Assembly: GCA_903813345.2 (NCBI GenBank)
Contig: CAIIXF020000012.1
Coordinates: 6,535,615-6,599,614 of the forward strand
Direction of reading: 5' to 3'
Length of the DNA stretch: 64,000 bases
From: Owenia fusiformis
Taxonomy: Eukaryota > Annelida > Polychaeta > Sabellida > Oweniidae
The notes beneath the pieces were generated by a model, which did no database searches, was not told where the DNA came from, and saw only the letters and a list, made by a program, of their open reading frames with translations. Shown one piece after another: positions 1 to 64,000 of the stretch. Both the position numbers and the translations under genes were made by a program. The first letter of the stretch is position 1. Each line of letters opens with the position of its first letter.

Positions 1-126
1 ACTTGTTTCTACGGCAACCGTTTGGCGACCGTATCTTCCAAAAATCGAGAAAAATATAGTAGTACAAAGTAGAACTTTCTATATCGATTCTGTTAAGCTA
101 CAGCCGTCGTTGACCATATATGACAG

Positions 127-1247
127 GGCTTTATGATTTGTCAACACAATTTTATTTATAAGGCTGGCTGTGTCAAAGTGTATGATATTGATCTGTACAA
201 AAGGGATTGGGCAGGCGCTGAGGCTCTTTGTAATGGAGATAATGCAAACTTATTCCGCTGGACTAGCATGGGGTGCTACAATGACCTCAATGCACATTTA
301 AGAACTAAGGGTATGTCAAATTATATTGTTACTCGCAACGAGTAAATATGTCGAGCTATAGATGATAGTTTCATGACGCCATGCTTTATTCTTCTAACAC
401 CAGAAAAAGTGGTTCTTTTTGGTAAATGACTCGAATTATAAAAATGGTTACCATTCCAAATCTGTGTCAAGCCATATGTTGAACTTATTGACGTGATGTC
501 ATATATAAAAGAAAATGTGGCCATTTATGAATCTGGCAATCGTTTGAGGATTAAATACAGGCATCGTCAGCAAAGGTTTTCACGCTTACAATATATCCAT
601 GTTAAATACTAGGTTGGTTAGAGAATACAAAAATACCACTTTCTTGCAAAAACACTTGTCATTTTAGGAAAAACCTAACATGTCTTATATATCGGCATGT
701 ACAATTTGTGTCAAAGCTGACAATCCGTAATCGAGTTGAACATGAACAGACAAATGAACGCTGTTCTATATCCCTTCAAAGTCTCGATAGGATAATAACC
801 ATGCAGGTCTATACAGGATATTTATTTGTTAATTAATGTTAGTATTTCTTTTTTAGGCTATGGCGATTCTATGCTGTTTTGGTCATGCGCAAAAACACCT
901 CTCCCATACTCATTTGTTTGCAGTAAGTATCCCTTTCGCCCTTTGAAATAACAATAAAGACATGCTCTTCAGATTCCAAATTTCAATGTGTGACGAAATG
1001 AGTGAACCATAAGTACCACTATAAACTACTCCAGGCTTACTAAAAGTATAGCATACAAGTACCTGTTCATATTTCTCATTCAGGTAATAACCTTTGCACT
1101 GAAAACTTTGATCAGCCTCCACCACAGGGAAATCCTAACAGCGACAGATGTGTTCTTCTACACCACAAGAGTAACCAGGAAACCGTACCTTTGCCACAAC
1201 CATGTCATGCGCAAAATTACGTAATATGTCAAAGAGGTTATCAATAG
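127..1247 (+). CDS. C-type lectin-like domain protein, 3' exons (5' part outside window)
   Basis: Three exons join in phase: 127-310, 857-922 and 1084-1247, the last ending at an in-frame TAG. Each is bounded by AG/GT sites (donors ggtatgtc and gtaagtat; acceptors ttttttag and ctcattcag). The joined reading shows a C-type lectin-like domain: a cysteine-bearing start (ICQHNF...AGCVKVYD), the helix signature DWAGAEALC, then an FWSCA core strand, a GNPNSDRCVLL segment and a closing C...YVICQ. The even cysteine spacing suggests a secreted or extracellular protein. The canonical Ca-binding EPN/QPD and WND motifs are not clear, so sugar binding is uncertain. The signal peptide and any upstream domains lie before base 1. 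The family call rests on the pattern of W, C and terminal YVIC motifs. The exon 1 acceptor (tatgacag) is the least certain junction. Confidence 0.72.
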
Positions 1248-2289
1248 TAAGTACCCTTTTAATAGTTAAACATGGAAATGAAACACGATTTTATACGCAG
1301 AAGAAAAAACTGCAGTTTAAGCTGGTGTCTAACAAAGATGCACTTTTCAGACATTATTTTTCGAAATTTTCATTGCGAAGTGAATAAGTAATTTTAAATC
1401 GAATACTGGGCCTAATACAAGGTGTGCCAAAAACTGTTTTAACCAGATATATTTATCATTGATATGTCCTGCTCTAAATTAGGTAAATAAAATGATTTCA
1501 CTTATCTTCCTAATAATTGGTAAATACGTTTTGATATAAGTCTTGACTGGTCACATTTTCTTTCAGGAGGCTGCATGAGCTGCAAATGAAATTGGATCTA
1601 GAAGACGTTGGTGAAAATGTAAAATTATATCTGAAAAGAGAAATATTCTAGCTGGTGACAGGATCAAGACAGAAATAATGTCGATGTAATCCCCGTGACT
1701 ATTATTTGTTACAAAAAATAAATTGCATGCAAAAGAAATGGTTTAGAAGGTCATTGAAGGTCAAATCTTTTTTGACCTTTAGAATGTTATTAGAGGTCAC
1801 ATATTCTATAGTCACTTTTGAGAACTGGTAGATGATTTTGAAAAAATGGTTTTGAAGCAAGTTAAAAAAATACTTTTCTGACCTTTTTTGATCTTGAGAA
1901 AGTCATTGAAGGTCAAATCTCAAGTCAGATTTGAACTTCTGAAAACTTGAAGATGATTTTGAAAAAATGAAGTCAGTCTAAACAGTATCTGTTAAGTTAT
2001 TGGAAGTTGTAAAAATGTGTTAGACTCCGATCGCCAACCGCCGTCAAAAAAGGACACCATAACAATACGTCACCACTTTTTGGTGGTGACATGAAAAGTC
2101 ATAAAGATTCAGATTAAAGGACGTACTACGAAAAAAGTTATCCAAATTCCTTAGATCTGCCCCCCCACCCTAACCGTCTGAGGGTATTTAAAGAACAAGC
2201 AAATGGCTGTATTCATCACTGTTCCACAACTAGTTGACGCAACGTCAATGTGACAAAATTAATGAACTTCCTGTATGAACTTCCTGTAT
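1248..2289. other. 3' flank of lectin gene; no gene seen
   Basis: No coding exon is supported here. At 1745-1990 there is a degenerate direct repeat with a period of about 151 bp; each copy carries the phrase gtcattgaaggtcaaatct and several AGGTCA-like hexamers. At about 2076-2097 there is a short stem-loop with an 8-bp stem, gtcaccac and ggtggtgac around a T-rich loop. A possible poly(A) signal aataaa lies near 1485. Confidence 0.5.
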
Positions 2290-2379
2290 GCAAGTTCTTT
2301 TGTTTTTTGTTTTCTCTATTTAAACCTACTTATAAGTCAAGTTGCAAATTATAATTTGACACAAAGTTAGACAATGGTA

Positions 2380-4488
2380 CCTGTTACACTGCTGGGATGA
2401 GTCTAACGAAGCATTTTTGTAACGAAGGTTAGAGAAAAAATTGTGTCCACACTGGCTTTATCCAACCCTAACGAAGCAATTATTTGGTGTTACACTGCAT
2501 TTAAAATGCTTCGTTGCGCGTGCGCATTACTCATCTGCCCCACCCACTTATTATGATTAATATTTTTATTCTTTTGATATAAGCCATTGATTAAACTCAA
2601 AAATCTAATTTTTAATCTTTATTTTAACAAATCAGCACAGAAAAAACTAGTTCAAAATTCTCGGGAAAATAAAACAAGATGAATGTGATCATTCCGTACA
2701 CATGTCCCTACATTTTTCCTATCATTTCGATTTTTATATATTTCAGCTGTCAATACGATTACAAGTATTGTTTTCATTTTCTATCATTTCCTTTGGAAAA
2801 CATATGGAATAAAAATAGGCCTATGTTAATTACTAGGAGGAATTGGATTTGGGGTTTATACAGACGACTAGTATGTAATATCGTAAAAACGTTCAATTTC
2901 CAAATGGACTTCTCAGTTATATTTCAAATAGTGTAGCCATTACTAAAATATCTCGGTGTTCGACTGGTGGTTTAACTCACGTGGTCCTAACTTCGATCGT
3001 TAATTTGAATTTTCGACCTACCAGATGCTTGAAAATCAAGGATTGCGAGTCTCATACTGCACCGTTTTTCTTCAAACCTATACCATTAAAAGCAAAACAA
3101 TTGCCTTTCTGTCGGTGTTTTACTTTATTGTAAAGAGTATCTCGTTCTAGCAGCGTTTTGGTCCCCAGCTGTTAGAAGGCCTTCTTACAGCTGGAGACCA
3201 AAATGCCGCTGGAAGTAGGGACTCTGTTTAAGAGAATAATGTACCATCAGAAAGGGATTTTTGTTATGCTTTAAATGGAACAAGTTTGAAGAAAAACGGT
3301 GCAGTATGAGACTCGTAATCCTTGATTTTCAAACATCTGGTAGGTCAAAAATTCAAATTAACGGTCGAAGTTAGGACCGCGTGTACCTACTATTTCATTG
3401 ACCAATTCATTTTAATATGAATATTACCCCGTCTCGCCAATACTCCATGCATATTTGTGAGTTTGACATAAATTAGTATGTTAATCCATCAGCCGTCCGT
3501 TGAATTCGAAAATGGCGCAAATAGGAAGAAACTTGAATATCAGTTGTAAGCATCGTCTTACGACACATCAATAGTGTTTGGGGCTGGCCTAAAACATGCA
3601 GCCTCAATTACAATTTAAAATCGTCGGAGAATGAAATAATGGAACGACTAGTACAAGTACATGTATTGCAATGGGGCGATAGCCAGTTTAATACGATTTC
3701 TGAAGAGAAATATCGGCTATATTCCCTGATGTGATTCACCGGGAAGCAATTGTATCAGTATCATGGTATTAACACCCTTAGAATTACATTCAAGGTATAA
3801 TTATTCGAGACGCAAGAAAAAATTAATATTAAACACGTATGCCACAACTTTCTATTTAGTAAGCATATCTTATGTAATTTCAAAAGTTTACCCTTCCACA
3901 CTTGAGACGGAGTTTTCCGAAAGAGGGACATTTAAATATTCTAGGTTTATTCTCTAATATATCAGATAAACGTTTCAAAACTACCGTATACATATACGGT
4001 AAAACCTGCGTTTTTAGATTTAATACTTTTTGTCATATCAATGCGAGGAAAGGCAGGGAATCGAATGAAATGCTACGAAAGACGGTAAATCACATTTGTA
4101 CGTGGCGTTTAGGGCTTGAGTTAGCGTCAATCAGTGACGCAAATAGGTAATTATTTTAATCAAAACGTAGCATTATAATAATACGTACTTAAAAACATGT
4201 TCTTTCCTCGCGATTCCTCTCATTTAATACAAAATGATGAATGTGCTCTTTATTACGCGCATGCGCAAACCGCCAACTAAGCATTTTCTAACGAAGCTAC
4301 CTGTTACACAGGCCAAAAAAGCTTCGTTGGGAGCTAACCTTCGTTGAATTTTCTACTCAATTGCTTCGTTATCAACTAAGCTTTTCCAACGAAGGCGGAG
4401 GTGTTACACTGGCCCAAAATTGCTTCGTTACGAAGCTTTTTGTCAAATTGCTTCGTAACGAAGCATTTCAACTGGCCTGTGTAACAGG
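2380..4488. mobile_element. 2.1-kb DNA-transposon-like element with cctgttacac termini
   Basis: The left end reads cctgttacactgctgg and the right end is its imperfect inverse (ccagttg...gtgtaacagg). Both subterminal regions (2400-2520 and 4270-4470) are packed with copies of cttcgtta or taacgaag in both orientations, as subterminal transposase-binding repeats often are. Inside are a 0.4-kb foldback (2980-3383) and three short ORFs (2679-2936, 3763-3957, 3902-4150) that match no family I know. A target duplication could not be fixed. Probably non-autonomous. Confidence 0.55.
2980..3383. repeat. Foldback element with about 200-bp arms
   Basis: Long, near-perfect inverted repeat. The left arm starts cacgtggtcctaacttcga and the right arm ends with its inverse, ttaggaccgcgtg. 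The centre near 3178 is agctgttagaaggccttc followed by its complement. Arm identity is high along the outer 110 bp (sequence around tgcaccgtttttcttcaaac) and falls towards the middle, apart from the central 50 bp. It is nested inside the 2380-4488 element. Confidence 0.75.
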
Positions 4489-4799
4489 GGTTATTATAGT
4501 ATAGATTTGAAAAATGCATTCGGTTTGGAAAATATTTTTAATTGAAGGCATTATGCATAAAAGTCAATCGCTTTTGTTAAATTTGATGGCAGTTCACATC
4601 GAAGTGACATTGGATATTATAATGGCTTTTTTGTCAATGTAACAAAAGCGTGTAACTAAATAAATGAATGGATTTCATTTACAAACCAAATCGAAAATCC
4701 AAGCTTGGACTATATTCTTAAGCACTGTGTCAAATTATAATCCGCTACTTGACTTATAAGCAGGTTTAAATCGAGAAAATAAATAAAAAAACTCGTATT

Positions 4800-6485
4800 C
4801 AAGAAGTTCGTCCATTTTTTACATTGACGTTCCACCAGTTGTGGATCGGTGACAATACCAGAGTTTACATAGAAAATATTTATGTTCTCATTCGTTACCC
4901 TCAACCGAACATAAATGATTCTTCCAATTCTATACTGTTCAGTGTTCATCATGGAATATGGATATGAATACAAAGTGCGCTCTAAGGCGCGTGTTCGCAA
5001 TGCATTGTTTAAGAGTGTGTTCTCATATAAGATAGATAGTATAATAGATTTGCGAACGTCTTTTTAAAATAAATAAATATTTATTGCAATTACAATGTAA
5101 CACTTTGAGCTTTTGTTTTCAAATAATGTATACTTTAAAGGCGACTCCATGGAGTAACAAATCCCAACGAACAAATTATTCATGAATCTGAAATGAGACT
5201 ATATAATATTTACAATCTCCTCTTCAAACCCTCAGTTTGCTGACATAGCATTCCTCATTAAAATCTCAGAATTTCCGCCAATTCAAGGATTGATATTGGC
5301 CATTTTGAATGAAAAATTCCGCCATTTTCAAACAGCAAACATTTTAAAAATGTATTTTTGCGTAAAGCTATTTACAATATAGCATGCTTCCACCCATCAT
5401 GAAGAAAATCCGTCCACTACTGTTTGAGTAATTTTTAAGCTGAAGGACTGACTGACGGACTGAGAGCTTCACTATATCCCAATCGAACTTCGTTCATTGG
5501 GATATCAGTATTATACATAACATGTCATTAACCGATAATAAATATATTTATAAAATATAGATCTGCATTTAGAGCAAACTTGTCAACTTCGTACAAGTAA
5601 ATGTAAGTATGGAATGTGTTAACAATGACATGACATTGACAGTAAAATTGTATTCGTCTATAAAAATACTAAAAACATCTCATCTCACCTTTTAATTCAA
5701 TGATTTGGCAAAACATTTGAAATATTTTCAATAGTATAACATACAGTGTCCAATATGTGTAATAAATAAAAACGGCAACGCCACGGAGTAGCTAATTCCA
5801 ACGAGGAAAATACATTTACACCAATCATTATTGCTTTTATTACCTGTTTTCAAAATTCATGTTGAATATTAGCAAAGTATATTTTAGAAGAAATTCTACA
5901 AATAAAAAGACTATGTAGATGTAGAAGTGAAATAATAACCGATGTCCCATTTTGGGCAGACATTTTGAATTTTACAGAACACTAATATGAAACGTGACAG
6001 ATAAATTTTAGGCGTTACGAAAACTCTTGGAATATGATATATATATGTGCATAACTTGCATTTTTTAAACAGTGGCCATTTTGAAAGAATTTTTGTTAAA
6101 ATTCTACATGTGGATGTATATTATATACCGTGAAACAAGATAGAACTTCTAAAATCGCTCCACTCTGATATTTAATCGTTATTTGACTGACAGAATAACA
6201 TATAGATTGTGGATTTCATTATATCCCTATCAAACTTTACGTTCCATGGGATAAAAATGTTACTTTGTATATACGTTATTTATGATCTGAAACTCAATAA
6301 GGAATGACTTGAAGTTGAAGGTCGTGGAATGGTGGAAACAACATTTAAATAGATCATCATAAAAATATAATTCTCATGTACAAAATAAATGTACAAAATA
6401 AAAATGTGTGATCTACATTACTTCAGATTTGTGAATCTCTAAATCTTTCTTTATATACATGTAACAGCAAGCCACATTTTATATT
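4800..6485. repeat. Two diverged copies of an interspersed repeat; no gene
   Basis: About 5141-5506 and about 5771-6258 share a start (ggagtaacaaatcccaacga versus ggagtagctaattccaacga), a middle with gaaaatcc and cattttga phrases, and an end with atatcccaatcgaacttcg or atatccctatcaaac closing in an inverted gggata. The second half of the first copy carries the actgactgacggactgag phrase found in related copies near 26.9, 27.9 and 28.1 kb. The rest (4800-5140, 6260-6485) shows no coding exon. Confidence 0.45.
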
Positions 6486-9400
6486 TCACAACCAGGAATT
6501 TTTCGGAGTCCCATTCTTTATTTTTGGCCTTCGTATAATTCTATTGCTCAAATTTTGTTCTTCAGGCATTGTTTTATTTTTTATTCTCCGTTTTATAATG
6601 ACACCATTTTCCAAATGTCTATTATCACGATTAAAGGCACTCTTAGATGAGGTGTCATGGTAAATTGTACCATTAGACAATGTGTCTTGTGTAAGTCTAC
6701 CATTGGACTGGTTATCACGTCTAAGTTCACCATTGGATAGGATGCTATTATATGGAGTCTTATTTAACGAAAACTGCAATCTATCTCCATCATAATCTTC
6801 CTGGGGAGTGTCTGATTTGGGGGAATTTGCTATAGTGTGTTGTGAATAGTCTATATTCCGAGGGGGTGAATCTCTAACTGGAGAGCTTCTAACTGGGGAA
6901 AGTGGCGGGGATACAGCTGTATTAAGATACTTGGCTCTTGGGGAAACAGTGTTTTGCCATGAGGCACCATCACGGTTTTGGATTTTTACAGTGTCACGTT
7001 CAGATGATCTTGTTGCATGGTTTGCATAGGAATCAATATGTTCAGTTTCATTATTATCCAAGATGGCTCTCTTAGGTTTAGGTGGTACCTGTGGTTTGAC
7101 TTGTTTGGATGGCTTTGGTGGAAGACTAGGTTTAGGACCAGGTTTAGGTGGCGCCACTGGTCTCATTTGCATATTGTTCATTTGCTTAAAAGGTGTGCTC
7201 ACTGAGGAGATCATGTCTCCATGCTCATGTGTATTCCCACTAGGGAAATGTTGAATTTCTTGATTAAAGGTACTTTCCTTGGCATTTAAGTACCTATTTC
7301 TAATATTTTCCTGCTCAAAATTGACACCCCTAGCTCTCAAGGGGCTTTGACTTATAAATTGCCCATATTTATCATGTCTCACAGTATCATCACGTAAATC
7401 TCTGTCAAAACTGGGACTTTTACTATGTTGATCATATCCAGTTAAATGACCTTCAGCTTTAACTGAGTTGTGATTGTGGATTGAATATTTGGGACTGACA
7501 TTTGCTGAGCGAGGTGATAGAAAACTGCCTTGAGTGGATGACTTACGAGATGTTCTCGAAGTTTCTATTGAACGTCTTGAAGGATCAGTGGAATTACTAG
7601 AGATGTCATATTGTGATCTTGGTGAGTAGGAGGGAGACGATTGGGAATTGTTTTCTGGAAATATAAACACATTTGGCGAATATTCTTTTGTGTTTTGTGA
7701 ATAGTCAATACTTCTAACTGGTGAATTTCCTGAATTTCTAACTGGGGAAAGTGGCGGGGACGCAGCTGTATTTAGATTTTGAGCTCTTTGTGAGACAGCA
7801 TTTTCATGGTTTTGTATGCTATACGGCCCCACATTGGAGGGCATGCCTGGATTTTCAGAGAGTATATCTGAAGGTCTGTTTTGAGGTACCTCAGTGTAAT
7901 CATTTTGTGGTCTTTCTCTGCTACTCCACATTTGCCTTGCTGATTCTAGCTTAGGATTTCTTGTATGTGATATAGGAGATAGCTGATACCTTTGAGACAT
8001 TTTGTTTTGAGCTTGGGAAACAGCATTCCTGTCAACACCCTCCCTTGGTAATGCATTCTGGTTAGAGACATCCTTTGATAACTGGTCATTTTGCAGGTAT
8101 TGCTGGGATTGGCCTGGAATAGGGGACACTGGGATTCTTTGTAAAGAAGAAGTCCTTTTTGTTGTCCTTGGGACTGGATGACTTTTAAAGCCATATTCAT
8201 CTTCATCCTCATCATTATTCATGGAATGTTTAGTCAAAGTCTTGGAATGTTGAAACCCATCTTCAGCAAAGGAGGTGAGAATATTTCTACCTCTTTCTGG
8301 AGATTCTGTAGAGTTTGCATTTCTAGTTGGATTATCGAAAACAAGAGATCTCGAAGAGTGTGTATTTCTGTGATGATGCGCTGAATTTATAGTGTTTTCA
8401 CTCCTTAATCTATCAGATGAAAATTTAGCGACATTGCTATCAGATGGGAATTCTCTGTCCTTTCTATCAGTTGGGGATTTTTTATTTTCTAATGGAGAAT
8501 TTTTGCTTTGTGATTGCTGCCATTTTTCCGCTGGGCTTTTTCTAAGCATATTGGATGTAGCTGGAGAATTGTCACCAAGGCTTAAAAAGTCTGGTCTCTT
8601 ATTAGCTTGGTTTCCTTGAAAATGAGGGGAAGTTGGATTTCTGCTGGACAGTGTTTGCATCGTTTCTCTTTCCGAGTAATTCCCGCTATAATCAATTTGT
8701 GTACCATTCTGTACTCCTTTGAGTGGAGTACTATGTAATGGTGGACCAATAGTTAAATTACGTTCATTTTTCTCAGATACCAGATGTGAATTTTCCTTAG
8801 GCATTGTTTTTAATGGGGATGATTGTTCAACACCGGATATATTGAACTTAGAATCATCAAGGCCTGAAATTTCAAAATCAGACTGATCGTCATGAGTGTC
8901 ACGGGTTTCCGACTTTGTTGGAGTTGGCATTGGTGTGCTAGTATCTAGAGGAGTCCCGATCTTTCTCACTATGAACCTATGTTGCACCTCCTTTGCACTA
9001 ACACGAGGAGTGTGAATATATGGTTTATGTCTCAGATCATTATATGGTTCAGATATATCTCTTGGTATATCAATACTTGGCTTATAATCTTCAAATGTCA
9101 TATAATCCTCAATTTTTCTCCATGTGTTCCTCTTATTGTCATGACTATTGATTTGGCTATTTGCCAGCAAAGATCGAGGCACTTTGTTTGGAGAGTTTAT
9201 CTTATCAGGGGAGTTCGCCTTATCTAAGTTACCTCTTTCAGATGTGTTAATTCTTTTGGGTGAGTTTATATCATCAGAGATAATTCTATCAGGTGAGTTG
9301 GCTGTATTAAAGTTCATTCTTCCTGATGTGTTTCTTTCAGGTGAACTCACTCTTTCAGGTGAATTCACTCTTTCAGGTGAACTCACTCTTTCGGGTGAAT

Positions 9401-12400
9401 TCATTCGTTCAGGTGAATTCATTCTTTCAGGCGATTTTATTCTTTTTGATGAATCTAAATTAGACTTGTCATCAACAAAAACGTCATCCAGATGTACTCC
9501 TCCGGGAGTCATGGGTTCGCTATCAAAGTTCTCCCACTGAAAAAACAATGGTAGTGAGTATATACACTTGGAGATGATGCAACATATTGCTGAGAAAGCT
9601 GATATTTTTAATTCACCAGGCAAAATGCAATCATACTTAATCATACTTTAATTTTTCTTTATGATATATTCACATCAAATAATAATAAATTAACAATAAA
9701 TTCACATCAAATAATAATTTACATAAATATTCAATCATTGTGGATACAACATGAAATTCTCAATTTCTGCAGAACACCCCTCTAAAATCAACTTAAAATC
9801 ATGCTAATTCAGTACAGAAATTGCAGTGCTAATCCCGCATGGTATTTTTTGGCTATGTAGGAATCTTACCTGGCTATTTGAGTTAGTATTGTAGCTTTGA
9901 TTGTTAGAATTGTAGCTTCTGTCACTGACAACTGATTTATGTCCATCTGGGAAAAGTTCTACCCCTTCAGGATAGTAATCTCTGGGCCAGTACTGAAAAA
10001 AACATAATTTACTTTGTTGTATTATGATGACCAACAAAACTAGATTAGTGTGGAAGTTCAGATTTATAATCCATGAAAATTATTTTTAAACAGGAATAGG
10101 CTCCATAAGATCTTTATTTAATCAATCATTCACTTCTCTACACGCATGAGTGCAATCTCTATATACTAAGAATGAGGAATTGAATTCAATTCACAATACA
10201 TTTCCCAGTTGTAATATTGATTAGTTTTTGACATTATACATCATAAGTCTATCAATTTCTAGACAAAAAGGTAACAAAAATCCAACATAAAACTGTTATA
10301 CCATTTTTTCCATGACTGCATCAAAGTTTAGCTTCCTGAAGAATAACATCATTGAAAGCTTGCTAACATCTTGTAGTCTGTATTGGGGCTCTCTGCACAA
10401 AAGCTGCAATGTAGAATCTTTTTCCTTATTTCAAATAATTTCAATACAATATTGACAAAAATAGCATATAATTAACTATACACGCAATAATGAAATATAC
10501 ATTTTTGTAGCTTAACCTAAATCAAAATTGCAAAATAGTATTTGCTTTCCCTAGAAAATTGATGGCTCAGATAGAAAATTTACAATAAAGTCACCGGTTA
10601 CATTGTTGGGTTGGAATTTTGTCCATTTCTAACGTGATTAGAAAGGTTGATCGTTCTGCAATGCATTTGCATGAAAAGCTGTAGTGTCATCAGCATGTTT
10701 ACTAGAGGATACTCACTCTTCCTACAACATCTCTGGTAGCCCAGGGATAGTCCTCCTCTAGTTCATACTCTGTCTCCTCACATAGTTCTGCCATCTCAGT
10801 GTGGTTCTCTGCCCCACTAGCTGGGAACTGAAAAAGAAGTGTAATATGTATGAACATAAATTGTGCAATATAAATGTATGCAAGGAGATCCTGTAAACTT
10901 TATAATCTGATTCATTACTGTAAGATTTTCAACCAATGTTCTTATGTATCTAATCTAGAAGTGTCAACAACTCTTGCACATTTTGATCAAAATTCAGTGA
11001 TCTGTTCTGAGCTCAAGCAGTTACAGGTTGAGCACCCTATTCTGAACCCTATTCTTTTCCTTTTCTAATTTGCAAGATGCAACTACTGTACCTGCATTTT
11101 TCTACAAAGAGCGATCACCGAATGCCATTTGTTACAGATGCCAAAATCAATACAAAATAAATATATTTGTACCTCGCCTGTAATCAACACATACATCAGG
11201 ATACCCAGCGTCCACCAATCAGCAGCATGGTCATAATCATCAGCAAGTAAAACCTCTGGAGCTAGAACAAACAAGGACATCTAATCAACAAACACAAATA
11301 GCAATATTTATGGAATCCCATGTAAAATGATATGACTCAACTATATATACAAAGTATTGCACCATAGAGAATGAATGAAGAATATCATATGCACTGCTAC
11401 CCACCTAATTAACGAAGACACAATTCACGTATTTAGTCCCTCGCTTTTCTTACACTGACAAACGACCAATATCAGTGTAATATTGGCAATATTAATGCCG
11501 ATCGTCAGTGTAAGAAAAGCAAGGGACAAAATACGTGAATTGTGTCTTTGTTGACATATAAAACCTAAAACCATCGACACATTCTCAAACTAGACTATCT
11601 TCCTTAACTTCGAGCCAAATTATTATCCACAACGTGACTTATAAGTAGGTGTAAATCGGGAAATAAAAAAATCTTACCGAAACCTAGTCCCGGAGGAAGT
11701 TCCACCATGATACACCGACGATACGTCTGTGTAATTAGGTGGGTAGCAGTGATATGGCTAACATATTGTTTTCAATATGGCTCATCTCAGGATAGGAAAT
11801 TAAAGCCTTTTGGTCAATATTACATGTTTTTATATGAACATATACATACTTCTGTATTAATGTTGGTTCCTTAAATATGAGAGCAATTTGCACAAGTGAC
11901 ATATTTGAAGCTCTTTCGATAAGCCAGATTATTAACCTTACCATACTATACTTTAGGGTAAATAAGATACTAATAGGAGACGTTCAAGTTAACCAAAGAA
12001 GATGCTCTTGTTCCTGATCAGTAGACAATCATACATCAACACACAAACTATCAAAGTCTGCCAGACGAATATGCCTTTTTGATGAACAAACTAACCCATG
12101 TAATGAAGAGTTCCACAAATGGTGCTTGTCCTTTCTCCATGTCGTAGCCACTTAGACAATCCAAAGTCTGCCAAGTGCAGATGTCCTTGTTCATCAATCA
12201 GAATATTTTCCATCTTCAGATCTCTGTATATCACACCAGCATTATGGAGAAAGTCTGCAAAATAATTTGATACAACTTCAATATCAACATTTGATTGGTC
12301 AATCCCAAAACAGCAGTTTTCTTAATGATAAACACTTGAATTCAATAATTTATCATTATAAAAAGTTTAAATATGATCACTGCATAAATGCCCTAATGGG

Positions 12401-15400
12401 GCATTTTTTCTGCTGTTTATGTTTTAATTCCCTTACCATTTCATCGAGAGCAGTCTAAAGTAAGACAACTGACCCCAAGTATTGCCTTCTAAGTTAATTA
12501 ATACTGCCACTATCTCTAGGCCAACAAAACAAATATATGAGAACTTTTTGATAAACCCATGTATATCAAGCAAGATCAATGATCTGAAATTATTAAATTT
12601 CAAAGGTTTTTTCTTCAAGTGTGGCATTTTATTTCATTAAATGATTGAAAATTTACAATCTTCCTCATTTTGTGAAAATTTAGTATATTCTGGAATACTG
12701 CACCATAATATAGTAAAGTATGTGTTCTTTGATGATATCTGACCACATTTAATCAATGGGATATGGGAATTATTTTTACCTAAAACTAATGCCATCTCTG
12801 CAATGTAAACCCTGACCAAGTCTTCTGGAAAGTCATCAATTCTTTGCCATAGAGTAAATAAATCCCCACATGGCATATAGGGCATCACTGAAAATATATA
12901 TTAAACTTGTTTCAGTTTTCGGTCATTTCAAAAGGAAACTGAATGATAATGGTACACATAGCATTATTACAAAAAATATTTCTATGGGTACTTTAAGGCT
13001 CACTCAAAGATGTGTTTTCAATTCAAAGCTCAATCAATTCTAAATTAACAAGTACCAGTTTGGACCATTTCACTAGACTTGAACCTACATGTATGGCTTG
13101 TTACTTTTCAAAAATTAAATGTAGTTCTCTCTTCAGCAGGGATCAGGGAACTGACAGTTTTGTGATTAGTCTCAAAGGCAGTTACAATTAAGTAAAGACA
13201 AGGCATGCAAATTTAAGAAACATGCAAAATGCCACCACCTGCCATTTGTTAAAAACACTGAACATCTACCGCTGAACACCAACCGCCAAACACAAAGTTG
13301 GTGTATACATGATTGTAGAGGCTTGTAGCAATGAAGGTCTGTGCCTTAGCATCGAACTAAAGAACTTACCGATGTATAGTTGTTTCCTAGTCTGCCAGTT
13401 GAACAAGGCTTGAAGCACAAAGGGATGATGCCCTAACATATCCTGTATGGTGATCTCATCCTTACACTGGCCAACTGCTTCCTCTATGATCAACTGGGAT
13501 TTCTTTATCACCTAAAGAACAACAAGTTAAGTGGAAGTCAAGAGCATTGTAAAATAATGCTGAGATTAGACATTGTAAAATAATGCTGATATTAAACATT
13601 GTAAAATAATACTGTAAGACATTGTAAAATGATGCTGAGATTAGACATTGTAAAATGATGCTGAGATTAGACATTGTAAAGTAATGCTGAGATTAGACAA
13701 TTAACCCTACTTGAAATAATTCAGTGCCACAAAAATAGATTATAAAGTACAACTGTTCTTGTTCAAGGACATATTTATTAGATTTTTGTATTTTTAGACT
13801 AGCATATACAATGGAAATCTTCCTCAAAATAATTCAGTCCAACAGGATTTTAGGTTTGATCTGCACTACCCTATGGTTTGATTTACTAGAGTATCACATT
13901 GAACATTTTGTGGCATATTGTACAAGACTTTGACATCTATTAATTTTCAGGCAATGTTATCCTCTTGGAGATTATCAACAGGACCTTGATAATGTTAAGA
14001 TTCCCAAGTCCAATGTTCTCTTACTATGACATCATTATATCCATGGTGACAAAAATTAATCAAGGAATTCTTAACACGTGAAATGGGCCCTTGGATATTA
14101 CAAGCTGAACTTATCAGCCTGTCCAATGTGAAATTCACTTTTCATTCATGGTTCTTTTGAACACTCACCTTCATTGCATACAGTTCTTTGTTATCCAGTC
14201 TTCTCACTTTGTTTACTTTACCATATGCTCCTTCAGCTATCTCTTCTATCAACTATAATAGGTACAATACACATTTTACACATAAGGCATTATTAATTTT
14301 TATATAACTTTGTCTGGAAAAAACAGATAAAATCTTGGTAAATAAAATAATCCAATAAAATATTGGTAAAAGCATGATACATCAACCATCAATATACAAC
14401 ATGACATAACAATCTATTGCAATGCTATTGGTATGTATAATAGAATTATGTGTGCATAACAGGTTGGGCCTATGATTTGACATACTTTTCATCAAGTTTG
14501 TATCAGTAAAACTATATCTGTGCCTCTGGTACACATTCTATCATGGCCATAATTAAGACAGGCATTTTACAGAGAACATTCATTAACAAATCAGTCAAAA
14601 GAACTTTGAAATTGATCCTTTAGAAAATAGTATCATATAGAAAGGTATTCTGTAAAGAATGGTGTTTTAATTGACAGATCATACAGACAGTATGGCATGT
14701 AATAATTCAATCTTACCTCAAAATCTGTTTCATTGATTTCAGCTTTGATTGGGAACTCAGGTAAAAACATCGCCTCAACCAAAGGTACGGGGTAAATCTC
14801 TTTGGACGAACCAAATGGATCATCTAACGTACTCAAACTTAGTTGACGTCTTGATCTTGACCATTTCCTATTCAATGCCTCAACACTCTGGGACTTCTAA
14901 TGTATGGAATGAAAGGAAATATTGCTCTTTTAGTTAATGTGTTTAAGTCTTTTAAAGGGTGTGGGATAAGCTATTTTTGTAAAAATAACAAATTTGCTAC
15001 AGATAACTTTCCTATGTTTCCTATGTTGTAACTTTAAAGCAGAAGGTCACTTTACTAAGTTTGGTTTTCTAGTGTAAGATTTCCAAGGAGGATTGGCAGC
15101 CAAAATTCAAACTTGATATTCTGTTGTCTAACTACATGGAACAATTTGGTAACAATACATTTCCCTTATGTTGAAGAAGCATTGTCACAGAAATTGAATA
15201 TTACGATTATAATCATAAACTATAAACATTGACTAAAGATGGACATTTTAGAAATAGAATTACCAAATTGTTTCACATCAGGAAACAGAATATCGAGTTT
15301 GAATTTTGGCTTCCAATCCTCCTGGAATATTTCATTATTTTTGGAATAGTTACTAGTAATTGAAATTGGAGAGGTTAAGCAAATACGGTTTTTCAAAACG

Positions 15401-17268
15401 TATACGTAAACGCAAAGTACATAGGATTGTATCGCTTTAGTCTACTTCAGATACCCGTTCAACTTCAAAGTTGCGTGTTTAGAACGGGAGATTTTTAATT
15501 TCACGTTGCTATCAACGGGAATCATTATACTCATGTCTGTTGAATACTATCCTTGCAATTTTGATTTCGATGCAAAGTATAATTCTTTCTGAAGAAGATG
15601 ATGTATGTTACGCATGATTTAACTCCAATAATCTTACAAAACGAGCTCGTTTAAAATATGTATTAGAAAACCAGCTATTGAACTTCATCAATGGCATACT
15701 ATGTAATCATTACAAGCTATGGTGTAGTCTAAACAAACACTAGAGCTGAACGGCTATTTATGTGTGAACTCTACATGTATTTGTATAGGGGCGATTGATG
15801 TTTAAGTTGCGTTTTGGATTTTATACGGTAGCTTAACCTCTCCAGTAACTATTAATGGTTTGGTTATACAAGGGTTTCAATAGCAGCAGGCAACAGGTGA
15901 TTTTCACCGGTTGTTTTAACAAACTAGCCTTGCCTGTTGTTTTCATTTATTTAGCCTGTTGTGAGAAATTCTACTGAAACCCCTGTAATAATAAATAAAT
16001 AATATGCACTTACATTTATATTTGGTTTTGACCACCATTTCTTTGTTGACATTGATGCCGATGAACTGAAACTTACTGAAGAAGATCTCTGGAAAATATT
16101 GCATATAACATGAAACATGTATTGAGCACATGTAAAATAGTGTTAAATGTGAAAATATTGAATATTTGACATGCTACGTACTAGATATTCTGGAGCAAAA
16201 TCCGAACCAGTGGCGTAGGAACAATATACGCCAAAACGCCAATGCGTAGTGTTGAAAAGCTAGAATGAAATAGCTTAATAATTTCCTTATGTTCTGTAGT
16301 CATATTTCCTCATTGTTAATAAATTGTTTGTGATCTCGAGCACACTAAAGAAATGTTTTTGGAAACCATGTAATATGTTCGATTTTTTCAATAGTACTCT
16401 TTGCAAGGTTTTTGTTCCTCTGTTACTTTTTTCTAGCTTCGGCCACGATAAATTGGCGTAAAAATCAAGGTGATTTGGGGTAGAGGGTTATGATAGTTGG
16501 AAGTTTAAGCCAGTAAAAATGAAAGTACATTTCAACTTCAGTTCTAGGAAAGCAATTACCCTAATTTCTATTTTATTTGAAATATAATAGATTATTATTT
16601 TAGGAAATAAAGCATTTAGGCACCAATAATTATTTTGAAAGGAAAAAACAATTTACCACAAAATGTCACGTTGACTTTTGCATGGGCTTTATTTATCTTA
16701 TATAAAAAGTTGAAGACATTAGAGTTATGTTGTATCATTGATCACGGACATGTTTCTATTGATCATACTAGTTTCTTTAATCTGTATTGTTGAGATTTAA
16801 AAGATCGGCTTTCCATGGTGATTTTATATCATGAAAAACATTCGAACATTTTAAGCACAATTAGAAAGGTATTACCATAAAAATTACGTTTTACGAGCAT
16901 AAAAGAGGCGTTTTGATTCGTTAAGATTTGATACAATTTTTTCATATTTTTGGCGTAGTGTTGAATTTACACCTTCCTACGCCCCTGCGAACTGTCAACT
17001 TTCAGCAGGGTTGTACTAAATACCTAGGTGTCCCCATTGAATTGTCTGACTAGCATATTTTACTAAAGTATCCATGAAGTATGGGGTAGAATCTCCTCTT
17101 CACATAGCACAACGTTTTCAGTTTTACTTTTCTTGTTTTTATTTTTTGAAAAAATAGTTGATCTTCCGGGTAAATTTATTTGCTCCTAAACTAGGAAAAT
17201 CTACTTACCAAACTTGGTAAGGAAGCCGATGTGGCAATCCTTTCTTTACTTGAGATTCGGTTCCCCAT
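6486..17268 (-). CDS. RSKR: RSKR/SGK494-type AGC kinase with giant disordered C-terminal tail
   Basis: Twelve exons on the minus strand, in transcript order: 17209-17268, 16014-16088, 14717-14896, 14169-14252, 13370-13511, 12780-12887, 12096-12254, 11173-11261, 10717-10827, 10302-10403, 9870-9992, 6486-9536. They sum to 4284 nt, or 1427 residues plus TGA, with consistent phases. Residues 1-8, MGNRISSK, form a strong N-myristoylation signal. A conserved FLPEFPI motif precedes the kinase domain (about 100-365): glycine loop EGAYGKV, VAIK-type YAMK (K133), catalytic YRDLKMEN (D228, N233), DFG (246-248), activation-loop TICGT and APE (270-272). All key residues are present, so the kinase should be active. 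Exon structure and motifs such as HAADWW and LLC.EP..RL match vertebrate RSKR, ribosomal protein S6 kinase-related. Human RSKR is about 410 residues, so the module ends near residue 411. The last exon adds 1016 Ser/Pro/Asn-rich residues with SPER repeats and PPKP motifs. Introns hold several MITEs. Confidence 0.9.
9320..9440 (-). repeat. In-frame 18-bp minisatellite encoding SPERxx repeats
   Basis: On the plus strand the unit is close to ctttcaggtgaattcact, repeated about six times. On the coding strand it gives six consecutive copies of S-P-E-R plus two variable residues (MN, VS or VN) near residues 446-481 of the kinase tail. Each copy is a Ser-Pro site that a proline-directed kinase could phosphorylate. 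Degenerate copies with S-P-x-R/K patterns continue for about 60 more residues. Confidence 0.85.
11392..11751. mobile_element. MITE in kinase intron, with nested palindrome
   Basis: Terminal inverted repeats of 20 bp, cactgctacccacctaatta at 11392-11411 and its inverse at 11732-11751, flanked by atat(c)a-like sequence on both sides. The left part holds a second near-perfect palindrome (about 11412-11560) built on acacaattcacgtattt and ctttcttacactgac arms. The right part is related to the repeat arms at 2.3 and 4.7 kb. It lies in the intron between exons 7 and 8 of the kinase gene. Confidence 0.7.
13543..13698. repeat. 26-bp minisatellite in kinase intron
   Basis: About six tandem copies of a unit close to gacattgtaaaataatgct followed by gagatta. 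One unit is shortened. It lies just upstream (minus-strand sense) of the exon ending at 13511. Confidence 0.8.
15081..15327. mobile_element. Palindromic MITE, 247 bp, kinase intron
   Basis: Arms of about 75 bp: the left starts ttccaaggaggattggcagc and the right is its imperfect inverse ending in cctcctggaa. Arm sequence around caaacttgatattctgtt is conserved on both sides. No ORF. Confidence 0.7.
15368..15843. mobile_element. MITE-like element with ggagaggttaagc termini, kinase intron
   Basis: Exact 13-bp inverted ends, ggagaggttaagc at 15368-15380 and gcttaacctctcc at 15831-15843. Its right part (ggcgattgatgtttaagttg) resembles a segment at about 30190-30310 after the GPCR gene, suggesting a dispersed family. 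No ORF. Confidence 0.55.
16208..16987. mobile_element. Non-autonomous element with cagtggcgtaggaa termini, kinase intron
   Basis: Inverted ends cagtggcgtaggaa (about 16208) and ttcctacgcccctg (to about 16987), with the subterminal phrase gcgtagtgttgaa repeated near both ends. The interior is AT-rich with no recognisable ORF. It lies in the intron between kinase exons 1 and 2. Confidence 0.5.
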
Positions 17269-17508
17269 CCTAAAGCATCGATCAGTCTCTTATACTGCCT
17301 CTAAAAGGTATGTTTTCAAACATTTCTGCGCTAAAATTTTCAAAATCCAAATAGGCGCACGACTCATTTCTGTTTTTACGACATCCAATTAAGTGTTGCA
17401 ATAAAAATGCGAGCGTTATAACGCATCAATCGGACGATAATGACCTTTTGGTAAAAGTAATCTAACTTAACAGCATGTATATTTCTTAATGATTGGTAAC
17501 ACCCCAGT

Positions 17509-18816
17509 CACATTTGTCGTACGGAGGCCGTGCGTCGACAGCAGATCAATTAAATCAGTGAATTTTTGCGGCGAGCGTCGTACGAACACTACGCTCGCCT
17601 TGCGGCCTCCGTACGGCGTATCCAGTTTTTTACAGGCCGATCGCCGTAAGTTATAACTCAGAGTTATAATAGTTCATTTCTGGGGTCCCCGTAGAAATCA
17701 ACTGGCTCAACAAGATTGAATCATTATTTGACAATGTTTCGAGATCACTTTTCTTTTGATATTACATCCTAGCTATGAATAACATAATAAAATGAAAAAG
17801 CATTTATTTATCAACAGAAATTTAAAATTTACCGTGCGGCTGCCGTGGGAAATGTGACTGCAAAAGTATGAGAGCGCTGAAATTCTACGGCGAGCGTAGA
17901 AGACTACTGGCCGCAGAAATGATAGACCGCACGGCGGCCGCCGGTGGGAAATGTGACTGGGGTGTAGTGCAGTGTATATGATCAAGAGACTCAGGCATGC
18001 ATGTAAACCGTGTTTCTTCATGGAAAAACCATAATGCATTGGCCCGGCAACCAAGATTACGTTACTAATGCTCAATGTAACATTCTGAGTCAAGGCAATA
18101 CTTTCCATTTTTTATCCTAGCACTATGAAGAATATTTATGAATTGTACTAATGTAAATAAATTAAAAATTAACAGTAACGTTTATCAACAGAAATTCAAA
18201 ATTCGCCGTGCGGCTGCCGTAGGAAATGTGTCTGCAAACGTATCCGACGGTAGAAGAGTCTAGAGAGTAGAAATGTTACTGACCGCAGAAATGACAGACC
18301 GCACGGTCACCGTAGGAAATATGACTTGGGTGTTACACCCCAGTCACATTTGTCGTACGGAGGCCGTGCGCCAGTCGACCGCAGATCAATTAAATCAGTG
18401 AATTACTGCGGCGAGCGTAGGTCTTGTGGTCTCCGTACGGCGTATGATCCAGTTTTTTACAGGGTCCGGCCGTAGAAATTATAACTCGGAGTTATAATAT
18501 TTGTTCATTTCTGAGGTCCCCGTAGAAATCAACTGGCTCAACAAGATTGAATCATTATTTGTCAATGTTTCACGATCACTTTTCATTTGATATTACATCC
18601 TAGCACTATGAATAACATTTATAAATTGTCCTGATTTAAATAAAATGAAAAAAAGTATTATTTATCAACAGAAATTTAAAATTCACCGTGCGGCTGCCGT
18701 GGGGAATGTGACTGCCAAAGTATGAGAGCGCAGAAAATCTACGGCGAGCGTAGAAGACCTGCTGGCCGCAGAAATGATAGACCGCACGGCGGCAGTGGGA
18801 AATGTGACTGGGGTGT
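17509..18816. mobile_element. Tandem MITEs with acaccccagtcacatttg termini
   Basis: Two full copies (17509-17965 and 18335-18816) and one right-hand partial copy (about 18165-18334) lie head to tail. Ends are acaccccagtcacatt and the inverse aatgtgactggggtgt. Both full copies contain gtacggaggccgtgcg near the left end and an inverse accgcacggc near the right, plus a shared core around catcctagc(ac)tatgaataac. The block starts about 240 bp upstream of the kinase start codon, so it may border or overlap that promoter. Minus-strand ORFs in the block are by-products of the repeats. Confidence 0.75.
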
Positions 18817-19488
18817 AAAGAAGACAATGAAATGATATACACAGTGGATACTTTCCTTGAAATAGCAAAGAAATAAGTCGGGAAATAAACAAATGCTTTA
18901 TTGATTTTGTACCAGAAAATGACATGGCCACTGGGGTGTGGCAATTTTTCAATTTTTTCTCCCACTTAAAAATAGTTCACCGTTGAAAGTACATGTAAAT
19001 TATTGCTATTTATATTCAGGTGAAGTTGTTACACTCGACTGCTTGGCCTACTATATCGCTTTCGATCCTATTCAAATTCTCTCTCTTTGCATTGGAAGTA
19101 CGTGTATATTTAAGTGCATTATTATTTATTTAGGCCATGTGAACTTTGAGTCACGATAAACTTTTAAGTACTCCATTCGGCTCAGATTTATGTATAGGAA
19201 GTCATGTGATGTTTATATGTCGATGTATTTCTCACTGAAATTCTAAAATAGGATTAGGACTTTTGCCCTAAAGAAGCAATCAAATATGCAGTAACTCACG
19301 AGACAAAGTACGTGTACACGTAAAGGAGCCAGTAAATACTAATATCGGAGTAAACGTTGTTTCAAATGCGAATTTATTAAGATTTCATGCAGATACAAAG
19401 GAGCTGAGCCTAAAATACTTCATAACCAAATTCATAAACATCGTGTTGAATTGAACTGAGGAATGCAACATTGCATTTGATAAATAAC
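18817..19488. other. Spacer between divergently transcribed genes
   Basis: No coding exon or clear repeat. This stretch with the MITE block to its left separates the minus-strand kinase gene from the plus-strand MGGCC gene, so both promoters should lie in 17.3-19.5 kb. I see no strong TATA box close to 19489. Confidence 0.4.
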
Positions 19489-22400
19489 ATGGGAGGGTGC
19501 TGCCCAGGAAGCCAGGTAAGTCAGGCCGTGGCACTTCAAATTTAATAAACAGTAGATATACTCAGGATCATTACAAAATACCCTTTATGAGGAAATAACG
19601 GGGGACATTTAAGATTGATCAAAGTGGCAATATGGTGGTTTTAGAATAGTACACATAGAGAACTTTAAGTTATGCAAACTATTAATTTTTAAAAATCAAA
19701 AGCAGGGTAGAGCTCTTTCAATTCTTCACGGAAGTAAATCTATGTTGATACAGTCTGTAGTATTTCTAGAATCCATTTTCAATTGTAAGATTAGGTGTTC
19801 TTAAACAGGACATTGGCGGCCTGTATGACCCCTTCAATACAGATCTCTAATTGTTGAAACCAATGATGTATTCCAGGAGAGTGGCCAAGGCCCCTCTGAG
19901 AGAACGAGCCTATTAAGCGGGGGTACAAAGACAATAGAGACACAGCCCGGTAGACCTCGAGGTATATCTGTAGATGATGATGATAGATCAGGAAGCGTCA
20001 GTAGTGTTTCGGCAAGAAAGCATAAACCATCGGATGTGAGATATACAAAGTCAAGCAGGACAGGTTTGTATTTTATTGATGCAACAGTTGCCATTGTTTA
20101 AGGTCAGGGTCACTTTGAGGAAATTTCATGATCATGTGCTACTTTCAGATAAACATAAACTCACATCATCTAAATCTTCCATTCTTGCACAAAATATGCA
20201 TTCGTGAACCTAGACTATTAATTGAAGGTTGATAATTCTTCAAAATGTTTGAATAAACAGAATATTCAGTGGTTTACTTTTCAAAATGCAAAAAATCCAA
20301 AGTGCACTCTGGCCTTAAAGGGCCAACAAAGACTATGGATTAGATGTGAGTACGTTATAACCGTTGTTCGCAACAGTTCCGACATCATTTAGTGATCTCT
20401 ACAAGTCAAATTCATATAAATTTTGACATTTCAGCATATCGAATAACATTCTCTTAAAATAAAATTGGAAACACATTTCTTTTTAAAAGATTGCTACCAA
20501 TTGAGACATTATATTACGATATAATTCATGATATGTTTTTCAGATATAAAAGCAGGGGATATTGTGGAGATAGACGTGAACAAAACCAGTGTTGACAACG
20601 TTGACAAACGATTGGAGGTGAGTGTTTGGTATTTTTTCCTTGCAAGATTTCGTCATTTGGATATAATTGAAAGCTTTCGATAAAAAGGCACATACACGAT
20701 GATGGTAAACTTATAAATTGGTTGTACACGTAACATGGCATGTGTCGACCAAAAAGCCGTGACACCTATTTAAAATTAATAAGCTGAGTTGAATATGTAA
20801 AAGTATACAATCAAACACTTAAGACTACCAATTTTGTACACTAATAAAACCAATCTGTGTTAGCGATTCCCGGAGCGAGTCATTTGGTTGCATAATAAAT
20901 TCTCTTACAAGTATTTGTACCCGGTGTTTCATATTGTTCGTCCCGAAAGTCGATTTGAGATACATGTAAGATAAGCCTATAATGCATATATCATGTAGGA
21001 ATTCCTATTTCATTTTTGACCAAGACACATGTGATAATAAATACATTTTAAAAATTACATAATAATGGTTTGCATTTGAACGTTATTTTACATACATGTA
21101 CGACATCCGGAGATTTTTAACTAGTATTATGTATTTTTATGTACAAGTACAAGTTTACGTTTAAGATTACCAAATAACTTATATCGAAAGCTAGAGATCT
21201 AATAGTGTATTTTGTATTTTCAACAATTTTTATATTTGGATACAATACACTCAAAATTTGGATTAATAGCGATATATATTTCCCTTTTTGGACTGGAACG
21301 TCTTGCTTCAAGACTGTGGATCCATCCCCCACCCCTACTTCTCCAACACAACCTAGTACAAAGTAAGATTGGAAGTTTCCATGCACACTTCCTCTCAGAC
21401 TTATAAAGTGGAGTAAAAATCCTGAAATATTGGTATATTAACTGCAAAATCCACCTTTTAAGCAATGGTCCAAGACGGGCTCTCTCTTTGACAAATTTTC
21501 TATGTTTTTTTTCCTCTCAGTTTCGCCAGTTTCCATGATTTATGGCCTAAGTCAAAATTGCAAGTGCTACACATACCTACCCAAATTATTTAGAGTGAAC
21601 CCCCGGGCCATGCAGAGTCTTGAAGCAAGACTAGAATGTTACTTCTGTATTAAATGTTGCAGGATCATGCCAACCTCTTCAACTATCACTTGGCCAGATA
21701 CAGATCGTTGCATAAAGAGGTCGTTCATTTCAAGTCTGTTGTAAGCAGCGACGATGCGGAAATCAGTATTAAAGAATGTTTCAAGGACATCAGGAATAGA
21801 CTAGGTATGACCTTCACTCCCCCCTCCCTAGAGTGTAACAGATTGTGTGGTTAGCTTTGGTGGACATTGTTAAGCCTTTAAAATAGTTGTAGTTGATGTC
21901 ATTGGTGTACAATACGTAGGTATCACATACAGAATGTATTTAAAAAGGTCAGATTTTTCTCATTTGTAGGAATACTCCACGTGCACCTTATTTTTAGCCT
22001 TAATTGAACATGATATAGCAAGTAAAATTATTGTATTAAAGCCAAGTGTGATATGTTAAAATAGTTTTTGGGCCCACTAAATCTATTTTTCTTATTACAG
22101 GCACCGAGGTGGATGTGAGTGTAAAGAGAAAGTTCAAATACTGCATGGAGATAGAATACGATCCAAAGAAAATAGTCAACAACCACATAATTGAAGCGTT
22201 CGAACACTTCAACAAGGCAAACAAACTAATTCGTGAGATTATTGAGAAAGGCCCCCCATTGGTGAACTCTGTGGAACTTGTCATACAAGAAGACTCTCAA
22301 CTGCGTAGGGATATCTTGGTCGCTAGCCTTGGTGATGATGGCCCGGATGCGGTGAAGTCTTGTATGGAGAATATTGCGCAGCTAAAAAGAGTTCCTATAT

Positions 22401-22498
22401 TTGTGGATACAATCAAGAAAGAGACGTTGATCCTGTTTGAGGAATTGATGAATGGAGCTACTATTTTATTGGAAAAAGAGGAAGAAATAATGGCATAA
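19489..22498 (+). CDS. Unrecognised 275-residue protein with lipidated MGGCC N terminus
   Basis: Five exons: 19489-19515, 19877-20063, 20544-20617, 21663-21804, 22101-22498. They sum to 828 nt, 275 residues plus TAA, with matching phases (0,1,0,1). The start codon opens MGGCCPGSQ: glycine at position 2 for N-myristoylation followed by two cysteines for palmitoylation. Residues 17-22 read ERTSLL, an acidic dileucine sorting motif. The same combination (MGCC, then acidic residues before leucines) is known at the start of LAMTOR1/p18, which anchors Ragulator to lysosomes. The remainder, a Ser/Arg-rich linker to about residue 72 and a charged, probably helical body to 275, does not resemble LAMTOR1. 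I infer a membrane-anchored cytosolic protein, perhaps endolysosomal; its function is unknown. A poly(A) signal overlaps the stop codon. Confidence 0.75.
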
Positions 22499-22502
22499 TA
22501 AA
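22497..22502 (+). promoter_or_regulatory. Poly(A) signal AATAAA overlapping the stop
   Basis: The canonical hexamer begins within the TAA stop of the MGGCC gene, giving a very short 3' UTR if used. A T/G-rich stretch follows within 60 bp. Confidence 0.5.
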
Positions 22503-22952
22503 CATTATGTATACATTTTGGACATGTGAATGGCAATACGCATATATACTCTGTATATGTATGCCCTGAGATAATTTGTGGCTTCATGATGTTAACTTAC
22601 CCGAAGCGTCATCTACTAGGCTCTGTATCTGAAATGTACGTTATAGTTATAATCCTAGTATAGTTTAACACATAAACACAGTTTCTTCATTTAGATGGCG
22701 CTTTCTCAGTGGTGACAATAGCACTGGAGATGTATAAATTACTGTATGCCGTCACCAACTAGTAATACTGACAAGGATACCAGTTCTTTGGACTCACGAG
22801 AATTGAAAGCAATGAATTCAGTATTGTTTCTATTGTAAGCCAGTTTTATTTCCGCTCGACACGCTGGTTCTGATACAGAGAATAAAGTAAATGAGTGACA
22901 GCATCCTTCAGCACCAGAATTCGCTGCTTCCACAAACACTGCACATGTCTAA

Positions 22953-23160
22953 CAGGCCCGTAGCCAGGATTTGCCAAGGGGGGGGGGGTCAGTTTTCAAA
23001 AATTTCCAAGGGGGTTCACATTTGACAATTGTGTCCCAAATATGGCTAAACTCACATGAGAAGTGCTCAAAATGCTGAAAACTGCATGATTTTGAAAGAA
23101 TTTTTGGCCAGGGGGGGGGGTTCGCCCGAACCCTACAAACACTTCCTGGCTACGGGCCTG
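22953..23160. mobile_element. Palindromic MITE, caggcccgtagccagg family, copy 1
   Basis: Ends are caggcccgtagccagg and its inverse cctggctacgggcctg. The interior holds G-runs, gggttcacatttgacaatt and a gggttcgcccgaaccc phrase. Flanks tctaa and actaa fit a 5-bp target duplication with one change. The copy at 28852-29057 has the same layout; a truncated copy sits at 45352-45480. Confidence 0.85.
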
Positions 23161-24654
23161 ACTAAGCATAGAGAGGAAGACACTTGATGCAAGTCAAGGT
23201 ATAGTATTGGGAATATACAGCAACGTAAAACGTAAAACATCTACATTGTGGACAAATGAGATTTAGAACTTGTTCGTGGACTTAATAATGTACAAAAATT
23301 GAAATATCGAGTTGTAAATATGCTGCATTATACAGTCAAAATAAAGCACAAAGCTATTACAGTCAAATCATAAAATAATATACATAAATAAGCGTGGGCA
23401 AAATATCATATATTGAAGCCTTTATCATTATTTTGTAGCTAATTTGGTCAAAACATTTTTCTTGGCAGGAATGGATAGGGAGTACATGGTAATTCGCCTC
23501 ACTCCCTCACCATTTGAAACGTTCAATGAAAATAAAATCAATAACACCAAAAAGATGGGTCATTATTTTGTATCTTGTACCCCAGAATAGAAACTTTATT
23601 TCATCCTATGCCTAGTTTTAGGGAGTTACAGGATAAAATACATCTTGTATCCTGATTTTGAGGTTTTCATTTCCAGAACTTCCATATCTCAAATAAGAAA
23701 AAAAGTTTTGAAAAATAAATTGAAAAAAATTAGAAAAAAATTTGGAACTAAAATTAATTTGAAAAAGAAGAAAAAGGAAGTTGAATTTATTCTATAAGAC
23801 TGCTTGGTATTGGATAAAGCAGTTTTGTAATGTTGGTTTTAAAATGGGGTTTATCCCTCTGGAGATTCATATCTCTCTCTAGATAAACGCCATATCCAAA
23901 ATCTCCCACTACATAACCCTTATTAATGCTAGCTAGGTGATTATGCCTACTTATGTTAGTCAATGAAGGCAATACTCAAGTATACAATCGAAACCTGGAT
24001 TTTCTTCACTCTTTGTTGTCATACTTCTAATACTCCTTTTTTTGCACGGTTTGGAAATAATTTCAGAATATACCTGTACATGCTTTCTTCTCTGACAGAC
24101 TTACTGTACATCGACAAATTGTTGCATGGAATATTATCCTGAGACTGAGAACCGCATTCATTTAGACCCCTAGCCTATCTGTTAACCGTTCCTATTAAAA
24201 ACTCCGAAGATTCATTTAACTGTTTACAGGTTTTATCTTGACATCTTAATTTCATCACCGCCATCATTTTTCAAACAAGTTACCTCGAAATATCAGAACG
24301 TCATGCTATTCTCATACTTGTAGAACTTAATGTGACTGTCATTCACCATTTATTAAGCAGTAAAAAATAATTTGGTATATTAATTTCAAAATGTTTCTAG
24401 TTCCCTGTTGAATGTCGAGTCTCGCATCATACGAATGTAATTTTAGGTGATCTGTCTGCATGAGGTGCCTTTATAATCTTGGGTGATTAGGATCATTTAA
24501 CATAGGGTCATCTTCAATTTAACGTATAGAAATGGCGTCTAAATAAAGAGTTAATCTAAAATAATCCAAGGATTACTCAACAGTAATATCTCATAAATAC
24601 ACATAATTCTTAGTTATTCAGTTTTTAATAATAAAGTTTAGGAGAACCAACTTA

Positions 24655-25110
24655 CAATTTGAGTTAACCCGGGTGCAAGTTGACTTAAGGTTCGAGTCAA
24701 CTAAGGTCTGACGTGAGTTGACATTGGTCTAAGCTGATTAGGAATTATACTCCTGAATGCAAGCTCAAATGCTAAACCTGATGCCAGAAATTTTAACAGA
24801 AGAGTAATTAAAGTAAGAATATTAATTCTTAAGTCTATTGTTTTGTTATCGTCATTCAGTTTTTAATGCAAAGGCCTAAGAAAACCAACTTGGGAGAATT
24901 ATTTTCAAAATAATTTGAGTTAACCCGGGTGCAAGTTGACTTAAGGTTCGAGTCAACTAAGGTCTGACATGAGTTGACTTTGGTCTAATCTGATTAGAAA
25001 TTATACTCTTGAATGCAAGCTCTAATGCTAAGCCTATTGCCCAAAATTTTAACAATAGAGTAATTAAAGTTAAGAATTCCTAAGTCTATTGTTTTTTCTA
25101 AAACATCATG
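24655..25110. repeat. Tandem duplication, period about 255 bp
   Basis: Two copies in direct orientation, starting gagttaacccgggtgcaagt at 24661 and 24916. Each contains gacttaaggttcgagtcaac and ends with taagtctattgtttt. Divergence is about 10 per cent by eye. Confidence 0.8.
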
Positions 25111-26227
25111 GTTTCCATGGTAACAACAATAGGTGTATCTAAAATGATTCTTGTAATACAGTACACCTATAAGGATTGACGTCAGTAGTTCAGTTTTCTA
25201 ATTAGAAATTGATTCGTTGTTCACAGTGGTCACACACGCGCCAAATGTCTTTGACTAATTGTAAGTTCATCTTTATAGAGACATAACATTCTGATATTCA
25301 TACATTGTCATGGCGTCTTTCTGTTTCACCAGAAACACCTCAAGGCTGAGAAAAAATGAGATGTCATGGTTTATCATGATTGAGACGGAATGCAATACAG
25401 TGTATGTATTGTGGTAAGATTGTAATTTAAAAATGACAGCAAAGAACAAAAGGTGTATAATGTTGAACGCAATCTTTTCAAAAAGAATGTCAATATGTCC
25501 TTTTCAATGATGATTTTGTAATCTGAAAAGGAATTAAGATATCTGGTAAAGAAGTGACAAGTTAAGGTGCAGAAATGTCGAAATTCATTAGATTTTAAAA
25601 GCGGATATCGTTTTTTCAAATTTATCATGCATGAGGTGCCTTAAGTTCTGGTCTGTGTCTTCGCTGGTCTTTTACATGTCAATAAAGAATACAATACAAT
25701 AGCAGTCTAAAGGTGGAGAAATGGGTCATTTTGACACTGTTTCTTTGTATGTTTTATCATTATTTGGGATGGGATGTAATATTTTTCCTGGCAGCCATTT
25801 CGAATTTTGATTTCAGCAGCCATCTTTAAAATGGCAAAAGGTATCAGGACATAAAAGCTAAACCAAACATAAAAGCAACGACTAATTTTTCAGTAATAAA
25901 CGATTACATTTTTAGAGCAGAAACATAGAATGGCAGACACTTAAAAGCCATCCTCTACGTCTTTGGGCACCAGTTCTTACTATTTGAACAAAATCCGACA
26001 AATCTGGTGTTTGACTTATCAAAATTACTTTTTTTATCAAAAGCGGTGGAAATAAACTTTACAGTCATGTTTGATACTTCCTGAGCAAGGTTCTATTCCA
26101 ATAAAACAATCTGTAATAGAGGTGTCACGGATACCCGATTTTTTTTCTTTCAATATTTGCACCAAAAGAGGTTCATTCTTTTCACTCCTTCTCATTGAAG
26201 AGTTTTGAAGAGCTTTTCGCTACCAAA

Positions 26228-27005
26228 TAGACCTGTACCCAGAATGCCAAAAAAACTAATTAGATGTAGATTTTCATACTAAGAATCATCCCTGAAAATT
26301 TGAAATTGATCTACCAAACGGTTCACCTAAAACACGTAGACAAGACTTTACAGACAAGATTTTAGGACGGAAAATCCAAAATGGCTGCCTTGACATTTAC
26401 CCAGAATGCCCAAAAACTAATCAGATCTAGATTTTCATACTAAGAATCATCCCTGAAAATTTGAAATTGATCTACCAAACGGTTCACCTGAAAACGCGAA
26501 GACAAGACTTTACAGACAAGATTTTAGGACGGAAAAATCCAAAATGGCCGACAATAAAAAAGTGATTATGAGTTTTTGCTGATTTCTTTTTACAAAATTA
26601 TCACATATAACTACTGTTAACAATAACATAGACTTTTACAAGAACTTTTCTTAAAACATTCAAAATGGCTGACATGACTGAGCTAACAGGTCCAAAACCT
26701 AATCAGATCTAGAATGAAGTGAGCTGAACGTCAAGATGTTAAAGTTTTAAAAGCAACTGTGAAGCCGTTTTTCTTAAAGTTTGCAGACAAGGATTTTAGC
26801 ATTTGACTTCAAAATGACCGACAGGAAGTAGGTATCGAGTTAATTTTTTCATCTACATCTGTATGCACTCATAAGTTATCCCTGAAAATTTGAAGGTGGT
26901 ATCTGTAGCGGTTTTGGAGAAAACTGCCGGACGTACGGACAGACAGACGGACGGACGCGCCTAGGCCGACAATATGGCCCCACACTATGTGGTGGGGACA
27001 TAATA
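26228..27005. repeat. Tandem 165-bp repeat with ggacggac tail
   Basis: Two adjacent units (about 26236-26390 and 26398-26548) share agattttcatactaagaatc, atccctgaaaatttgaaatt and caagactttacagacaagat, and end in ccaaaatgg. A third, more diverged unit follows to about 26960 and ends in cggacagacagacggacgga and a tggccccacactatgtggtgggg hairpin. The layout is typical of an interspersed element; no ORF. Confidence 0.6.
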
Positions 27006-28214
27006 AAAGGATAATGCCCTACTTAGATAATTAGTTATTAACTATTTTAAAAAACAACCCCTTACAAGACATCGACTCAAAAAACACCCGAGGCATATTT
27101 CTTGAAAAAGAAAATTACACCATCATCTACAGTAAAACTTGAAACCTAAGAATTATATACTAGTTTTGTGATATTGCTTCATACCTGCTCAACTTTTCAA
27201 TTCACTGTTCACCTTTGTTGCATTTCAACAGAGTAGTTTCAACAATAGACCAGTGTACGGTTAACAACATGTTTTATTCTACGAGGATAATCGAATACGA
27301 TATGAGGGATAACACTAGAAGAACATACAACTTCTCGGAGTAGCAGATCCCACCGAACAAAATATATTTTAAGGAGCATTTCAAAAGATCGATGTTCGAA
27401 AATTAACTGTATTTGAACAATTAATCTATGAACCCCCTCCCTCCCCCTCATAATTTTGTTTGAGAAATGTTGATATGCGCATGCGTCATTGCGCCGTAAG
27501 TCACACTTTATAGTAATATACTAAATTTTTATAATTATTCCAATCAGTAACAGTGTCAGCATGCTATAATCTCTTTGATTGTATCTCACTGTAGAATCCT
27601 AAGTTTGTATCAATCAAAGTTTGCTCAAATAAAATTCCTGGCAACGATGTCGGAAAGCTACCTTTTGAGGCTAATGACCACCTCCCCATAACTGATCAGA
27701 TACAGTTAATCTTCCGACATCGATATTTTGATCAAATCAATCATCATTTTATCTCAGAAATAACCAGATAGTACTAGTACTATTGTCTCCTTTTGACAAA
27801 ATCTTCGCCCATGACACGACATGTCAACCAAAATCTAAAAAAAGACCTTCGGTCTTGAAGAATAATACTAACAGACAAATGGACGGACGACATTGACGGG
27901 GATGGACGAATCAACGGCTTTTCCACATTGATACCAACAATTTCATGAATCGTGATTCGCAAAATGAATTTCCGCAAAAAGTTTATGGGGTGATGAATAA
28001 ATCCCTATTCCCATAAGGTATCAGCCTATAAACGTTGAACCAAATTTCTCAACCGGCTTGAGTTGTTGTCCAGACAGATGTATGGTCAGACGAACCAACA
28101 TATGGACGAATGGGCCGAAGGACGGACGGAATGATTCTCTATATTCATAACCTAATCACGTTCGGTGGGATCAAGGGGACTACTGCATGATGTTGTTTCA
28201 TATGTCCACCACAC

Positions 28215-28224
28215 ATATAAAAAT
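28215..28224 (+). promoter_or_regulatory. Possible TATA box of the GPCR gene
   Basis: The sequence atataaaaat lies 74-83 bp before the GPCR start codon, with a possible initiator (ccagttgagtag) about 25-30 bp downstream. Spacing fits a TATA-driven start; no other evidence. Confidence 0.35.
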
Positions 28225-28851
28225 AGATACAGTCTGTCCAGTTGAGTAGTCTTAAGCCGAAGACTCATCAAGAACCGTCAGTCATAGAACAGTTACGATG
28301 ACTATAAACTGCACACTTCTTAGCAATCTCAGTAGTGATGACAATTGTACAAATGTTACTCAAATACAGGGAGCAATGGAAGTCACAGGAAACAGAAATT
28401 TATTAGCACCAACGATGCAGATTACAACAGGAGTTATCATATTTTTCGCGAATCTTTTAGTCGTTATGTCAATTAAGCGCTATAAAAAATTACAGACTGT
28501 TTCGAATATATTTCGTGGTCACTTAGCTATGAATGACACTGTATTAGGAGCTATCATGACTGCAAGAGGAACCTTTGAACTATCCGGAACATTAAGAAAG
28601 ACAACACCCTGCCTTATTATTAACATTGTTTTATCAGCATCTGCAGGAGTAACCATGACGGGTGTTCTTCTGCTCTGGATTGAAATGTTTCTAGCGACAA
28701 GGCAAAGATGCGTAAATGGGGCATTTAGTAAGAAAACTGCTTATGTTCTCATATTAGTCACTGTAGCTATATGGTTGATGTATACCATCAGTTCTCTTTT
28801 GTTTCATGAAAACAGGCGTATAGATGAAGGTTGCCATTTGGGTAATGGCCT

Positions 28852-29057
28852 CAGGCCCGTAGCCAGGATTTGCCAAGGGGGGGTTCACTTTTTGGAAAAT
28901 TCCAGGGGGGGGTTCACTTTTGACAATTTGGGTGCAAAAAGGGCCAAAATCACTAAAAAAGTGCTCAGAATGGTGAAAAACTGCATGATTTTGAAAGAAT
29001 TTTTTGCCAGGGGGGGGTTCGCCCGAACCATGCGAACCCCCCCTGGCTACGGGCCTG
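28852..29057. mobile_element. 206-bp palindromic MITE inside the GPCR (copy 2)
   Basis: Ends caggcccgtagccagg and cctggctacgggcctg. Flanking target duplication ggcct at 28847-28851 and 29058-29062. The interior repeats gggggggttcac and gggttcgcccgaacc. It is closely similar to copy 1 at 22953-23160. Confidence 0.92.
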
Positions 29058-29211
29058 GGCCTGATCCATAAGTATCATTTGATAGGGGGATGTATCATCA
29101 TGTTTCTGCACGTGATAGTTCTCCTCGTCCTGCAATTTTTAACATTCTTGAACCTTCACAAACATGTGAAACATCTTAAAGAACATGGCATTATTCTACA
29201 AAATGCTAAAC

Positions 29212-29785
29212 GTCCCAGTTCAAATAACGAATTCAATGGCCAGATTTCTCGATTGCCCGAGCGAACTCCTGGGGGTTCGAATTCAGAAAACGAATTCAAC
29301 GGTCAGCATCCACGATTGGCCGCTTCAGCCTCTGGATGTTCCGGTTCAAATAACGAATTCAACGGTCAGAATCCTCGATTAGCCGATCCAACTCCTGGGC
29401 GTTCCAGTTCAAATAACGAATCCAACAGTGATAATTCACGATTGCCCGATCCATTGCCTGGCCGTTTCAGTTTAACTATCGAATTCAATGGTCAAGAATC
29501 TCAACTACCCGATTCAACTCCTGGATGTTCCAGTTCAACTACCGAATTCAGTGGACAAAATCCTCGATTGTACGATCCAACTCCTGGGAGTTCTAGTTCA
29601 AAGAACGAATTCAACAATGAGAATCCACGATTGACCGATTCTTCTCCTGGATGTTCCAGTTCAACTACCGAATTCAACGGCCAGGAACGTCAAGTGCCCG
29701 ATCCAACTCCTGGATGTACCAGTTCGAATGACGAATGCAGCAGTCAGAATCCACCGTTGCCTGATCCAGCACCTGGTCGTTCGAT
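29212..29785 (+). repeat. Nine 63-bp repeats in GPCR loop 3
   Basis: Nine in-frame units of 21 codons encode variants of SSNNEFNGQNPRLPDPTPG followed by one or two residues. Conserved anchors are caacggtcag, cgaattc and ccaactcctgg. The repeats make up most of the cytoplasmic third loop between TM5 and TM6 and are Ser/Pro/Asn-rich, so probably disordered. Confidence 0.9.
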
Positions 29786-30422
29786 TTCAAATGGCGGATT
29801 CATCGGATTTCAGAGTGATGTGCAAAATAAATTGAATAATGATGTTAGTCAAACTAGTCATAGTTATCAATGGTCACGCCGTATGTCTAGAGTTGCTAAG
29901 CTTATAAGTTTCATACTTATATCCTTTATCATTTGCTATGTTCCATTTTTTGTTGGCTTACTGATCAGCCCAGAAGTAAACTACATCACTGTAACAATGG
30001 TTATATGTAACTCACTCACAAATGTCATTGTATATCTTACTAGGAGCAAGGATTACAGGAAAGCTTTCAAACACATACTAACATGTAAACAGGGTCCTGT
30101 TCCTATGTAATTAGAGAGATTTCGCAACTAACTTATGAAGCGTTTAATACGTCATAATCTAAACGTCCATAATTGGGATATTAGGGAGTTTAAGCTTGCA
30201 ATGTTTTTCACAACCTAAACGTGAACGAAATTATTTAAGCAATGTATGGGCGATTGGTGATACGTATAGGTTGACGTTTCGATTTTATATGCAAGCTCAA
30301 GCTCACTATTATATATGTACAGTGTATCTGTAATTTGAAGAATATATTTTTTTATTATATCACTGTCATATTCCTCACTCTCTTATTGGTCCATGTCCTA
30401 CACGTGACTAAAAATAAGTAGC

Positions 30423-30460
30423 GATATTCAACGGAAGTCACGTGACTTCCGGTGAATATC
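30423..30460. repeat. 38-bp palindrome before the Crypton-like ORF
   Basis: The arms gatattcaacggaagtca and tgacttccggtgaatatc are inverse with a single mismatched pair, centred on CACGTG. The outer gatattc and gaatatc ends are shared with the hairpin at 30873-30908. Confidence 0.8.
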
Positions 30461-30549
30461 AAATGATATTAACGGTCATGACTTATACATCCCCGGTGTT
30501 GACTTAGTCCAGTGTAATTTTCATTTTATATACCCCATAATAACCCAAA

Positions 30550-30858
30550 ATGGCAGACGGTAAACAAAGGTTTCCAAATATTTCTGCTGAAGAAATTGAT
30601 AGAATCCAAGGGAATATTCATTCAGATAACATAATAAAGGCAACAAAAAGATCAGTGAAGATCTTTCAAGATTGGATATCTAGCAAAGACGATGTGATTG
30701 ATTTGGAAAACGTATCAAAATCGACATTGAATGAAATATTGAACCAGTTTTATTTGGAGGCACGATCAATTGAGGGAGAACACTTTAATTATAGAAGATG
30801 TTATGACAGTGATATAATAAAACAAATATTTAATTCTATTTTCGGTGAATGCCTGTGA
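30550..30858 (+). CDS. Short ORF resembling Crypton/DUF3504 N-terminal region
   Basis: A 102-residue ORF starting MADGKQRF. Its middle (ATKRSVKIFQDWI, then LNEILNQFYLEAR, then GEHFNYRR) follows the pattern of the N-terminal SAM-like part found in Crypton-type tyrosine recombinases and in domesticated relatives such as the QRICH1/ZMYM proteins. The usual continuation into the recombinase-like DUF3504 domain is missing: after NYRR the frame enters a palindrome and stops. I read it as the leftover 5' part of a Crypton-like element, or a non-autonomous derivative, rather than a host gene. The family call is from memory of the pattern and is moderately uncertain. Confidence 0.5.
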   Translation: MADGKQRFPNISAEEIDRIQGNIHSDNIIKATKRSVKIFQDWISSKDDVIDLENVSKSTLNEILNQFYLEARSIEGEHFNYRRCYDSDIIKQIFNSIFGECL

Positions 30859-30950
30859 CACTTTCACAAGATGATATTCCACTAGCCCTTCGGGCTTCGT
30901 GGAATATCACTTGTGAAAGATGCACAGGTATTCACCTCAATAGAATTATT
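30832..30950. repeat. Long hairpin at the 3' end of the Crypton-like ORF
   Basis: Imperfect inverted repeat with 55-58 bp arms: aattctattttcggtgaatg on the left and its relative cacctcaatagaatt on the right, with cactttcacaag facing cttgtgaaag. The core at 30873-30908 is gatattccac-tagccc-ttcg-ggcttc-gtggaatatc. It overlaps the end of the ORF. Confidence 0.85.
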
Positions 30951-32840
30951 GTATAATCTTCTGTAGTTTATTACTGTAATCGTTAAATGGTAATATTTTA
31001 TTGTTCAATGTATGTTTGGCCCTGGGTCATAAGTACAAATAAATCCTATTAGATGTTATATAATGTTCATCATTCTTTTATGCGTCTCTCCAACAGATGG
31101 CTTACTAGCTATGTCAAACTTGTACTTTTATTTGAGGCATGACTGGTAGTAACTAAGAATTCGAACCTAGAGTTGGAAATTACCCCCAGAATTGTGTATT
31201 TGTATTTCGACCCCTAGTATCTGCTACCTGTAAACCCTGAAGATATATTTGCATGATTAGGATTTTAGGGAAACTATTCATTAACAGTAGTGTGGCATAT
31301 ATGATCGATCAGTTTCATGGAAGATATCACAGTATAATATTTGTAACATATTTTTCAATATTTTTTATTTGTGTGTTATATTATAAAGGCATACATTTAA
31401 TTGTGTATTCCATACCTGATGAGGTTTCAGGGACATATCAACTGGGAATATATTCCATATCCGGGCAAATATTTTTCGTATGTCCCGCTCCAACGGAGCT
31501 CCGGGACATATAAATCGTATGTCCCGCTCAAAAAAAAAAAATTTAAAAATAAATTCGGGAAAAAAATTTGAAAAAAAATTGTGGAAAAAAATTAGGTAAA
31601 AAAATTTAGAAAAAAAATTTGGAAAAAATTTGAATTTTTTTGAAAATGATAACATATTTTGCAAGTAAACACACCAGAGCACATGGGATACATGCTTATT
31701 ATTTCAAACCTCATCAGGTATGGAATACAACAGTTATGCACGGTCGGTTTGGATACAGGAAATATCCCTTGGGATATACAATACATCTTCCCTTGGTCCC
31801 TTTGGTCCCTCGGGAAGATATATTGTATACCCCTCGGGATATTCCCTGTATCCAAAACCTCCCAGTGCATAACCCCTATATATATCATAGCTTTTCAGCA
31901 AGTGCCCATATCTCATCCTCCTTAGCAGGTGTCCAGAATCCGTACCTCGCAGGGGATAAAAAGAAAAAATATATTCTCTCTGTCTTTATGCGATGCTCCA
32001 GAGAGAAATGTCATTCCCATTATCAAAAATAATACATATTTTCCAAACAGACTGCACAGACTGATTTTCATGAAATTAGATTGTATGCCATGGACCCGAT
32101 TTCCCGTAACCACTCTGATTGTAATCGGCCCCTTTATAAGCGAAGTTTGGTGACTGAAACTTTGACCGGCAAGCAGCGATAAATGATGACATGTTCCACG
32201 AAACAAGGGACGTCGCACCCAACCATTGTTTCAACAACTATGTCACTGCCAGGTGTATATAAAACTGTTAAAAACAGTATATGATCACATCCCGAAGTGA
32301 GTGCGAGAAACATAACTGCAAGATTGCGAGAATCTAAATCCATTCTATTATTTTCAAGACTGAAAGAGTTGACAAGAAAATCAAAGATGAGATATTTCTT
32401 GGTATTGCTCGACCTGACAATCATACATGGCTGAAATGACAGGTTTTGAGACATATTTTGCCAGTTTTGAAAAAAGCTGAGGCCAGTTAAGCTATATTAT
32501 CCAAGGGCTATATGTCTTGCTTCTCTTAGAGATAACTACATATGTTTTAATGGAAATTGTGTTGAGATCATTTGAAGGGTACATATTGTATGGTATGAAA
32601 AATACGGTGTTTTCAGCAGTGATGTCTCAAGCAGAGAAAATTTGGAAATGTTTCATGACGCACGCAGTGTACAAATAATGACGACGACGAGCCGAAAAAA
32701 ATCATACATACATATTTTTATCTTTAACATTTTCAAAAATAATCATTTTACCATTATCTGAATTTTTGTGGATTGAACTGGAAAAATAAAGGCTATTGAA
32801 TAAATAGAAAAATGTTCCAATTTTTATTGGCCCACCCTGT
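30951..32840. other. Gene-free region with inverted repeats and A-rich tract
   Basis: No exon is supported. The phrase gtattccatacctgatgagg at about 31407 recurs inverted at about 31708 (cctcatcaggtatggaatac). Between them lies an A-rich tract (31530-31640). At 31745-31860 a palindrome has arms aaatatcccttgggatatac and gtatacccctcgggatattc around tcccttggtccctttggtcc. ORFs in 31365-32454 are products of these repeats. Confidence 0.5.
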
Positions 32841-35800
32841 ATGTAATGCAGTTGTCTATCTTCCTCTTCTGTCAAAGTAAGGCATGTAATGTCATAGTCA
32901 AGGTTCCTCTTGTGTCATACCTTCCTATTCACATCTAATAAAAGGCCCTGGCTCTGGCAGAATGTGTTGATATAATGCCTTTGTCTATGTTCCTCTTCTG
33001 TCATTGCTTCTTATTTACTTCTAATAAAAGACGTGGCCCTGACATAATGTGTTTATATAATGTCAATGTTTCTCTTCTGTCATTGCTTCTTATTCAAATC
33101 TATAATAAAAGACGTGGCCCTGACAGAATTTGTTCATATAATGTCAATGTATCTCTTCTGTCATTGCTTCTTATTCACATCATCTAATAAAAGACGTGGC
33201 CCTGACAGAATATGTTTATATAATGTCAATGTTTCTCTTCTGTCATTGCTTCTTATTCACATCTAATAAAAGACGTGGCCCTGACAGAATGTGTTTAAAT
33301 AATGTCATTGTCTATGTTTCTTTTCTGTTATTGCTTCTTATTCACATCTAATAAAAGACGTGGCCCTGACAGAATGTGTTGATATAATGTCATTGTTTTT
33401 CTTCTGTCATTGCTTCTTATTCACATCTAATAAAAGACGTGACCCTGATAGAATGTGTTTATATAATGTCATTGTCTATGTTTCTCTTCTGTCATAGCTT
33501 CTTATTCACATCTAATTAAAGACGTGGCCCTGCGCCCTGACAGAATGTGTTTATATAATGTCATTGTCAATGTTCCTCTTCTGCCATAGCTTCTTATTCA
33601 CATCAAATAAAAGACGCGGCCCTGACAGAATGTATTTATATAATGCCATTGTTAATGTTCGTCTTCTGTGATTGCTTCTTATTCAAATCTATAATAAAAT
33701 ACGTGGCCCCGACAGAATGTGTTCGTATAATCATTGTCTATGTTCCTCTTCTGTCATAGCTTCTTATCCACATCTAATATGAGACATGGCCCTGGTAGAA
33801 TGTGTTTATATAATGCCATTGTCTATGTTCCTCTTCTGTCATTGCTTCTTATTCACATCTAATAAAAGACATCACCCTGACAGAATGTGTTTATATAATG
33901 CCTTTGTCTATGTTCCTCTTCTGTCATTGCTTCTTATTTACATCTAATAAAAGACGTGGCCCTGAAAGAATGTGTTTATATAATGTCAATGTTCCTCTTC
34001 TGTCATTGCTTCTTATTCACATCTAATAAAAGACGTGGCCCTGAAAGAATATGTTTATATAATGTCAATGTTCCTCTTCTGCCATTGCTTCTTACTTACA
34101 TCCAATAAAAGACGTGACCCTGACAGAATTTGTTTATATAATGTCAATGTTTCTCTTCTATCATTGCTTCTTATTCACATCTAAAAAAGACGTGGCCCTG
34201 ACAGAATGTGTTTAAATGATGTCATTGTCTATGCTTCTCTTCTGTCATTGCTTCTTATTCACATCTAATAAAAGACGTAGCCCTGACAGAATGTGTTTAA
34301 ATAATGTCAATGTTTGTCTTCTGCCATAGCTTCTTATTCACATCAAATAAAAGACGCGGCCCTGACAGAATGTGTTTATATAATGTCATTGTTAATGTTC
34401 GTCTTCTGTCATTGCTTCTTATTCAAATCTATAATAGAATACGTGGCCCTGACAGAATGTGTTCATATAATGTCATTGTTAATGTTCCTCTTCTGTCATA
34501 GCTTCTTATCCACATCTAATATAAGACATGGCCCTGGTAGAATGTGTTTATATAATGCCATTGTCATTGTTCCTCTTTTGTCATTGCTTCTTATTCACAT
34601 TTAATAAAAGACGTCGCCCTGACAGAATGTGTTTATATAATGCCATTGTCTATGTTCCTCTTCGGTCATTGCTTCTTATTTACATCTAATAAAAGACGTG
34701 GCCTTGACAGAATGAGCTTATATAATGTCAATGGTCCTCTTCTGTCAGGGCTTCTTACTCACATCTAATAAAAGACGCGGCCCTGACAGAATGTGTTCAT
34801 ATAATGCCATTTTTTATGTTTCTCTTCTGCCATTGCTTCTTATTCACATCAAAAAACAGACGTGGCCCTGACAGAATGTGTTTATATAATGTCGATGTTC
34901 CTCTTCTGTCATTGCTTCTCATTCACATCTAATAAAAGACGTGGCTCTGACAGAATTTGTTTATATAATGTCATTGTCTGTGTTCTTCTTCTGTCATAGC
35001 TTCTTATTCACATCTTATAAACGACGTGGCCCTGGCAGAATGTGTTTATGTAGTGTCATTGTCTATGTTCCTCTTCTATCATAGCTTCTTATTCACATCT
35101 AATAAAAGACATGGCCCTGACAGAATGTTGTTATATAATGTCATTGTCTATGTTCCTCTTCTTTAATAGCTTCTTATCTACATCTAATAGAAGACGTGGC
35201 CTTGACAGAATGTGTTCATATAATGTCATTGTCAATGTTCCTCTTCTGTCATAGCTTCTTATTCACATCTTATAAAAGACTTGGCCCTGACAGAATGTGT
35301 TCACATAATGCCATTTTTTTGTTTCTCTTCTGTCACTGCTTCCTATTCACATCTAACAACAGACGTGGCTATGACAGAATGTGTTTATATAATGTCATTA
35401 TCAATGTTCCTCTTCTGTCATAGCTTCTTATTCACATCTTATAAAAGACGTGGCTCTGACAGAATGTGTTTATGTAATGTCATTGTCTGTGTTCCTCTTC
35501 TGTCATAGCTTCTTATTCACATCTAATAAAAGACGTGGCTCTGACAGAATGTGTTTATATAATGTCATTGTCTGTGTCCCTCTTCTGTCATTGCTTCTTA
35601 TTCACATCTAATAACAGACGTGGCTCTGGCAGAATGTGTTTATGTAATGTCATTGTCTGTGTTCCTCTTCTGTCATAGCTTCTTATTCACATCTTATACA
35701 AGACGTGGCTCTGACAGAATGTGTTTATGTAATGTCATTGTCGTTGTTCCTCTTCTGTCATTGCTTCTTATTCACATCTAATAACAGACGTGGCTCAGAC

Positions 35801-37924
35801 AGAATGTGTTTATGTAATGTCATTGTCGTTGTTCCTCTTCTGTCATAGTTTCTTATTCACATCTTATAAAAGACGTGGCCCTGACAGAATGTGTTTATGA
35901 AATGTCATTGTCTATGTTCCTCTTCTGTCATAGCTTCTTATTCACATCTTATAAAAGACGTGGCCCTGACAGAATGTGTTTATGTTATGTCATTGTCTAT
36001 GTTTCTCTTCTGTCATTGCTTCTTATTCACATCTAATAACAGACGTGGCTCTGACAGAATGTGTTCATATAATGTCATTGTCTGTGTTCCTCTTCTGTCA
36101 TTGCTTCTTATTCACATCTAATAACAGACGTGGCTCTGACAGAATGTGTTCATATAATGCCATTTTTTATGTTCCTCTTCTGTCATAGCTTCTTATTCAC
36201 ATCTTATAATAGACGTGGCCCTGACAGAATGTGTTCATATAATGCCATTTTTTATGTTTCTCTTCTGTTATAGCTTCTTATTCACATCTTATGAAAGACG
36301 TGGCCCTGACAGAATGTGTTCATATAATGCCATTTTTTATGTTTCTCTTCTGTCATAGCTTCTTATTCACATCTTATGAAAGACGTGGCCCTGACAGAAT
36401 GTGTTCATATAATGCCATTTTTTATGTTTCTCTTCTGTCATAGCTTCTTATTCACATCTTATGAAAGACGTGGCCCTGACAGAATGTGTTCATATAATGC
36501 CATTTTTTATGTTTCTCTTCTGTCATTGCTTCTTACTCACATCTAATAACAGACGTGGCTCTGACAGAATGTGTTTATGTAATGTCATTGTCTGTGTTCC
36601 TCTACTGTCATAGCTTCTTATTCACATCTAATGAAAGACTTGGCCTTGACAGAATGTGTTTATATAATGTCATTGTCAATGTTCCTCTTCAGTCATAGTT
36701 TCTTATTCACATCTTATAAAAGGTGTGGCCCTGACAGAATGTGTTTATATAATGTCATTGTCGTTGTTCCTCTTCTGTCATAGCTTCTGATCCACATATT
36801 ATAAAAGACGTGGCCCTGACAGAATGTGTTCACATAATGCCATTTTTTATGTTTCTCTTCTGTCATAGCTTCTTATTCACATCTTATGAAAGACGTGGCC
36901 CTGACAGAATGTGTTCATATAATGCCATTTTTTATGTTTCTCTTCTGTCATTGCTTCTTATTCACATCTAATAACAGACGTGGCTCTGACAGAATGTGTT
37001 TATGTAATGTCATTGTCTGTGTTCCTCTACTGTCATAGCTTCTTATTCACATCTTATAAAAGACGTGGCCCTGACAGAATGAATTTATATAATGTCATTG
37101 CCAATGTTCCTCTTCAGTCATAGTTTCTTATTCACATCTTATAAAAGACGTGGCCCTGACAGATTGTGTTCATATAATGTCATTGTCAATGTTCCTCTTC
37201 TGTCATTGCTTCTCATTCACATCTAATAAAAGACTTGACCCTGACAGAATGTGTTCATATAATGCCATTGTCTATATTCCTCTTCTGTCATTGCTTCTTA
37301 TTCACATCTAATAACAGACGTGGCCCTGACAGAATGTGTTTATATAATGTTATTGGATATGTTCCTCTTCTGTTATAGCTTCTTATTTACAATTAATAAA
37401 CGTGGCCCTGACATAATGTGTTTATTTAATGTCATTATCAATGTTCCTCTTCTGTCATACCTTCCTATTCATAATTAATAAAAAACGTGGCCCTGACAGA
37501 ATGTGTTTATACAATGTCATTGACAATGTTCATTTTCTGTTTAATCTTCTTATTCACATCTAATTGAAGACGTGGCCCTGACAGAATTTGTTAATATAAT
37601 GTCATTGTCTATGTTCCTCTTCTGTTATAGCTTCTTATTCATATCTAATAAAGACGTGGCCCTGACAGAACGTGTTTATGAAATGTCATAGTTAAATTTC
37701 CTCTTCTGTCATAACTTCTTTGATCATCTTTACATCTAATAAAAGACGTGGACTTGACAGAATGTGATTATGTAATGTCATTGTCTATGTTCCTCTTCTG
37801 TCATTGCTTCTTATTCACATCTAATAAAAAAACGTGGCCTTTACAGAATGTGTTTATATAATGTCATTGGATATGTCCCTCTTCTGTCACAGCTTCGTAT
37901 TCACATCTAATCAAAGACGTGGCC

Positions 37925-38990
37925 TTGACAGAATGTGTTTATGTTATGTCATTATCAATGTTCCTCTTCTGCCATAGCTTCTTATTCACATCTAACAAAA
38001 GACGAGGCCCTGGCAGATTGTGCCTTTATAATGTACTTGTCTATGTGCTTATATAATGTCATTTTCTATTTTCTTCTTTTGTCATAGCTTCTTATTCACA
38101 TCTAATAAAAGACGTGGCCTTGAGAGAATGTGTTTATATAATGCCATTGTCTATTTTCCTATTTTGCCATAGCTTCTTATTCACATCTAATGAAAGACTA
38201 AGCCTTGACAGAATGTGTGTATATATTGTCATTGTCTATTTTCCTCTTTTGTCATAGCTTCTTATGCACATCTAATAAAAGATTGGCCTTGACAGAATGT
38301 GTTTATATAATGCCATTGTCTATGTTCTTCTTTTGTCATAGCTTGTTATTCACATCTACTAAAGACGTGGCCCTGACAGAATGTGTTTATGTTATGTCAT
38401 TATCAATGTTCCTCTTCTGCCATAGCTTCTTATTCACATCTAACAAAAGACGAGGCCCTGACAGAATGTGCCTTTATAATGTACTTGTCTATGTGCTTAT
38501 ATAATTTCATTTTCTATTTTCCTCTTTTGTCATAGCTTCTTATTTACATCTAATAAAAGACGTGGCCTTGACAGAATGTGTTTATATAATGCCATTGTCT
38601 ATTTTCCTCTTTTGTCATAGCTTCTTATTCGCATCTAATGAAAGACTTGGCCTTGACAGAATGTGTGTATATAATGTCATTGTCTATTTTCCTCTTTTGT
38701 CATAGCTTCTTATGCACATCTAATAAAAGATGTGGCCTTGACAGAATGTGTTTATAAAATGCCATTGTTTATGTTCTTCTTTTGTCATAGCTTGTTATTC
38801 ACATCTACTAAAGACGTAGCCCTGACAGAATGTGTTTATGTTATGTCATTATCAATGTTCCTCTTCTCCCATAGCTTCTTATTCACATCTAACAAAAGAC
38901 GAGGCCCTGATTGAATGTGCCTTTATAATGTACTTGTCTATGTGCTTATATAATGTCATTTTCTATTTTCCTCTTTTGTCATAGCTTCTT
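37925..38990. repeat. Higher-order repeat of about 449 bp within the satellite
   Basis: The distinctive phrase tgcctttataatgtacttgt occurs at 38021, 38469 and 38918, a spacing of 448-449 bp. Between occurrences the same ordered series of five monomer variants is repeated, including a variant with acttgtctatgtgcttata (a partial extra unit) and one with cttgttattcacatctact. So several monomers were copied together as one block. Confidence 0.85.
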
Positions 38991-39233
38991 ATTCACATCT
39001 AATAAAAGACGTGGCCTTGACAGAATGTGTTTATATAATGTCATTGTCAATGTTCCTCTTTTGTCATAGCTTCTTATTCACATCTAATAAAAGACGTGGC
39101 CTTGACAGAATGTGTTTATATAATGTCATTGTCAATGTTCCTCTTCTGTCATAGCTTCTTATTCACATCTAATGAAAGACTTGGCCTTGACAGAATGTGT
39201 TTATATAATGTCATTGTCAATGTTCCTCTTCTG

Positions 39234-40084
39234 TAGAGGCTGACGGTAATTCCGGTTATACGGTTTCGGTAGGGAAATTATTAACCGGTTAACCGACGAT
39301 AATCCCCGGGGAAATAAAAGACACGTCGTTTTTTTAATTAATTAGTTTAATTTCCACTTTCACGATGCGTGCATTTACATAGACATTTAGATGTCCATGT
39401 TTGGCAGTTCAGGTATGATGTCCATGTTTGGTAGTTCGGGTGTAGTAGCTTCATGCTCAGGCTCAGATTTGGTTGTAGTTATGTTTGGCAGTTCCGGTGT
39501 AGTTGTAGTGTCACTGTCAGATCCAGAAACTGAATTATGTTTGTAATAGTCATTTACGAACAACAAGGCATTGACAACCTCAGTTTAAAGTCGTGCCCGT
39601 TTGGAAGTGATGGTGTTGCCAGCTGCACTGAACTGACGTTCACTTGACACGGATGACGAAGGAATAGCATGATATGTTTCATCCAAACTCGCCACATCAG
39701 GATATTTTTCTCCGTTTACTTTCCAGAACTCAAGACAGTCAATAAACTTGGATGCTGATGACAAATAGCTGTCCAATTGTTCACTTGCTAATGATAAAGT
39801 TGAGAAATGGTTTGAAATATTTAATTTAAAACTAAAAATACATCTTGATTCGTAAGATAGTTACATACTACATGTATTTCGTGAAGTTCATCAGTATGGG
39901 TTCAAATCGGTCTTGCACCATGTATGCATATAGACTTGAGAAGCTACAGAGAGAGTTAGGAACAAAGTGGGGGTGGCAGCGCATTGGCATTTTATCTTAC
40001 ATCTTTTTACCGGTATTTCGGTAACGGTACGGTTATCACCGTGACGGTTACCGGTACTGGTTTTCAGTACCGTTGCGACCTCTA
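39234..40084 (-). mobile_element. hAT element, 851 bp, inserted in the satellite
   Basis: Ends are imperfect inverted repeats beginning TAGAGG: tagaggctgacggta on the left, tagaggtcgcaacggta read inward from the right. They are flanked by an 8-bp target duplication, ctcttctg, at 39226-39233 and 40085-40092. Removing the element and one duplication restores an unbroken satellite monomer. TAGNG-type ends and 8-bp duplications are characteristic of hAT transposons. The subterminal region near the right end is rich in ggttaccggta-like inverted motifs. It carries only the 3' piece of a transposase gene, so it is a deleted copy. Confidence 0.95.
39585..39776 (-). pseudogene. hAT transposase C-terminal dimerisation region, remnant
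   Basis: The minus-strand frame includes FWKVNGEKYPDVASL, IPSSSVSSERQFSAAG and KRARL, the hallmark of the hAT C-terminal dimerisation domain. A TAA follows KRARL immediately, although the same frame continues with hAT-like sequence (EVVNALLFVN) for about 40 more codons, so this stop is probably a nonsense change. No DDE catalytic part or BED finger is present. Confidence 0.88.
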
Positions 40085-42478
40085 CTCTTCTGTCATAGCT
40101 TCTTATTCACATCTAATGAAAGACTTGGCCTTGACAGAATGTGTTCATATAATGTCAATGACAATGTTCCTCTTCTGTCATAGCTTCTTATTCACATCTA
40201 ATGAAAGACTTGGCCTTGACAGAATGTGTTTATATAATGTCATTGTCAATGTTCTTCTTCTGTCATAGCTTCTTATTCACATCAAATGAAAGACTTGGCC
40301 TTGACAGAATGTGTTTATATAATGTCATTGTCAATGTTCCTCTTCTGTCATAGCTTCTTATTCACATCTAATGAAAGACTTGGCCTTGACAGAATGTGTT
40401 TATATAATGTCATTGTCAATGTTCCTCTTCTGTCATAGCTTCTTATTCACATCTAATGAAAGACTTGGCCTTGACAGAATGTGTTTATATAATGTCATTG
40501 TCAATGTTCCTCTTCTGTCATAGCTTCTTATTCACATCTAATGAAAGACTTGGCCTTGACAGAATGTGTTTATATAATGTCATTGTCAATGTTCCTCTTC
40601 TGTCATAGCTTCTTATTCACATCTAATGAAAGACTTGGCCTTGACAGAATGTGTTTATATAATGTCATTGTCAATGTTCCTCTTCTGTCATAGCTTCCTG
40701 TTCACATCTAATGAAAGACTTGGCCTTGACAGAATGTGTTTATATAATGTCATTGTCAATGTTCCTCTTCTGTCATAGCTTCTTATTCACATCTAATGAA
40801 AGACTTGGCCTTGACAGAATGTGTTTATATAATGTCATTGTCAATGTTCCTCTTCTGTCATAGCTTCTTATTCACGTCTAATGAAAGACTTGGCCTTGAC
40901 AGAATGTGTTTATATAATGTCATTGTCAATGTTCCTCTTCTATCATAGCTTCTTATTCACATCTAATGAAAGACTTGGCCTTGACAGAATGTGTTTATAT
41001 AATGTCATTGTCAATGTTCCTCTTCTGTCATAGCTTCTTATTCACATCTTATGAAAGACTTGGCCTTGACAGAATGTGTTTATATAATGTCATTGTCAAT
41101 GTTCCTCTTCTGTCATAGCTTCTTATTCACATCTAATGAAAGACTTGGCCTTGACAGAATGTGTTTATATAATGTCATTGTCAATGTTCCTCTTCTGTCA
41201 TAGCTTCTTATTCACATCTAATGAAAGACTTGGCCCTGACAGAATGTGTTTATATAAGGTCATTGTCAATGTTTCTCTTCTGTCATAGCTTCTTATTCAC
41301 ATCTAATGAAAGACTTGGCCTTGACAGAATGTGTTTATATAATGTCATTGTCAATGTTCCTCTTCTGTCATAGCTTCTTATTCACATCTAATGAAAGACT
41401 TGGCCTTGACAGAATGTGTTTATATAATGTCATTGTCAATGTTCCTCTTCTGTCATAGCTTCTTATTCACATCTAATGAAAGACTTGGCCTTGACAGAAT
41501 GTGTTTATATAATGTCATTGTCAATGTTCCTCTTCTGTCATAGCTTCTTTTTCACATCTAATGAAAGACTTGGCCTTGACAGAATGTGTTTATATAATGT
41601 CATTGTCATTGTTCCTCTTCCGTCATAGCTTCTTATTCACATCTAATGAAAGACTTGGCCTTGACAGAATGTGTTTATATATTGTCATTGTCAATGTTCC
41701 TCTTCCGTCATAGCTTCTTATTCACATCTAATGAAAGACTTGGCCTTGACAGAATGTGTTTATATAATGTCATTGTCAATGTTCCTCTTCTGTCATAGCT
41801 TCTTATTCACATCTAATGAAAGACTTGGCATTGGCAGAATGTGTTTATATAATGTCATTGTCAATGTTCCTCTTCTGTCATAGCTTCTTATTCACATCTA
41901 ATGAAAGACTTGGCCTTGACAGAATGTGTTTATATAATGTCATTGTCAATGTTCCTCTTATGTCATAGCTTCTTATTCACATCTAATGAAAGACTTGGCC
42001 TTGACAGAATGTGTTTATATAATGTCATTGTCAATGTTCCTCTTCTGTCATAGCTTCTTATTCACATCTAAGGAAAGACTTGGCCTTGACAGAATGTGTT
42101 TATATAATGTCATTGTCTATGTTCCTCTTCTGTCATAGCTTCTTATTCACATCTAATGAAAGACTTTGCCTTGACAGAATGTTGTTATATAATGTCATTG
42201 TCAATGTTCCTCTTCTGTCATAGCTTCTTATTCACATCTAATGAAAGACTTGGCCTCGACAGAATGTGTTTATATAATGTCATTGTCAATGTTCCTCTTC
42301 TGTCATAGCTTCTTATTCACATCTAATGAAAGACTTGGCCTCGACAGAATGTGTTTATATAATGTCATTGTCAATGTTCCTCTTCTGTCATAGCTTCTTA
42401 TTCACATCTAATGAAAGACTTGGCCTCGACAGAATGTGTTGATTTAATGTCATTGCTTATGTTCCTCGTCTGTCATAG

Positions 42479-42840
42479 GCCAAAGCTTAGGGTAGTGCGA
42501 TGGGTGCTCCCCATAACCAACAAACACTAAACACGAGAAAGAAGAAGAAAAGATCTTTAAAATGCTTTTTATTTGAAGTTTCTAGCTCAATTTTGAAGGA
42601 AGTTGCATCAATTTTTGTAAAATTGAAAATAAATCTTTTTTTCTTGATAATGCTTTTTGTAATCGCACCCTCCTGACTGAAAGCTGGCTACGCCCCTGAA
42701 GCTTTTAATTAATATCTTATAAAGTCGTAGGCCTGACAGAATATGTTAATGTTATGTTATTCTCTATGATCATCTTTTGTCACGGCTTTTTTCACATCTA
42801 TAAAATGTAGCTTGTGTCTTTGTATTTTTTATTTATCAGC
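42479..42840. repeat. Degenerate satellite edge after the array
   Basis: The array stops at 42478 (tctgtcata). A 220-bp unrelated segment follows (gccaaagcttagggtagtgc to gctacgcccctgaagc), and then a diverged satellite piece at about 42705-42812 (gtcgtaggcctgacagaata, ending tcacatctata). A further piece, 44168-44240 (ataatgtcattgtctatatt, then cttcttattcacatctaat), shows that the array once reached further right or that units were dispersed. Confidence 0.7.
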
Positions 42841-43174
42841 CATTCCGTATTGTTTTGGATAGAATGCCTATACTGGTGAAGTGACATCGTTTGTTTTTAC
42901 TTGGACGGAACCGACCTTTTCTTTTCGAGTAGCAATAAAGATGCCCGTCAATCACCGACAACTTAATTCGCTTCAAATACATTTATATTATTTATTGAAG
43001 CTAAGCATTGGGGACAGGATTAAAATAAGACAATTCGAGTTTAAATTAAAAAGATTACGGAATTTTCCAATTATTTTTACCAAATCGACAAAGAACCTCA
43101 ACTCACCAAGACTTTTTCAAAATACTTATTCGATAACGTACGAATATTTGTTGTATATAGAGAGACCCATCCAC

Positions 43175-43510
43175 TGGCGGATCTGGGGGGGGGGGCCCAG
43201 GGGCCCGGGCCCCCCCCCCCCCCTTGGGTGGGCCCAGAAAAAAAAAATTGTGCCCAAAAAAAATTTTGAGCCAAAAAAGGCCTTAAGGGACCAAAAAGTA
43301 GGCCTTTTTGGTCATAAATTGGCCTACTAAGGCCTTATTTTTTAATTTTAGGCCAAATATTGAAGAAAATGGGCCTCAAATTTCAAAATTTGGGCCCACT
43401 TTTGGGTTTTTGGGGCCCAAAATTTTTTTCCACGCAAGCGCGGAAGATTTTTTCTCAGACCAGGAGTTTGGGCCCTCCCCCTTGTTGGTTCCAAGATCCG
43501 CCCCTGCCAT
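43175..43510. mobile_element. MITE with ggcggatct / agatccgcc ends
   Basis: Left end ctggcggatctgggggg, right end ccaagatccgcccctg. The interior is built from runs of G or C and of ggccc/gggcc words with A-rich tracts, giving a strongly self-complementary element. The ORFs across it are low-complexity by-products. Confidence 0.7.
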
Positions 43511-43902
43511 CGATCTTTTGAGCACGGACTTGCTGTAAAACACAATTCCAATTCCCGAAGAATAAGGCCATCATTTCTTCCCAAAGATGATTGGCTCATA
43601 GATTTTTTCCAAATCACATAGGCCTAAGTTTACATGTAAACCTGGTGATTTTATTCCAAGCATAAACTTAAAGCCTTGGCTCAATATCCAACTACTTCTA
43701 CAGCAAAATATTTAGTTGTTCCATAGTGTCTTTGTTTCTTTAATCATCGTATATATTCCCATTTTAGAAGAATAATTTCTTAAATTCGACTTACTTGGTT
43801 GGAACATGGACCATGGTTGAAGTTCCCATGACCTCAAATTTAAGAATTGACTGACTGTGTTTGTTATTGCAACGGTATCCATGAATCAGAAATATTTACT
43901 AT

Positions 43903-43971
43903 GACGTCATCACGCTGTATAATCGTTATTGTTGACGTCACTCATGAAAAATTCACGGTACCATGGAAACA
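43903..43971. promoter_or_regulatory. Two CRE sites and an X-box-like motif, copy A
   Basis: Consensus cAMP-response elements TGACGTCA at 43903-43910 and 43934-43941, then gtaccatggaaac at 43959-43971, which resembles an RFX X-box half-site pair. The layout recurs in copy B: TGACGTCA at 45604-45611, the weaker ttacgtca at 45634-45641 and tgctatggcaac at 45664-45675, with near-equal spacing. It could be promoter or enhancer DNA; no transcript is evident next to it. Confidence 0.4.
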
Positions 43972-45351
43972 GCTTGCTTAAACTATTTTGGTCATTAGAA
44001 GTCTAGATGGTTGGAGAAACACAAATGTATCCATCACCCTGTGTACACGAATATAAGATATAAAAGTACTAGTATGGTATGAGAGAGCGGGTGCGATAGT
44101 GATGGTGGTGGTGGGTGTTGTGCAATGGTTAATTTTGAATTTAGATTACCCATAACTTGTTCATCATATATTAATATAATGTCATTGTCTATATTCCTGT
44201 TCTGTCACAGCTTCTTATTCACATCTAATCAAAAAGACGTAGTTGATAATGATTTGATCTGGATGTGTTTCTCTAATTAAAAAATGGCAAAACGTCACAA
44301 AATACAATAATTAAGAAGCCGTGCGCAAAGTTACGAAAAGGCCAGATGTGCTATTAAATATGCGAACGAAAGCAGGCATGACGTCACTATTTTCATAACT
44401 TTACGAATTGTTCAAAACTTTACGGATCTTACGGTAATGCAACTTTATGAAATTCGCAAATTTAACAATGGACTTGGGAACAATCGATCGTTACTAAGAC
44501 CGGTAGAAGAACGGGCCCCAGATGCCTTATAAGTTCATGTCGCTTTTATTCAATGTCGCTTCAAATAATTCAATCCCTAGAAACATGCATACACAGTCCC
44601 AACCTGATTTAAAGAAAAATTAAGTTATCAAATATTCGACTCAAAATTATTTAGTTTGTTAAAAATGATCACAATAGAATATCGCTTAGGAATCGCTTTC
44701 AATATTACCCTTCAATTTCTGAAGATCTTGAACAAATCGCCATTCTTTAGTTTTCGGATTCATAACGAGCATGACTGGATTACCTAGTGCATTCTGATCG
44801 AGGGGAACGAATTAAGTTTTGATCGAGTTATTGCTGGATTTGTCTTTTTTCTTCCCCATGTTTATCCGGACTAATGCATATCTACCTGTTTTGAGATTTT
44901 CAAGATAAACGAGGAATATTTGGTAAATTTTGATACATAACTTAATAATAACTTGATAAAACAATATCATATTTTAAAATGAAAAGTTTGGACCCCGAAT
45001 TGTCACGTTTTATACGTGGAATGTAAAGCACATTGTTTTTTTACGATTTATATCATACAGCATATCAGTTCAATAACGACATTTTTCTCCGGAAATGCAG
45101 ATTGTGTTGAATTCACGATCGAATGCCCTCTACTGGTGACATGGATTGATCGGACGCGGACGGAACTGACCTATTCCATTTGAGTAAGAATGCACCTCAC
45201 GTTAAATCGTTTCTTAAAATTAGTTACAATTTTTCAATTTTCAAACATTTCTTACGTTTTATCTAACGCAAAGATCTAACGAGTTTCAATCGCTCAGCAC
45301 TTCTTCGATTAACGTATGGATATTTGAATGGTCTTACAATCGATTCGGAGA

Positions 45352-45480
45352 GAAAAATGGCCCAAATCACTTAAAAAGTGCTCAGAATGATGAAAAAAGT
45401 TTTGGCAAGGGGCGGGGGAGTTCGCTCGATTCACATCGACTACCCCCCCCCCCCCCCCCCCCCACCTGGCTACGGGCCTG
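45352..45480. mobile_element. Truncated MITE of the caggcccgtagccagg family, copy 3
   Basis: Shares aaagtgctcagaatg, the G-rich ggttcgc-like centre and the right end cctggctacgggcctg with the copies at 22953 and 28852. The left half is missing. It contains a long C-run at about 45446-45463. Confidence 0.8.
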
Positions 45481-45769
45481 TAGCCTAGATTCACATTTAA
45501 AGAATACTTTTAAATGCAACTTACTTGTGAACAGCAATTTCAGGAATCGATTTACAATGTTTGTTATTGCAACGGTATCCACCAATATCAGCGATAGTGT
45601 CTATGACGTCATCAAGCTGTATAATTATAATTGTTACGTCATGTGTGAATGTTACATTTACAGTGCTATGGCAACAACTTTCATTATTGTGTTGGATGAA
45701 CAAAATACTCACATATATCACCCTTGGTATATGATATGGAGCTTACAATAATGGACTGAGAGTGCGTGG

Positions 45770-46140
45770 CAGACGGCGCCCGGCCGATTGAGTATTTTGT
45801 TGAAAATTGTGTTCAATTTTGAACAAATATATGGGTATTTTGTTCAAAATTGTATTCAATTTTGTACAAAATACTCATCGGACGGCGCCCAGCCGATTGA
45901 GTATCCTGTTCACAATTGTATTCAGTTTTGAACAGAATACTCAATCGGCCGGGCGCCGGGCGATGGATCTGAGTAATGCCTGGGTCACATATGCTCCGAT
46001 CCATCGCCCGGCGCCCGGCCTATTGAGTGTTTTGTTCGATATTGTTTTCAATTATGAACAAAATACTCAATCGGCCGGGCGCCGGAGTGAAAATCGGAGC
46101 ATATGTGACCAAGGCATAAATGTGACCCAGGCATTAGACA
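45770..46140. mobile_element. Nested MITEs of the ggcgcccggccgatt family
   Basis: A complete copy at 45976-46117 has ends atgcctgggtcacatatgct and its inverse, each followed inward by ggcgcccggcc. A partial copy surrounds it (45770-45975 and to about 46140), giving several direct and inverted repeats of cgattgagtattttgttca. Three more copies are at 46703-46901, 49776-49917 and 52757-52893. Confidence 0.8.
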
Positions 46141-46702
46141 TAACTGAGGCATTGATGATCCCAATGTCCAATGGTCATGGAAAATGGAGTGAGTGAATAG
46201 ATATGCAATAATTAAATACAGTGGGGATCAACTGGAAATGAAGACTACATAATGTCTTTGTTACAGCATGGACGGACCTCTGGTCGATAATGATTTTTGT
46301 TTTCTCGTTCGATTTTATCACCTTTATTCCTGTTTCGTCATTTTCTGTTAAGTATCATGGCACCTTAAGTTAAAATTTGATGGATGTCAGGTGACAGAAT
46401 CAACAAAACAAAAATTCTTCTACCGAAATTTTGGCCATGCTGAATCGAAGACATCATATCTTCGTTCCCAGTTAAGTTATTCCCAAGTGAAATGGAGCAA
46501 TTCTGCCATACATGCACTGCAAATATACAATCAAAGACGACAGTTTTTCTCTGTTTGTAATTTTCATGCATGGCATAACTCCTGCAAAGAAAATCCCTGT
46601 TCACATCAGGGTCTACGTTTTTGTCCCCAGTCCATTGAGTTGTAAGCTTTCTCAGTTTGAATAGAGCGAAAAAACTGCGGTCTAATTGGGATTGGAATAG
46701 TA

Positions 46703-46901
46703 ATACCGTGGTCACATTTGCTCCTATTATCAGCACGCGCGCCCGGTCGATTAAGCATGTCGTTCAAAATTGAATCCAATACAAAATACCCAATCGGCCG
46801 GGCGCCGTCCGAGGAGTATTTTGTTCAAAATTGAATACAATACAAAAAACTCACTCGGCAGGGCGCCGTAGTAAAAATCGGAGCAAATGTGACCAGGGCA
46901 T
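46703..46901. mobile_element. MITE, ggcgcccggccgatt family
   Basis: Ends resemble accgtggtcacatttgct and gcaaatgtgaccagggca. Internal cgcgcccggtcgattaag and caatcggccgggcgccg arms, with an extra internal copy of caaaattgaat. It lies about 140 bp before the first coding exon of the CEMIP-like gene. Confidence 0.8.
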
Positions 46902-47040
46902 AACCGCCTTCATATGATAAAAGGAACGAAACTTCGTATTATGTAAACTGCAACTGATACTATATCTTATCTTATTTGGTGGCGAACTGCTTGTCATCAC
47001 AGTATCTTTCATAAATTTGATTATACGCCAGTATAGGGAG

Positions 47041-50000
47041 ATGATGAAGGTAAGTATTTTCTTCAGGTATGTTCAGCTTCAAATTACTGTAAAAAGATTA
47101 ATGTATCATTTGAATAGCTTATAGGCCATTGTCCATTATTTCTCCGTCACTAAAACCTGAGCAATCAAAAGAGAAAATAACTAGTTTTATATACAATAAA
47201 CTAGTCGTATATCCAATAGACTGAATTTCCTGAAAAATTCAGTCTATTGATCATTATGTTCCTCCTGTGGGAAAAAAACAGGAAATTTCCAGCAAACTAT
47301 TATCAATTTTAGGAAACTTCACTTCCCAAAAATATGCATTATAACAATTCAATTAAGTAGTAAGGTACAATTAAATGCTATAAAAAGTAACACAGCATAT
47401 TGTCAAATGGAAATAAAGCTAGGGGAAGTAACAAATATGCAAATTAATTTACCCAGTCGGCCATTTTGAATGGCACTTCCTATGTAAACAAATAATTTTC
47501 AATCCCAAATTTTAACATATGTGGGCTATAGTCTGAATATTTTCATTCCAAATTTCAAAAAAATTTCAGACTAGAGGATATAGTCTATACAATAAACCGA
47601 TGGCCGCCATCTTGTTACTTCGGAGTTTCAGCCATGTTATTTTTTCAAAATAAATATCAGGCAGTGTTGCAAATAGATATAGGAAGCCATATACAATATT
47701 TTTTTAACAAACCACGTATATTTATGATACAAAAAAAAACCATTTTTTGTGTATGTGTATAGAATATCAATGTATGATATTTATCTTGTATTACTATTCG
47801 ACATTCTTTCAGACTTTACAGGTGTGTTCCATATTGTTTGCATTCGTCTCCTTTACCTCTGCAAACTTTGGATCGCTGCCCAAGCTTGCATTGTTATCAC
47901 CCAAAGGCATCAGGTTCACCTTAGAGGGTATGTACTTACTGTGTTGACGTAATGATCACATAGGCGTTTGGTTAACACGGTTTTATTGTATATGATTAAT
48001 GTAGAGATGACATCTATTTTATTTTTGATAATAACATACAGTTCATTTTGAAATTTTGTCGATTTGACTTGGCATATCCTAACTCTTACCAAAACTTAAT
48101 GATAATTACAGACCCTGGACCCGGTACGACAGTTGTAGCATTTCACTACAGCGTCAACACAATATTACCGGGGGTTCAAGCGGGCCAATGGAATTTTGAC
48201 GTCTGGAACAAAATAGGTAAGAGTGAGATTGGGTAGATAGGTGTATCATTAGTATTTCGTCTGCGACTTTGACAAAAGATGGCTTCGCGGGGCATCTTCT
48301 GGATGAAAATTCGTAGTGAATGTTTGCGTCAAGTGGATTTCAAAACTGCATTTGAATAATTGAACTACAATTCGCAATCGAAAAATTGAATATCAATGGG
48401 AGTTAACTACTAGGTTAATTCGTGAAGAACAACGTTGTTCTTCACATCTGGCCCATTGGTTTGTGAGTAAATATTGCTGTTTTAATTTAAAACTTCAAAT
48501 TCACTACATTGAAATAAATATCATTATTACCCTTCATTATTAGTTACAAACATGTTGAATTGTTTTTCATATACATGTATGTCCATTAGTCAACGTCTCT
48601 TATGTCAATTTTGACTTGTATTGATTTTATATTTAGGGAATAATTATATCCATGAAAACACTCGTGTAAATGTTAATCCCGGTGATGTCGTTCACTATTG
48701 GGTCTACTACACACGAAATGGTCGGGGCTATCAAATAACGGATAGAACTTGGAGGGCCGAGGCTAGGCCGACTCCGCGTCCAACAACTACTAAACGCCCA
48801 GCAGTTGAGGTTTCTACACCGACTCGACCAGATGTAGTGGAACCTACAAGTCGACCAATAACACAGTCTGGTAAGTGTCATAAACGTTCAATATACATAT
48901 ATATGACAAAATGATAAGAATATGACATAATTTCATTGTGATTCAATGTATGGATTCACTATCGGTCTTCTTTGAGCTGCTCTTTCATCTTCTTATCCGG
49001 AATTAGATCGTTTGTTGCAACAGTTCCCCATGTACTTGAAATAAAGTACATTATCTGTATTTTGTCAATGGGGTTGTCAGAGAGTGGCCATGACTGTTAT
49101 ACATTTCAATTTTTGTTAATTCGCTAGATTACTTGTATCTTTGAAAGTAGTTCATCTGACATATACAATACACGAGCGATTCTTCCAGACGCTAATTTCG
49201 ATAACAATGCCTCTATTACCATTTTCATGATTTCACCTTTGTCGGTGAATAATTTGTGGGCAAATATTTACATAATTAACGCAGATATAAAATCTCTTTC
49301 TAACCTAAATGACAAATGGTGTAAAGTTCTCCCAAGCATGTGTGGTGAACTATATAATCTACCGAGGTTTGTTACTCTAATCATAACCATATAACCAACG
49401 TTTATTTTATTGATTCCACATTCCATATTTTAATAATATATTTTGACTTAAATTCGTCGACTTGCATTCATTTAAATATAAACTCAGAATTGAAACAGCT
49501 CTCATTTTACTCCAGGCTCAGCAGTTGAAGGCAATACACATTGGCCCACATCTAGCTCAAATTGCAAGTCGACCAGTGCAATCGAACGAGTCGCTTGTCC
49601 ACATCAAGCATCTGGCCTGACGTCATGGCGTCCCGGACATGACGAAAACAGAGATGTCTTCATCGGCGAAGGGAAATCGTATTTGTTAGATGATTCGGCT
49701 ACTTTGAGATCAATAACAGTTGAAAATGGAGGCAAGTGTTTTTGGGGTTTTCAGTTTTCACAACTGTACTTATATATGCCTTGGTCACATTTGCTACGAT
49801 TTTCACCACGGCGCCCGGCCGATTAAGTATTTTGTTAAAAATTGAAAACAAATCTGAACAAAACACCCAATTGGCCGAGCGCCGGCCGATGGATCGGAGC
49901 AAATGTGACCCAGGCATTATCAATGAATGATGACATACATCGCGTCATGAACGTTGATGTGATGAAGTGATATTAGCCTTTCCGTCTACGAAATTATGCT

Positions 50001-53000
50001 GTTTGCAGGAGCAAGAAGTCTACCACTAGAATGCATGTATCAATATCTATTCGCGGATAAAAATCGTTTCATGAGTACATCATTATTCAAGTTTCTTCAT
50101 TTCTTGGCTTCTATAAAAGAACAGAACATGTACGTTAGGACTTCATTAAATGATATGATATTATATGCTTATTCCGGAGCTTAAATTCATATCCAGGAAT
50201 ATAATATAACGATTATAAAAAATTTACTATTCAAGGGAAGCTTGTAATCAATGATATTCCAAGCAAGCATATACGGCTAAAGGTACGAAGCATTTTACTT
50301 CGAAATGGAGGCGAACTTCACATCGGGTCAGAGACTTGTAAATACCAAGGGAAATTCACAATCATCCTGGTTGGAAAGTCTAACGAGGGAGTTGAAAATG
50401 CCGATTTTGGGCGGAAGTTTATTGGTGTCTCAGACGGAGCAGTGTTGGAAATCCATGGACAGGAGAAACGATCTTGGACTCAGTTAGTCAGGTCACTGAG
50501 TGAAGGTAGGTTGACTTATTTCAACCATGTAAGATTTATTTTTACGTTTAACAATCTCATTCCATACCAAGAATTCATAATACAGCAACTAGTATTTTAT
50601 GTGATTGATGTAGCAAAATGATAATTTTACTAATGATATCCTATAAACAAATGAAGGTGAAACAAACCCCGTATTAAGCTTAAAGGATGACGTAACAGAA
50701 TGGAACGAAGGGGATTGGATCGTTATTGCAAGCACAGATTACGATATGAATCAAGCAGAAGAATTTAGAATACAGAGATGTTGTGAGTGCAACAGGAACC
50801 AAATCAAAATTGAAGGTACGCATGCGCAAACTTTGTAATTGGAGAAACAAACCCAATATACTTAAATGCAGAGTTTTACAATATAAATTCTTAAAGGCCC
50901 CATGTAAAGTTTAAACCACTTTTGCTTATATTGTAGTCTTACCCAATGTTATCAAAGTGTGATACGTGAAACTTTTTTTTTTAATTTCAAAAAGTGGTTT
51001 TTGATTGACTTTTTGTTCCAAAATTTAGGAATTTATTTAAAACCAACTTTTAGAGGTCACTCATTTCTTCTAATTAGCCCAAAAAAAATAAGAAAATCGG
51101 TTGATAAACAAGCGAGAAATGAACTTATCAGTGCATGAAAATGGTTCTGAGAAAAATGCATTTCAAAATTTTAGTTCTAATAGAAACCAATGGTACAATG
51201 ATATCTAAAACATAATTTGTTCTTCCTTTTAACCTGGTTAGACAATCAACATTGGTTTTTTATGAAAGTCTAGCATATTTAGAAAAGATTGACATCGAAA
51301 AAACAATTCAATTTTTTTCAAAAAGTTTTTGTTACCTAGTGACATCACTAATGTTTCAAAATATTTTTGATAATCTAAAACATTGAAGTGGCCCATTAAA
51401 TATGACATCTTATTATTGAAATAGTGTGTCTTTTGTTCAATCTTTGCATTGGTGTTAAAAAGATAATCTTTTTTGAAATGCATTAAAAAATATTTGATGA
51501 TTATCTCTAAAATCACTTTTTAAGTCCTTACAAATAGTAAATGAATGATAAAAAAATATTTTCAAACTTTAGACGGGGACTTTAAGCTTTAATTGATAAT
51601 TGAAGATCTCAAGAAACAATAGCAAAATGTACCTGTATGTTGTGAAAAAATCTATACAATGAGAACTTTTGGTGAAGTTCGTTGATCAAAATATGACCAA
51701 ATGTATAATTCCAAATGTGAACAGGCATTTTAAAACAGTCTACAATCTGCCAAACTTCAATGTCTTTAAAAATGTGCCCATATCATACAGGTCAACTTAA
51801 ATATAATCATTTTGGGGAGATGGACGAAGGCGTCGACATGCGAGGTGAAGTGGGACTCCTCAGTAGAAACATCGTTGTAAAAGGACAGATGGAAGGCAAC
51901 TGTTACGGCGACAACCAATGCAGATTCTTCGAATATGACACAAATGGTGGTCACGTTAAGGTATCTACTGGGTGAAAGATATTTTAACGCATGGGTCAAA
52001 TTATTTGTTCGTATTACATTTGATTTTTACGTCTTTACTAGTGTATTAAGACTTGGGTTTAAAGATGTTTTGTTATTTTCTTCAAAAAGTTTACAGTGGT
52101 GACTAAGCCTCATTTTGGTTTTCCTGTATATTCTTAGATGATACAAGTCGTTTACTAATGATATCAAACAAATATAATCATATACTCTGGTCCACATATT
52201 CTACTATAGTATTAACTATATACTATCAATCGTGTTCCATCCATTTTGATAAAACACTCATTCGACTTTTGTCAAAAGATGCGATAGGAGAGGGGTACGC
52301 TAACTCAGTGTGACTAAGCCTCATTTTGGTTTACCTGTAGATTCTGAGAGGATTCAAGTCTGTGCATATATCGGGACTAGAGCTTACGAACATGGGTCAG
52401 CAGAGACTAGGGTTCTACCCAATCCATTTTCACCTTTGTCATGACGTCGATGAAAGAGGCGGATATACAAAGCCAACGTACGTAAAGGAAGTGTCGATAC
52501 ACCACGCATTTTCCAGATGTGTTACTATACATGGAACCGATGGACTATTGGTTAGTCTTTCTTAGCTTTGTGTTTTCTCCTGCTATCATTTTTGGTGTTT
52601 TTATTCCCAACAACTGTATTACATCAGATTTGCAAAAAAGTAAACAAGTCATTCACTTCCACAGCCGACTGCATTTTGTACTGGAAAAATTGTAAGCCCT
52701 AGTCACTTCAAACTAGTTTTTAAAATGTCATATTCTGATCTAAATACTGCTTACTAATGCCTTTATCACATTTGCTTTTCACTACGGCGCCCGGCCGATT
52801 GAGTATTTTCTTCAAAATTCGAAACAAATCTGAACAAAACACTCAATCGGCCGGGCGCCGGCCGGTGGATCGGAGCAAATGTGACCCAGACATTACCGAC
52901 ATGTACATTTTCATCTTGTATTATCAACGTTGACTTATGAATGCAATGAAACATGTGCTTTACATTCTATTTATAGATCAAAGACACAGTTGGATATGAT

Positions 53001-56000
53001 ACACTCGGCCATTGCTATTTCTTGGAGGATGGCGCCGAGCAACGAAACACATTGGATGGAAATTTGGGACTCGTTACTAAGCCAGGGACACTTCTACCAT
53101 CGGATAGGGATAGTAATATGTGCCGGAAAATATTGAATAACGTTTGGCCTGGGCATATTCCGGATCCAAATGCTTGCAAGTACGTATATGATACACTTTA
53201 AAGTTGATTGAGAACAGTGTAAGGATATTATACGTAAATATGGCTCTCTATAGAAATAATACCCGCAATTCACGTATTTCATCAAAAGTAGGTAACGTTA
53301 GTCCTTAACAGTTCAACACGCAGATCTTAAATCTCATTTAAACGAGACTTCAACGAGATTTCAAGGCTACGCCTTTGCAAAGTTTTCAAGGCGAGTTTAA
53401 CTTTTTGCAGTGCAGTTACAACATTCTGGATCGCCCATCCAAATAACAACTTCATAAACAATGTTGCTGGAGGCTCTGCAGTAAGTAAAACATTTGAAAT
53501 ATACCATAGGTAAAAAAAGAGAATATATAATCATGGATTTATTTATAACTTATATGAAGCGATAAATGTATATAACCATGGCTTTAAAATCATAGTTATT
53601 AATATTATATAGATGGCTGTAAATTAAAGTACATATCTCATGCTGTTGTCATATATGCTAGCCAGATTAAATATATGTTTTGCCTTGTAATTATTATGTA
53701 CTTATCATCATAGCTTGTTTGTTGATATTTATAATTGATAATTATCAAGTAATTGAAGGATTCTTTTTTAACAGCAAGTGGGGTATTGGTTCATTTTCCA
53801 TAATAAAGTAACTGGTCTCTCTGCGGGGAAACTACCCAATGGACATGGAAGTAGAAGTCCAATGGGAGTTTTCAAAAACAATCGAGTCCATAGTGTGCCA
53901 AGGGTGAGTTGCTGGTAGAATGTTAACATTTTCTTGAAAATCTCATTAAACTGAATCCACGATATACCCCAACTTCATGTTCTACAACACCCATTATGTA
54001 TGTGCTATTGTAATTTAAGAAACCTAAACAATTCTATTTAACCGTTTTGGCTGAATATGGCGAGTAAAAGCAATTATATGTCTGTTTTATTGTATACATG
54101 TACATGTATGTACATGCTGCCAGTGTTTTCAACTATCAACCATTGATCATCATTTCAACACTTGCAAAGAACGAAAAACCATTGAACAAATGTGATTATT
54201 GTTTGTATCCAGAATTATGAATCATGACGCACAATTCATTTTACGTGGTGTCAAGAAAGCAAATAAAAGAAACGGTACACATGAACTAATTCAATGAGAT
54301 TTGATTTCATATTTGGACAAGCAAATCTTATAAAATTAGAACTTTTGTAACTTTCTGGACAACCTGTATGTACATCTGTAACTAAAAATAAATATTATTT
54401 GACTAGTGTCATTTTGAGTTTATCTTATCTAGACTGGCCTCATCATCGACAATGGAGTAAAAACAAGCGAAGCATCAGCGAGATCTCCAAGCGAAATACT
54501 AACCGTCTCTGCTGGTCTGTATGTATCTGTAGATCGAAAATTACTCGACAAGTTTTTAATGCATAATGATGTGTAATTCGCACAATCAATAGACGTAGAC
54601 ATAAAACATTTAATATGTAATTATCAAAGCTGGGAAATCGCCCATATAGATAACGAATTGAATGCTCTTTTAAATATGTATTCAGTAACTCTCACTGAGA
54701 ACGTTCATTCGGTTAGTTAATACTATCAAGTTTTGGTATGTTCATCACTTGTTCTCATTAATTACATTCTGGACGAATTTTACGGGCATAGATTGTGAAA
54801 ATGATGTTGACGCTAATGCCTCAGTCATATTTGATCTACGACATCCGTACGGCGGCCGTAGACATCCCCAAATCGACAAAAATATTCAGCAGAGCAGAGC
54901 AAATGACAGAGCGACAGAGCAAATGTTACAAAAGTTTTAGTTTTTTAGAACTTTTAAGCACTTGCTTGGACGTTCTGTTTGTAGTAGGTTATCATTAATC
55001 ATAAAGATCTATGTATCACAGACATCCCATGACCGATTTAGCATCGTCCATAGCCCACTCTAAGGACGGGGTTGAACAGTTTGTATACTAGTCAGGCGTG
55101 ACTTTGGTGAAGTCAAGACGTGGCATTATGTTATTACATTTCGTTACGTTATACCGGTGTAAAAAGGTAGGAGGTCCTATTAATTCATGGTCCTACCCTC
55201 CATTGATTTATATGGTGACCTCTTTCCCTAATTATCTTATACACAATCAGGGCTAGTAAGGGCCTTTAAAAAGGGGGACCATGATCCCTAGGGGACCATA
55301 ATTTCTTTCACACCTGTCAAGTCATAACTGTAGGTACGCGCCGCACATCGGTTCAGATTCTAGGATGCCGAGAGCCCCTGCAATAATAGATGGCTTCATT
55401 GCATACAAGGTCAAAGGTCAAGGCTCTTGGGTTAGAGGTGGTGATATATTCTTCAAAAACTCTGGGTATGTAACCATTTTACAGCATGTGTAATAGCGTA
55501 CTATTAGCAATTGTTAAATCAGATTTAATCAGTAGCTGGTTTTCTGATACATAAACTAAAATCATTTAGTAAAAAAGAGACCTATGTTTTATATGCCTCT
55601 GAGTAAAAACATCCCATTAGTCCCCTATGTATTTGTTACTTCTAATTTTCAGTATTAAGTAAACTTGAAACACTGATGCTGTACAATGTACATTGAAGTG
55701 GTGAAACGGTATGCGAATGCAATACGATACCAAATCGGCTTTATGTGCAAGCTCAAATCTTCCATTCACGTTCACTGTGTCATTACAAATTATCACTATT
55801 TTATTAATGAAACAAATGTCTCGTGATCTACAGATTTATTTGTATTCCAAGTTTACTGAACTCTGTGATCCATGATAAATATTTGTTGTAGCGTTTAACA
55901 GAATACATATTATCTACTATTACATTTTGTATTATACAAATATCTATCTCTGTTTGTAATCCAGGTTTGCTGACAATGGAATAGGTTTAACCTTAGCGAG

Positions 56001-58983
56001 GTGAGAATTATAGCACAAATCAAAAAGCAGATCTATAATATTGTCATTTATCATAATTATCTAGTTTTATTTTCCACTATTTGATAGCTATTTGCATCAA
56101 TTCTTTTCACTATCACGAAATAAAATGTGTAACTATGTCAGTGCAATCAAAAGAATCACAATTAATGCGTAAATACATAACAATATATATATATCAATAT
56201 TTATCATTTGTTCACAAGCAAAACACTATTGGTAGACTGGAGGTTTCTCGACCAACAACTGTTTTCGAAAAAATGTCTCAATCAGGTCATAAATCATAAT
56301 TAATAGTATTTCTAATGGTACTTTTCATGCAATATGTAATCCGAATGCCGATATCTGTGTAATCATTAAATAAAAAACATGAAATAGATAGGAAGATCAT
56401 GTATCCAAATGTTTAAAATCGCTACATGGTACCAATTTCTATTATTCATTAACATGATTTTTTCTACAGCGCAGGAGAGATACCCTATGATAAAGGATCA
56501 CACCAAGAAATCCGAAATTCTATATTCGTGGGTGAGAGTCGAAACCATGGCAATAAAGGTCCAGCACCACACACATGGTGGGGCCCAGGCTATGACGGTA
56601 TTATGAGGACTCATCCTGAGCCACCGTAAGTGTTACTTTACACTCAAAGAGCATTGACAACCAAGATCCCTTCTGGATCTTCATTCAACTGGAATGGACC
56701 AATATGGTATTATTATTATTATCACGATGTTTATCTCCCTGACTGAAATTTGTTTTGAAGAAGAACATATATTAATATGATTCCCAAATTGTTTCACGCC
56801 AGTCAAAATGCCTGTCACATTCTATGTCTAAATATTAGCATTCCCTTAAACTTTATCAATCGTAATGTGACACATGTATTGGTCTTTGACGACAGTTTCG
56901 GGTGGTTTCAGTTGATTGAGAACATTTGGGAGTCTAATCATGGTTCTTGTATGGCGGTTCGTGCATATATCTCAAATAAATTGATCGGTTTTGAGATGGT
57001 TAAATTGGCAATGCATGTCTATATATTCATATTTTTCCTCTCTAGACACTACTTATATGCAGTGTTAATAATATGAATGATGCCCTCTTTTAGGCACTAC
57101 CCATTGACAGGTTACAGGATATATGATGGACCAATGTTAATAGAAGGATGCACCTTTCGGAAGTTTATTCCAACAGGGGACAGAAAGGTTCAGGCAATTG
57201 GGTTCTTCTACAGCAACCCATTCCAAATGACACCAAAGAACATTTTCACAAATAACAAGTTTGATGCCGAGGTATTTTACGTACTAAAAATTAATTTTAA
57301 CTACCTTTTGATATTGGTGATTGCCAATATAAAGTTGAATATCATGAGTATAATATGTCGTTTCTAAATTAGATAAAACATGATTTTGCATTGACTCGAG
57401 ACAAGTAAATATTTATGGTAGTTTACCATGATGATGATGTCGTGATGATGATGATGTCGTGCTGTTAAACTTTGCTATCCATATGTTCCCCGTTACCTCT
57501 TCAGAGTGTAAAATTGTTCACTGGGATGAAAAACGCCCCTTTCTATGGGAAACACGACAATGATGGAGACAAGACAATAGTCATAACCGACCCAGACGGT
57601 ACACTATCTGGTTACAAGGACAGTACATTGGTCAAACCAGACAACTACCTTGTGCACCATGAAGGTTGTCAAATTAACCAACTTTTCAACGCTAAAGTTT
57701 GTTCTGGAAAAGTCGTTCAAGTAAGCTACATTATTTTAAAATTTCCTTGAAAAGTCGTTGAAGCATGCTATGTCTTCAGAATCATGATATACTTGACTTT
57801 CTGTATAAAAAATAGAGTACTAGACAATAACTAAACTATAACATTTTGCTAAAACAAACAAACACAATCTTATTGTAAAATATCCAAAATATAAGTTCAA
57901 TTGATGCATGTCGGGTGATGCTTAATTTAATCTGTAAATGTTCAATTAGCTATATGTGTATGGGAGACAGCCTTACCATCTTCATGCGACACTCGTTAGA
58001 GATGATTATCCCAATAACCCCCAAACACTGAAAGGTATTGGCAGTAACCACATGTTTGTCCTACATGAGAGAAAGTCGTACACTCTCTACTGGAGCGAGA
58101 GGGCTCCACAAGAGGTTGAACTCAAAGCTATCAATTTTGAACGGTTAGTTTCTTTAGATTCCAACATCAATTGTTTTTAGCTCATTTTATTTAGTGTGAT
58201 TGCATGCACTTCAGGAATTTGACCCAACGTATGACGTATTAAAGTTGATACACGCACGACAAAGTTATCTTTATTGTCTGTTTCATCTTGTCATTTAGCG
58301 GAAACAATATTCGAGTTGGACTTTGCTATCCCTCTGGAACCAAATTCGATGTGCACTACCGTGTACAAGACGGAGGTTACAGACGAGTCAATGAGCGACT
58401 TCAGCAGGTGAATAGCATCAATGACATAGACAGGGCGAACGGAAACAATTACTATTGGGATGAAAGTGCGGGGTAAGTATACGTAATTACTGTAAATGTT
58501 GATTACTAGATATTCCAGTTCCTTTGTTTTAAAATGTGAAATACTGGGCAAGATAATCAATCATTTTAATTTTCGTCCGATCCATGTAAATATCTTAGTT
58601 TGTTGTTTATTTCCGCCTGTCTAGGCTACATCTCTGTACCGGTGTTACTGCATATACTTCAACTGCGGTTTTCACTAATATAGTAAAGAAAAGAAAAAAT
58701 GTGTGTTATTCGAAATGTTTATCTCCCGAAAAAAAAACATATGCATGAATGTCATTTCAGTCTGCTTTTCGTGAAAGTTCATGCAAGAAATGATCGTGTT
58801 GGCTGGGACTACTGCTCTACCAGCGGCTGTGAAAGTATCATCATCCAAGCAACGTTCACTAGAGGAGCAGCATCCGATTGTCGGCCAAAGGCATACCCCA
58901 AATACCAAAAACCCAAAGAGTATGTGCCTATGCTAAGAGGGGGTTGCTCTAACTGCGGAGCAAGTGAACCACTTTGGAGATAA
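47041..58983 (+). CDS. CEMIP: Secreted CEMIP/TMEM2-type protein with N-terminal CBM39 (1094 residues)
   Basis: Twenty-one exons: 47041-47049, 47813-47927, 48112-48216, 48637-48870, 49516-49731, 50236-50505, 50657-50815, 51791-51960, 52341-52550, 52977-53179, 53411-53480, 53775-53903, 54433-54518, 55334-55465, 55965-56000, 56470-56625, 57094-57271, 57505-57720, 57950-58143, 58299-58472, 58761-58983. They sum to 3285 nt with matching phases. Residues 1-20 are a signal peptide (MMKTLQVCSILFAF, cleavage after FTSA). About 24-119 is a CBM39 beta-1,3-glucan-recognition module (GDVVHYWVYYTRNGRGYQ), then a Thr/Pro linker to about 155. About 175-290 is a G8 domain (NGGKLVIND, RNGGELHIGSE), followed by the CEMIP core: ASTDYDMNQAEEF, FHLCHDVDERGG, HGTDGLL, IIDNGVKTSEAS, WVRGGD and RVGLCYPSGT. 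CEMIP and TMEM2 depolymerise hyaluronan. The C-terminal ILEI/PANDER-like domain of vertebrate CEMIP is absent. Intron 5 uses a GC donor. Confidence 0.92.
49776..49917. mobile_element. 142-bp MITE in intron 5 of the CEMIP-like gene
   Basis: Ends atgccttggtcacatttgct and agcaaatgtgacccaggcat, inner arms cggcgcccggccgatt and ttggccgagcgccg. Flanking tat on both sides suggests a TA-containing target duplication. Confidence 0.85.
52757..52893. mobile_element. 137-bp MITE in intron 9 of the CEMIP-like gene
   Basis: Ends atgcctttatcacatttgct and gcaaatgtgacccagacat, inner arms cggcgcccggccgatt and caatcggccgggcgccg. Flanked by ta on both sides. Same family as 49776-49917. Confidence 0.85.
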
Positions 58984-59139
58984 TTCACATCTTTAAACAG
59001 TTGGTTCTGTCAACAAAGATGCAATACACTACTTGCAATATAATACATTTGTTGAATTACTAATGTGGGATACTCACATTTTGAACATTGCACACATCGA
59101 GACCACACCGATTTTGACATTATAGAATGATACAATGAA

Positions 59140-59145
59140 AATAAA
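59140..59145 (+). promoter_or_regulatory. Candidate poly(A) signal for the CEMIP-like gene
   Basis: AATAAA 157 bp after the stop codon, within AT-rich DNA. It is the first canonical hexamer downstream of the stop that I found. Confidence 0.4.
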
Positions 59146-60685
59146 ATTAATCTCATAGTACTTATAGTGAAAATTGAGGTGTTTGTTGATCTCATATTAT
59201 TTTTTAAATGCCTCTTGTTCAGCTGATACCAACTTTGCAAATGTTAACGCCATCATACGAGAAAATATTTCCAATAAGCATAATTAACATTTCAATCAAT
59301 GACCATAGTGATTAATTGCTTTTCTGTTCTTCGCCTACCTAATATTTTAGTCATGGACTAAATGCTTATTAGTGAATGTTCTCGTTTGTTTATTTTGACC
59401 CATTGCGCTTGTTCATTATTTCAAAGTTTTTATACCAGAAAAAAAATGATTCTAGATGTTTGTTGATCTTATTTATGATATTTAGATTTGCACTACATGA
59501 ATGCATTAGCCTGCTTTACGAATGATCTATTTGACACCTATTTACGTCAGTGACTCTAATGTTAAAGCTTGTTCATTATTCCAACATTTTTATACCAGAA
59601 ACAACTGATTCTAGATGTTTGTTATCTTATTCATGATATTTAGATTCGCACTAGCATGAATGCATTAACCTGATTTACGAATGATCTATTTGGCATATAT
59701 TTACGTCAATGAATCAAATGTTAAAGCAGGGAATAAACTGGCTGAAAGACCTCAGTTTATCTCTTACATAATATGGTGTTTAAACTGCTTCTTTATTCGG
59801 TACATTAATATTCCATGAATACCAAATAAAACAAACAATTTACCAAACCTTTACCCAATCTATCGAAAGTTTTTTTATTTTATCAAATGTAATAATTTAT
59901 ACAACTTATATTCGCTAAATAATTTCACTTGTTCTTTGTATTGATATTCACATTTGATATTTATACATGTATTTGTGTGATGCAGCGAATCAATTTGTTT
60001 TCCTTAACGCACGTATAATTCAATCAATTATTTGTACATTCGGTATTTAAATTATTTATATTCGGTAAATACCGAATGCCACATTCGATAAATTTCGTTA
60101 TTTTTCGATAATTTACGAGACTCAGCCACGTGATATATTTGTACGATGTAGAATAGCTGCGCGGCCATTTTGCAAATCTCGAAGTCACGTGACAAAATAT
60201 CGAACAACAACGCAAGTTATCGAATATTACTTTATTGCATTCGGTAAATAGCAAATTAGCTTTCGGTAAAATGCATTAACTATGTCATAGAAAAATAAAC
60301 CATTTGGTAAATATAGGCAAACTTATTTCGGTAGGGTTCAAATAGAAATTCAATATTGTGCATATAATGTGTTACTCTTAAGGAATACCATAACAATTTA
60401 CGCAAAAAAAACTATTTAACGAATGAAATATGTAATTTAATGCACATAGTATTAAGTGATTGGCTATTTTGAAAACTTAATTTGCTGTAACAAACATATA
60501 AACGTTTTTACCGAATGGAAAAATGATTTAGCGAATATAAATGTTTCATATATCGAATATATTTGAATTTAATGAATAAAGAAGCAAAAATAATGCCATA
60601 TTACATACTATTTCGACATTCAAATAATTTCATGGTGCCATCATATTTGCATGGAAAATTAAAGTTATCAAATGATTTTAGATCG

Positions 60686-60807
60686 GGACTCGATGAATTG
60701 TAGGATGATTTAAACAAAGTGCGTCTTGTTCCCAGACTTTCAATGAGTGCAGAAGCACAAATGTACAAGGCATGCGTTAATTAAATCATCCACAATTCAT
60801 CGAGTCC
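60686..60807. mobile_element. Small MITE with 26-bp inverted ends
   Basis: The left end, starting ggactcgatgaattgtagga, is the near-exact inverse of the right end, tcctacaattcatcgagtcc-like sequence at 60782-60807. The loop is about 70 bp without an ORF. Confidence 0.7.
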
Positions 60808-61278
60808 TATGCTCAGATTTTTTCAGACATTGCAAAAGATTATGAACAGTGTCGCTCAAAAGAATTTTGCATGGGGTTATCAACGGTGAAATAGTCAAAA
60901 CTAAACATTTTCCAATTCATTTGACCTGCATAAGCACCTGCCTTTATCTCCATTTGTTATCATACTATCTATAATTTTTCACTCAACTACCAACTTGAAA
61001 TACTCATGAAATACTCCTGTAATTAATTTTACTCTCTCTCTCTCTCTGAAAATAGCCACGCTTGGTAGTTATTTTAAGAATATAGATTATTTGAAATACT
61101 GTGTTCTGATTGGCGGAATTCAGATAAAGTTCTCTAGCTCCGTGTGAATGTATACAGATGTGTCCCTTTTTGAAGTATTTCTAGCAATACGGCGCTTCGT
61201 AGTGGCCTAACATATATGAAAAGGTATCAACTTCATATTTTACAATTCTGAAGCCGACACTGATATTGTACAATTATT

Positions 61279-62437
61279 CTATACATCGCATGTATAATGG
61301 CTTAACAGGTATTCGGTAATTTCATCAATTACACGTTCCCTTTCACCATTTTTGTATTCAAATATCTTAGTGGAATCACCAACAATTGGCAGTAATTCAA
61401 TATCCTCAACAGTTCCACCATATTTCCGCTCGTTTGTTAATCCAGTCTTGCCTTTCGGTTGCGTTTTGATCCATAGAATATCAACATTATCATTCCTAAG
61501 TTTTTTCGACTCCTTTATATTGTGTTTGCGCGTGCGTATTGGCGACGTCCAACCATCTCCTATGAAGATCAAGACGTCCTTGAACGCCCCGTCATCTCGA
61601 TCATTCTCCCCATTGAAATAGCCCCTCGACATACGCATCGCTCGGTAAGGTATTGTCCTGCAAGATAGGGAGGCTGTTTTTAGGTTATTCAACCTGGAGA
61701 GAATTGTTGATACATCTGCATTCGGTATAAAGTCCATTTTGCTCTGAACATCGACATATTTGCCAAAGGAAAATGCACCGAATCTTGCACCTGCAATATC
61801 TGATATTTGAAAACTTCTTGCGATGTCTATAATTAGATTCACTTGGTCAGCTTTCACATTCCCATGTAGAGAGCAAGAAGCATCGTTTGCAAAGACGATA
61901 TCTGCACACACTGAAATCAAAATATATAGAATATAGTATAACTCGTTTTTCCTGATCTTTTGATTTACATACGATGTGTATTGCTTTTGAAGCAGAAATA
62001 ACTTCATGAAGAAATAGTCAAACTTGGTAGATTGTAAATGCACATACAATATGTCTTTTAAACGTCATTCTTAGCTACACATTTAAAAATTAGTATGATT
62101 GTGGGTAACAAACACTTCATAAATACATACGTACACTCAAAATTATGTTCACTTATATCAACATCATACCTGCATATTGATTGTCGTCGTGTGCTATTGG
62201 TAAATCGGGCAATGGACCAAGAGGAACAAGAGGAACAACGGTTTTTGGCGCAGGTGGTAGTGTCGTGATTTTTGCTCTTCCACCTCCAGACAGTCCTCCA
62301 TCGGGTATTATGCGCAGCTCATCAAACAGATCGGACCACCCCCTGCTACCTCCATTCGGTTGTGCGAGACTATAACTTATGATTAGCTTGTTTCCCATAC
62401 ATTGTATTAAAAGAAGAATAGTCATTTGATTATACAT
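61279..62437 (-). CDS. Secreted von Willebrand factor A-domain protein (299 residues)
   Basis: Two exons on the minus strand, 62170-62437 and 61279-61910, join in phase (900 nt, 299 residues plus TAG). I chose the ATG at 62437 (MYNQMTILLLIQCMG) because it gives a signal peptide ending near SYSLA; the frame is open slightly further upstream but without an ATG. After a Gly/Pro-rich linker (PPAPKTVVPLVPLGP) comes one vWA domain from about residue 92 to the end: strand DIVFA, MIDAS residues D99, S101 and S103 (NDASCS), FGAFSFG, the MIDAS threonine in SCRTIPYRA and the aspartate in LIFIGDG. The metal site looks complete, so divalent-cation-dependent protein binding in the extracellular space is likely. 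The partner is unknown. It is convergent with the CEMIP-like gene. Confidence 0.85.
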
Positions 62438-63174
62438 CTTTTTGTTGCTAACTGGTAACAAAATTTCAAGTCGAAAATTCAGTCTAAAATACTAACCTGA
62501 TACAACCATACGGTTGTTATATATTTTTGAACTTCAATTAATAAACAGACAAATGTTTGTTAAACTATTATACTGTCAGTCAAGTTATTATTTTGATTGA
62601 GCGACTGTCCATTGTATTCATATTAATAAAGACAGATTCTTATTAGAATGACAAACGTCATAATAAAAATAATTACCTGATTATGTATATAGTGAGTGAA
62701 GTTTCAAACGACGAAATATTAAATAACGCCGTCTCATTATCTGTTTGTTGTTAACTCATAATCAGTCGAGTATGACATCTCTTGTATGCAAAATGACATT
62801 TGGATGTTGTCAGATATATCAAATGTGATGTTCCAGGTCAAGTAAACCGCAGGTTGGCTCAAGTCAAAAAGATCAATCTTTGTTTAGATAGTCCTTGTCG
62901 GCATGTACTTATGTATTGATTATATGTTAATTTTCAGATTAGATTTGTGTATTCTTACCCTTTTCTTACTAATGGGCTCGCAACGCCAGACATCGTATGG
63001 AATTTAACTCCACTATACCTAACCCCTAGAAATGCATAAGATACTCTGTTTGTCTGATGGTATTGTTTAGTATATTTCGAAAGTACCTTATCAACATCTA
63101 ACAGTCATCCGATAGACTATTAATAAGGAACAGACAATTAAAAACAAATAGCATACGCATTACCAATAGGCCAA
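62438..63174. other. Upstream region of the vWA gene; nothing else seen
   Basis: AT-rich DNA without a supported exon or obvious repeat. The promoter of the vWA gene should lie here; no clear TATA box was singled out. Confidence 0.35.
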
Positions 63175-63387
63175 ATGGGTTGCTCATCAACACCAAATGC
63201 AAGGTATAGTATAGTGATTTGGGCCATTTATGTAGCTGGGTCATCGCGTGTGAGAATAATGGAGCTTCACCACCGCCCCACAATAGATCCAGAGGAAATA
63301 AATCTGGTGTTCAAAACAATGCTCGATGAAGAACATGGCAAACTATATCAGGCCACAAAAAATAACATATTCTTTGCTCCCATCTAA
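63175..63387 (+). CDS. Uncertain 70-residue ORF starting MGCSST
   Basis: The ORF begins MGCSSTPNA, a good N-myristoylation and palmitoylation signal, and its second half is charged (TIDPEEINLVFKTMLDEEHG). A possible donor, aaggtatagt, follows residue 9, so this may be the first exon of a gene continuing beyond the window with the rest as intron. It may equally be a chance ORF. No family was recognised. Confidence 0.25.
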   Translation: MGCSSTPNARYSIVIWAIYVAGSSRVRIMELHHRPTIDPEEINLVFKTMLDEEHGKLYQATKNNIFFAPI

Positions 63388-64000
63388 CTGTTCATGCACT
63401 ATGAAAACTATGTATAGGGCCTTGCAGTTTCTGTAAAAGTACTATTCAAAATATAGTTTTACTGTCAATAATATTCTGTGTATTGATCTAATGTGATATT
63501 ACTGTGATCTTGATTTGATGCAACGGGACAATAGCCTAAGTTTTTAAAATAACGACAACCAATTGATTTAGGACATTGTGCATAGTGAAAGATGTTCATA
63601 ACGACATCGCAAATCGGTCGACACTTTTTCTTGTCGACTGGTGTCAAGGCAAACCATAGTTGGTTCCGAAGTGTCTACTATCACTTATAACATAGGCTCT
63701 CACAAGCTTAAGATGTATTAGAATGAGACGACCCGCTTGACAAATTGTCTTTGAAACTAATCCATATATATTATGCTGCATATTCCTCTCGATTTGGAGA
63801 AGCTTCGACCGCGGTTCTGTTGCCGTAGATTAAAGGGATCGAGGCATTGGAAACAAATTAATGTTACATTCAAAAGGTTTTGTCGAGTGTTAATTCTCTA
63901 ATTATATTTGGCCTAAATTTTCGGGTTTAAAAAATGAATGCCACGTACATACAATTAGACACTTTGAATTTATTTCTTTTTAAATTCTAAATGAAATAAA
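63388..64000. other. Window end; no gene seen
   Basis: AT-rich sequence without a supported exon, repeat or RNA gene. If the MGCSST ORF is a first exon, this would be intron. Confidence 0.3.

Follow-up and report, generated by a model that had tools for sequence, protein, structure and literature searches.

Does a single gene join CBM39, the main beta-glucan sensor module of invertebrates, to a CEMIP-type core, and what would the product of such a gene do? The question arises from a 64,000-nucleotide stretch of the Owenia fusiformis genome (the window), for which an earlier note had proposed that the two are fused and that the protein could link glucan recognition to polysaccharide cleavage. 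Profile, alignment and structure comparisons of the window, of the whole genome and of bacterial relatives of the core lead us to regard one reading as probable, if by a modest measure: a single gene encodes a secreted protein in which CBM39 docks the CEMIP core on beta-1,3-glucan, and the core may modify a polysaccharide at a conserved histidine site.

Gene model and domain architecture

The 21 exons of the gene model (Table 1) splice into a frame of 1,094 residues with a stop at 58983. All acceptors are AG and all donors but one are GT; the exception is a GC donor (GCAAGT) of intron 5, at 49732-49733, within the G8 domain. The exon 1 start is the weakest part of the model, because it contributes only nine coding bases and three residues, and the signal-like stretch was called by eye from hydrophobicity. 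In the spliced translation, CBM39, G8, the CEMIP beta-helix and domain X all score above their Pfam cut-offs and lie on one chain, which bears out the proposed fusion of CBM39 to a G8/CEMIP core. Intron 1 is in phase 0, and introns 2 to 7 are all in phase 1; the phase-1 boundaries that had been claimed for exons 2-5 were, therefore, correct and in fact understated.

Table 1. Features of the CBM39-CEMIP gene, in window positions (1 is the first letter of the window).
Feature	Position	Strand	Evidence or remark
Whole gene model, 21 exons, 1,094 residues	47041..58983	+	Splice dinucleotides AG/GT (one GC), one open frame
Exon 1, codes for MMK, proposed start codon	47041..47049	+	ATGATGAAG then gtaagt
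Exon 2, signal-like stretch and start of CBM39, ends in phase 1	47813..47927	+	Donor after the first base of a codon
Exon 3, middle exon of CBM39, phase 1-1, holds Asp71	48112..48216	+	Boundaries and phase common to 10 of 10 CBM39 loci
Exon 4, remainder of CBM39 (Trp98) and Thr/Pro-rich linker, ends in phase 1	48637..48870	+	Profile, alignment
Intron 4, between the CBM39 half and the G8 half, 645 bp, phase 1	48871..49515	+	
CBM39, residues 26-119, across exons 2-4	47879..48764	+	PF15886, 63.4 bits (curated cut-off 25); the search of the genome hit its third exon
G8 domain, residues 197-310, exons 5-6	49641..50486	+	Pfam, 108.5 bits; best among the 12 G8 matches of the genome
Intron 6, 151 bp, near the place of the small beta-sandwich and lectin-like domain 1 of TMEM2	50506..50656	+	No such domain here
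CEMIP beta-helix, residues 420-633	51940..54441	+	PF24606, 296.6 bits
His455-Phe-His457, His457 being the equivalent of TMEM2 His552	52425..52433	+	Both histidines kept in TMEM2 and in all 28 aligned bacterial homologues
CEMIP domain X, residues 898-1069; chain ends 25 residues on, without lectin-like domain 2	57718..58905	+	Pfam, 177.2 bits

Several other features of the window were recorded. The fusion protein contains no N-X-S/T sequon, and a sequon-free secreted animal protein of such size is unusual. A 51-nt repeat, 90% identical between 52099-52149 and 52310-52360, puts a second copy of the exon 9 acceptor region and of the first few bases of that exon some 211 bp further upstream, and this copy might act as a decoy in splicing. 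Copies of a short inverted-repeat element with abundant GGCGCCCGGCCGAT and GAGCAAATGTGACC lie upstream of the fusion gene (45773-46121 and 46700-46904) and in its introns 5 and 9 (49772-49919 and 52776-52896). Away from the gene, two overlapping frames at 28256-30110 gave partial matches to rhodopsin-type receptors (29.6 and 26.8 bits, Pfam cut-off 30.5) and are perhaps one receptor gene broken by a repeat, and an open frame on the minus strand at 61279-62064 contains a von Willebrand A-like stretch (21.7 bits, cut-off 23.8).

The CBM39 module and its linker

The CBM39 module, which had been placed at residues 24-119, was confirmed by a profile match that covers nearly the same residues (Table 1). 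Two Pfam families overlap it below their cut-offs, CBM_56 (22.9 bits, cut-off 27) and P_proprotein (18.4 bits). The Thr/Pro linker that had been described is also present, with 53% of residues 119-156 being Thr, Pro or Ser. Alignment with moth beta-GRP placed Trp98 and Asp71 of the fusion protein at Trp76 and Asp49, respectively, given a numbering offset of 2 that is deduced from position. Asp49 of Bombyx beta-GRP contacts glucan according to a figure legend (PMC7915573), and Trp76 of moth beta-GRP is named as a beta-glucan contact residue in PMC6272582. The match to these two contact residues suggests that the CBM39 of the fusion protein would likewise dock on beta-1,3-glucan. An aromatic triad has been proposed in the CBM39 of Drosophila GNBP3 (PMC6272582); at the corresponding places the fusion protein keeps Trp98 and Tyr100 and has His96 at the first. 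Insect beta-GRPs differ among themselves in CBM39 ligand preference, as stated in PMC7915573.

When the CBM39 part was compared with solved structures, no TMEM2 chain was matched up to E = 1. The earlier statement that vertebrate CEMIP has no such module is, thus, upheld for the solved TMEM2 chains; CEMIP itself is not known to carry a CBM39.

Descent of the CBM39 exons

A profile search of the genome, with 14 candidates scored, gave ten CBM39 matches above cut-off, that of the window included. The middle CBM39 exon starts after AG and ends before GT at the same codon and in phase 1 in all ten loci, and its boundary falls in one alignment column in nine of nine rows of the CBM39 alignment. The exon that follows ends at a phase-1 GT in eight of the ten; the exceptions are two near-identical loci, L003 and L005, where the third exon continues towards GH16. 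The donor phase of exon 2 matches that of the signal/CBM39 exons in the three of the nine other loci for which these were read (L002, L004, and L006).

By-eye reading revealed GH16-like exons downstream of CBM39 in all nine other loci. Exons of L006, joined by eye, reached 27.7 bits with the GH16 profile, above its cut-off of 22, and matched solved enzymes of the GH16 family with E values down to 7.7e-18. Joined exons of the L007/L008 type scored 13 bits and a single L001 exon 11.5 bits, one exon each of L001 and L009 gave no GH16 profile match, and GH16-like exon peptides are common to L001, L007, and L009. The Pfam GH16 profile returned no match in the whole genome, with one candidate scored, which conflicts with the by-eye reading at nine loci and was attributed to the shortness of the exons. 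As judged from these comparisons, GH16 is profile-confirmed at one of the nine loci, and the others are assigned through the shared exon peptides (L001, L007, L009) or by eye.

The closest paralogue of the fusion CBM39 is that of L009, with 43 of 78 residues identical, and it is also the nearest by tree path; the CBM39 tree leaves the donor undecided, since no starred set contains the window row. The CBM39 exons of the fusion descend from a beta-GBP-type gene. The junction between CBM39 and GH16 in most loci and that between CBM39 and G8 are both phase-1 introns, as exon shuffling predicts, and the case for shuffling, first made from the intron phases of the window, is strengthened by the identical middle-exon boundaries at the genome's nine beta-GBP-type loci. 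The fusion looks like a clean example of the process, with its probable donor family still in the genome. At L001, an 85-bp unit is repeated 18 times in tandem over positions 338-1866, with 98% matching, and this unit contains the acceptor and first bases of a beta-GBP-type CBM39 middle exon.

One gene or several pieces

The CBM39 and G8 halves look like one gene, as far as exon structure can tell. The G8 half, from exon 5 onward, has its first methionine only at residue 347. If the halves were two neighbouring transcripts, a short secreted CBM39-only protein would stop within intron 4, and the CEMIP-type gene would stand apart from it, starting from a first exon that was not seen. Read-through past exon 4 does reach a stop after 14 codons, at 48912-48914, the intron contains one AATAAA, at 49040, and one of its 13 ATGs, at 49227, starts a frame of 55 codons that has two phase-1 donors. 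However, this frame is only mildly hydrophobic, and no phase-1 GTAA, GTGA, GTAT, GTAC, or GTAG donor was found for the other 12 ATGs, including the most signal-like and hydrophobic of them, at 48950, which stops after 18 codons. Furthermore, the exon 4 donor is good (gtaagt) and its phase fits exon 5, and the match to TMEM2 begins at residue 181, directly past the linker. Two transcripts are, in our estimate, improbable. Eight GH16-like peptides found no significant match in the window (best E 0.26), so that no conventional partner exon to which the CBM39 exons could splice was found there.

The CBM39 exons might also be a decaying 5′ copy of a beta-GBP gene that lies by chance upstream of a CEMIP gene. 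CBM39 is indeed multicopy in this genome, and in two pairs of loci the CBM39 stretches are 97% or 100% identical, but the copy in the window has three intact CBM39 exons with all splice sites, equivalents of two ligand residues, and an extra linker in frame. In simulations of neutral decay that ignored indels, the frame and splice dinucleotides survived in 1.6% of runs at 74% amino-acid identity, a value taken on the assumption that the fusion lineage accounts for half of the divergence, and in 0.05% at 55%. Because neutral decay so rarely leaves an open frame with its splice dinucleotides, a dead remnant is unlikely, and we give this explanation very little weight. Even less is given to an assembly artefact joining two loci, in favour of which nothing was found: the window has no N and sits within a 36.7-Mb contig (C12) of a genome of 498 Mb in 525 contigs, and the exon phases are consistent over the junction. 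A single fusion gene, thus, remains the preferred reading.

The core compared with TMEM2

The core has G8, beta-helix and domain X, in the order of TMEM2. Over residues 322-918 of the fusion protein, 304 of 596 residues are identical to TMEM2 (8c6i). The alignment passes from query residue 316 to 322 while the chain runs from 167 to 335, leaving 167 chain residues without a counterpart, and the match ends at residue 1117 of the 1301-residue chain, with the query match ending four residues before the query itself does. Two pieces are missing relative to TMEM2: lectin-like domain 2, and the insert made up of the small beta-sandwich and lectin-like domain 1. The reported lack of the C-terminal domain of CEMIP is borne out by the absence of lectin-like domain 2, and lectin-like (GG) domain 1 is absent as well, which goes beyond what the earlier note had said. 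Pfam matched neither ILEI nor a GH16-like domain in the fusion protein; the four ILEI matches of the genome lie on other contigs (C1 and C5).

Two exon-by-exon searches, which weak copies could escape, found no CEMIP-type gene elsewhere in the genome, and domain X had no match in the genome outside the fusion gene. Matches to the core off contig C12 are 34-47% identical and lie in loci with G8 and helix matches at two places, as in PKHD1L1.

Bacterial relatives and conserved residues

Among bacterial and archaeal genomes, 107 relatives of the core were confirmed, and 80 of these were kept (L011-L090); 56 pattern matches in a scan of viral contigs included no relative. Among 17 bacterial proteins scanned with Pfam, none has a CBM39; an N-terminal SLH (L014), an N-terminal PA14 (L037), and, in one protein, a C-terminal Big_7 were found. 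An added N-terminal module is, thus, not peculiar to the fusion animal.

For alignment with the core, 28 long colinear relatives were used, and L018, L023, L033, L034, L040, and shorter or weaker ones were set aside. The stretch between G8 and helix has 25-26 residues in all 28, compared with 29 in the fusion protein, and none of the 28 extends more than one residue past fusion residue 1060, near the end of domain X. In a blastp check of all 81 matching frames, 74 had one match spanning fusion residues 300-345, and none of these contains an insertion of the TMEM2 size: the largest has 32 residues (L073), compared with 167 in TMEM2. Elsewhere in the chain, some weaker bacterial matches have insertions of up to 48 residues. 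The closest architecture to the core of the fusion protein is, thus, the lectin-free bacterial form.

Within this alignment of 28 relatives, E351, E389, Y452, H455, H457, R485, H490, H508, E513, H626, D636, R693, D706, and D778 of the fusion protein are invariant, and D514 is kept in 96%. These invariant residues are identical in TMEM2, where H455 and H457 correspond to His550 and His552 (the TMEM2 numbering is the chain index plus 82, deduced from chain length and the described construct). His552 lies at a nickel site in a TMEM2 crystal, according to PMC11043200, and one Ni2+ is entered in the TMEM2 structure table. The two histidines are also kept in a PKHD1L1-like paralogue; they are thus a mark of the wider family, and on their own they do not prove catalysis.

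A bacterial relative, L021, aligned with 23 others, served as a stand-in for the fusion protein in structure modelling. In a second comparison, made with the chains that Foldseek ranks highest, the model (813 residues, mean pLDDT 91) superimposes on TMEM2 over 743 residues with Z 41.5 and 1.9 Å. The next neighbours are mannuronan C-5 epimerases (Z about 22), and the lower rows hold a mixture of NosD, phage tail proteins, tailspikes, and polysaccharide lyases. Sequence support for domain X in bacteria is weak (27.4 bits for L021 against a cut-off of 27.6, and 27.6 for L045); the domain X of L021 lies within the structural match to TMEM2 (model residues 50-813).

Enzyme or adaptor

The core had been called hyaluronidase-type in the earlier note, a label that the analysis does not support. 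The activity of TMEM2 is itself disputed, and a third paper, besides the two studies cited below, is said by its title to deny it. The substitutions R265C, D273N, and D286N of TMEM2, reported to abolish activity, map to lectin-like domain 1 (PMC10206443), which neither the fusion protein nor the bacterial relatives examined have, and the equivalent residue of CEMIP, R187, sits in the GG domain of that protein (PMC11275217). The name hyaluronidase was dropped for the fusion protein, since this domain is absent from it, the activity of TMEM2 is in dispute, and its core is most like the lectin-free bacterial one. Hyaluronan is not a safe guess for the substrate. Ten exon matches to GH56, a hyaluronidase family, were recorded elsewhere in the genome, at C10:7963147-7974015, and look like at least two tandem copies.

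In a rival reading of the same fusion, the core is no enzyme, and the secreted protein would serve in pattern recognition or in the matrix as an adaptor, bridging beta-1,3-glucan and a second glycan. The glucanase-like domain of insect beta-GRP/GNBP3 has no glucanase activity, as PMC7915573 describes; the purified TMEM2 ectodomain was inactive in one study, and the structure paper assigns no active site (PMC10206443); a review calls it unclear whether CEMIP and CEMIP2 are true hyaluronidases (PMC11275217). NosD and phage tail proteins, moreover, are among the structural neighbours of the L021 model. In contrast, a second group obtained robust TMEM2 activity (PMC10474455), and the core has polar residues that TMEM2 and every one of the 28 aligned bacterial homologues keep unchanged, which is more than a scaffold seems to need. 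We regard the adaptor as possible, though clearly less probable than the preferred reading.

In the preferred reading, the sequence shows the first exons of a beta-GBP-type gene, with signal-like stretch and CBM39, joined at a phase-1 intron, by way of an extended Thr/Pro linker, to a CEMIP core that has neither lectin-like domain of TMEM2. The resulting protein would be secreted. CBM39 would bind beta-1,3-glucan of fungi, algae or bacteria and anchor the core there, and so take over the part in docking that is ascribed to lectin-like domain 1 in TMEM2. The core, which keeps the invariant polar residues and the metal-site histidine among them, could cleave or otherwise modify polysaccharide at the conserved histidine site, a step in which we place lower confidence, and its substrate may be other than hyaluronan. 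The link between glucan recognition and polysaccharide cleavage drawn in the earlier note is, on this analysis, a sensible hypothesis.

A bolder version would make the protein an effector in immunity or digestion. Exon shuffling through introns would have removed the inert glucanase-like half from a beta-glucan receptor and put an active CEMIP depolymerase of the bacterial type in its place. We hold this to be rather doubtful. If it were true, the catalytic core of the CEMIP family would be the metal-site beta-helix alone, and lectin-like domains and CBM39 would be interchangeable targeting modules. Both the hyaluronidase status of TMEM2 and the place of its active site are under dispute, and the fusion protein and its bacterial relatives offer lectin-free cores on which catalysis could be told apart from binding; the bacterial homologues might provide a simple system for this enzymology.

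Comparison with known systems

A literature search, mostly of titles and the beginnings of abstracts and with subscription papers largely outside it, found no description of a CBM39-CEMIP protein. As far as the searches reached, the CEMIP core is a new partner for CBM39.

The fusion protein shares with beta-GRP, GNBP3, and beta-GBP an N-terminal signal-like stretch and CBM39, with the middle-exon boundaries of the beta-GBP-type genes of the genome, whereas the GH16-like domain of those proteins is replaced by the CEMIP core. With TMEM2/CEMIP2 and CEMIP/KIAA1199 it has in common G8, a right-handed beta-helix and domain X in this order, together with His550/His552 and the other invariant polar residues. 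It differs in its added N-terminal CBM39 and linker, and in being without the two lectin-like domains and small beta-sandwich of TMEM2 (the sequence comparison was with TMEM2, not CEMIP); it also has no N-X-S/T sequon, compared with 15 in sTMEM2 (PMC10206443). The PKHD1L1-like proteins of the genome share G8 and the CEMIP beta-helix, with the HFH motif kept in L010, but their loci have G8 and helix at two places each and no domain X was found in them, whereas the fusion protein has one G8, one helix and domain X. The bacterial proteins with G8 and CEMIP beta-helix, from Deinococcales, Meiothermus, Gemmatimonadota, Acidimicrobiia, and others, are about 30% identical to the core; like it, they are without the lectin insertion, and the long ones reach the end of domain X.
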